DNA of 35,525 nucleotides from an uncultured Halorubrum sp. (GTDB lineage Archaea > Halobacteriota > Halobacteria > Halobacteriales > Haloferacaceae): the NCBI RefSeq assembly GCF_937146585.1, contig NZ_CAKZRO010000024.1, positions 1-35,525 of the forward strand, in the 5' to 3' direction. Both the position numbers and the translations under genes were made by a program. The stretch's first letter is position 1. Every line of letters begins with the position of its first letter. Positions 1 to 35,525 of this stretch are shown here, piece after piece. The notes beneath the pieces were generated by a model. The model was not told where the DNA came from. It did no database searches and saw only the letters and a program-made list of their open reading frames with translations.

Positions 1-210
1 GTTCACTCAGAGAAACCGGTTCTGTCCGGTGAGGTTAGTGTCACTCAATGAGGCTATCTCCCACGCCGAGACGAACGTGTTCGATCATCGCCGAACAAGC
101 AGCAACGTTGTGAGGTAAATTGTGTCAGCACGAAATCACTCAGCGACTTAATTACTAGCGTTTCAGGGCCTGAGAGACGGTATCAGCGATAATATCTGGA
201 GGCAACGTGT
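1..210. other. AT-richer non-coding leader upstream of the transducer gene
   Basis: I see no convincing gene here. Base composition is clearly richer in A+T than in the neighbouring genes. It holds a short hairpin (ACCGG at 15-19 pairing with CCGGT at 26-30), three copies of TCACTCA (3-9, 41-47, 136-142), three GTTCG/CGAAC half-sites (72-97) and a small TCAGG-G-CCTGA palindrome near 163. It may contain the end of an upstream transcript and the regulatory region of the transducer gene. Confidence 0.5.
72..97. repeat. Three GTTCG/CGAAC half-sites (possible operator)
   Basis: CGAAC at 72-76, GTTCG at 79-83 and CGAAC at 92-96 make two overlapping inverted repeats: CGAAC-2-GTTCG and TGTTCG-8-CGAACA. 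They lie about 115-140 bases upstream of the transducer TATA box. An operator role is inference only. Confidence 0.3.
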
Positions 211-217
211 TTTTATA
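211..217 (+). promoter_or_regulatory. TATA box of the chemotaxis transducer gene
   Basis: TTTTATA centred 24 bases before the ATG at 238. The spacing fits a leaderless transcript starting at 238 and argues against the ATG at 220, which would lie between the TATA box and the expected transcription start. Confidence 0.65.
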
Positions 218-237
218 CCATGCGACAATCGTCGCCC

Positions 238-2145
238 ATGGCAGAGACTGCGACCGGCGTGGACGCGGGGGGATCGGGCGGGCTGGCGGAGAGCGTGCGG
301 GACGTGATCCGCTACATTCCGGACGGCACCTCGATGCCGGAGGAGATGTGGAGCCCGCGGCATCGGAACATCCTGATTTCGACCGCGGTCCAGGTGCCGC
401 TGCTGATCGGGCTCGGCCTCTACAACGGGACGGAGTCGTTCACCGGCGCGCAGATTCCGGCGACGCCGCTGTGGATGCTCGGCGGGTTCATCGCCGTCAT
501 CCTCGGCACCGGCGCGCTGGCGAGCTGGTCGCGGCTCGGCCGCCGCCAGCGGACGGTGCTCTCCGCGTTCAGCCTCATGACCGTCTCGATGGCGATGGTC
601 AAGCTGTCGGGCGGCTACATCGAGGCGCACTTCAGCTTCTTCGTGTTCATCGGGGTGCTCGCGCTGTACGAGGACTGGCTCCCGTTCGCCGTCGGCGTCG
701 CGTACGTGGCGGTCGGCCACGGCGCGTTCAGCCTCATCGATTCGAGCCTCGTCTACAACCACACCGCGGCGATACAGAACCCGATCGTCTGGGGCGGCAT
801 TCACGCGATCTTCGTCCTCGCGCTCGCCGGCGCGCTGATGGTCAACTGGTACTCGATCGAGAAGTCGCGCGAGGCGGCGCGCGAGCAGCTCGAACTGGCG
901 GAGCAGAAGCAGTCGGAGATACAGGACGTCGAGGCCGCGAAGGCGGAGGTCGAGGAGCGCCGCGAGGAGGTAGAGCGGCTGAACAGCCACCTCGAGACGA
1001 AGGCCGACGCCTACAGCGCGGCGATGAACCGGGCCGCCGACGGCGACCTGACCGTTCGCCTCGACGCCGAGAGCGAGAGCGAGGCGATGGCGAAGATCGG
1101 CGCGGCGTTCAACGGCATGATGGACGACATCGACGGCGCGATGGGGGAGGTCCGGTCGTTCGCCCAGCAGGTGTCGGACGCGAGCGAGAACACGGTCGAC
1201 GGCGTCGAGACCGCGGCCGACCGGAGCGAGGCCGTGAGCCAGTCGGTCGGCGAGATCGCCGAGGGCGCCGACGAGCAGCGCGAGATGCTGCGGCAGGTGT
1301 CCGACGAGATGAACGACCTCTCGGCCACGATCGAAGAGGTGGCCTCCTCGACGCAGACCGTCGTCGAGGTCGCGGAACAGACCGCCGACATCGCCGACGA
1401 GGGCGAGGAGACTGCCGACGCCGCGATCGAGCGCGTCGAGGAGTCCCGCGAGGCGCTCGACTCCGCGGCGGAGACCGTCCAGAAGCTGGACGACCGGATG
1501 GAGGACATCGGCGAGATCGTCGACCTCATCGGCGACATCGCCGAACAGACGAACCTGCTCGCGCTCAACGCCAACATCGAGGCCGCCCGCGCCGGCGGGA
1601 GCGGCGGCGGGAGCGACGGGTTCGCGGTCGTCGCCGACGAGGTGAAACAGCTCGCCGAGGAGACCCAGGACGCGGCCACGGAGATCGAGGAGCTCATCGG
1701 CGCGACGCAGTCGCAGACCGACGGGACGGTGAAGGCGGTCCGGAGCGCGGAGGAGAACATCGCCGCGGGCGCGGAGGCGGTCGACGACGCCGCGGACGCG
1801 TTCGCGCGGGTGTCCGACAACGCCGCGGAGGCCGGCGAGGGGATCCGCGAGATCAGCCGGGCGACCGACGACCAGGCGGCCAGCACGGAGGAGACGGTGT
1901 CGATGGCCGAGGAGGTCGCGGACATCAGCCAGTCGACGGCCGACGAGGCCGACGCGGTCGCCGAGGCGGCCGACGAGCAGCTGACCGCGATGAGCGCGGC
2001 GACGACGGAGGCCGGCTCGCTCGCGCAGCAGGCGGAGCGGCTCGGCGCGCTCGTGCGCGACTTCGAGGTCTCCGGCGAGGGGGTCGACCCGGACGGCTCG
2101 CCCGGACCGAACGTCGCCGTCGGCGACGGCGGGCAACCCGAGTAG
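238..2145 (+). CDS. Methyl-accepting chemotaxis transducer, Htr8-like
   Basis: Membrane-bound transducer that should signal through CheW/CheA to the archaeal flagellar motor. The N-terminal ~200 residues hold five or six hydrophobic segments and a block with [15 protein letters not shown] and GHG, the His-containing pattern of a bacterial and archaeal membrane sensor family. A coiled coil (about 215-250), a HAMP-like stretch and a long MCP signalling domain follow. The signalling hairpin is visible as [18 protein letters not shown] and [10 protein letters not shown], with a Gly/Ser-rich turn between them. Length (635 residues) and layout match Halobacterium Htr8, described as an oxygen transducer with six membrane segments. 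The match to Htr8 is from recall, not alignment. Start chosen from the TATA spacing; an in-frame ATG lies 18 bases upstream. No che genes are nearby. Confidence 0.85.
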
Positions 2146-2165
2146 TCGCGGAGAATCGAGGCGGA

Positions 2166-2171
2166 TTTTTT
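2166..2171 (+). terminator. T-run terminator after the transducer gene
   Basis: Six T residues 20 bases past the stop codon. T-runs like this are the usual archaeal termination signal. Confidence 0.5.
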
Positions 2172-2189
2172 CGGGGACAGTCGTCAGGG

Positions 2190-2206
2190 GCGTCGCGGAG
2201 CGACGC
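2190..2206. terminator. Hairpin between convergent genes
   Basis: Perfect 7-base inverted repeat GCGTCGC / GCGACGC with a GGA loop, lying between two convergent stop codons (2145 and 2213). It could separate the two transcripts. Confidence 0.45.
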
Positions 2207-2212
2207 GGCGCG

Positions 2213-2626
2213 TCACTCGGTCGCCGACTCGCGCCGGAGCGCTTCGAGGACCGCCAGCGCGCGCTTCACCTGTGCGGCGTCCTCGACGAACACCAGCGTC
2301 CGGGGGGGTCGCACCGCCTTCGGGCGGACGCGGAGGTCGGCCTCCCTCGCCGCCGTCGCGACCGCGTCCGGAGCGGCCGTCGCCTCGATCCGGACGCGGT
2401 CCGGCTGGACGTACACGTCCGCGAGCGGGTCGGCGCGCTCGTCTCCGCCGTCCGAGCCGCCGCGCTCGCGGGCGATCCGGTACGCCAACGCGCCGTCGGC
2501 CGCGGGCTCGACGTCGCGGTCGGCGTCGACGACGGTCAACCCGCGGAGGCGACTCTCGTTGCCCGTCACTTCCGAGGCGAGCAGCTGGGCGAGCCTGACG
2601 CCGTCGGTGAGGCGGTCCGTCACCAT
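2213..2626 (-). CDS. Conserved haloarchaeal protein of unknown function
   Basis: A 137-residue soluble, acidic protein that I do not assign to a named family. The N-terminus is helical (TDGVRLAQLLASEVTG), the middle has an acidic Gly/Asp loop, and the C-terminal half alternates strands and helices (VYVQPDRVRIEAT ... RTLVFVEDAAQVKRALAVLEAL). The protein may be a small two-layer alpha/beta domain. Its ATG lies one base past the stop codon of the DUF2240 gene, so the two are almost certainly co-transcribed and may be translationally coupled. No membrane segment, signal peptide or Cys pair is visible. The consistent frame and codon bias support a real gene. Confidence 0.7.
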   Translation of the reverse strand: MVTDRLTDGVRLAQLLASEVTGNESRLRGLTVVDADRDVEPAADGALAYRIARERGGSDGGDERADPLADVYVQPDRVRIEATAAPDAVATAAREADLRVRPKAVRPPRTLVFVEDAAQVKRALAVLEALRRESATE

Positions 2627-2627
2627 C

Positions 2628-3146
2628 TCAGGCCGCCCCCGGGTCGTCGGCGTCGGTCGGTTCGGTCCCGTCGTCCGCCGGAGCGGATTCGTCGTCGCTC
2701 GCGGTGGCGAGCTCCTCGCGCACGTCGGCCGCGAGGCGGTCGACCGTCGCCCCCTGCTCGCGGGCGTAGAGGACCGCGGCGGCCTCGATGGTGACCGCCA
2801 GCGCGCGCTGGCGCTCGTTGATCGCGGCGACCGCGCGCTGCTTCTCGACGCCCGCGGCGACGATGGCGTCGAGCGCGCTCTCGAAGGTGGACTGCTCCCG
2901 GAGGACCGACTCGTCCGGGACGAACCCCTCGGGGACGGTCACCTCGGCCGGGTCGAACTGGAGGACCAAGTCGCCGTCCTCGGACGCGAGCAGGCCGCGC
3001 CCCACGGCGACGTCGACGAGCCGCTTCGCCTGGTCGGGCGAGAACCACTCCCGCTCTAACGACAGCGCGACGACGAACTCCCCCTGTCCGAGCCGGTCCT
3101 GGGCCCGGGCCTTGAACGGGGCGGCGACGGCGACCTCCAGACTCAT
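2628..3146 (-). CDS. DUF2240 family protein
   Basis: A 172-residue protein matching the haloarchaeal DUF2240 family in its N-terminal signature (MSLEVAVAAPFKAR, then LSLEREWFSPDQAKRLVDVAVGRGLL) and the FVPDESVL segment near residue 95. The first 70 residues look like a winged-helix-type fold. A helical region follows (about 100-145), then an acidic low-complexity tail (DESAPADDGTEPTDADD). The family has no established biochemical function. It is first in a two-gene unit with the unknown gene at 2213-2626. A TATA-like GTTTACG on the minus strand near 3172-3179 is about 28 bases before the ATG, consistent with a leaderless start. Confidence 0.8.
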   Translation of the reverse strand: MSLEVAVAAPFKARAQDRLGQGEFVVALSLEREWFSPDQAKRLVDVAVGRGLLASEDGDLVLQFDPAEVTVPEGFVPDESVLREQSTFESALDAIVAAGVEKQRAVAAINERQRALAVTIEAAAVLYAREQGATVDRLAADVREELATASDDESAPADDGTEPTDADDPGAA

Positions 3147-3171
3147 GTGGAACGGACGGATCGGCGGGCGC

Positions 3172-3179
3172 GTAAACGT
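3172..3179 (-). promoter_or_regulatory. TATA-like box of the DUF2240 operon
   Basis: Minus-strand CGTTTACG about 28 bases before the ATG at 3146; expected spacing for a leaderless start. Confidence 0.4.
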
Positions 3180-3213
3180 GTCGAACGCGGGGTCGACCGG
3201 GCGCTCCCGAGAC

Positions 3214-4689
3214 TCAGTCGTCGCTGCCCGGGCTCGCGGCGGCTGTCGTCTCGCCCGCGTCGCCGCCGGCGTCGACGGGGGTCGGAGTCGCGTCGATCGT
3301 GTAGCCGGTCGCGGCCATGGCGAACAGCACGAGCGGCGAGAGGAACGCGAACAGGTAGTACGGCGCGTACTCCAGGGTCGGCACGCCGGTGACGCCGGCC
3401 ATGTACACCGCGCCCGCGTGCCACGGGAACAGCGCGCCGGTCGGCGTCCCGGCGGCCTCGACGGCGCGGGAGAGCTGGTCGGTTTCGAGGCCGAACTCGT
3501 CGTAGGTGTTCCGGAGCGTGACGCTCGGGAGGACGATGCTCATGTACTGCTGGGCGGTGAGCGCGTTGATGACGATCGCGGAGACGCCGGTGCCGGCCAC
3601 GAGCGCGCCGGGGCTCCGCACGGCGGACGTGAACGCGTGGGCGATCACCGCGAGGACGCCCGTGCGCTCTAGGATGCCGCCGAGCGCGAGCGCGGCGACG
3701 ACGACCGTGATCGTCCACGCGGAGCCCGTGAGCCCGCCGGTCGCGAGGAGGTCGTTGACGAGCGTCGACCCCGACTCCGGCGCGGTGCCGTACATGAACG
3801 TCTCCCAGGCGGCGACGAAGCCGACCCCCTGGACGAGGACCGTCGTGAGCGCGCCGGCGAACACGCCGGCGACGAGCGTCGGGAGGGCGGCGTAGCCGCG
3901 CAGCGCCAGCCCGAAGGTGACGACCAGCGGGACGAACGCGACGACGGTGATCGCGTACGTCTCGCCGAGCGCGCCCTGTATCTCGGCGATCCGGCCGGCC
4001 GGAATGGACCCGCTCGCGCGGAGCCCGAGCGCCGTGAACCCGAGGACGGCGAGGCCGAAGGCGATCGCCGTGCCGGTCCGCATCCGGCGGATGTGCCCGT
4101 ACAGGTCGGTGTTCGCGACGCCCGCCGCGAGGTTCGTGGTGTCGGAGAGCGGCGACTGCTTGTCGCCGGCGTACGCGCCCGAGAGGACCGCGCCGACCGT
4201 CATCGGGGCGGGGACGCCGAGCCCCGCGCCGATGCCGACGAAGGCGACGCCGAGGGTGCCGACGGTGGTCCACGAGGAGCCGATGGCGAACGCGACGACG
4301 GCGGCGACGACCGCGGCCGCCGGGAGGAACGTCGTCGGCGAGAGGACCGCCAGCCCGTAGTACATCAGGCCGGGGATCGTGCCGGCGCTGACCCACGTCG
4401 CGATCAGCCCGTAGATGGTGAAGATGATGAGGAGCGCCTGGAGCCCCATCACGAGGCCGTTCGCGATCCCGTCGAACAGCTCGTCCCAGTCGTAGCCGAG
4501 CCAGAGGCCGAACGCGCCGACGAAGGCGATACTCCACAACAGCGGCGGGTGCGGGTCGAGGCCGAGGACGGCCGAGCCGATGCCGAGGAACGCCACGACG
4601 GCGAGGACCGGGACCAGCGCCGCCGCGAGGCTCGGGCGGCGGTCTGGATCCAGGTCGTCGTACGCCGTCGGGGTGAACGAGCGTGCCAT
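3214..4689 (-). CDS. nhaC: Na+/H+ antiporter, NhaC family
   Basis: Membrane antiporter expected to exchange Na+ for H+ at the cell membrane, important for ion balance in halophiles. The 491-residue protein has about a dozen hydrophobic segments and the NhaC pattern in its first half (FAIGSSWTTVGTLGVAFVGIGAGLG, then GAVLSGAYAGDKQSPLSDTTNLAAG). The second half holds NALTAQQYMSIVLP and AVEAAGTPTGALFPWHAGAVYMAG. The C-terminus ends in a short acidic/Thr-rich cytoplasmic tail. An open frame continues upstream to 4797, but the ATG at 4689 is preferred because a TATA box is centred 26 bases before it and the hydrophobic protein begins there. The true substrate could be another small molecule exchanged for Na+. 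Confidence 0.9.
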   Translation of the reverse strand: MARSFTPTAYDDLDPDRRPSLAAALVPVLAVVAFLGIGSAVLGLDPHPPLLWSIAFVGAFGLWLGYDWDELFDGIANGLVMGLQALLIIFTIYGLIATWVSAGTIPGLMYYGLAVLSPTTFLPAAAVVAAVVAFAIGSSWTTVGTLGVAFVGIGAGLGVPAPMTVGAVLSGAYAGDKQSPLSDTTNLAAGVANTDLYGHIRRMRTGTAIAFGLAVLGFTALGLRASGSIPAGRIAEIQGALGETYAITVVAFVPLVVTFGLALRGYAALPTLVAGVFAGALTTVLVQGVGFVAAWETFMYGTAPESGSTLVNDLLATGGLTGSAWTITVVVAALALGGILERTGVLAVIAHAFTSAVRSPGALVAGTGVSAIVINALTAQQYMSIVLPSVTLRNTYDEFGLETDQLSRAVEAAGTPTGALFPWHAGAVYMAGVTGVPTLEYAPYYLFAFLSPLVLFAMAATGYTIDATPTPVDAGGDAGETTAAASPGSDD

Positions 4690-4710
4690 GTCCGATTGTA
4701 TTCCTTTGAA

Positions 4711-4720
4711 GCATAAGTAT
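4711..4720 (-). promoter_or_regulatory. TATA box of nhaC
   Basis: Minus-strand ATACTTATGC centred about 26 bases before the ATG at 4689; leaderless layout, in an AT-rich patch. Confidence 0.6.
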
Positions 4721-4851
4721 GGCTCGAAATATGCGTGTGATAGATAGCGATAGATCTTGCCGCTTACGGTGAGCGGCTTCGGCAGGCCCCGCGGCACCCG
4801 CCGCGTCCGCCCGTGTGCCGCCGTGTCGCGGGGGTCCGCGAACGGACGCTC

Positions 4852-4857
4852 TTATAC
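4852..4857 (+). promoter_or_regulatory. TATA box of the Nog1-type GTPase gene
   Basis: TTATAC centred about 28 bases before the ATG at 4883, expected for a leaderless transcript. Confidence 0.6.
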
Positions 4858-4882
4858 GCGTCGGCGGCGAAGCCTGCGTAAC

Positions 4883-5866
4883 ATGATATTCGAGGGCCTC
4901 CCGACGACTCCGCGCTCCGAGGAGCTCGTCGACAAGGCGTTCTCGCGGGCGGCGCGGGCCGGCCGCGCGAAGCGCGGCCACGAGGCGCAGGAGTCGATGT
5001 TACGGACCGCCGGCAACGTGCTCTCGGACAACTTGGAGAACGTCGTCACCTCGTGGCCGGACTTCGGCTTCGACGTCGACCCGTTCTACTACGAGCTCGC
5101 GGACGCGCTCGTCGACGTCGACCGCCTCCGCCAGGCGCTCTCGCAGGTGATGTGGGCCAGCCGCCAGATCGAGGACCTCCGCGACGAGTACACCACGAAG
5201 ATCCGGAACTCCGACGTGGACACCGCGCGGAAGCACCGCAAGCAGGCGTTCGCCCGCATGGCGGACATCATGGACCAGATCGAAGACGACCTGCGCTACA
5301 TCGGCGACTCCCGGGACCAGCTGAAGGTGCTTCCGGACGTCGAGCCGGACGAGCCGGCCGTCGTCGTCGCCGGCTACCCGAACGTCGGGAAGTCGTCGTT
5401 CGTCAACCGGGTCACCCGCGCGTCGAACCAGATCGCCGAGTACCCGTTCACCACGAAGGGCGTCCAGATCGGCCACTTCGAGCGCGACCGCGTCCGGTAC
5501 CAGATCGTCGACACGCCGGGACTCCTAGACCGCCCGGAGGACGAGCGCAACGACATCGAGCGGCAGGCGGTGAGCGCCCTCGAACACCTCGCGGACGCCG
5601 TGATCTTCGTCATCGACCCCTCCGGCGACTGCGGCTACCCGCTGGAGGTCCAACTCGAACTCCGCGAGGAGGCCCGCGAGCTGTTCGGCGCGGACGTGCC
5701 GCTGCTCACGGTGGCGAACAAACACGACCGCTTCGAGGCGGTCAAGGCGGAGTCCGTCGACGCGACGATGAGCGTCACGGAGGACGAGAACGTCGAGGGC
5801 GTCCTCGACATGGCCGTCGACGCGGTCGGCTACGAGCCCGACCTCCCCACGCGCGACGGGGAGTAG
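4883..5866 (+). CDS. Nog1-family GTP-binding protein
   Basis: Obg/HflX-superfamily GTPase of the archaeal Nog1 branch; the eukaryotic member acts in 60S ribosome assembly, so a role in large-subunit biogenesis is the best inference. The N-terminal ~155 residues form the helical Nog1 domain (MIFEGLPTTPRSEELVDKAF ... FYYELADALVDVDRLRQALS). The G domain follows: G1 GYPNVGKSS (164-172), switch region YPFTTKGVQIGHF (187-199), G3 DTPG (210-213), G4 NKHD (279-282). The protein ends soon after the G domain (327 residues), as archaeal homologues do. The ATG at 4883 is chosen over the longer upstream frame because of the TATA box and the family N-terminus. Single-gene unit, convergent with the SIMPL lipoprotein gene. 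Confidence 0.92.
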   Translation: MIFEGLPTTPRSEELVDKAFSRAARAGRAKRGHEAQESMLRTAGNVLSDNLENVVTSWPDFGFDVDPFYYELADALVDVDRLRQALSQVMWASRQIEDLRDEYTTKIRNSDVDTARKHRKQAFARMADIMDQIEDDLRYIGDSRDQLKVLPDVEPDEPAVVVAGYPNVGKSSFVNRVTRASNQIAEYPFTTKGVQIGHFERDRVRYQIVDTPGLLDRPEDERNDIERQAVSALEHLADAVIFVIDPSGDCGYPLEVQLELREEARELFGADVPLLTVANKHDRFEAVKAESVDATMSVTEDENVEGVLDMAVDAVGYEPDLPTRDGE

Positions 5867-5891
5867 TCGGCGGGCTCGGCGACTGGGGTCG

Positions 5892-5896
5892 AAAAA
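5892..5896 (-). terminator. T-run terminator after the SIMPL lipoprotein gene
   Basis: Minus-strand run of five T residues 19 bases past the stop codon, inside the 48-base convergent gap. Confidence 0.4.
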
Positions 5897-5914
5897 CGGG
5901 TTCTTCTCGCGGCG

Positions 5915-6658
5915 TTACGCCGGAACCGCTTCGTACACGACGTTCACCGTGACGCGCACGCTGACGTCGCCGCTCTCCACGCTGGTCGACGCGCCCGCGT
6001 CGTCGCCGGCCGCCGCCTGGTACGACTCCGTCACGTACGTGCCCCCGCGCGACTCCGCCGTCGACACCTCGTAGACGCCGGAGACCTCAAGATCGCTCGC
6101 GTTCGCGAGCGCGGCCGCGTCGTCGTCGGCGTTCGACATCGCCTCGTCGATCGCCTGCTCGCGCACCTCGCGCTCCGTCTCCTCGGTCAGCCCGAACTGG
6201 ATCCGCTGGACCTGGTCCGCGCCCGCGTCGACCGCGACGTCGATCACCTCGCCGACGGCGTCGACGTCGTCGACCTCGATCGCGTACAGGTGGACGCCCT
6301 CGTAGCGCGTCCGGTTCGGGTCGTCGCGGGTATCGTAGCTCTCGCGGACGTCGTACCGCTCGGTCCGGATCGCGTCTTCTGCGAGCCCCCACTCCGTCAG
6401 GGACGCCCGGAGCTCCTCGTCGCCGGCGGCCAGGTCGTCGCGGACCGCCTGCGCGTCGGCCCCGGTCGCGGTGACCCCGACCCGGAGCGTGGCGCGGTCC
6501 GGCGCCGACGTCGACTCGCCGACGGCCGTCACTTCGATGCTCCGTTCCAGTTGCGCCTCGCCGCCGTCCGTGGGGGTCGCGGTCCCCGCGAACCCCGCGC
6601 AGCCGGCCAGCGCGACGAGCGCCGCGATGCCGATGAGTGCCGTCAGTCGTCTGTCCAT
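5915..6658 (-). CDS. SIMPL-domain (DUF541) lipoprotein
   Basis: A 247-residue protein with a short signal peptide (MDRRLTALIGIAALVALAGC) ending in a lipobox with Cys20, so it is probably a lipid-anchored extracellular protein. The rest fits the SIMPL/DUF541 family: an early IEVTAVGES strand, RATLRVGVTATG, a long helix region, and the closing pattern VSVRVTVNVVYEAV. Family members are secreted or periplasmic and their function is poorly known. The signal peptide has no twin arginines, only a positive MDRR start. The gene has its own TATA box 28 bases before the ATG and follows the channel-UspA gene on the same strand after a 59-base gap. Confidence 0.85.
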   Translation of the reverse strand: MDRRLTALIGIAALVALAGCAGFAGTATPTDGGEAQLERSIEVTAVGESTSAPDRATLRVGVTATGADAQAVRDDLAAGDEELRASLTEWGLAEDAIRTERYDVRESYDTRDDPNRTRYEGVHLYAIEVDDVDAVGEVIDVAVDAGADQVQRIQFGLTEETEREVREQAIDEAMSNADDDAAALANASDLEVSGVYEVSTAESRGGTYVTESYQAAAGDDAGASTSVESGDVSVRVTVNVVYEAVPA

Positions 6659-6682
6659 ACGCGACCGTTCGCCGGCGGGCAG

Positions 6683-6690
6683 CTATAAGA
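6683..6690 (-). promoter_or_regulatory. TATA box of the SIMPL lipoprotein gene
   Basis: Minus-strand TCTTATAG about 28 bases before the ATG at 6658. It suggests separate transcription from the upstream channel-UspA gene. Confidence 0.6.
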
Positions 6691-6717
6691 CGACGATAAC
6701 GCAAAGAGTCGTTTTTC

Positions 6718-8877
6718 CTATCGGCCGCCGTCGCGGTCGGGGGCCTCGTCCGCCTCGGCCTCCTCGTCGGCGGCGTCGTGGTCCGCGATGAACGCGTCGT
6801 CGAGGTGCGGCTGCTCGTCGACCGGGGCGTCGTCGTCGGGCGACTCGGCGGCGCGGCCGTCGTCGGCCGCGTCGCGGGCGCCGTGCGAGTCGCCACCGTC
6901 ACCCGTTTCGGCGGCGTCGGAGCCGCCGTCGCCGTTGGCGTCGCCGTCGGGGGCCGCGGCGACCTCGCCGGGCTCGCCGGACCGCACGTCGGTCCCCTGA
7001 GAGCGCTCCGACTCGCGCTCGACGCCGCCGGACACGGCGACGTCGCGGCGACCCGACCCGAACAGCCGCTCGCGCAGCGACCGGCTGCTGGGCCGCTCGG
7101 TGAGCAGCACCGAGGCGTCGACGTCGTGGATCACGTCGAGGTGGAGCGAGTTCGAGACGAGCCGGGAGAGCAGCCCCTTCTCCGTGGCCCCGATGATGAC
7201 CAGGGTCTTGTCGGCGGCCGTCCGGCAGATGCCGTCCTCCACGTCGCCGCCGTCGTCGACGACGAGATCAGCGTCGTCGAGGTCGTGTTCCGCCGCCCAC
7301 TCGGCGAGGAACGCCTCGCCGCGCGCCCTGCCGTCCGGGCCGTCCACCACGTGGAGCAGCGTCACCTCGGCCCCGGCCGTCTCGGCGAGCACCTTCGCCA
7401 CCTCGGCGCTGAGGTCTGAGTCCGGCCCGCCCGAGGTGGGGATGAGGATCCGCGAGGTGTCGAGCTCGCGCTCGTTGAGGATGAGGAAGTCGCAGGGGAG
7501 CTGGTTGGTGAGCTCGTCGATCGGCCGCTCGGCGCGGGCGGCGCTCCAGAGCTGGTCGTCGCCCCAGCCCATCAGCACGGCGTCCGGGCGGGTCCGGCGC
7601 GCCATGTTGAACACCTCCTCGAACGAGCGGTGCGAGACGACCGTCGACGTCGACACCTCGACGTCGTGTTCGGCCGCGGTCGAGCGCAGGTTCGCCATCC
7701 CCTCGGCGGAGACGTCCGCGATGCGCCGCCCCGCGTCGCCCGAGGACAGCGACATCCGCTCCGGCGCCTGGACGACGTGGACGATGTGGACGACGCCGTC
7801 CTCGTGGCTGCTCGCGAGCCGCGCCGCCAGCTCGACTATCGGACCGTCGGTCCGGGGGTTCGTGATCGGCACCATGACGCGGTACCCCTCGCCCGCGAAC
7901 AGCGTCGCCTCGGTGGCGTCCAAAATCGGGACGTACGAGCGCCCGGCCGCGCGACCGAACACCCACTCGGGGACCGTCAGGCGGCGGCTCACGCCCTCGA
8001 AGCGCGCCTCCTCGAGGCGCTCCTCGCTGGTCTGGAAGTAGTTGACGAGCGTGACCAGCACGATCCCGCCGAGCGTGTTCCCGATCAGGACCGGAATCAC
8101 GAACCCGACGATCCCGGAGTAGAGGCTGAGCTCCGCGCCGTACAGCGGGATGTCGTGCTGGAAGAACAGGTAGAGGACCTCGGTGAAGGAGACGACCACG
8201 TGGAACAGGTCGCCGAGCGGGATCGCGAGGAACGCGAGGTAGACGACGAGCATCCGGCTCATCGAGTCGGTGGAGGCGAACCCGACCCAGACGACCCCGG
8301 CGACGATCAGCCCCGCCATCGCGGCCTTGAAGAACAGCGGTACGGTGCCGACCTTGAACCCGCCTTCCGAGATGTACCGCGCCGCGTCGACGGTGTCGCC
8401 GGTGAAGACGCCGCCGTACGACAACACGAGCGCGCCGATCCCGCCGCCGACGAAGTTGCCCGCGAGCACGATGGTCCAGTGGCGCAGGAGCGTCGGGAGG
8501 CTCGCGAGCCGCTCGAGCGTCAGCGCGACCGGCGGGAGGGTGTTCTCGGTGTACAGCTGGTAGCCGCCGATGATGATGTAGATGAACCCGAGCGGGTACA
8601 ACAGGACGCTCAGGATGGGGTCGCGGCCGGTCGCCGCCGTCAGCGACGCGTACAGCATGAACGTGATCGTGATCGCCAGCCCGGCGGCGAGCCCGCTGAA
8701 GAACAGCTCGCGGCTCCCCGAGGTCACCTCCTCGTCCGCGGCCGCGATGATCCGCTGGAACACCTCGTCAGAGGAGAATCGGTCCCGGACGGCCTCGCCG
8801 ACCGCGGGCGCGCCGCTCCGGGACCGCTCGACGACCTCCCGCATCGAGTCGTCGTCAGGTTGCGTGGAATCCGTCAC
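6718..8877 (-). CDS. Formate/nitrite-type channel fused to two UspA domains
   Basis: A 719-residue fusion. Residues about 55-282 carry the six-helix formate/nitrite transporter fold: GSRELFFSGLAAGLAIT, QLYTENTLPPVA, and IPVLIGNTLGGIVLVTLVNYF, with a His at 225 near the expected pore His. This part should be a pentameric anion channel. Two cytoplasmic universal-stress-protein modules follow: one about 332-457 (YRVMVPITNPRTDGPIVELAARLA ... PCDFLILNE) and one about 464-605 (SRILIPTSGGPDSDLSAEVAKVL ... SVLLTE). The usual ATP-binding Gly motif in the second is degenerate (GATEKGLLSRLVSNS). Residues 620-719 are an acidic low-complexity tail rich in Asp, Glu and Gly. The substrate is not predictable from sequence. 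A TATA box lies 27 bases before the ATG. Confidence 0.85.
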   Translation of the reverse strand: MTDSTQPDDDSMREVVERSRSGAPAVGEAVRDRFSSDEVFQRIIAAADEEVTSGSRELFFSGLAAGLAITITFMLYASLTAATGRDPILSVLLYPLGFIYIIIGGYQLYTENTLPPVALTLERLASLPTLLRHWTIVLAGNFVGGGIGALVLSYGGVFTGDTVDAARYISEGGFKVGTVPLFFKAAMAGLIVAGVVWVGFASTDSMSRMLVVYLAFLAIPLGDLFHVVVSFTEVLYLFFQHDIPLYGAELSLYSGIVGFVIPVLIGNTLGGIVLVTLVNYFQTSEERLEEARFEGVSRRLTVPEWVFGRAAGRSYVPILDATEATLFAGEGYRVMVPITNPRTDGPIVELAARLASSHEDGVVHIVHVVQAPERMSLSSGDAGRRIADVSAEGMANLRSTAAEHDVEVSTSTVVSHRSFEEVFNMARRTRPDAVLMGWGDDQLWSAARAERPIDELTNQLPCDFLILNERELDTSRILIPTSGGPDSDLSAEVAKVLAETAGAEVTLLHVVDGPDGRARGEAFLAEWAAEHDLDDADLVVDDGGDVEDGICRTAADKTLVIIGATEKGLLSRLVSNSLHLDVIHDVDASVLLTERPSSRSLRERLFGSGRRDVAVSGGVERESERSQGTDVRSGEPGEVAAAPDGDANGDGGSDAAETGDGGDSHGARDAADDGRAAESPDDDAPVDEQPHLDDAFIADHDAADEEAEADEAPDRDGGR

Positions 8878-8900
8878 TGGCCGAGGCCATGGCGGCCCGG

Positions 8901-8908
8901 TAAAAAGC
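8901..8908 (-). promoter_or_regulatory. TATA box of the channel-UspA gene
   Basis: Minus-strand GCTTTTTA centred about 27 bases before the ATG at 8877; leaderless layout. Confidence 0.55.
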
Positions 8909-8971
8909 CCTTGCTCTTCGGATCACGTCGCCGCGAGAGCGGACGACGGCGGCGGGAGCGGTGCGCCGCGC

Positions 8972-10264
8972 TCAGGCGCGCTCGACGGTCACCGTCCGGA
9001 CCTCGACGCGGACCGTCCGCCCGACGACCGCCTCGATCCGGTCGTCGAGCGCGGGCGCGATCCCTTCGACGGTGCCGCCGGGCGGCGCGCCGACCGTGAC
9101 CACCACGCGGTCGGTCTCCAGGGGCGGCACCGTCCCGGAGCGCTCCACCGTGAGCTCGAGCAGTTCGAACTCCGAGTCCAGCGCGGTCAGCTCGTCGGTC
9201 GCGGCGGCGCGGATGTCGGCCTCGGTGGTCGAGGCGGCGTAGGAGTCGTAGGTGACGCCGCCGAGGAACACCGACAACAGCGCGATGGCGACGACGAGCA
9301 CGGCGGCGCGCTTGACGAACGCGGCGCGCGCGTCGTCCTCGCGGAACCACCGCTGCGGCCGGTAGCCTTCGTACCACAGCATCACCAGCGCGGAGAGGTT
9401 GATCGAGAGGACGTTCACCGCGACGATGATGCCCGCGCCGAGCACGAGCCGCGGGATCCGGAAGGCGATCCCGATGCCGACCGCGGCCGCCGGCGGGATG
9501 AGCGCCACCGCGATCATCACGCCGACGAGGGTCGCGGAGACGCCCGTCATCAGCGAGACGATGCCCGCGACGCCGGCCCCGACCGCGACGACCAACACGA
9601 GGACGTTCGGGGCGAGGCGTTCGGACACCTCCGCGAGTTCGAGCGGGTCGAGCCCGGGCGGGACCAAGGCGAGCGAGCGCAGCGCGAACGCGAACAGCGT
9701 GGCCGCGAGCACCGCGACGACGACGCCGAGCACCTGCATCCGCACGCCCCGGCGGAACAGCGCCTCGTCGTCGACGACGGTGCCGATGGCGGCCGACATC
9801 GCCGGCCCGATGAGCGGCGCGATAACCATCGATCCGACCACGGTGGCGGGCGAGTCGAGCAGGAGGCCCGCCGTGGCGATCACGGCCGAAATGACGGTCA
9901 TCAGCACGTACGTCCCCAGCCCGGAGGCGAGATCGTCCGCCTTCGCCTGGAGCTCCTCCCGGGAGATGCGGTCGCCGCCCCGCTCCGCGTCTTCCTCGTA
10001 CTCCTCCTCGAGCGCCTCGAACCGGCGCGAGATGACCGTCTCGGCCGCGACGATGACCGTGTAAGTGCTCTCGTCGATCCCCGCCTCCCGCAGTCGGTCG
10101 AGGACCGGCTCGACGGCGGCGGTCGGCAGCGGGAACGTCGCGACCGCGGTGTACTCCCGCCCGCTCGTCTCGTCGGTGACGACGTAGTCGACTCCCTCGT
10201 CGTCGAGCGCGCGGACGACCGCCGCCCGCTTGCCCGCCGGAATCATGACCTGAACGAGTCGCAC
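8972..10264 (-). CDS. TIGR00341/DUF389 family membrane protein
   Basis: A 430-residue integral membrane protein of the DUF389 family. An N-terminal alpha/beta domain (1-75, MRLVQVMIPAGKRAAVVRALDDEGVDYVVTDE) is followed by a charged segment rich in Glu (about 80-110). Next come roughly six to eight membrane segments with the family pattern LDSPATVVGSMVIAPLIGPAMSAAIG and SATLVGVMIAVALIPPAAAVGIGIA. A soluble C-terminal domain of about 100 residues ends in TVRVEVRTVTVERA. The family has no proven transport or signalling role. A TATA box (CTTATAAG) lies 28 bases before the ATG at 10264, which supports this start over the in-frame ATG at 10246. It may share an operon with the channel-UspA gene 94 bases downstream, but that gene has its own TATA box. 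Confidence 0.85.
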   Translation of the reverse strand: MRLVQVMIPAGKRAAVVRALDDEGVDYVVTDETSGREYTAVATFPLPTAAVEPVLDRLREAGIDESTYTVIVAAETVISRRFEALEEEYEEDAERGGDRISREELQAKADDLASGLGTYVLMTVISAVIATAGLLLDSPATVVGSMVIAPLIGPAMSAAIGTVVDDEALFRRGVRMQVLGVVVAVLAATLFAFALRSLALVPPGLDPLELAEVSERLAPNVLVLVVAVGAGVAGIVSLMTGVSATLVGVMIAVALIPPAAAVGIGIAFRIPRLVLGAGIIVAVNVLSINLSALVMLWYEGYRPQRWFREDDARAAFVKRAAVLVVAIALLSVFLGGVTYDSYAASTTEADIRAAATDELTALDSEFELLELTVERSGTVPPLETDRVVVTVGAPPGGTVEGIAPALDDRIEAVVGRTVRVEVRTVTVERA

Positions 10265-10287
10265 GGTCGCCGGTCGCGCCGACGGCC

Positions 10288-10295
10288 CTTATAAG
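10288..10295 (-). promoter_or_regulatory. TATA box of the DUF389 gene
   Basis: Palindromic CTTATAAG centred about 28 bases before the ATG at 10264. Confidence 0.6.
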
Positions 10296-10335
10296 ATCGG
10301 CACGCCGTGAGCCGCCCCGGCCGCGAGAAACGGAA

Positions 10336-10342
10336 CTTTAAT
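10336..10342 (+). promoter_or_regulatory. TATA box of the small membrane protein gene
   Basis: CTTTAAT about 33 bases before the ATG at 10372; predicts a leader of only a few bases. Confidence 0.5.
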
Positions 10343-10371
10343 GCGCGAATCGCTCGCACCTCCAGCCAAGA

Positions 10372-10620
10372 ATGATCTCGCCGCTGGTCATCGACACGTT
10401 CCTGCTCGACTACCACCTCGGGCACGTCATACTGTTCGGGCTCGTCGTCTCGCTTCTGGGTGCCGCGCCGCTGAAGTCCCAGAAGGCCATCGCGTCGATC
10501 TTGGCCGTGTTCGGGGTCGTCTTCCTGATGGCGCCGTACACGACGATGCCGCCGACGTTCATCCTCCTCGGCATCCCACTCGTCCTCGTCGGCACGCTGC
10601 TGTGGACGATGGCCCGCTGA
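10372..10620 (+). CDS. Small membrane protein, function unknown
   Basis: An 82-residue protein made almost entirely of three hydrophobic segments (about 16-32, 39-55, 60-80) joined by short loops; the first loop contains APLKSQKAIAS. The charge pattern is what a small integral membrane protein would show. I do not recognise the family. The gene has its own TATA box and is followed by a 143-base gap before homoserine kinase. No functional partner is visible. Confidence 0.75.
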   Translation: MISPLVIDTFLLDYHLGHVILFGLVVSLLGAAPLKSQKAIASILAVFGVVFLMAPYTTMPPTFILLGIPLVLVGTLLWTMAR

Positions 10621-10734
10621 GCCCGCCGGACGGAACGCTCGACGAAAGCCTGCCCGACGCGCCCACTCTCTCCTCTCCTCCCGCCGACCGCGCCAGACGC
10701 CGTCGCGGTCCCACTATCTGTTCGATCCCGCTCC

Positions 10735-10740
10735 TTTTTG
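10735..10740 (+). promoter_or_regulatory. TATA-like box of thrB
   Basis: T-rich TTTTTG centred about 27 bases before the ATG at 10764. It supports that start over the long upstream extension of the open frame. Confidence 0.45.
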
Positions 10741-10763
10741 CCCCACCGGGGACACTGCCCGCC

Positions 10764-11645
10764 ATGGTAACGGTACGGGCCCCCGCGACGAGCGCGAACC
10801 TCGGGAGCGGCTTCGACGTGTTCGGGGCGGCCCTCTCGCGACCGGCCGACGTCGTCACGGTCGAGAAGGCGGCCGAGACGACGATCGAGGTCACTGGCGT
10901 CGGCGCGCAGTACATCCCGGAGGACCCCGAGAAGAACACGGTCGGCGCGGTCGTCGAGGCGCTCGACGCGCCGGCGCGCATCCACATCGACAAGGGCGTG
11001 CGCCCGGCGTCCGGGCTCGGCTCCTCCGCCGCGAGCGCCGCGGGGGCGGCCGTCGCGCTCAACCGACTGTACGACCGGGGGCTCTCCCGGGAGGAGCTGG
11101 TCCCGATCGCCGCGGAGGGGGAGGCCGTCGTCTCCGGGGTCGCGCACGCGGACAACGTCGCCCCCTCGATCCTCGGCGGCTTCACCGTGACGACGGCCGA
11201 GGGGACCCACTCGGTCGACGCCGCCGTCCCGCTCGTCGTCTGCCTGCCCGACGTCGCGGTCTCGACCCGCGACGCGCGCCGCGTGGTCCCCGAGACCGCC
11301 TCGATAGAGGACCTCGTCGAGACGGTCGGCAACGCGGCGACGCTGGCGGTCGGCATGTGCCGCTCGGATCCGGACCTCGTCGGGCTCGGGATGACGGACC
11401 CGGTGGTCACGCCCGAGCGCGCCCGACTGATCACCGGCTACGACGACGTGCGCGAGCGCGCCTTCGACGCCGGCGCGACGGGCGTCACCGTCAGCGGCGC
11501 GGGCCCCGCGGTGATCGCGGCCTGCCGCGAGCGCGACCGCCGCGGCGTCGCCGCCGAGATGATCGACGCCTTCGCCGGCGCCGGCATCGAGGCGCGGGCG
11601 TACCAGACGCGGATCGGCCGCGGCTCGACGGTCATCGACGACTGA
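10764..11645 (+). CDS. thrB: Homoserine kinase
   Basis: GHMP-family kinase that phosphorylates homoserine with ATP to O-phosphohomoserine, the step before threonine synthase in threonine biosynthesis; cytoplasmic. The 293-residue protein opens with VTVRAPATSANLGSGFDVFG, the first GHMP motif. It has the ATP-binding motif PASGLGSSAASAAG (81-94), and closes with the third motif GATGVTVSGAGPAVIA near residue 240. Length agrees with bacterial and archaeal ThrB. The ATG at 10764 gives the canonical N-terminus; the frame is open upstream to 10341 but that part reads as shadow sequence. No other threonine genes are in the window. Confidence 0.93.
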   Translation: MVTVRAPATSANLGSGFDVFGAALSRPADVVTVEKAAETTIEVTGVGAQYIPEDPEKNTVGAVVEALDAPARIHIDKGVRPASGLGSSAASAAGAAVALNRLYDRGLSREELVPIAAEGEAVVSGVAHADNVAPSILGGFTVTTAEGTHSVDAAVPLVVCLPDVAVSTRDARRVVPETASIEDLVETVGNAATLAVGMCRSDPDLVGLGMTDPVVTPERARLITGYDDVRERAFDAGATGVTVSGAGPAVIAACRERDRRGVAAEMIDAFAGAGIEARAYQTRIGRGSTVIDD

Positions 11646-11730
11646 CCGCCGCGCGCTCGTCGGCGACCGAACCGGAGATTCTGTCCCTGCGTCCGTGTCC
11701 CTCGGGAGCGGCAGCGTCGGGTGCGGAAGA

Positions 11731-11739
11731 GATATATGA
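11731..11739 (+). promoter_or_regulatory. Candidate upstream TATA box of the metal-uptake operon
   Basis: GATATATGA, 54-62 bases before the ATG. It would start transcription near 11760, on the operator-like repeat at 11757-11770. A second TATA-like stretch (CAAATAATT, 11767-11775) has the right spacing for a leaderless start at 11793. I cannot tell which is used. Confidence 0.45.
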
Positions 11740-11756
11740 TCAGAGAAAACATAGAT

Positions 11757-11770
11757 TTAGACGAGTCAAA
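11757..11770. promoter_or_regulatory. Operator-like inverted repeat (candidate metalloregulator site)
   Basis: TT-n-GAC-GA-GTC-n-AA, with five of seven base pairs symmetric, in the AT-rich promoter of the metal ABC operon. It overlaps the predicted start of the upstream promoter and touches the second TATA-like stretch. Spacing and composition resemble DtxR-family sites, and a DtxR-family gene closes the operon. Confidence 0.45.
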
Positions 11771-11792
11771 TAATTGGATGTGATCTCTGTTC

Positions 11793-12872
11793 ATGACACC
11801 TGAGAGCGGCGACGGACGAGCGGTGACGCGGCGCGACGCGGTACGCGCCGGGGCGGTGACGGCGCTGGCGGGCGTCGCCGGCTGTTCGTCGCTGCCCGGC
11901 GCGCCGGCGGGGACCGGGGGCGCGGGGAGCGACGACGGGGGACCGGTCGCCGTGGCCTCCTTCTTCAGCTTCTTCGACTTCGGGCGGCGGGTCGCCGAGG
12001 AGACCCCGCTGACCGTCGAGAACCTCGTTCCGACGGGGCTCCACGGTCACGGCTGGGACCCGAACTCGAGTATCACCCGACGGATCATCGAGGCGGACGC
12101 GTTCGTCCACGTCGGCGAGGACTTCCAGCCCTGGGCGGACCGCGCCATCCAGACGATCGAGGCCGACGGCGCGGACACCGCGCTGTTGAACGTCCGCGAG
12201 GGGATCGAGCTCGTCGACCTCGCGGCGTCGCTCGACCGCGACGAGGAGGGCGTCGGCGCGCAGCGCGGCAAGGACCCGCACTTCTGGTTGGATCCGCGGC
12301 GCGCGAAGCGCTCGGTCGACAACATCGCGGACGGGTTCGCGGAGCTCGTTCCCGACCACGCCGACCGGATCCGGCAGAACGCGGAGGCGTACAAGACCGA
12401 CGTCCTCGACCGCATCGACGCGGACTACGAGGCCATCTTCGACCGGGCCGAGCGGGACGTCGTCCAGCTGGCCGCGCACAACGCCTTCCAGTACATCGGC
12501 GAGCGGTACGGCGTCCGGATGCGGCCGCTCGTCACCAACCTCGCGGCGAGCGGCGACGTCAAGCCCGCGGACGTCCGCGAGGCGACGCGCGTCATCCGCG
12601 AGAACGACATCCGGTACATCGCGAACGGCGTCTTCGAGTCGCAGCGACCGGCCCAACAGCTCCTCCGGGAGACCGACGTCGAGGCGTACTTCCCGGTCAC
12701 GCCGTACGCCGGTGTGCGCGACGAGTGGGTCGCGGAGAACTGGGGGTACGAGGAGATCGCGTACAACATTAACATGCCCACGTTCAAGATCGTCCTCGGC
12801 ACCGAGACGCCCGAGGACGCGGCGCCGACCGACGGGTGGGTCGAACAGTGGCGGAACTTCGAACCGGTATGA
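11793..12872 (+). CDS. Metal ABC transporter substrate-binding lipoprotein, probably Mn
   Basis: Cluster A-I (ZnuA/PsaA-type) solute-binding protein, 359 residues. The N-terminus is a Tat lipoprotein signal: TRRDAVRAG (12-20), a hydrophobic stretch and Cys31 in the lipobox, so it should be exported folded and anchored outside the membrane. Candidate metal ligands are His84 or His86 (GLHGHGWDP), His163 (DPHFWLDP), His229 (LAAHNAFQYIG) and Glu282 (NGVFESQRPAQ). The His-rich loop typical of zinc-binding ZnuA is missing, which favours manganese. It overlaps the ATPase gene by four bases (ATGA). Gene order matches the Halobacterium ycdH-zurA-zurM-sirR locus, reported to respond to Mn. Confidence 0.88.
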   Translation: MTPESGDGRAVTRRDAVRAGAVTALAGVAGCSSLPGAPAGTGGAGSDDGGPVAVASFFSFFDFGRRVAEETPLTVENLVPTGLHGHGWDPNSSITRRIIEADAFVHVGEDFQPWADRAIQTIEADGADTALLNVREGIELVDLAASLDRDEEGVGAQRGKDPHFWLDPRRAKRSVDNIADGFAELVPDHADRIRQNAEAYKTDVLDRIDADYEAIFDRAERDVVQLAAHNAFQYIGERYGVRMRPLVTNLAASGDVKPADVREATRVIRENDIRYIANGVFESQRPAQQLLRETDVEAYFPVTPYAGVRDEWVAENWGYEEIAYNINMPTFKIVLGTETPEDAAPTDGWVEQWRNFEPV

Positions 12873-13759
12873 GTGCGAACGAGACGGACCCCGCGGCCCG
12901 TGCGAGCGCGGCGTCCGACGCCGGGGCTGGCGATCCGGTCATCGACCTCTCCGGCGTCACGTTCGGCTACACGGCGACGCCGGTCGTCGAGGACGTGTCG
13001 CTGACCGTCGACTCCGGCGAGTACGTCGCCGTCGTGGGGCCGAACGGCTCGGGGAAGTCGACCCTGATGCGGCTGATGCTGGGCCTGATCGGTCCCGACG
13101 CCGGGGCGGCGCGGCTGTTCGGCGAGGACGCGGGTCGATTCGACGACGGCGAGCGCGTCGGCTACGTCGCGCAGCAGGCCACCGCCGCGGAGGAGATGCC
13201 GATCACCGTCCGCGAGGTGGTGAAGATGGGTCGGTTCCCGTACGTCGCGGTGGGGAACCTCCCCGGCGGGGACGCCGGGGTCGTCGGCGGGCTGTTCGAC
13301 GACCCGGTCGGCACGGCGCGTCGGACCGCCAACGCCGTCTCGGGACGGCTCACCGCCGGCGACTGGCGGATCGTCGACGACGCGCTCGCGACGGTCGGCA
13401 TGAGCGCGTTCGCCGACCGCCGCATCGGGCAGCTCTCCGGCGGGCAGCGCCAGCGGGTGTTCATCGCCCGGGCGCTGGCCGGCGAGGCCGACCTGCTCGT
13501 GTTGGACGAGCCGACCGTCGGCGTCGACGCCGAGTCGGTCGACGCGTTCTACGACCTGCTCGACGCGCTCAACGCCGCGGGGATCACCGTGCTCCTCATC
13601 GAGCACGACCTCAGCGCGGTCGTCGAGCACGCCGACCGCGTCGTCTGTCTGAACCGCGAGGTGTACTTCGACGGCCCGGCCGACGAGTTCGTCGAGAGCG
13701 ACGCGCTGGCGCGGGCGTTCGGCGCCGGGGCGCGCTTCCTCGCGGGGGGTGGCGAATGA
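12869..13759 (+). CDS. Metal ABC transporter ATPase
   Basis: ATP-hydrolysing subunit that powers uptake of the metal captured by the upstream lipoprotein. All core motifs are present: Walker A GPNGSGKS (57-64), Q-loop near 102, signature LSGGQ (189-193), Walker B LLVLDE (209-214) and H-loop His246. Between the Q-loop and signature helix, residues about 121-166 are longer than in typical ZnuC/MntB proteins and carry a Gly-rich, Thr/Arg-containing insertion. The first ~22 residues are an acidic extension. The ATG at 12869 overlaps the previous stop codon and the gene's own stop overlaps the permease ATG, both as ATGA, indicating translational coupling. Confidence 0.92.
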   Translation: MSANETDPAARASAASDAGAGDPVIDLSGVTFGYTATPVVEDVSLTVDSGEYVAVVGPNGSGKSTLMRLMLGLIGPDAGAARLFGEDAGRFDDGERVGYVAQQATAAEEMPITVREVVKMGRFPYVAVGNLPGGDAGVVGGLFDDPVGTARRTANAVSGRLTAGDWRIVDDALATVGMSAFADRRIGQLSGGQRQRVFIARALAGEADLLVLDEPTVGVDAESVDAFYDLLDALNAAGITVLLIEHDLSAVVEHADRVVCLNREVYFDGPADEFVESDALARAFGAGARFLAGGGE

Positions 13760-14841
13760 GCGACCCGCTGACCGCCGCGCTCGCGGCGTGGCTGTTTCCC
13801 GCGGTGAACCAGTCGGCGGCGCTGGCGCTTCAGGGCGGCCTCGCCGGCGTCGGCGAAACCGTTTTCGGCGCGCTCCTCTGGGTGTTAGAACAGTGGTACT
13901 GGCTGATGGACTGGGCGCACTACCTCACCGGGCTGGAGATGCTGAACCCGCGCTATCGGTACATGCAGCGGGCGGTGCTGGTCGGGCTCTGTATCGGCGT
14001 GATGGCGCCGCTCATCGGCACCTTCCTCGTTCACCGACAGCTCGCGCTCATCGGCGACGCGCTGGCGCACACGGCGTTCGCGGGGGTCGCCGTGGGGCTG
14101 TTCCTCAACGCCGTCATCGACTTGGGGGTGTCGCCGTACCTCACCGCCGTCGTCGTGGCGATGATCGCGGCGCTGTTCATCGAACTCATCTCCGAGACGA
14201 CGGACGCGTACAACGACGTCTCGATGGCGATCGTCCTCTCGACGGGCTTCGCGCTGGGGACGACGCTCATCAGCATCAACGCCGGCGGGCTCGCGGTCGG
14301 GGTGAACCAGTTCCTCTTCGGGAGCCTCTCGACGGTGTCGCCCCAGAGCGCGGGGATCCTGCTCGCGCTGTTCGCCGTCATCGTCGGCACGGTGGCGCTG
14401 ACGCGCAACCAGCTCCTCTACGTGACCTTCGACGAGACCGCGGCCGCCGTCTCCGGGATCTCCGTCAACTGGTACAACCGCGTGATGGTGATGCTGACGG
14501 CGATGGTCGTCGTGGGCGCGATGCAGATCATGGGCGTCATCCTCGTCGCGGCGATGCTCGTCGTGCCCGTGGCGGGCGCGACGCAGGTGTCGCGCAGCTT
14601 CACCGAGTCGATCGTCGTCTCGGTCGTGCTGGCGGAGCTCGCGGTCCTCCTCGGGATCGGCGTCGCCTACTACGGCGGCGTCACCGCCGGCGGGGTCATC
14701 GTCCTCGTCGCGGTCGGGATCTACGTCTGCGCGGTCGCGGTCGGGAAGCTCCAGTCCGTCCGCGGCGAGGCGGAGACCCCCGAGATGGGGAGCATCGAGA
14801 CCGACGGCGTCGAGGCCGACGCCGGAGCGAGGGGTGACTGA
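13756..14841 (+). CDS. Metal ABC transporter permease
   Basis: ZnuB/MntC-type membrane subunit, 361 residues, with about eight or nine hydrophobic segments. Recognisable family stretches are RYMQRAVLVGLCIGVMAPLIGTFLV (about 72-96), HRQLALIGDALAHTAFAGVAVG (about 97-118), the FLFGSL segment near 190, and VILVAAMLVVPVAGATQ near residue 260. An extra hydrophobic and aromatic N-terminal region of about 60 residues precedes the standard domain. The C-terminus is an acidic cytoplasmic tail. The start codon overlaps the ATPase stop, and the regulator follows three bases after this stop, so all four genes form one unit. Confidence 0.92.
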   Translation: MSDPLTAALAAWLFPAVNQSAALALQGGLAGVGETVFGALLWVLEQWYWLMDWAHYLTGLEMLNPRYRYMQRAVLVGLCIGVMAPLIGTFLVHRQLALIGDALAHTAFAGVAVGLFLNAVIDLGVSPYLTAVVVAMIAALFIELISETTDAYNDVSMAIVLSTGFALGTTLISINAGGLAVGVNQFLFGSLSTVSPQSAGILLALFAVIVGTVALTRNQLLYVTFDETAAAVSGISVNWYNRVMVMLTAMVVVGAMQIMGVILVAAMLVVPVAGATQVSRSFTESIVVSVVLAELAVLLGIGVAYYGGVTAGGVIVLVAVGIYVCAVAVGKLQSVRGEAETPEMGSIETDGVEADAGARGD

Positions 14842-14844
14842 GCC

Positions 14845-15591
14845 GTGACCGGGGACGGAGACCGCGGCGACGCCGACCCGGGCGGCGAGGCCCCCGAGCG
14901 GAGGGCGTCCTCGGAGGTGATCAGCGCGGTCATGGAGGACTACATCAAGGCGATCTACGCGATCGAGCGCGACACCGGCGAGCGGGTGTCGACCTCCGCG
15001 CTCGCCGACTACCTCGACGTCACCGCGCCGACCGTCTCCTCGATGATCAAGAAGCTGGCGGAGCGCGGGCTGGTGGACCGGGAGGAGTACAAGGGGGTGA
15101 CGCTCACCGACGATGGCGAGCTCGTGGCCCTCGAGATCCTGAGACACCACCGGCTCCTGGAGTCGTTCCTGACCGAGCAGCTCGACTACAGCTGGGTCGA
15201 CGTCCACGACGAGGCCGACCGGCTCGAACACCACGTCTCCCAGAAGCTGAGCGACCGCATCGCCGAGGCGCTCGGCAACCCGCCGGTCGACCCGCACGGC
15301 GACCCGATCCCCGACGCCGACCTCTCGCTCCCCGACGCGGGCGACGCCGTCCGACTCGTCGACGCGGAGGAGGGCGACCGGGTCGTCGTCCAGCGCGTCC
15401 GGGACCAGGGAGACGCCGAACTGCGCTACCTCGCCGACGCGGGGGTCTGGCCGGGCGCGGAGCTCGTGGTCGTCGACGTCGCGCCGTTCGACATGCTCAC
15501 CGTCGAGACGCCGTCGGCCGAGCAGAGCCTCCCGGCCGACGTCGCGCGCCTCATCGAGGTCGAGCCGGCGACCGACGACGAGGGCGCCTGA
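14845..15591 (+). CDS. sirR: DtxR/SirR-family metal-dependent repressor
   Basis: A 248-residue regulator. Residues 29-95 form the winged helix (SALADYLDVTAPTVSSMIKKLAERGLV), about 96-160 the metal-binding/dimer domain, and about 165-240 a FeoA/SH3-like domain (DRVVVQRVRDQ ... PGAELVVVDVAPFDMLTVE). Candidate metal ligands by comparison with MntR and DtxR are Asp32, His102, Asp125, Glu128 and His129; the acidic residue at 125 stands where DtxR has Cys102, which fits Mn sensing. It starts with GTG four bases after the permease stop; a later ATG at 14932 would begin at MEDYIK and is possible. It probably represses the operon through the repeat at 11757-11770. In Halobacterium, SirR is linked to Mn-dependent repression of the same transporter. 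Confidence 0.88.
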   Translation: MTGDGDRGDADPGGEAPERRASSEVISAVMEDYIKAIYAIERDTGERVSTSALADYLDVTAPTVSSMIKKLAERGLVDREEYKGVTLTDDGELVALEILRHHRLLESFLTEQLDYSWVDVHDEADRLEHHVSQKLSDRIAEALGNPPVDPHGDPIPDADLSLPDAGDAVRLVDAEEGDRVVVQRVRDQGDAELRYLADAGVWPGAELVVVDVAPFDMLTVETPSAEQSLPADVARLIEVEPATDDEGA

Positions 15592-15607
15592 CGCGGGCCT
15601 CGCCGGG

Positions 15608-15638
15608 GTCGGCCGGATCCGTCAGAGGACCGGCCGAC
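15608..15638. terminator. Perfect 9-base hairpin after the metal operon
   Basis: GTCGGCCGG (15608-15616) pairs exactly with CCGGCCGAC (15630-15638) around a 13-base loop, 16 bases past the repressor stop. No T-run follows, so it may instead stabilise or process the transcript end. Confidence 0.4.
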
Positions 15639-15702
15639 TCCGTCCGAGTGTCGATCGGCGACCGGAATCCTGAACAGCGCGGCGCCGCAAGGACCACGCG
15701 AG

Positions 15703-16119
15703 ATGGACCGGGAGATACCGGAGGACGCGGCCGTCGTGCTCTTCGACGGCGTCTGTAACCTCTGTAACGGGTTCGTCCAGTTCGTCCTCCCCCGTGACCC
15801 GGACGGGAAGTACCGCTTCGCCTCGCTCCAGTCGGACGTCGGCCGGGCGCTGCTCGCGGAACACGACCTGCCGACCGACGAGCTGGAGTCTATCGTCCTG
15901 ATCGAAGACGGGGAGGCCTACGTGAAGTCGGCGGCGGTCCTCCGCATCGCGGCCGGCCTCGGCTGGCCGTACCGGCTGCTCTCGCCGTTCCGATACGTCC
16001 CGGCCGCGGTCCGGGACGGCGCGTACGACTTCGTCGCCGACCACCGGTACCGGTGGTTCGGGAAAAAGGACCGGTGTATGATGCCGTCGGGCGACGTCGA
16101 GTCGCGCTTTCTAGAGTAG
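15703..16119 (+). CDS. DCC-family thiol-disulfide oxidoreductase (DUF393)
   Basis: A 138-residue cytoplasmic protein with the defining motif DGVCNLC (15-21), whose Cys18 and Cys21 form the thioredoxin-like redox pair, followed by NGFVQFVLPRD. Further family features are the FASLQSDVGRALL segment (about 39-51), ESIVLIEDGEAYVKSAAVLRI (62-82), and the closing YRWFGKKDRCMMP. The family is widespread, and specific substrates are mostly unknown. The gene stands alone, without an obvious TATA box, and converges on dihydrofolate reductase. No redox partner gene is near. Confidence 0.9.
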   Translation: MDREIPEDAAVVLFDGVCNLCNGFVQFVLPRDPDGKYRFASLQSDVGRALLAEHDLPTDELESIVLIEDGEAYVKSAAVLRIAAGLGWPYRLLSPFRYVPAAVRDGAYDFVADHRYRWFGKKDRCMMPSGDVESRFLE

Positions 16120-16125
16120 CTCGCG

Positions 16126-16162
16126 CTCTCCGGAGAGGGTCGCGGCCCGAATGGGAGCCGCG
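16126..16162. terminator. Two palindromes in a convergent gap
   Basis: CTCTCCGGAGAG (16126-16137, no loop) and CGCGGC / GCCGCG (16141-16146, 16157-16162) lie between the convergent DCC and dihydrofolate reductase genes and may end both transcripts. Confidence 0.35.
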
Positions 16163-16174
16163 TCTCGGCCTCGG

Positions 16175-16717
16175 TCACTCCGCCCCGGCGCGCTCGTAGG
16201 TGACGAACGCGAGGTCGCCCTCCGTCTCCCGCGCGCGCTCGGTCCACGCGTCGGCGTCCCACTCCGGGAACCGCGTGTCGCCCGCCGGCCGCTCGGGGAT
16301 CTCGGTGATCACCATCCCGTCGGCGCGGCCGAGGAGCGCCTCGTAGACGGTCGCGCCGCCGATGACGTAGACGGTCTCGACGCCGCGTTCGGTCGCGTCC
16401 GCCGCGGCGCGAGAGACTGCCTCCTTGACGCCGCCCGCGACGACCGCGCCGTCCGGGAGGTCGGCGTCGTCGAGGGAGCGGGTCGTCAGCACGACGTTCG
16501 TCCGGTCGGGGAGGGGGCCGCCGATCCGGTCGGCGATGTCCTCGTACGTCTTCCGGCCGACGATCACCGGGTGGCCGGTCGTGAGCCGCTTGAAGTGCGA
16601 CAGGTCCGCGGGGTAGTGCCACGGCATCCCGTCGTCGCCGCCGATCACGCCGTTCTCGGCGACGGCGGCCACGAGGACGAGGTCGGGGTCCGCGGAGCCG
16701 CGCTCGTCGTCCGTCAT
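16175..16717 (-). CDS. hdrB: Dihydrofolate reductase
   Basis: Reduces dihydrofolate to tetrahydrofolate with NADPH, regenerating the cofactor used up by thymidylate synthase next door. The 180-residue protein shows the family core: LVAAVAENGVIGGDDGMPWHYPADLSHFK with the catalytic Asp in ADLSHFK, then HPVIVGRKTYEDI, NVVLTTR and the nucleotide-binding VYVIGGATVYEALL. The first ~11 residues are an acidic extension. The ATG shares one base with the stop of the upstream thymidylate synthase (TGATG), so the two are co-translated. In Haloferax volcanii a DHFR gene (hdrB) is likewise linked to thymidylate synthase; the symbol is borrowed from there. Confidence 0.93.
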   Translation of the reverse strand: MTDDERGSADPDLVLVAAVAENGVIGGDDGMPWHYPADLSHFKRLTTGHPVIVGRKTYEDIADRIGGPLPDRTNVVLTTRSLDDADLPDGAVVAGGVKEAVSRAAADATERGVETVYVIGGATVYEALLGRADGMVITEIPERPAGDTRFPEWDADAWTERARETEGDLAFVTYERAGAE

Positions 16718-17745
16718 CACTCCGCGACCGCGAACGAGATGCCGTCCGCGGAGTCGTAGTCGACGACCGCGACGTCCTCGTGAGTGAGTTCGTCGAGCGG
16801 CTTGTCCGCGATCTCGATCCGCGGGCGGTCGCGCGGCGTCCGCGAGAGCTGTTCGAGCAGGCCGGGGACGTGGTCGTACCCCTCCTGGCCGTCGGGCTCG
16901 TCCGGCGCGGTGCGCTCGACCCAGCTCTTCACCTCGAGGTAGTCGTCCTTGCTCTCGACGTTCGCGAGCCGCTCTTGAACGTAGCGGAGGTTGTTCGCGT
17001 ACCACTTCCCGCGGTCGCCGCGGCCGCAGTAGACGTGGGCGTCGACGACCGTGTGGCCGAACTCGCCGACCTCGAAGCCGGTCCGCTGGGCGAGCGCGTT
17101 CGCGAGCAGCGCGTACGCCGCGATGTTGAACGGGACGCCGAGCGCGATGTCGCCCGAGCGCTGCGTCAGGTGGAGGTTGAGCCGCCCGCCCTGGACGTTC
17201 ACGACGAAGGTGTAGTGGCAGGGCGGCAGCGTGGAGACGGCGGCGTTCGCCGGGTGCCACGCGTTCACGACCATCCGGCGGGAATGGGGGTTCTCCTCGA
17301 GGGTGTCGAGGACGTACTGGATCTGGTCGAACGTGCGGCGCGTCGTGCCGTCGACGTCCTCCTCGACGGTGACCCAGCGGTCCGCGTCGTCGGGCCACGT
17401 CTCGCCCGGCAGTTCGGCGGCCGCTTCCGGGACCGGGTAGCGGCGCCAGAACCGCCCGTAGGCGGTGTCGAGCTTCCCCTCCTCGTCGGCCCACGCGTCC
17501 CAGATCTTCGTCTCCTCGCGGAGGTTGCGGATGTGCTCCTCGCCGGAGAGGTACCACAGCACCTCGTGGATGAGCGAGTTCCACCGGTAGCCGTCCATCT
17601 TCTTCGTGGTAAGGAGGGGGAACCCCTCCGCGAGGTCGACGGTGTACTGTCCGCTGAACGTCGCGATGGTGTCGACGCCGGTTCGGTTCGGCTTGTACGT
17701 GCCCGTCGAGAGCGCGTCGTCGACGAGGTCGAGGTACTGTTGCAT
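16717..17745 (-). CDS. thyA: Thymidylate synthase
   Basis: Converts dUMP to dTMP using methylene-tetrahydrofolate, yielding dihydrofolate for the reductase encoded downstream. The 342-residue protein contains PNRTGVDTIATFSGQ (19-33), GFPLLTTKKM, the catalytic Cys176 in LPPCHY, the phosphate and dUMP site RSGDIALGVPFNIAAYALLA, and DAHVYCG. It is about 75 residues longer than the E. coli enzyme, with an acidic insertion (about 103-137) and a C-terminal-half insertion (about 260-300). No good TATA box sits 27 bases upstream; a weak minus-strand CTTACTTTC near 17812-17820 would give a short leader. First gene of a two-gene unit. Confidence 0.95.
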   Translation of the reverse strand: MQQYLDLVDDALSTGTYKPNRTGVDTIATFSGQYTVDLAEGFPLLTTKKMDGYRWNSLIHEVLWYLSGEEHIRNLREETKIWDAWADEEGKLDTAYGRFWRRYPVPEAAAELPGETWPDDADRWVTVEEDVDGTTRRTFDQIQYVLDTLEENPHSRRMVVNAWHPANAAVSTLPPCHYTFVVNVQGGRLNLHLTQRSGDIALGVPFNIAAYALLANALAQRTGFEVGEFGHTVVDAHVYCGRGDRGKWYANNLRYVQERLANVESKDDYLEVKSWVERTAPDEPDGQEGYDHVPGLLEQLSRTPRDRPRIEIADKPLDELTHEDVAVVDYDSADGISFAVAE

Positions 17746-17848
17746 TGTGGGTGCGCGCGCCGGGGCGAGCGGTCGCCGGCGCGGACTGTTACCGGGTCAA
17801 ACGAGGCGCAGAAAGTAAGCGCATTGGTTCCCGGATCCCCCCGATAGA

Positions 17849-18448
17849 TTATCGGTACCGCTCTGGGAGGTACGGGTCGACGACCGAGGGGAGCAGCGGG
17901 ATCACGGCCGCCGCGATCTCCGCCAGGCGACGCCGGAGGACCGTGTACACGACCGCGACGGCCAGCGTGCCGATCACGATCTGGCGGAGCGGCGGGTCGA
18001 CTAAGAGGAGCAGCGGGACCCCCAGCCCCACGGAGAGCGCGAGATCTTCGACCGCCCCGTCGTACCGGACGCCGCGGCGCGGGGCGACCCAGTCCTCCCG
18101 GTAGTGGTCGTACACCGCGCGGTCGGAGTTCCCCTCCCACGGGCGGAGCTCCAGCCCGCCGCCGTACATGTCGGCGACGCTGTGGAGGGCCGCACCGAGG
18201 AGCAGGAACGCGACCCCGACGGTGAGTTGGGAGGGGGCCACGAGCGCGGCGAGGACCGCCGGGGCCGCGAGCGCGGCGTAGTAGACCGGGTAGTGGAGCG
18301 TCTTGCGGTGGCCGACGTACATGTCGAGGTCCGGAACCAGTCCGCCGAGGAAGCCGGCGGCGAACCCGACCGGGGCCAGTTCCGGCGCGACGCGCACCAG
18401 CGGGGCCGCGAGCAGCATCCCCGCCAGCACGTGGGTCGGAAGCATCAT
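17849..18448 (-). CDS. DUF457/YdjM-type membrane protein (metal-dependent hydrolase family)
   Basis: A 199-residue membrane protein with about four or five hydrophobic segments and the family's scattered His/Asp residues: PTHVLAGMLLAAP, GLVPDLDMYVGHRKTLHYPVYY (about 37-58) and AALHSVADMYGGGLE. Members are annotated as membrane-bound metal-dependent hydrolases, but biochemical evidence is scant. There are two adjacent ATG codons; the first (18448) has a TATA-like box 27 bases upstream. It lies 103 bases past the thymidylate synthase start on the same strand and is divergent from the aminotransferase gene. I infer no link to folate metabolism. Confidence 0.82.
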   Translation of the reverse strand: MMLPTHVLAGMLLAAPLVRVAPELAPVGFAAGFLGGLVPDLDMYVGHRKTLHYPVYYAALAAPAVLAALVAPSQLTVGVAFLLLGAALHSVADMYGGGLELRPWEGNSDRAVYDHYREDWVAPRRGVRYDGAVEDLALSVGLGVPLLLLVDPPLRQIVIGTLAVAVVYTVLRRRLAEIAAAVIPLLPSVVDPYLPERYR

Positions 18449-18471
18449 CGTACCGGAACGCAGGCGACAGA

Positions 18472-18479
18472 AACTTATG
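18472..18479 (-). promoter_or_regulatory. TATA-like box of the DUF457 gene
   Basis: Minus-strand CATAAGTT centred about 27 bases before the ATG at 18448. Confidence 0.5.
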
Positions 18480-18484
18480 AGCGT

Positions 18485-18560
18485 GTCGGCGCGCCGAGCG
18501 CGGGCCGCCCCCCGCGGAGCGGCCGCCTGAGGCGGCGCGGCGGCCGCGTCCGCGGTCCGT
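18485..18560. other. Extremely GC-rich block with nested inverted repeats
   Basis: Between two divergent TATA boxes. It contains GCCGCC-TGA-GGCGGC (18522-18536) and several overlapping GCGGCC/GGCCGC copies. It is non-coding and more GC-rich than the genes around it. Its role is unknown. Confidence 0.4.
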
Positions 18561-18567
18561 TTATATA
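18560..18567 (+). promoter_or_regulatory. TATA box of the aminotransferase gene
   Basis: TTTATATA, the strongest TATA box in the window, 22-29 bases before the ATG at 18589; leaderless layout. Confidence 0.7.
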
Positions 18568-18588
18568 CCGTCGGCCGAACCGAGGCGT

Positions 18589-19671
18589 ATGCTCATGACG
18601 CCGGGACCGACCGCGGTCCCCGAGCCGGTGCGCGAGGCGATGTCACGCGAGCTGATCAACCCCGACGTGGACCCCGCGTTCCGCGAGATATACGACCGCG
18701 TCACGGAGCGGCTGGCGACGGCATACGGGATCGACCCCGACGCCTCCGGATCCGACGCCCGCGACGTAGTCGTTCTCGGCGGCGAGGGGATCCTCGGGCT
18801 GGAGGCGGCGGTCGCGTCCCTCGTCGAGCCCGGGACCGAGGTGCTGTGCCTGGCGAACGGGCTCTACGGCGAGGGGTTCGCCGACTTCGTGGCGTCGTAC
18901 GGCGGCGACCCGACCGTCGTCGCCGCGGAGCACGACGAGCCGCTGCCGCTCGACGCGCTCGACGAGGCGCTGGCGGCCGACGACGCCGACTTCGACGTCG
19001 CGACGATGGTCCACTGCGAGACGCCGACCGGCGCGCTCAACGACGTCGACGCCGCGCTCGACCGGATCGAGGCCGCCGACGCCGAGATCCTCACGGTCGT
19101 CGACGCCGTCTCCTCGCTCGGCGGCGTCTCGGTGCCGACGGAGCGGATCGACGTCTGTCTCGGCGCGTCCCAGAAGTGCTTCAGCGCGCCCCCGGGCCTC
19201 GCCACCGCCGCGGTGAGCGACCGCGCGTGGGCCGCGATGGAGGCGCGCGAGCCGCACTCGCTGTACGCGAACTTCCTCCCGTTCCGCGACGTGAGCGACG
19301 GCTTCCCGTACACGCACCTGACGACCGAGGTCGTCGCGCTCGACGAGGCCCTCGGGCTCCTGCTCGACGAGGGGCTCGACGCGGTCCGGGAGCGACACGC
19401 GGCGGCCGCGGCGCGGTGCCGCGAGCGCGGCGCGGAGCTGGGGCTCGAGACGGTGCCCGGCCCCGAGCGGAGTTCGCCGACGGTGACCGCCTTCGCGGTG
19501 CCCGGACGGGCCGAGTCGCTTCAGGAGCGGCTGCGCGAGGAACATGACGTCCTGCTCGCGACCGGGCTGGGCGACGGCGCGAGCGACGTTCTCCGCGTCG
19601 GCCACATGGGCCACAGCGCTCGGGTCGACCGCGTCGAGGAGACGATGGACGCGCTCGCGGCCGTCCTCTGA
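18589..19671 (+). CDS. Class V PLP aminotransferase, alanine-glyoxylate type
   Basis: A 360-residue fold-type I PLP enzyme of the alanine-glyoxylate/serine-pyruvate aminotransferase group. It opens with TPGPTAVPEPVREAMSRELINPD, the group's substrate-side signature. The cofactor Asp is in VVDAVSSLGGV (Asp172) and the Schiff-base Lys in GASQKCFSAPPG (Lys196). The C-terminal VLRVGHMGH segment is also typical. The amino donor and acceptor cannot be told from sequence; alanine or serine with glyoxylate or pyruvate is likely. The ATG at 18589 fits the TATA box; a second ATG at 18595 is close behind. It stands alone and is followed after a short gap by an unrelated small gene. Confidence 0.9.
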   Translation: MLMTPGPTAVPEPVREAMSRELINPDVDPAFREIYDRVTERLATAYGIDPDASGSDARDVVVLGGEGILGLEAAVASLVEPGTEVLCLANGLYGEGFADFVASYGGDPTVVAAEHDEPLPLDALDEALAADDADFDVATMVHCETPTGALNDVDAALDRIEAADAEILTVVDAVSSLGGVSVPTERIDVCLGASQKCFSAPPGLATAAVSDRAWAAMEAREPHSLYANFLPFRDVSDGFPYTHLTTEVVALDEALGLLLDEGLDAVRERHAAAAARCRERGAELGLETVPGPERSSPTVTAFAVPGRAESLQERLREEHDVLLATGLGDGASDVLRVGHMGHSARVDRVEETMDALAAVL

Positions 19672-19736
19672 CGGAGGGTGTGAACAGGACACAGACCGCC
19701 GGAACGCTGAAGCGTCGCGCCGCAGGGGCGTTGAAT

Positions 19737-20159
19737 ATGCCGTCGCCGCGCGAAGCGATGCGAGAGCGAGGGTGGACCGTCGAACACGTCCCGCACGAGG
19801 TGATCGCGGACTACAACGCCTGTTACCGGGTCGTCTACGAGGGGGAGCTCGTCTACCCCCCGGCCGCGGACGTGCTGGGAATCCCGGAGAACGAGGTGTG
19901 GGTCTCCGAGAAGTGGGCGAAGTACGACCGGTTCATCCTCTACCACGAGCTCAGGGAGATCGAACACCGGGCGGCGGGCCACGACAAGACCGCGGCACAC
20001 GAGCGCGCCGAACGCGACGAGCGCTCGCTCTGGCTGGACGACCCCCGCTGGCGGGTGATGAACGCCGAGTGGGACGAGGGGCGCGCGCACCTCCCCTTCC
20101 CGAACGAGCGGGACGACCTCAGTCGACGGACCGCCGCAGCAGCAGCGCGAGCCCGGTGA
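19737..20159 (+). CDS. Unknown protein with a His/Glu cluster (possible metal site)
   Basis: A 140-residue protein of unknown function. Residues 69-92 carry HELREIEH followed by GHDKTAAHERA, so His70, Glu71, Glu74, His77 and His88 fall on successive helix turns; the spacing HExxE...G...AHxxA looks like a metal-binding or hydrolase-like helix pair, but it is not the classic HExxH. The N-terminal part (WTVEHVPHEVIADYNACYRVVYEGE) and IPENEVWVSEKWAKYDRFILYHE suggest a compact alpha/beta domain. The open frame continues back to a GTG at 19680; the ATG at 19737 is preferred on protein character only, as neither start has a TATA box at the right distance. The last 41 bases overlap the convergent gene. 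Confidence 0.7.
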   Translation: MPSPREAMRERGWTVEHVPHEVIADYNACYRVVYEGELVYPPAADVLGIPENEVWVSEKWAKYDRFILYHELREIEHRAAGHDKTAAHERAERDERSLWLDDPRWRVMNAEWDEGRAHLPFPNERDDLSRRTAAAAARAR

Positions 20160-20328
20160 GCGACACCGATATCCCGAACAGGATCACGCCGAGGTAGCCG
20201 ACCGCGATCGACCCGATGTCCCGGATGTGCGAGTGGTACTCGTCGGTCACGTGCGCGTACAGCAGGAGGGTGCCGACCGCGCTGAGCAGGAGCCCGACCG
20301 CGTTCACCTTCAGTCCCGGCTTCGCCAT
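20119..20328 (-). CDS. Small two-helix membrane protein, function unknown
   Basis: A 69-residue protein with two hydrophobic segments (about 9-25 and 40-64) joined by an acidic/His loop (HVTDEYHSHIRDIGS) and ending in RRSVD. I do not recognise the family. Support comes from the membrane pattern and a TATA box (TTTTAATT, minus strand) 29 bases before the ATG. Its 3' end overlaps the convergent gene at 19737-20159 by 41 bases, so the two transcripts would be antisense to each other there. The in-frame extension upstream to 21633 is a shadow of the aldo/keto reductase. Confidence 0.7.
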   Translation of the reverse strand: MAKPGLKVNAVGLLLSAVGTLLLYAHVTDEYHSHIRDIGSIAVGYLGVILFGISVSLTGLALLLRRSVD

Positions 20329-20352
20329 GCTACGCGGGTCGTCCCGGGGCCC

Positions 20353-20360
20353 AATTAAAA
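20353..20360 (-). promoter_or_regulatory. TATA box of the 69-residue membrane protein gene
   Basis: Minus-strand TTTTAATT about 29 bases before the ATG at 20328; it supports this short gene. Confidence 0.6.
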
Positions 20361-20439
20361 GTGCGCGGTGAGGCGGGACGCCGCGGTCTCGCCGCCTCCG
20401 GAACGCCCTTGCCCCCGCCGCGACCAGTAGAGTACAGCC

Positions 20440-21426
20440 ATGAATCACCGCGAACTCGGCGGCGTCGGCGCAGTCAGCGAGGTCGGCTACGGCGCGTGGG
20501 AGATCGGGAGCGACTGGGGCGAGGTCACCGAGGCGGAGGCGGTCGCGGCCGTCGAGGCCGCCCGCGAGGCCGGGATCGACTTCTTCGACACCGCCGACGT
20601 GTACGGCGACGGTCGCTCCGAGCGCATCCTCGGCGAGACGCTCGCGGACGAGATCGCGGCCGGCGACGTGACCGTCGCGACGAAGGCCGGCCGCCGGCTC
20701 GACCCGCACGAGCCCGACGGGTACACGGAGGCGAACCTCCGCCGGTTCGTCGACCGCTCGCGGGAGAACCTCGGCGTGGAGACGCTCGACCTGGTCCAGC
20801 TCCACTGCCCGCCGACGGACGTCTACTACCGGCCCGAGGCGTTCGACGCGCTCGCGACGCTCGAATCGGAGGGCCGGATCGACGCGTACGGCGTCAGCGT
20901 CGAGCGCGTCGAGGAGGGACTGAAGGCGATGGAGTTCCCGGGCGTCGAGAGCGTCCAGATCATCTTCAACCCGTTCCGACAGCGGCCCGCGGAGCTGTTC
21001 CTCGACGAGGCCGCCGCGCGCGGCGTGGGCGTCGTCTGTCGGGTGCCGCTCGCCTCGGGGCTCCTGACGGGCGCGCTCTCGCGCGACGACGAGTTCCCCG
21101 AGGACGACCACCGGAACTACAACCGCGACGGCGACGCCTTCGACGTGGGCGAGACGTTCGCCGGCGTCCCCTTCGAGGCGGGCCTCGACGCGGTCGACGC
21201 GCTCGACGATCGCCTGCCCGACGACCGGCCGCTGCCCGAGTTCGCGCTGCGTTGGATCCTCGATCACGACGCCGTCTCGACGGTGATCCCCGGGTCGACG
21301 ACGCCGTCCCACGTCCGGGCGAACGCGGCCGCGAGCGAGGCCGCTCCCCTCGACGCCGCCGAGCGCGAGGTCGCGGCCGACGTCTACGACGAGCACGTCC
21401 GCGCGCACGTCCACCAGCGCTGGTAG
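20440..21426 (+). CDS. Aldo/keto reductase
   Basis: A 328-residue NADPH-dependent (beta/alpha)8-barrel oxidoreductase. The catalytic tetrad is visible: Asp50 and Tyr55 in FFDTADVYGDGRSE, Lys82 in ATKAG and His122 in LVQLHCPP. The cofactor site lies in the C-terminal part (ALRWILDHDAVSTVIPGSTTPSHVRAN). Members reduce diverse carbonyls or oxidise sugars, and the substrate cannot be predicted here. No clear TATA box is found 27 bases upstream; start chosen from the family N-terminus MNHRELGG. It is a single gene between a divergent small membrane protein gene and the flippase gene. Confidence 0.9.
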   Translation: MNHRELGGVGAVSEVGYGAWEIGSDWGEVTEAEAVAAVEAAREAGIDFFDTADVYGDGRSERILGETLADEIAAGDVTVATKAGRRLDPHEPDGYTEANLRRFVDRSRENLGVETLDLVQLHCPPTDVYYRPEAFDALATLESEGRIDAYGVSVERVEEGLKAMEFPGVESVQIIFNPFRQRPAELFLDEAAARGVGVVCRVPLASGLLTGALSRDDEFPEDDHRNYNRDGDAFDVGETFAGVPFEAGLDAVDALDDRLPDDRPLPEFALRWILDHDAVSTVIPGSTTPSHVRANAAASEAAPLDAAEREVAADVYDEHVRAHVHQRW

Positions 21427-21478
21427 GTCCCGACCGCGTGACTGCGGGGCCGAGCGGGTCGGCCGCGAAACGCGTCCC

Positions 21479-21484
21479 TTTTTT
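21479..21484 (+). terminator. T-run, terminator or weak promoter element
   Basis: Six T residues 53 bases after the aldo/keto reductase stop and 34 before the flippase GTG. It could end the first transcript or serve as a poor TATA box for the second. Confidence 0.35.
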
Positions 21485-21517
21485 CGCGCGACCGCGACCG
21501 GATCGACAGAGACGACC

Positions 21518-23089
21518 GTGGAGAGCGAACGCGAAGGGAAGGCGGCGGAGTCCGACGAGGGGCCCGAGCCCGGCGAGATCCCCGACGACGAGCGCGAGGC
21601 GTTAGAGACCATCGCGCACGGCGCGGTGCTCACCTCCGGCGGGGTCGCCGGTCAGCGCGCGCTGATCGCGGCGGCCGAGTTCGCGCTGACCCGCGGGCTC
21701 GGGCCGACCGCCTACGGCGTGTACGCGCTCGCGTGGCGCATCGCGCAGCTGCTCTCCCGGCTGGTGACGTTCGGCAGCGTCCCCGCCATCCAGCGCTACC
21801 TCCCGGAGTACGCCGACGACGCGGGCCGGCGGGGCGCGGTCGCCGGCCTCGCGTACGCGACGACGATCGGCTTCGGGGTCGCGATCGCGGCCGGCGTCTG
21901 GCTCGCGGCCCCGGCGATAAACGCCCGCACGGTCACGGAGCCGGCGTTCGCGGGGACGATGCGCGCGTTCGGCGGGCTCGTCGGACTCCTGGGGGTCGTG
22001 ATGGTCGCGTCCGCGATCTTCCGCGCGGTCGGGTCGGCGCGCGGCGAGATCCTCCTCAACAAGCTGCTCCGCCCGGCCGCCCGGCTCGTCGGCGCGCTCG
22101 CCGCGCTCGCGCTCGGCTACTCCGTCGTCGGCGTCGCGGGGGCGATCGTCGCCGCCGCCGGCCTGCTCGCCGCGGTCGCCGTCCCCCTCTCCGCCTCCGT
22201 CACCGGCGTCCGACCGACGCTCCGCGGCGCACGCGCCGAGGCGCGCCGCTTCTACGACCACGCGGTCCCGGTCGCGATGAGCAGCCTCGGGAAGGTGTTC
22301 CAGAACCGCGTCGACGTGCTGTTGGTCGGCGCGCTGCTGACGGCGACCGCGGCCGGCGTGTACAACGTCGTCCTCGTGGTGATCGCGGTCGCGTGGATCC
22401 CGCTCCTATCCTTCAACCAACTGCTCCCGCCGGTCGCCTCGGAGCTGTACGCGGACGACCGGACGGCGACGCTCAACGCGGTGTACAGCTCCGTCACGCG
22501 ACAGATCGTCACCGCGGTCGTCCCGATCCTCGCCGTGCTGGTCGTGTACGGCCGGGAGATCCTCGCGCTGTTCGGCGAGACGTACGTCTCGGGGTACGGC
22601 CCCCTCGTCGTCTACCTCGGCGGCGTCTTCGTCGGGAGCGCCGTCGGCGCGACCGGCTGGCTCCTGATGATGACCGACCACCAGTACGCGCGGATGGCGC
22701 TCGACTGGCTGCTCGCGGTGCTCAACGTCGGGCTGACCTACGCGTTCGTCGTCCGGTACGGGCTCGTCGGCGCCGCGCTCGGCACGTCGCTCGCCATCGC
22801 GGTCCAGAACGCGATCCAGGTGGTCCTGCTGCGCCGCTTCGAGGGGCTGTGGCCGTTCGACCGGACCTTCCTCACGCCGCTCGCGGCCGGCGTCGTCGCC
22901 GTCGCCGTGATGTACGCGGTCCGGACGCTCCTGCCCGGTGGAACGGCGGTCCTCGTCGGTAGCGCGGTCGGGCTCGCGGCGTACGCGGGCTCGCTCCGGG
23001 TCCTCGGCGTGGACCCGCGCGACCGCTTCGTCGCGCGACGGCTGGCGCGGCGGTACCGGGCCGCGCTCGCGGAGCGGCTCGGTCGGTGA
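21518..23089 (+). CDS. MOP-superfamily flippase (polysaccharide biosynthesis protein)
   Basis: A 523-residue membrane protein with about 12-14 hydrophobic segments, resembling Wzx-type oligosaccharide/lipid flippases. After a charged acidic N-terminal tail of about 30 residues, it has GGVAGQRALIAAAEFALTRGLGPTAYGVYALAWRIAQLL, the usual first-helix pattern, then TFGSVPAIQRYLPEY. A mid-protein SSLGKVFQNRVDVLLVGALLTATAAGVYNV marks the second half repeat. It should move lipid-linked glycans or similar lipids across the membrane, perhaps for S-layer glycosylation. No glycosyltransferase genes are nearby, so its partners must be elsewhere. Start is a GTG; a downstream start within the acidic tail cannot be excluded. 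Confidence 0.87.
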   Translation: MESEREGKAAESDEGPEPGEIPDDEREALETIAHGAVLTSGGVAGQRALIAAAEFALTRGLGPTAYGVYALAWRIAQLLSRLVTFGSVPAIQRYLPEYADDAGRRGAVAGLAYATTIGFGVAIAAGVWLAAPAINARTVTEPAFAGTMRAFGGLVGLLGVVMVASAIFRAVGSARGEILLNKLLRPAARLVGALAALALGYSVVGVAGAIVAAAGLLAAVAVPLSASVTGVRPTLRGARAEARRFYDHAVPVAMSSLGKVFQNRVDVLLVGALLTATAAGVYNVVLVVIAVAWIPLLSFNQLLPPVASELYADDRTATLNAVYSSVTRQIVTAVVPILAVLVVYGREILALFGETYVSGYGPLVVYLGGVFVGSAVGATGWLLMMTDHQYARMALDWLLAVLNVGLTYAFVVRYGLVGAALGTSLAIAVQNAIQVVLLRRFEGLWPFDRTFLTPLAAGVVAVAVMYAVRTLLPGGTAVLVGSAVGLAAYAGSLRVLGVDPRDRFVARRLARRYRAALAERLGR

Positions 23090-23113
23090 GCCCCCGCGAC
23101 CGCGGATCGCGAC

Positions 23114-23120
23114 GATTTAT
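23114..23120 (+). promoter_or_regulatory. TATA box of the desuccinylase-like gene
   Basis: GATTTAT about 29 bases before the ATG at 23146. It argues for that start over the upstream frame that touches the flippase stop. Confidence 0.55.
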
Positions 23121-23145
23121 GGGCTGGCCGCGCCGTACCAACGAT

Positions 23146-24057
23146 ATGCAAACGATCGACCGCGAGTCGGCGGGGTCGGCTCGCGTCGCGATCGTCGGCG
23201 GGATCCACGGCGACGAGCCCGCCGGCGAACGGATAGTGCGGCGGATCGCGGACGAACTCCCGGCGCTCGACGAGGGTGAAGAGCGCGGCGACGGGGTCAA
23301 GGGGATCGTCCGGCTGATCGTCGCCAACGAGCGGGCGCTCGCGGCCGAGACGCGCTACACGGACGCGGACCTCAACCGCGCGTTCCCGGGCGACGCCGAC
23401 AGCGACGAGTACGAGCGCGCGCTCGCGCCGCGGCTCACCGCCGCGTTAGAGGGGTTCGACGCCGTCCTCGCGCTCCACACCTCCCACAGCGCCCCGCCGC
23501 CGTTCGCCATCTTCAGCGACCTCACGGAGTCGGTCCGCCGTACCGTCACCGGGCTGCCGCTGGAGCACGTCGTGGACGCGAGCGGGCTGCGCTCGACCAC
23601 GCTCGACTCCACGGTCCCGCACACCGTCTCGATCGAGGTGGGCCGACAGGGGAGCGAGGCGGCCGTCGAGTACGGGCACGAGGCGTGTCTCGCGTTCCTC
23701 CGCGTCCACGGCGCGCTCGCGGACGAGCCGCCGGCGTTCTCGGAGACGACCGTGGTGGAGGGCCGCGAGGAGGTGCCGAAGGGCGGCGGCGAGCCGCACG
23801 TCCACTACGCGAACTTCGAGGCGATCCCGGCGGGCGCGGTGTTCGCGGAGGACGACGTCCACACGCACCGCGTCGAGGAGCCGGGGCTGGTCCCGGTCCT
23901 CGCGAGCGAACGCGGGTACGACGACATCTTCGGCATGTACGGCCGCGTCACCGGCGTGCTGAAGCCGCCGGGGGAGGGCGAGCTGCGGGTGTACCCGCGC
24001 GACGAGACCGACGGGCGTCGCGACTCGGCGGCGAACGAAGCGGGCGGGGAGAACTGA
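23146..24057 (+). CDS. Succinylglutamate desuccinylase/aspartoacylase family protein
   Basis: A 303-residue zinc-dependent M14-like amidohydrolase. The zinc ligands are visible as His21 and Glu24 in GGIHGDEPAGERI and His111 in LALHTSHS; DLNRAFPGD (75-83) is the substrate-binding Arg motif and Glu164 in SIEVGRQGS the likely catalytic base. The C-terminal ~100 residues form the beta domain of the family (VHYANFEAIPAGAVFAEDD), with an acidic end. The natural substrate is uncertain: N-acyl amino acids are typical, and no arginine-degradation genes are nearby. The ATG at 23146 gives the family N-terminus and fits the TATA box; the open frame runs back to 23086. Confidence 0.87.
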   Translation: MQTIDRESAGSARVAIVGGIHGDEPAGERIVRRIADELPALDEGEERGDGVKGIVRLIVANERALAAETRYTDADLNRAFPGDADSDEYERALAPRLTAALEGFDAVLALHTSHSAPPPFAIFSDLTESVRRTVTGLPLEHVVDASGLRSTTLDSTVPHTVSIEVGRQGSEAAVEYGHEACLAFLRVHGALADEPPAFSETTVVEGREEVPKGGGEPHVHYANFEAIPAGAVFAEDDVHTHRVEEPGLVPVLASERGYDDIFGMYGRVTGVLKPPGEGELRVYPRDETDGRRDSAANEAGGEN

Positions 24058-24095
24058 GGGCGAGGAGCGGTCGAACCGAGTGCGCTAGCCGGGAG

Positions 24096-24473
24096 TCACT
24101 TCGCGGTCGGCGTTATGTCGCCGACTGCGTCCATCACCTGGACCGCCGCGCTGGCGGCCAGCCCGCGGGCGACCTCGTCGGTGTCGGACTCGGCGATGCC
24201 GGCGTCCAGGTCCTCCGGATCGGGGGTGAAGCCGGCCGAGACGGGGTGGCCGGCCGGGGGGTTGACGGCGACGGTCGCCTGCGGGCCGTTCGCGCCCACG
24301 GAGAGCTCGGAGCCGACGGCGTAGCTGTCGGGGAGATACGATTCCGTGCGCGATACGATGCCGGCGACCGCGCGCCGGAGCTGTTTTTCTTGGTCCGGAG
24401 AGAGGTCGACGGCCGCGGGCGAGCCCGCGTCCGTCACACCCGGTGCCCCGGCGTACGGGTTGTTGCCGTTCAT
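24096..24473 (-). CDS. Small conserved haloarchaeal protein (DUF5811-like)
   Basis: A 125-residue acidic soluble protein beginning MNGNNPYAGAPG. The middle, QLRRAVAGIVSRTESYLPDSYAVGSELS, and the stretch ATVAVNPPAGHPVSAGFTPD look like a conserved compact domain. I recall similar haloarchaeal proteins under DUF5811, but this is from memory. Function unknown. The frame extends 15 bases upstream to another ATG (24488); 24473 is preferred because MNGNNPYAG looks like the family start. A minus-strand CTTTTTGAC about 30-39 bases upstream may be the promoter. It follows the arginine decarboxylase gene on the same strand. Confidence 0.7.
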   Translation of the reverse strand: MNGNNPYAGAPGVTDAGSPAAVDLSPDQEKQLRRAVAGIVSRTESYLPDSYAVGSELSVGANGPQATVAVNPPAGHPVSAGFTPDPEDLDAGIAESDTDEVARGLAASAAVQVMDAVGDITPTAK

Positions 24474-24545
24474 TCGAAGACACGACACGTACGCGGAGCC
24501 GAGTCAAAAAGGCGTCGCCGCCGGCGACCGACCCCCCGGACGCCC

Positions 24546-25091
24546 CTACAGGATCGGCTCAGACTCGCCGTACGCGGCGATCACGACCGCGGTCGCGTAG
24601 CGGTCCGGCTCGGCGGCGACCGTCTCGACGCGCGTCTCGCGGTCGGGAAGGTCCCAGTCGCGGAGGTCGCTCCCGGCGTCGAGCCCGGCGTCGATCCCCT
24701 CGCGGACGTCCGCCGGGTCCTCGCCGGTCACCTCGTAGAAGAGCCCCGGTCCGGGGCCGGTCGCCCAGCCGAGCCCCGCCACCGCGTCGGGGTGGCGGCG
24801 GGGCGCGCGCTTCGACTCGGCGTCCTCGGCGCCAGAGCGGCCGCCCTCGCGGAAGTCGACCTCGTCGTCGGGGCCGATCGTCCGGCGGGCCTCGACGACG
24901 GTGAGCCGGTTGCCCGCGGGGCCGAGGGGCGGCGCCTCCGCGACCGCCTCGACGGTCGCCTCGGCGGGGACGACCGAGGAGACCGCCACGAGGTTGTAGT
25001 TGTGGAGGTTCGCGTCCGCGAGCGCGGCGTCGTAGGAGGCCATCGCCGTGTCGGCGACCCCGACGCCCCCGGCGACGTGGATGGTGTTCAT
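24546..25091 (-). CDS. pdaD: Pyruvoyl-dependent arginine decarboxylase
   Basis: Makes agmatine from arginine. In archaea agmatine feeds polyamine synthesis and the agmatidine modification of tRNA-Ile. The proenzyme cleaves itself between two Ser residues, here Ser38-Ser39 in NLVAVSSVVP, and Ser39 becomes the pyruvoyl group. The C-terminal part holds GLFYEVTGEDPADVREGI, aligning by eye with the Glu-containing active-site segment of the Methanocaldococcus jannaschii enzyme. Compared with that 165-residue protein, this one lacks about a dozen N-terminal residues and has a hydrophilic insertion of roughly 25 residues (about 73-103). A TATA-like CTTACC lies about 28 bases before the ATG. Same strand as PAN, after an 82-base gap. 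Confidence 0.88.
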   Translation of the reverse strand: MNTIHVAGGVGVADTAMASYDAALADANLHNYNLVAVSSVVPAEATVEAVAEAPPLGPAGNRLTVVEARRTIGPDDEVDFREGGRSGAEDAESKRAPRRHPDAVAGLGWATGPGPGLFYEVTGEDPADVREGIDAGLDAGSDLRDWDLPDRETRVETVAAEPDRYATAVVIAAYGESEPIL

Positions 25092-25173
25092 CGACGACAG
25101 ATCGGCGACCCGGGAGGTAAGGGGTTACGAACCGGACCGCTCGGAGGGCGACGACGGGACCGGAGGAGACGCC

Positions 25174-26397
25174 TCAGTACTGGTAGTTGATGACCTGCTC
25201 GTCTTCCTTGTCGGCGTCCTGGAGCTTGTCGCGGGCGCGTTCGAAGTCCTCCTGGGCCACCTCGGTGCGGCCGTCGCGGATGGCGAACATCCCGGCCTCC
25301 GTCGCCAGCGACGCGATGTCCGCGCCGCTGTACCCGTCGAGGTCGGCGGCGACGGTGCCGAGGTCGATGCCGGCCGCGACGTTCATGTCCTGCGTGTGGA
25401 TCTCGAGGATGCGCCTGCGGCCCTCGGGGCCGGGCTCGGGCACCTCGATGAGGCGGTCGAAGCGGCCGGGACGGAGGATCGCCTCGTCGAGCATGTCGAA
25501 GCGGTTGGTCGCGGCCATGATCCGGATTTCGCCGCGGTCGTCGAACCCGTCCATCTCCGAGAGCAGCTGCATCATCGTCCGCTGGACCTCGGCGTCGCCC
25601 GAGGTCTTCGAGTCCGTCCGCTTGGCGGCGACGGCGTCGATCTCGTCGATGAAGATGACGGCGGGCTCGCGCTCGGCGGCGAGTTCGAAGAGGTCGCGGA
25701 CGAGCCGCGCGCCCTCGCCGATGAACTTCCGGACGAGCTCGGAGCCGGCCATCTTGATGAACGTCGCGTTCGACTCGTTGGCGACCGCCTTCGCGAGCAT
25801 CGTCTTCCCGGTGCCCGGCGGGCCGTGGAGCAGGACGCCGCTCGGCGGTTCGACGCCGACCGTCTCGAACTGCTCGGGGTTCTCGAGGGGGTCCTCGACG
25901 GCCTCGCGGACCTCCCGGATCTGGTCGTCGATCCCGCCGATGTCGGCGTAGGTGACGTCCGGGGACTCGGTGACCTCCATCGCCTGCGCCCGGGAGTCGG
26001 TCTCGTCGTCGAGCACCTGTTGGACCGCGAAGGAGTCGTTTATCGCGACGCGGTCGCCGGGGCGGAGGTCCTCGTCGAGCCGCGTGGCGGCCTGCGTCAG
26101 CACCTCCTGGTTGTTGCCGTGCTGTTTGATCACGACGCCGTCGTCGGTGATCTCCTCGACGGAGGCGATGTACAGCGAGGAGGTCTTCAGCACCTCGTTC
26201 TCGCGTTTCAGCTGCTCGACGTCGTCTTTCAGCTCGCCGCGGCGACCCTCGGCGTCCGCGAGCCGGGTTTCCAGTTCCTCGTTCACTTGGACGATCCGCC
26301 GGAAGTGCTGGCGGATCGCCTCCAGCCGCTCCGCGTCGCTCATCTCGGGGTCGAGCTCCAACCGCGGGCGGTCGGGCAGTGAGGGGCTGTGAGACAT
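25174..26397 (-). CDS. panA: Proteasome-activating nucleotidase (PAN)
   Basis: Hexameric AAA ATPase that unfolds proteins and feeds them into the 20S proteasome. The 407-residue protein has an N-terminal coiled coil (about 20-72), an OB-fold domain (about 73-130) and the AAA module. Walker A is GPPGTGKT (192-199), Walker B FIDEID with Asp251 and Glu252, sensor-1 [10 protein letters not shown], and arginine fingers RPGRFDR. The C-terminus reads VINYQY: the penultimate residue is Gln, so a strict HbYX tail is absent although Tyr sits one place earlier. A minus-strand CATTTACG near 26423-26430 may be the TATA box. Proteasome subunit genes are not in the window. The symbol assumes the main PAN paralogue. 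Confidence 0.94.
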
Positions 26398-26522
26398 TCG
26401 TTATCCGGGATACGATGCGGGCGTAAATGTGCCTTTGGGTCACGGAGAGACCGTTGGATCGGCGAGACGACCGAGCGGCCGTCCGCGTCGCGAAGCGCCC
26501 GCGACCCCGCTCTGTACTGCGG

Positions 26523-26536
26523 TATCAGTTCTGATA
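26523..26536. promoter_or_regulatory. Perfect 14-base palindrome upstream of the HalX unit
   Basis: TATCAG-TT-CTGATA, a perfect 6-2-6 inverted repeat ending 14 bases before the TATA box at 26551, in the PAN/HalX divergent gap. A plausible binding site for a dimeric regulator of either gene; the regulator is unknown. Confidence 0.4.
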
Positions 26537-26550
26537 AACGGGAGTCAACG

Positions 26551-26556
26551 TTTTAA
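26551..26556 (+). promoter_or_regulatory. TATA box of the leader ORF-HalX unit
   Basis: TTTTAA centred about 27 bases before the ATG of the 26-codon ORF at 26581, not before the HalX start at 26658. Confidence 0.55.
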
Positions 26557-26580
26557 CCTGCGACGAACGGACCACGACGC

Positions 26581-26661
26581 ATGGACGCACGAACGGCGGG
26601 CGGCCGCGCCGGTCCGGCGCTCGCAGATCGCGAGACGAGGACCCGGGGGCCCCTCCAATGA
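26581..26661 (+). CDS. 26-residue leader ORF coupled to the HalX regulator
   Basis: A short ORF (begins MDARTAGGRAG, ends RGPLQ) whose ATG sits at the leaderless distance from the TATA box at 26551-26556. Its TGA overlaps the HalX ATG as ATGA (26658-26661). The peptide is rich in Arg, Gly and Ala with no recognisable domain. Ribosomes entering at 26581 would end exactly on the next start codon, so it may act as a translational leader for HalX. It could also be a chance frame in an untranslated leader. Confidence 0.4.
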   Translation: MDARTAGGRAGPALADRETRTRGPLQ

Positions 26662-27215
26662 CCGGAACTTCGGACGCGACCGTCCTCGCGGTCGACGACG
26701 AGCCGGACCTCGCGGAACTGTACCGGGTCTACCTCGACTCGGCCTACGACGTTCGGGTCGCGACGGGCGGCGACGAGGCGATCGATCTGATGGACGACGA
26801 GGTCGACGTGGTCCTCTTGGACCGCCGGATGCCCGACATGTCGGGCCACGAGGTGTTAAACGAGATCCGCGGCGAGGGGTACGACGCCCGCGTGGCGATG
26901 CTGACCGCGGTCGAGCCCGACGTCGACATCGTCGAGATGCCGTTCGACGACTACAAGACGAAGCCCGTCAGCAAGGAGGACCTGCTCACGCTCGTCGAGG
27001 TGCTCCTTCACCGCGCCGCGTTCGACGAGCGGAGTCAGGAGTTCTTCGCGCTCGCCTCGAAGAAGGCCGCGCTGGAGGCCACCGGCACGACCAACTCCGA
27101 CGAGTACGAGGAGCTCATCGACCGGATGGAGTCCGTCCGGCTCGAGGTCGACGACACGCTCGATCACCTCTCCGCCCGGGACGCGTTCGTCGAGGTTCCC
27201 GGAAAAGTCCCGTAA
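26658..27215 (+). CDS. Response regulator with HalX domain
   Basis: A 185-residue cytoplasmic signalling protein. Residues 8-118 form a receiver domain: acidic pair Asp13-Asp14, phosphoacceptor Asp55 in VVLLDRRMPDMSG, Thr83 in AMLTA and Lys102 in YKTKPVSKED. Residues about 118-175 form the haloarchaeal HalX domain (ASKKAALEATGTTNSDEYEELIDRMESVRLEVDDTLDHL), a helical module of unknown function common after receivers. The protein has no DNA-binding domain, so output is probably by protein contact. No histidine kinase gene is adjacent. The start overlaps the stop of the leader ORF. Confidence 0.92.
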   Translation: MTGTSDATVLAVDDEPDLAELYRVYLDSAYDVRVATGGDEAIDLMDDEVDVVLLDRRMPDMSGHEVLNEIRGEGYDARVAMLTAVEPDVDIVEMPFDDYKTKPVSKEDLLTLVEVLLHRAAFDERSQEFFALASKKAALEATGTTNSDEYEELIDRMESVRLEVDDTLDHLSARDAFVEVPGKVP

Positions 27216-27269
27216 CGCGGGACGCAGCCGCCGGACCGGCCGCGACCGCCGCCGACTCCCGCCCGCTAC

Positions 27270-27554
27270 CTACTCTATCTCCAGATCGCCGTCGCCGCTT
27301 CCGTCGCCGGCGTCCTCGTCCCACTCCAGTTCGAACTCGACGCTCAGCTCGCCCGGTCCCTCGGCGGGCCCCTCGCGCTCCGCCTTCACCTCGAAGGTCG
27401 GTCGCGCGGGCGGCTCCAGCGTCGTCGACTCGTCGCCGCGCGTGAGGGTGATCGCGTTCCCGGCGTCCAGCGAGTCCGCGACCGTCCGCAGGTACGCGGC
27501 GATCTCCTCGCGACTCCGACGGCTCTCCGACTTGAACAGGACTGTTTCGACCAT
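27270..27554 (-). CDS. amphi-Trp domain protein
   Basis: A 94-residue protein matching the amphi-Trp family: an N-terminal VLFKSESRRSREEIAAYLRTVADSLDAG helix region, then ITLTRGDESTTLEPPARPTFEVKAERE, GELSVEFELEW and an acidic end (DEDAGDGSGDGDLEIE). The family is small, common in haloarchaea and other prokaryotes, and of unknown function. The open frame extends to 27662, but a strong TATA box (GTTTATATC on the minus strand, centre 27 bases from the ATG) fixes the start at 27554. It converges on the HalX gene and is divergent from the small membrane protein gene. Confidence 0.88.
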   Translation of the reverse strand: MVETVLFKSESRRSREEIAAYLRTVADSLDAGNAITLTRGDESTTLEPPARPTFEVKAEREGPAEGPGELSVEFELEWDEDAGDGSGDGDLEIE

Positions 27555-27576
27555 ACGTCGGTGTAGGGGCCCTCCG

Positions 27577-27585
27577 GATATAAAC
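27577..27585 (-). promoter_or_regulatory. TATA box of the amphi-Trp gene
   Basis: Minus-strand GTTTATATC centred about 27 bases before the ATG at 27554. Confidence 0.65.
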
Positions 27586-27633
27586 ACCGTCGCGGGACCC
27601 ACGGCGCGGGACGGCGGCGGCGTCGCCCCCGAT

Positions 27634-27641
27634 CGTTTTGT
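27634..27641 (+). promoter_or_regulatory. TATA-like box of the 131-residue membrane protein gene
   Basis: CGTTTTGT centred about 28 bases before the GTG at 27666; leaderless layout, moderate match. Confidence 0.4.
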
Positions 27642-27665
27642 GCCGCGCCGCCGAACGCACACCCC

Positions 27666-28061
27666 GTGTCACTCCCCGACTCGCTCCGAACGGTCGTCGC
27701 CGTCGCCGTCTACTGGTCGGCGATCGCGCTCGGGGGAAGCGTTCTCCTCCCGGACCCGACGAGCCCGCTCGTCGCGGTCCCGGTCGTGGGCGGCGGCGCG
27801 GTCGTCGCGCACGCCGCGCGGACCGACCGGCTGGTCCCGCTCGGGTACGCGGTGGGGACGATGTGGCTCGCCTTGCTCGCGCTGTCGGTCGGCACCGGCG
27901 TCGTCGACGTCGTCGCGCCGCCGGCCGGCGAGATCGCGCCGCTGGCCGACTACCCGGGGATCGCCGCGATCGGCACGGTCGGACTGTTGACCGTCCTCGT
28001 GCTCGCGTACGCGGCGTTCATCCGATGGACCGCGGAGCGCGACGGGGAGGAAGCGGAGTGA
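27666..28061 (+). CDS. Small four-helix membrane protein, function unknown
   Basis: A 131-residue protein with four hydrophobic segments (about 7-27, 34-50, 60-77 and 98-118), short polar loops and an acidic C-terminus (TAERDGEEAE). I do not recognise the family. It starts with GTG and a TATA-like box lies 28 bases upstream. It stands alone between the amphi-Trp and aminopeptidase genes; the gap to the convergent aminopeptidase stop is only 24 bases. No conserved functional residues stand out. Confidence 0.72.
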   Translation: MSLPDSLRTVVAVAVYWSAIALGGSVLLPDPTSPLVAVPVVGGGAVVAHAARTDRLVPLGYAVGTMWLALLALSVGTGVVDVVAPPAGEIAPLADYPGIAAIGTVGLLTVLVLAYAAFIRWTAERDGEEAE

Positions 28062-28085
28062 GAGCGCGCGGGACCGGCCGGGTCG

Positions 28086-29165
28086 TCAGAACCCGTCCTC
28101 GAAGACGAAGGTGCCGTCGCGCTGGACGACCTCGCCGTCGACCTCGATGACCGAGTCCTCGCTCATGTCGACGATCATGTCGACGTGCTCGGCGGACTCG
28201 TTGACCGCGTTCTCCTCGCCGACCGTCTCGGGGTAGGCGGAGCCGACCGCCATGTGGACGGTGTCGCCCATCTTCTCGTCGAACAGCATGTTGTAGGTGA
28301 ACCGGTCGATCTGGCGGTTCATCCCGATGCCGAGCTCGCCGAGGTGACGCGAGCCCTCGTCCGTGTCGAGGATGCCGGTGAGGAGGTCCTCGTTGCGCTC
28401 GGCGGAGTGCGAGACGACCTCGCCGTCCTCGAACCGGAGCCTGACGCCGTCGATCTCGCGGCCGTAGCGGTACAGCGGGAGGTCGAAGTGGACCTCGCCG
28501 TCGACGCCGTCGCGCGTCGGCGCGGTGAACACCTCGCCGCCGGGGAGGTTCGCCTCGCCTTGGTCGTTGAGCGTGGAGTTACCCGACACGTCGAGCGTGA
28601 GGTCGGTCTCGTCGCCCGACTTGATGCGGACCTCGTCGGCCGCGTCGAGGATCTCGACCATGTTCGACTGGAACTCGCGCTGTTCGTCCCAGTCCAGCGA
28701 GACGGCGTCCCACACGAAGTTCTCGTACGCCTCGGTGCTCATCCCGGCGAGCTGGGCGTGGCTCGCGGTCGGGTACTGCGTGAGACACCACGTCTTCGAG
28801 AGCCGCGTCCGCTTGACGTCCTCCATCGCGCGGTTGTACGCGGCGTTCGTCTCGGGGTCGACGTCGGCGTCCTCGGTGGCGTTCGCGCCGCCGCGCGCGA
28901 TGACGAAGACGTCGGCCTCCTCGTAGAGCGCGCGGCGGTGGCTCGGCTCGGTGAACTCCTCCGAGGAGCGCTTGAAGGCGCGCTGCGCGCGCTTCGAGTA
29001 GTTGAGGTAGATCGGGTTCGCCCCGCGGTCGCCGCAGACCTCGTGGAGCGCGACCGCCAGGTCCTCGGCCTCCTTCGGCATCTGGATGACCACGTCGTCG
29101 CCCGACTCGATGCCGGTGGAGTGGTCGGCGATGATCTCGGCGTGCTCGCGTACGCGTGCGTCCAT
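28086..29165 (-). CDS. M29-family aminopeptidase
   Basis: A 359-residue cytoplasmic metallo-aminopeptidase of the thermophilic aminopeptidase (AmpS/aminopeptidase T) family, which removes N-terminal residues from peptides using two metal ions. Family features include an N-terminal alpha/beta domain (DARVREHAEIIADHSTGIESGDDVVIQ), and a catalytic domain with ANLPGGEVFTAPTRDGVDG carrying a metal-binding Glu. HMAVGSAYPETVG followed by AVNESAEHVDMIVDM carries the His and Asp ligands. Start at 29165 rather than further upstream because of family length and a TATA-like box 25 bases before it. It may recycle peptides from the proteasome system, but that is inference. Confidence 0.9.
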   Translation of the reverse strand: MDARVREHAEIIADHSTGIESGDDVVIQMPKEAEDLAVALHEVCGDRGANPIYLNYSKRAQRAFKRSSEEFTEPSHRRALYEEADVFVIARGGANATEDADVDPETNAAYNRAMEDVKRTRLSKTWCLTQYPTASHAQLAGMSTEAYENFVWDAVSLDWDEQREFQSNMVEILDAADEVRIKSGDETDLTLDVSGNSTLNDQGEANLPGGEVFTAPTRDGVDGEVHFDLPLYRYGREIDGVRLRFEDGEVVSHSAERNEDLLTGILDTDEGSRHLGELGIGMNRQIDRFTYNMLFDEKMGDTVHMAVGSAYPETVGEENAVNESAEHVDMIVDMSEDSVIEVDGEVVQRDGTFVFEDGF

Positions 29166-29185
29166 GACTACCGGTTTCGCGGCCG

Positions 29186-29194
29186 GGGAATTAC
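29186..29194 (-). promoter_or_regulatory. TATA-like box of the M29 aminopeptidase gene
   Basis: Minus-strand GGTAATTCC centred about 25 bases before the ATG at 29165. Confidence 0.4.
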
Positions 29195-29259
29195 CGCTTT
29201 TCCTTCCGGCGGGACGGGCGGGGGAGCCCGGACCGGCGGGGCCGGAGCGACGGCCCTCA

Positions 29260-29279
29260 CCGACCGTCCGGGCGGTCGG
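29260..29279. repeat. Inverted repeat between divergent protease genes
   Basis: CCGACCG and CGGTCGG, seven perfect pairs around a six-base loop, 39 bases upstream of the M48 protease ATG. It could be an operator or a chance repeat in GC-rich DNA. Confidence 0.3.
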
Positions 29280-29317
29280 CCGCAACGCGTTTGCCCGGCC
29301 GCCGCGTAGTTCCGACC

Positions 29318-30304
29318 ATGTCTCGGCTCGCGTTCCGCGCGGCCGCGGCGGCCGTCGGCGTCGGCCTGCTCGTGGTGTACCTGGCCGCGGCGCTGTTCGT
29401 CGCCGACCTGCTGCGCGCGGTCTGGGCCGCCCGGCCGGACCTCCCGGTCCTCCTCGCGCTCCTCGCCGCGACCGCGCTCGCGTCGGCGTACCTCAGCTAC
29501 CGGCTCGGCACCGCGCAGATCCTCGCGAACCTCGAGGGCGACCGCGTCCCCCGGGAGCGGGCCCCCGACCTCCACCGGCGGATCGACTCGCTCGCGGCGC
29601 GGATGGACGTCGAGCGCCCGGCGCTGTACGTCACCGACGCCCGCGCGCCGAACGCGTTCGCGGTCGGCGGCGGGAGCGACGGCGGCGCGCTGGTGATCGA
29701 CCGGTCGCTGTTCCGGCTGCTCGCCCCCCGGGAGGTCGAAGCGATATTCGCGCACGAGCTGGCGCACCTGGAGGGGAACGACGGCCTCGCGATCGCGATG
29801 GCCGACGGGGTCGGCCGCTCGCTGGTCGGGTTCGCCACCGTGGCCGCGCTCCCGGCGCTGCTCGCGCTGTCGGGGCTCGCGGCCGCCTCGGCGTGGATCC
29901 GCGGACGGCCGGGCGACCGGTCCGGCTCCTTCGCGCGGCTCCACCGGGCGCTCGCGGGCGCGCTGTTCGCCGGGTTCGTCCTCGCGACGCTCGTCGCGCG
30001 GTCGCGCTCGCGCAGGCGGGAGTTCGCGGCCGACGACCGCGCGGCGGAGGTGACCGGCGACCCGGTGGCGCTCGCGCGGGCGCTGCGCCGGATCGAGCGC
30101 GCCACCGACCCGACGTGGTCGTTCGCGCCGTTCTCGACGAACAAGCGGACCGACGAGGCGGCCGAGCGCTGGCTGTCGACCCACCCGTCGACGGACGAGC
30201 GCGTCGAGCGGCTGCGCGAGCTGGCCGAGTCGCAGGGCCCGACGCGGCGGATCCCGGCGGGGCCATCGCGGGCGGCCGGCAGACCGGGACGGTCGCGGCG
30301 GTGA
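29318..30304 (+). CDS. M48-family (HtpX-like) membrane metalloprotease
   Basis: A 328-residue zinc protease of the HtpX/Ste24-like group, probably cleaving damaged membrane proteins. Two N-terminal membrane segments (about 10-32 and 42-62) precede the catalytic domain. The zinc motif is HELAH (146-150), with the third ligand Glu235 in EFAADDRAAEVTG. A hydrophobic pair of segments (about 168-226) interrupts the domain as in HtpX. The WLSTHPSTDERVERL stretch near the C-terminus is typical of the family. The last ~25 residues are basic and Pro/Gly-rich. No firm TATA box; start chosen where the membrane signal begins. Divergent from the M29 peptidase gene. Confidence 0.9.
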   Translation: MSRLAFRAAAAAVGVGLLVVYLAAALFVADLLRAVWAARPDLPVLLALLAATALASAYLSYRLGTAQILANLEGDRVPRERAPDLHRRIDSLAARMDVERPALYVTDARAPNAFAVGGGSDGGALVIDRSLFRLLAPREVEAIFAHELAHLEGNDGLAIAMADGVGRSLVGFATVAALPALLALSGLAAASAWIRGRPGDRSGSFARLHRALAGALFAGFVLATLVARSRSRRREFAADDRAAEVTGDPVALARALRRIERATDPTWSFAPFSTNKRTDEAAERWLSTHPSTDERVERLRELAESQGPTRRIPAGPSRAAGRPGRSRR

Positions 30305-30333
30305 GCGACCGCCCGCGACGTCGACCGGGCGCT

Positions 30334-30375
30334 GCGAGGCGGGGCGGGGCGGACGCCGCGAGGCGGAGCGGACGC
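30334..30375. repeat. Short imperfect tandem repeat in a convergent gap
   Basis: Two copies of a GCGAGGCGG...CGGACGC unit (30334-30356 and 30358-30375), the second five bases shorter, between convergent stop codons. Probably local slippage. Confidence 0.35.
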
Positions 30376-30385
30376 TACGGCGCCG

Positions 30386-31693
30386 CTACAGGTCGTACTG
30401 TTCGCGCGTCACGTCGTCGAGGCCGGAGTCCGCCAGCACGTCCGCCGGCACGAGCATGTCGAGCTGGACGACGCCCGGGAGCCGGCCGATCTGGACCCCG
30501 CCGGTGAACGTACACCGGGCGCGGACCTCGCCCTCGCTCATGTCGAGGAGCGTCCCGGCGCGGTCGAAGGCGTTCTGCGTGGCGTCGTTGACGGTCGCGC
30601 CGGAGCCGATCACCTGGATCGGGGCGGCGTCGGTGTCGACGTCGACGCCGTGTTCCGCACCAAGCGCCTCGCCCGCCGCGGCCTCCTCCTCGCTGTACGG
30701 CGCGCTGATGAACGGGAGGTCCTCCGCGTTCGGGAGGAGGACGGGCCCGTCGAGGTCGACGTCGTCGATCACCTCGACGTCCATCGTGACCGTCCCGCTC
30801 ACGTCAGTGGTGTGCAAGGAGAGCTCGCCGTCGCCCTGGTTCGCGTGGAGGTCGCCGACGTAGATCCCGCCGCCGTCGACGACGACCGGGCAGATCAGCG
30901 TCGCGCCCGCCCGGACCTCGGGGACGTCCATGTGGCCGTCGGTGCGCAGGTCGAGGTCGGCCTCGGTCTCGACGCCGTAGTCGTGGTCGGCGCCGATGAG
31001 GTTCTGCCCGAAGTCGCCGGCGTTGTGCGAGTCGGGCATCGTGACCGGCGGGGTGGTCCCGATGTTCCCGATGAACGGCCGCAGGCGACCGAGCGTGCCG
31101 GGCATCTCGTCCGGCTCGTACAGCAGGATCGGGTGTTGCCGGGCGTTCTCGGGGATGTCCATCACGCGCTCGGCGTCGGTCGCGAGCTCGTGGGCGCCGT
31201 CCTTATCGAGGGTGATCCCGACCGCGTTCTCGTGGTCGAACGCGACGGTGTAGCCGTACTCGAAGCCGAACGAGGAGGCGTTCGCGCCGCACTCGGCACA
31301 GCGGATCGCGTCCTCGCCGGTGCCCTCGACGACGGAGTCCGGCCACGTCGCGCCGCACTCGGGACAGCGGTGGTCGACGAACGGGTCGTCGCCGAACGCC
31401 TCGTCGCGCTCCGCCATCGACCCCGTGCTGGTCGCCATGCTCGTCACCTCCACGTCGCGGATGTGGATCGCGACGGCGTCGCCGACCTCGGCACCCTCGA
31501 CGCGGATCGGTCGCGTCACCTCGTGGCCCCCGCGGAACGACGGCGTCACCATCGGCCCCCAACAGCCCGGCGGCGTGTACGTCTGTACCGTCCCGCCGTC
31601 GGCGACCGTGCCCGCCCACTCCTGGTCGGGCCCGACGAGGCCGAGCGTGTACTGGTCGACGTACAGCTCCTCTTGAACGCCTTGCTGTGACAT
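30386..31693 (-). CDS. Acetamidase/formamidase family protein with zinc-knuckle insertion
   Basis: A 435-residue amidohydrolase of the FmdA/AmdA family, expected to release ammonia from short-chain amides. Family stretches include GAEVGDAVAIHIRDVEV (about 69-85), RPFIGNIGTTPP, NAGDFGQNL, GGGIYVGDLHANQGDGEL and IQVIGSGATVNDATQNAF. At about 109-134 there are two Cys pairs, CPEC and CAEC, spaced like a small zinc ribbon inside the barrel. The start at 31693 is supported by a TATA box (minus GATTATG, 31721-31727); the frame is open to a TTG at 31930 but that region is not protein-like. No amide or urea transporter is nearby, so the substrate is open. Divergent from nadA. Confidence 0.88.
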   Translation of the reverse strand: MSQQGVQEELYVDQYTLGLVGPDQEWAGTVADGGTVQTYTPPGCWGPMVTPSFRGGHEVTRPIRVEGAEVGDAVAIHIRDVEVTSMATSTGSMAERDEAFGDDPFVDHRCPECGATWPDSVVEGTGEDAIRCAECGANASSFGFEYGYTVAFDHENAVGITLDKDGAHELATDAERVMDIPENARQHPILLYEPDEMPGTLGRLRPFIGNIGTTPPVTMPDSHNAGDFGQNLIGADHDYGVETEADLDLRTDGHMDVPEVRAGATLICPVVVDGGGIYVGDLHANQGDGELSLHTTDVSGTVTMDVEVIDDVDLDGPVLLPNAEDLPFISAPYSEEEAAAGEALGAEHGVDVDTDAAPIQVIGSGATVNDATQNAFDRAGTLLDMSEGEVRARCTFTGGVQIGRLPGVVQLDMLVPADVLADSGLDDVTREQYDL

Positions 31694-31720
31694 GTCGTAC
31701 GTTGGTACGGAGTGGCACGG

Positions 31721-31727
31721 CATAATC
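31721..31727 (-). promoter_or_regulatory. TATA box of the amidase gene
   Basis: Minus-strand GATTATG about 31 bases before the ATG at 31693; it predicts a leader of a few bases and rules out the more upstream start codons. Confidence 0.5.
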
Positions 31728-31941
31728 GTGCCGCTCGCGGCCCCGAGCGCCGGGACCGGCGACCGGCGGTCCGCGGGGAACTCGACCGCGACGCGCGGTC
31801 GCGACGTCCCCGCTTCCAGTTTCGAGACGACGGGGCCGCGATACCGAGAAGGACCCTCTGCCCGGCGCGAAGGCGGCGACGAGCGGCGGTACAGGCGATT
31901 CGATACGCGTCTGTAAGACAATTCACTCAATCACGAGCGCT

Positions 31942-31966
31942 TGTTGAAGACAAAATCTTTTCAACA
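31942..31966. promoter_or_regulatory. Inverted repeat upstream of the nadA promoter
   Basis: TGTTGAA and TTCAACA, seven perfect pairs in the arms of a 25-base imperfect palindrome, centred about 27 bases upstream of the nadA TATA-like element. Good shape for a dimeric regulator site; regulator unknown. Confidence 0.45.
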
Positions 31967-31971
31967 CGCAG

Positions 31972-31991
31972 TCGTACAGATTAGAGTACGA
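31972..31991. promoter_or_regulatory. Inverted repeat enclosing the nadA TATA-like element
   Basis: TCGTAC-8-GTACGA, six perfect pairs. The 8-base spacer (AGATTAGA) is the only TATA-like sequence at the right distance (about 23 bases) from the ATG at 32004. A repressor bound here would block the basal factors. Confidence 0.5.
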
Positions 31992-32003
31992 AGGTATCCG
32001 ACT

Positions 32004-33134
32004 ATGCCAGCAATGGAAACCGCTGAGTTCGATACCGATCTCAGTCTGTTCAAATACGACGATCTCGAACAGCTTCCGCCGGAATACCGAACGCTCGAAG
32101 AGGACGAGCGAACGGAGCGCATCGAGGCGGCCCTGGAGACGCTCGGTGACGACGTGGTGATCTTGGGCCACAACTACCAGCGGCGGGAGATCGTCGAGCA
32201 CGCGGACTTCGTCGGCGACTCCTACCAGCTGAGCAAGGAGGCCGCGAACGCCGACGCGGAGTACGTGATCTTCGGGGGCGTGACGTTCATGGCCGAGTCC
32301 GCGGACATCATCACGGACCCCGACCAGCGCGTCATCCTCCCCAGCATGGAGGCGTCCTGCCCGATGGCCGGGATGGCCGAAGCGCTCCAAGTCGACGCGG
32401 CGTGGGCGGAGCTCACCGCGGCGACGGACGCCGACATCGTGCCGGTGACGTACATGAACAGCTACGCCGACCTCAAGGCGTTCTGCGCGGAGCAGGGCGG
32501 GCTCGTCTGCACGTCCTCGAACGCCCACGACGCGTTCGAGTACGCCCTCGACGAGGGCGACAAGGTGCTGTTCCTCCCCGACAAACACCTCGGGGAAAAC
32601 ACCGCCCACCGGCTGGGACTGGAAGGCGAGGTCGCCGAGTGGGACCCGTGGGACGCCGCGTCGGCGGACGCGGGCGAGGTCGTCGAGAGCGACGTGATCC
32701 TGTGGGACGGCTACTGTCAGGTTCACGAGCGCTTCCGGGCCTCGCACGTCGAGCAGGTCCGCGACGAGCACGACGACGTCAGCGTCGTCGTCCACCCAGA
32801 GTGCCGCCGCGAGGTCGTCGAGGCGGCCGACGTGGTCGGGTCGACGGCGACGATCTGCGAGACGGTCGCGAACGCCGACCCCGGCGACACGTGGGCGATC
32901 GGGACGGAGATCCACCTCGCGCAGCACCTCCAGCGGTGGCACCCCGAGGTGAACGTCGTCCCGCTCTGCGGCGACGCCTGTATGGACTGTAACGCGATGC
33001 GGCAGATCGACCCCAACTACCTGACGTGGGTCCTCGAGGAGCTGGTCGCGGGCCGCGAGCCTAACGTCGTCGAGGTCGCGCCCGAGGAGAAGGAGCTCGC
33101 GCGGGTCGCGCTCGACCGGATGCTGGAGATCTGA
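32004..33134 (+). CDS. nadA: Quinolinate synthase
   Basis: Condenses iminoaspartate (from NadB) with dihydroxyacetone phosphate to quinolinate, using a [4Fe-4S] cluster; cytoplasmic. The 376-residue protein shows VVILGHNYQRREIVEHADFVGDS (51-73), the likely cluster cysteines Cys119 (EASCPMA), Cys238 (WDGYCQVHERF) and Cys329 (CGDACMDCNAM), plus VTYMNSYADLKAF and GTEIHLAQHLQ. The N-terminus has a haloarchaeal extension of about 30 acidic residues. The ATG at 32004 is preferred; another in-frame ATG is nine bases downstream. First gene of the nadA-nadB-nadC operon. The first 30 or so codons are more AT-rich than the rest. Confidence 0.95.
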   Translation: MPAMETAEFDTDLSLFKYDDLEQLPPEYRTLEEDERTERIEAALETLGDDVVILGHNYQRREIVEHADFVGDSYQLSKEAANADAEYVIFGGVTFMAESADIITDPDQRVILPSMEASCPMAGMAEALQVDAAWAELTAATDADIVPVTYMNSYADLKAFCAEQGGLVCTSSNAHDAFEYALDEGDKVLFLPDKHLGENTAHRLGLEGEVAEWDPWDAASADAGEVVESDVILWDGYCQVHERFRASHVEQVRDEHDDVSVVVHPECRREVVEAADVVGSTATICETVANADPGDTWAIGTEIHLAQHLQRWHPEVNVVPLCGDACMDCNAMRQIDPNYLTWVLEELVAGREPNVVEVAPEEKELARVALDRMLEI

Positions 33135-33136
33135 CG

Positions 33137-34729
33137 ATGGCGGGACACGAGACCACCGACGTGCTCGTCGTCGGGGCCGGAATCGGCGGGCTGGCCGCCG
33201 CGCTCGCCGCGGTCCGCGAGGGCCGGGACGTCCTCGTCGCCACGAAGTCGACCCGCCCGGAGGGGGCGTCGTCGTGGTGGGCGCAGGGCGGGATCGCCGT
33301 CGCCCGCGACGACCCGGCGCAGTTTCGGCGGGACATCGTCGCGGCCTCCGACGGCACGGCCGACCTCGACGCCGTCGAGACGCTCGTCGAGAACGCGAAC
33401 GAGGCGGTGTCCGACGTGCTCGTCGACACGCTGGACGTGTCGTTCGACGGCGACGCGGACCCGAGCGACGGCCCGGACGGAACGCCGGCAGCGGCCGGAG
33501 CGACCGGATCGAGCCTGACCGGCGGCGGCGGCTTCGACTTCGGCCGCGAGGCCGCGCACAGCGAGGACCGGATCCTCCACGTGGGCGCGGCGACGGGCAA
33601 GCACGTCCACGTCCCCTTCCTGAACCACCTCGACGACCGGGACGGCGTGGAGATCCGGACCGACGCCGCCGCCTTGGAACTGATCCGCCACGAGGGGCGG
33701 ATCCACGGTGCCGTGGTCGAGTCCGGGGGCGAGCGCGAGCCCGTCTACGCCGGCGCGACGGTGCTGGCGACCGGCGGGATCGGCGACCTGTTCCCGCGCT
33801 CGACGAACCCCGCGGGGTCCACCGGCGACGGGATCGCGATGGCCGCGCTCGCCGGAGCGGACGTGACGGACATGGAGTACGTCCAGTACCACCCGACGGC
33901 GTACGCGGCCGACGCCGACGGGGACGGCTTCCTCGTCAGCGAGGCGGTCCGGGGCGAGGGCGCGGTCCTGCGGAACGGCGACGGCGAGCGGTTCATGCCC
34001 GGCTACCACGAGGACGCCGAGCTGGCCCCCCGCGACGTGGTCTCGCGGGCGGTCGCCGCCGAGCGCCGGGCCACCGGCGAGGTGCGGCTGGACGTGAGCC
34101 CGCTCGACTTCGCCGGCGAGTTCCCCGGGCTCGCCGAGAAGTGCGCGGACCGGGGCGTCGACCCGACCGACGGCGTTCCGGTCGCGCCGGCCGAGCACTT
34201 CCTCTGCGGCGGCGTCGCCGTCGACGACCGCGGGCGGACGAGCCTCGACGGGCTCTACGCCGTCGGCGAGTGCGCGCGTACCGGGCTCCACGGCGCGAAC
34301 CGGCTCGCGTCGACGAGCCTCCTCGAGGGGCTCGTCTGGGGGCTCCGCGCCGGCGCGGACGCGTCCCGCGGCGGCGACGACGCCGAACGCGTCGACCCGC
34401 CGGCGCTCTCGGACCGCGACCCCGCCCTCCCGGACGACTTCGCCCGGCAGAAGTTCCGGCGGCTGCGGCGCGTGATGGACGAGTGCGTCGGCATCGAGCG
34501 CGACCCGGCCGAGCTGCGGCGCGCGCTCGGCGTCCTCCGACGACTGAAGGGCGAGGTCGACTCCTACGTGCGGACCCGGACCTCCCGCTCGCTGTACGAG
34601 CTCCGCAACGCGACCGTGACGGGGCTGTTGGTGACCCGGCACGCGCTGGCGAACGACGAGAGCGTCGGGACGCACTACCGACTCGACGAGGGCGAGGCGA
34701 CGGACCCCCGCCCGACGGCCGACGACTGA
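33137..34729 (+). CDS. nadB: L-aspartate oxidase
   Basis: FAD-dependent enzyme that oxidises aspartate to iminoaspartate for NadA. The 530-residue protein begins with the dinucleotide-binding VLVVGAGIGGLAAALAAV (9-26), then SSWWAQGGIAVA. It continues with GREAAHSEDRILHVG, the capping-domain segment MEYVQYHPTAYA, AEHFLCGGVAVDDRGRTSLDGLYAVGECA and GANRLASTSLLEGLVWG. An Ala/Gly/Asp-rich low-complexity insertion interrupts the sequence at about residues 108-132, before GFDFGREAAHS. The ATG is two bases after the nadA stop, and the stop shares a base with the nadC ATG. Confidence 0.95.
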   Translation: MAGHETTDVLVVGAGIGGLAAALAAVREGRDVLVATKSTRPEGASSWWAQGGIAVARDDPAQFRRDIVAASDGTADLDAVETLVENANEAVSDVLVDTLDVSFDGDADPSDGPDGTPAAAGATGSSLTGGGGFDFGREAAHSEDRILHVGAATGKHVHVPFLNHLDDRDGVEIRTDAAALELIRHEGRIHGAVVESGGEREPVYAGATVLATGGIGDLFPRSTNPAGSTGDGIAMAALAGADVTDMEYVQYHPTAYAADADGDGFLVSEAVRGEGAVLRNGDGERFMPGYHEDAELAPRDVVSRAVAAERRATGEVRLDVSPLDFAGEFPGLAEKCADRGVDPTDGVPVAPAEHFLCGGVAVDDRGRTSLDGLYAVGECARTGLHGANRLASTSLLEGLVWGLRAGADASRGGDDAERVDPPALSDRDPALPDDFARQKFRRLRRVMDECVGIERDPAELRRALGVLRRLKGEVDSYVRTRTSRSLYELRNATVTGLLVTRHALANDESVGTHYRLDEGEATDPRPTADD

Positions 34730-35525
34730 TGCTCACCGACAGCGACGTCGAGCGGTGGCTGCGCGAGGACGTGGGCCACCACGACGTGACCAACGACGTG
34801 CCCGGCGAGACGACCGGCCGGCTCGTCGCCAAGGAGTCCGGCGTCGCGGCGGGGGTCGACGCCGCGACCGCGGTGTTCGACTACCTCGACGTCGACGTGA
34901 CAGAGCGCGTCGCGGACGGCGCCGGCGTCGCCCCCGGCGACGCCCTGTTGCGCGTTCGGGGTCCGGCGACGGCGGTCCTCCGCGGCGAGCGCGTCGCCGT
35001 GAACGTCGCGGCCCACGCCTCGGGCGTCGCGACGGCGACCGACGCCGCGGTCGCGGCCGCCCGCGAGGTCGACGACGACGTCCGGGTCGCGGCGACTCGC
35101 AAGACGACGCCCGGGCTCCGCGGGGTCGAGAAGCGCGCGGTCGCGGCCGCCGGCGGCGACACCCATCGGCTCGACCTCTCGCACATGGTCATGGTCAAGG
35201 ACAACCACGTCGCGGAGCTGGGGCTGACGGAGGCGATAGAGCGCTTCCGCGAGCGCGCCTCCTTCGCGACGAACGTCGAGGTCGAGGTCGAGGGCCCGGA
35301 CGCCGCCGCGCGCGCCGCCGCTGCCGGCGCCGACGTCGTCCTCCTCGACAACATGACGCCCGCCGAGACGGCGGCCGCAGTGGACCGCGTGCGGGGCCGT
35401 GACGCCGACGCGCTGACCGAGGCCTCGGGCGGGATCACCGTCGAGACCGTCCCGGACTACGCCGCGACGGGCGTGGACGTGATCTCGATGGGCGGGCTCA
35501 CGCACTCCGCGCCGGCGCTCGACCT
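34729..35525 (+). CDS. nadC: Nicotinate-nucleotide pyrophosphorylase (partial, runs off the window)
   Basis: Converts quinolinate and PRPP to nicotinate mononucleotide, the last step shared by this operon. The visible 265 residues hold the N-terminal domain (ERWLREDVGHHDVTNDV), AATRKTTPGLRGVEKRAVAAAGGDTHR, LDLSHMVMVKDNHVAE, VEVEVEG, VVLLDNMTP, EASGGI and DVISMGGLTHSAPALD, so nearly the entire enzyme is present and only the last few residues lie outside. The ATG overlaps the nadB stop by one base (TGATG), indicating translational coupling. Confidence 0.94.
   Translation, partial: MLTDSDVERWLREDVGHHDVTNDVPGETTGRLVAKESGVAAGVDAATAVFDYLDVDVTERVADGAGVAPGDALLRVRGPATAVLRGERVAVNVAAHASGVATATDAAVAAAREVDDDVRVAATRKTTPGLRGVEKRAVAAAGGDTHRLDLSHMVMVKDNHVAELGLTEAIERFRERASFATNVEVEVEGPDAAARAAAAGADVVLLDNMTPAETAAAVDRVRGRDADALTEASGGITVETVPDYAATGVDVISMGGLTHSAPALD

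Follow-up and report, generated by a model that had tools for sequence, protein, structure and literature searches.

A conserved short ORF at a predicted transcript start ends on the start codon of a REC-HalX gene in Halorubrum

Gene arrangement at the HalX locus

The window (the whole stretch of DNA analyzed here, 35,525 nt from an uncultured Halorubrum sp.) contains a gene for a REC-HalX response regulator, hereafter HalX, the product of which has both the receiver and the PF08663 domain that characterize this class. Upstream of it lie a short leader ORF encoding the peptide MDARTAGGRAGPALADRETRTRGPLQ, a TATA box, an inverted repeat and a divergently oriented neighbor (Table 1). From our reading of its domains, the neighbor was named a putative proteasome-activating nucleotidase (PAN-type). 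A gene for an Amphi-Trp domain protein (PF20068) also adjoins HalX, on the opposite strand (27273-27662, minus strand).

Table 1. Features of the HalX locus, with positions in the window.
Feature	Position	Strand	Remarks
PAN-type AAA ATPase, divergent neighbor, synteny anchor	25174..26397	-	PF00004 3.2e-44, PF16450 5.6e-7
Inverted repeat TATCAG-TT-CTGATA, candidate regulator-binding site	26523..26536	.	Separated from the TATA box by 14 nt
TATA box TTTTAA, predicted leader/HalX promoter	26551..26556	+	Begins 30 nt 5' of the leader ATG
Predicted leaderless leader ORF	26581..26661	+	26 codons (coordinates with the stop included); ATG at 26581, stop TGA 26659-26661; found in 49 of 51 congeneric loci
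GGGGG inside the leader ORF, where relatives carry Shine-Dalgarno-like GGAGG	26645..26649	+	Sequence
ATGA shared by the HalX start and the leader stop	26658..26661	+	HalX ATG 26658-26660; overlap of 4 nt in 46 of the 49 leader-bearing loci
REC-HalX response regulator, 185 aa	26658..27215	+	PF00072 6.9e-19, PF08663 3.3e-15

The first-pass annotation of this DNA had proposed that the TATA box is spaced for a start at the leader ATG and not at the HalX ATG, and that a 26-codon ORF ends on the HalX start as ATGA. Both proposals agree with the coordinates. The distance between TTTTAA and the leader ATG is that of a leaderless ORF, the TATA box of which is spaced for transcription to start at the start codon. 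The HalX ATG shares bases with the leader TGA, and the resulting ATGA is one of the arrangements (stop and start overlapping as ATGA or TGATG, or lying very near each other) that mark translationally coupled pairs.

In the window, the HalX frame upstream of its ATG is open but contains no ATG, GTG or TTG. An Rfam scan of the window returned no family at gathering score. The combination of TATC-N6-GATA followed by TTTWWA within 10-18 nt occurs once in the assembly from which the window was taken. A pattern search of this assembly with the 5' motif of the leader, allowing up to three mismatches, matched 14 places, the window being the sole exact one.

Conservation of the layout across Halorubrum

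We searched 52 Halorubrum genomes and found HalX orthologues in 50 of them at E 1e-65. A shorter HalX match in genome G014 was added, resulting in 51 loci; genome G010 yielded none. Each of these 51 loci has a PAN match adjoining HalX.

All ATGs near the HalX start were tabulated for the 51 loci. We assigned 20 leader ATGs and 15 HalX starts manually, and a rule requiring leader and HalX to overlap by 3-5 nt picked the others. When more than one in-frame ATG was available (e.g., L007, L009, L041, L044 and L051), the one approximately 30 nt past the TATA box was chosen, so that some leader ATGs were selected with the TATA box in view. For HalX in L038, L048 and L049, a start in contact with the leader was given precedence over another in-frame start. 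Because some starts were chosen by spacing or overlap, the counts of spacing and overlap given below depend partly on these choices; furthermore, the loci are related, and all counts and p-values based on the 49 leader-bearing loci are hence those of non-independent observations.

The leader ORF was present in 49 of the 51 loci. Loss of the frame in near relatives, which the first-pass annotation had named as grounds for giving the ORF up, was not the pattern found in this sample: start, frame, overlap and TATA spacing were kept in these 49 loci, and the overlap was exactly 4 nt in 46 (ATGA in 45, GTGA in one), subject to the choice of starts described above. The other overlaps were 1 nt (TGATG; L038), 8 nt (L045) and 11 nt (L047). 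Leader length was exactly 26 codons in 40 of the 49 loci; two leaders had 25 codons, and there was one each of 22, 24, 27, 28, 39, 41 and 45 codons. The distance from ATG to ATG ranged from 65 to 137 nt, yet it equaled 2 modulo 3 in 47 of the 49 loci, with L045 and L047 breaking phase. In the MSGR clade (seven loci), the leader always had 26 codons, and HalX had 195 to 207 aa in six, the seventh being L051 (see below).

Several loci deviated individually. The leaders of L016 (41 codons, MTVCSPSERVSAS...) and L037 (39 codons, MTERSPTARVSFS...) looked by eye unlike the usual peptide, as if the leader sequence had been replaced and the layout retained. In L051, the locus of G014, HalX similarity within one frame was confined to residues 5-114, with the ORF extending to 336 aa, which suggests that this HalX gene carries a frame break. 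In L029 (genome G027), the HalX frame breaks soon past the VDDEPDLAELYRV motif, owing to either a sequencing error or a pseudogene.

We located A/T-rich hexamers relative to both start codons. A hexamer with six of six A/T positions was found 24-35 nt 5' of the leader ATG in 45 of the 49 loci, and one with five of six in the other four. At the same distance before the HalX ATG, a six-of-six box was found in none of the 49 loci and a five-of-six box in two. Relative to the leader ATG, the best A+T hexamer began between -29 and -31 in all 49 (ties broken towards -30). Direct transcription start at HalX was considered and rejected, as the 49 leader-bearing loci have no six-of-six box at the corresponding distance and the window has no upstream in-frame start codon.

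The inverted repeat was also common: TATC-N6-GATA was detected 40-75 nt 5' of the leader ATG in 39 of the 49 leader-bearing loci. It is a candidate regulator-binding site; that it serves a dedicated regulator, perhaps HalX itself, is a guess.

The two loci without a leader, L015 and L018, belong to different subclades of the HalX tree (branch support values not considered). In both, the HalX ATG itself lies 30 nt after the start of the TATA box. Compared with L022 and L019, the promoter and HalX coding sequence are kept and the interval between the two ATGs, 77 nt in these relatives, is absent. Since the leader and HalX both start with ATGAGCG in L022 and L019, the leader was likely lost via deletion between short direct repeats. 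A HalX ATG at the position set by the TATA box is what coupling to a leaderless start would predict. In our view, these alleles suggest that selection favors a 5'-terminal start codon leading to HalX and that the peptide would be dispensable.

RNA pairing was compared between the 49 loci and shuffled sequences. In the first 15 nt of the leader, the unpaired value was 0.57 versus 0.45 in shuffles (Wilcoxon p 2.5e-6), and such reduced pairing is a property that a leaderless start would need. The 15 nt 5' of the HalX ATG were slightly more paired than in shuffles (0.31 versus 0.36 unpaired, p 0.005), and the HalX AUG was slightly less paired (0.72 versus 0.65 unpaired, p 0.015); all three p-values are optimistic because of locus kinship. 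A Shine-Dalgarno (SD) hairpin or RNA switch was rejected, the pairing shifts before HalX being too weak for such a claim. In 16 of the 49 loci, GGAGG lies no more than 18 nt from the HalX ATG; the window has GGGGG, and dependence on an SD motif does not look general in these loci.

Selection on the leader and its proposed role

Selection on the peptide was estimated as pN/pS from the 40 leaders of 26 codons. For codons 7-26, pN/pS was 1.13 overall and, for single clades, 0.94 (A), 1.03 (B) and 0.94 (C). The two shifted frames gave overall values of 1.15 and 1.04, and 100 codons of the HalX receiver gave 0.36. The beginning of the leader was more constrained: pN/pS of codons 2-6 was 0.66 overall and 0.38, 0.48 and 0.26 in clades A, B and C, and a start of the form M(S/D)xRT was common to most loci. 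For codons 7-22, the values were 0.67 in clade A, 0.90 in B and 0.93 in C. The body of the peptide is near neutral overall, with a few residues well kept in the 26-codon leaders, namely Arg9 (34/40), Asp/Glu18 (36/40) and Arg25 (33/40). Peptide-coding selection was not supported over codons 7-26 as a whole (pN/pS 1.13); it may act on codons 2-6 and on the single residues.

We also simulated neutral evolution of the leader on the HalX tree, scaled to leader divergence, for 39 of these leaders (L029 was off the tree). No leader-bearing locus had been excluded for a premature stop. Under neutrality, an in-frame stop appeared in about 6 to 7 of the 39 tips, and 3-4% of the runs were free of stops, as are the observed leaders. 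At this rate, openness of the frame by itself is modest evidence, and the case rests on start, spacing, phase and overlap jointly. Taken in this way, the leader layout is real and far beyond chance.

Leaderless initiation is usual in haloarchaea. From the sequence, we infer the transcript start, translation of the leader and any regulatory purpose that it may have. We consider it probable that the leader is a leaderless ORF that delivers ribosomes to HalX by termination-reinitiation. The TATA box would set the first base of the transcript at the leader ATG or a base or two from it. A ribosome would enter at this ATG in a leaderless manner, translate the 26 codons, terminate on the TGA overlapping the HalX ATG and then reinitiate on HalX. 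The peptide would have little sequence-specific role past its first few codons.

Dependence of HalX on the leader, which the first-pass annotation had also proposed, is suggested by the pattern of conservation together with coupling published for haloarchaea. In the Haloferax volcanii work on overlapping gene pairs (PMC6728339), translation of the downstream gene is reported as strictly dependent on the upstream gene in nine of nine pairs. The same source describes SD motifs as used at overlaps and inactive in de novo initiation on 5'-UTRs; if SD motifs fail in this way, translation of HalX from this transcript would require the leader. The four pairs tested first there had strong SD motifs, the weight of the motif depended on the pair, and an SD motif inside the upstream ORF of coupled pairs is given as frequent and non-obligatory (PMC6728339). 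In Escherichia coli, the last 15 nt of the upstream gene are reported to be enough for reinitiation (PMC10666635). Several observations speak against the coupling reading: codons 2-6 and single residues are constrained, codons 7-22 have a pN/pS of 0.67 in clade A, open frames are fairly common in DNA this rich in G+C, GGAGG is found in only 16 of the 49 loci, and L045 and L047 are out of phase.

The layout resembles known systems in part. Like the Haloferax volcanii pairs, it comes from a haloarchaeon and has a 4-nt ATGA overlap; in those pairs, as reported, the upstream partner is an ordinary gene (PMC6728339), whereas in Halorubrum this partner is an ORF of 26 codons that lies where the transcript is predicted to start and encodes a peptide with a near-neutral body. 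Short ORFs ahead of haloarchaeal genes have been described in the same species, in which 16 of 97 long 5'-UTRs contain uORFs of 15-31 aa, but these sit in 5'-UTRs of 150-250 nt, and the part of that paper drawn on here makes no mention of overlap with the main start (PMC4983044). In a 2025 Haloferax ribosome-profiling paper, a term search of the main text matched neither "uORF" nor "HalX" (PMC12482152). Among the matches listed in our literature search, no title or abstract mentions a leader ORF preceding HalX genes, which is weak evidence of absence as the search covered the open literature, with most subscription papers outside it.

A regulated version of the layout was also considered, in which the speed of leader translation or the ribosome occupancy of the leader responds to a signal, be it tRNA supply, an RNA-binding protein or HalX itself, and coupling relays the change to HalX. 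Such attenuation would add to ribosome delivery and does not exclude it. Two bacterial precedents have been reported. The leader ORF of E. coli iraD is likewise a short ORF with a stop overlapping the downstream start; it is coupled to iraD, and CsrA represses iraD through this coupling (PMC5574718). The iraD leader differs in being bacterial, with an SD motif of its own and a known RNA-binding repressor (PMC5574718), whereas the Halorubrum leader is predicted to be leaderless and has no known effector. The uORF of Mycobacterium tuberculosis ppe2 shares the AUGA overlap, and ppe2 expression is reported to need translation of the uORF, mainly by termination-reinitiation (PMC11260477). That uORF is under a B12 riboswitch (PMC11260477), whereas the Halorubrum window is without an Rfam match.

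Within Halorubrum, attenuation would fit the constancy of the leader at exactly 26 codons in 40 of 49 loci and the well-kept single arginine positions, and the upstream inverted repeat in 39 of 49 loci hints at a regulated unit. The peptides themselves do not look like those of sequence-dependent attenuators, as no run of a single codon or amino acid is kept over the 40 leaders or across clades, and codons 7-26 are near neutral overall. Leaderless short ORFs in mycobacteria act as cysteine-responsive attenuators, reliant on a cysteine run. The Halorubrum leaders share with them a leaderless short ORF ahead of a gene, but none of the 49 has such a run. With no Rfam family at gathering score in the window and two congeners lacking the leader, we regard attenuation as rather unlikely.

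We give still less weight to a functional microprotein that works with HalX. It could explain the M(S/D)xRT start, the within-clade pN/pS of 0.26-0.48 for codons 2-6 and of 0.67 for codons 7-22 in clade A, and the three residues kept in 33-36 of the 40 leaders. A pN/pS of 1.13 overall and 0.94-1.03 within clades for codons 7-26, the absence of the leader from two of the 51 loci and the unrelated leader peptide of a HalX paralogue (see below) make it improbable.

If ribosome delivery is the role of the leader, candidate reasons for feeding HalX in this way include a lower or buffered level, use of GTG starts and a regulatory gate. The leader would then provide a clear example, in archaea, of an ORF retained chiefly for the position of its start and stop and not for its coding content. 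It would offer a compact test system for leaderless initiation and reinitiation, with natural leader-free alleles as controls, and would tie the mechanism to a large archaeal regulator family, the output domain of which was described in 2018 as having no documented function (PMC5847659).

Recurrence at other HalX genes

We inspected 81 further HalX loci, hand-picked from match lists and not a random sample: 41 from other genera (L052-L092), 12 from Halorubrum paralogues and 28 more from other genera. No PAN match was found within the roughly 3 kb taken around HalX in L052-L092. A leader (ATG, at least five codons, overlap of 4 or 1 nt, six-of-six box) was present in 13 of the 81 loci versus 0.89 expected from shuffled upstream sequences, with five of the 13 representing one Halorubrum paralogue, so that the loci are not independent. 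With a five-of-six box, the same rule yielded 23 of 81 versus 4.26 expected.

Presence of a leader depended on the group. A second Halorubrum HalX paralogue (approximately 189 aa) had one in all 26 loci sampled (L127-L132 and L241-L260, including six of the 81), of 14 codons in one locus and 15 in 25. This leader ends in GTGA and has a TATA-like box at -30 or -31, and its peptide (MPGEACPVAPGGDRR type) is unrelated to that of the window. Six of the 11 HalX loci in genus g28 had a 16-codon leader ending in GTGA. No leader was found in the 12 loci of genus g42 or in the six of a third Halorubrum paralogue (L121-L126).

The genomic background was estimated in 400 kb of a congener from 286 gene proxies (long ORFs selected on their G+C by codon position), using a layout rule that differs in detail from the one applied to the 81 loci. 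Without a TATA condition, a short ORF with an ATG start shared 4 or 1 nt with a possible start codon in 15 of the 286. Requiring an A/T box at the right distance left five (five of six or better) or three (six of six), and requiring a match to a fixed list of TATA hexamers left none. One of the three six-of-six cases (58 aa) looks SecE-like and is presumably an ordinary small gene.

An ORF that arose by chance in a G+C-rich, untranslated 5' leader would be compatible with the 3-4% of neutral runs that leave all 39 frames open and with the 15 of 286 proxies that have an overlapping short ORF when the TATA box is disregarded, but we give it almost no credence, as at least 46 of the 49 loci keep the ATG together with its TATA spacing, its phase and the stop overlap, and 13 of 81 other HalX genes bear a leader versus 0.89 expected and a background of three in 286.

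The recurrence allows a broader and more tentative proposal, which we rate as possible but somewhat short of an even chance: the REC-HalX class may have repeatedly gained leaderless feeder ORFs that end on the start codon, with lengths nearly fixed in each clade (26, 15-16 or 9-10 codons) and unrelated peptides, so that HalX output would be set by reinitiation. If true, this would place a translational gate on a whole archaeal response-regulator family, and leader length would possibly serve as a ruler.

A further feature was seen in four loci of the second Halorubrum paralogue (L127, L128, L129 and L131), which have a second strong TATA-like run (TATATAAAAGAC) approximately 75 nt 5' of the paralogue leader ATG.
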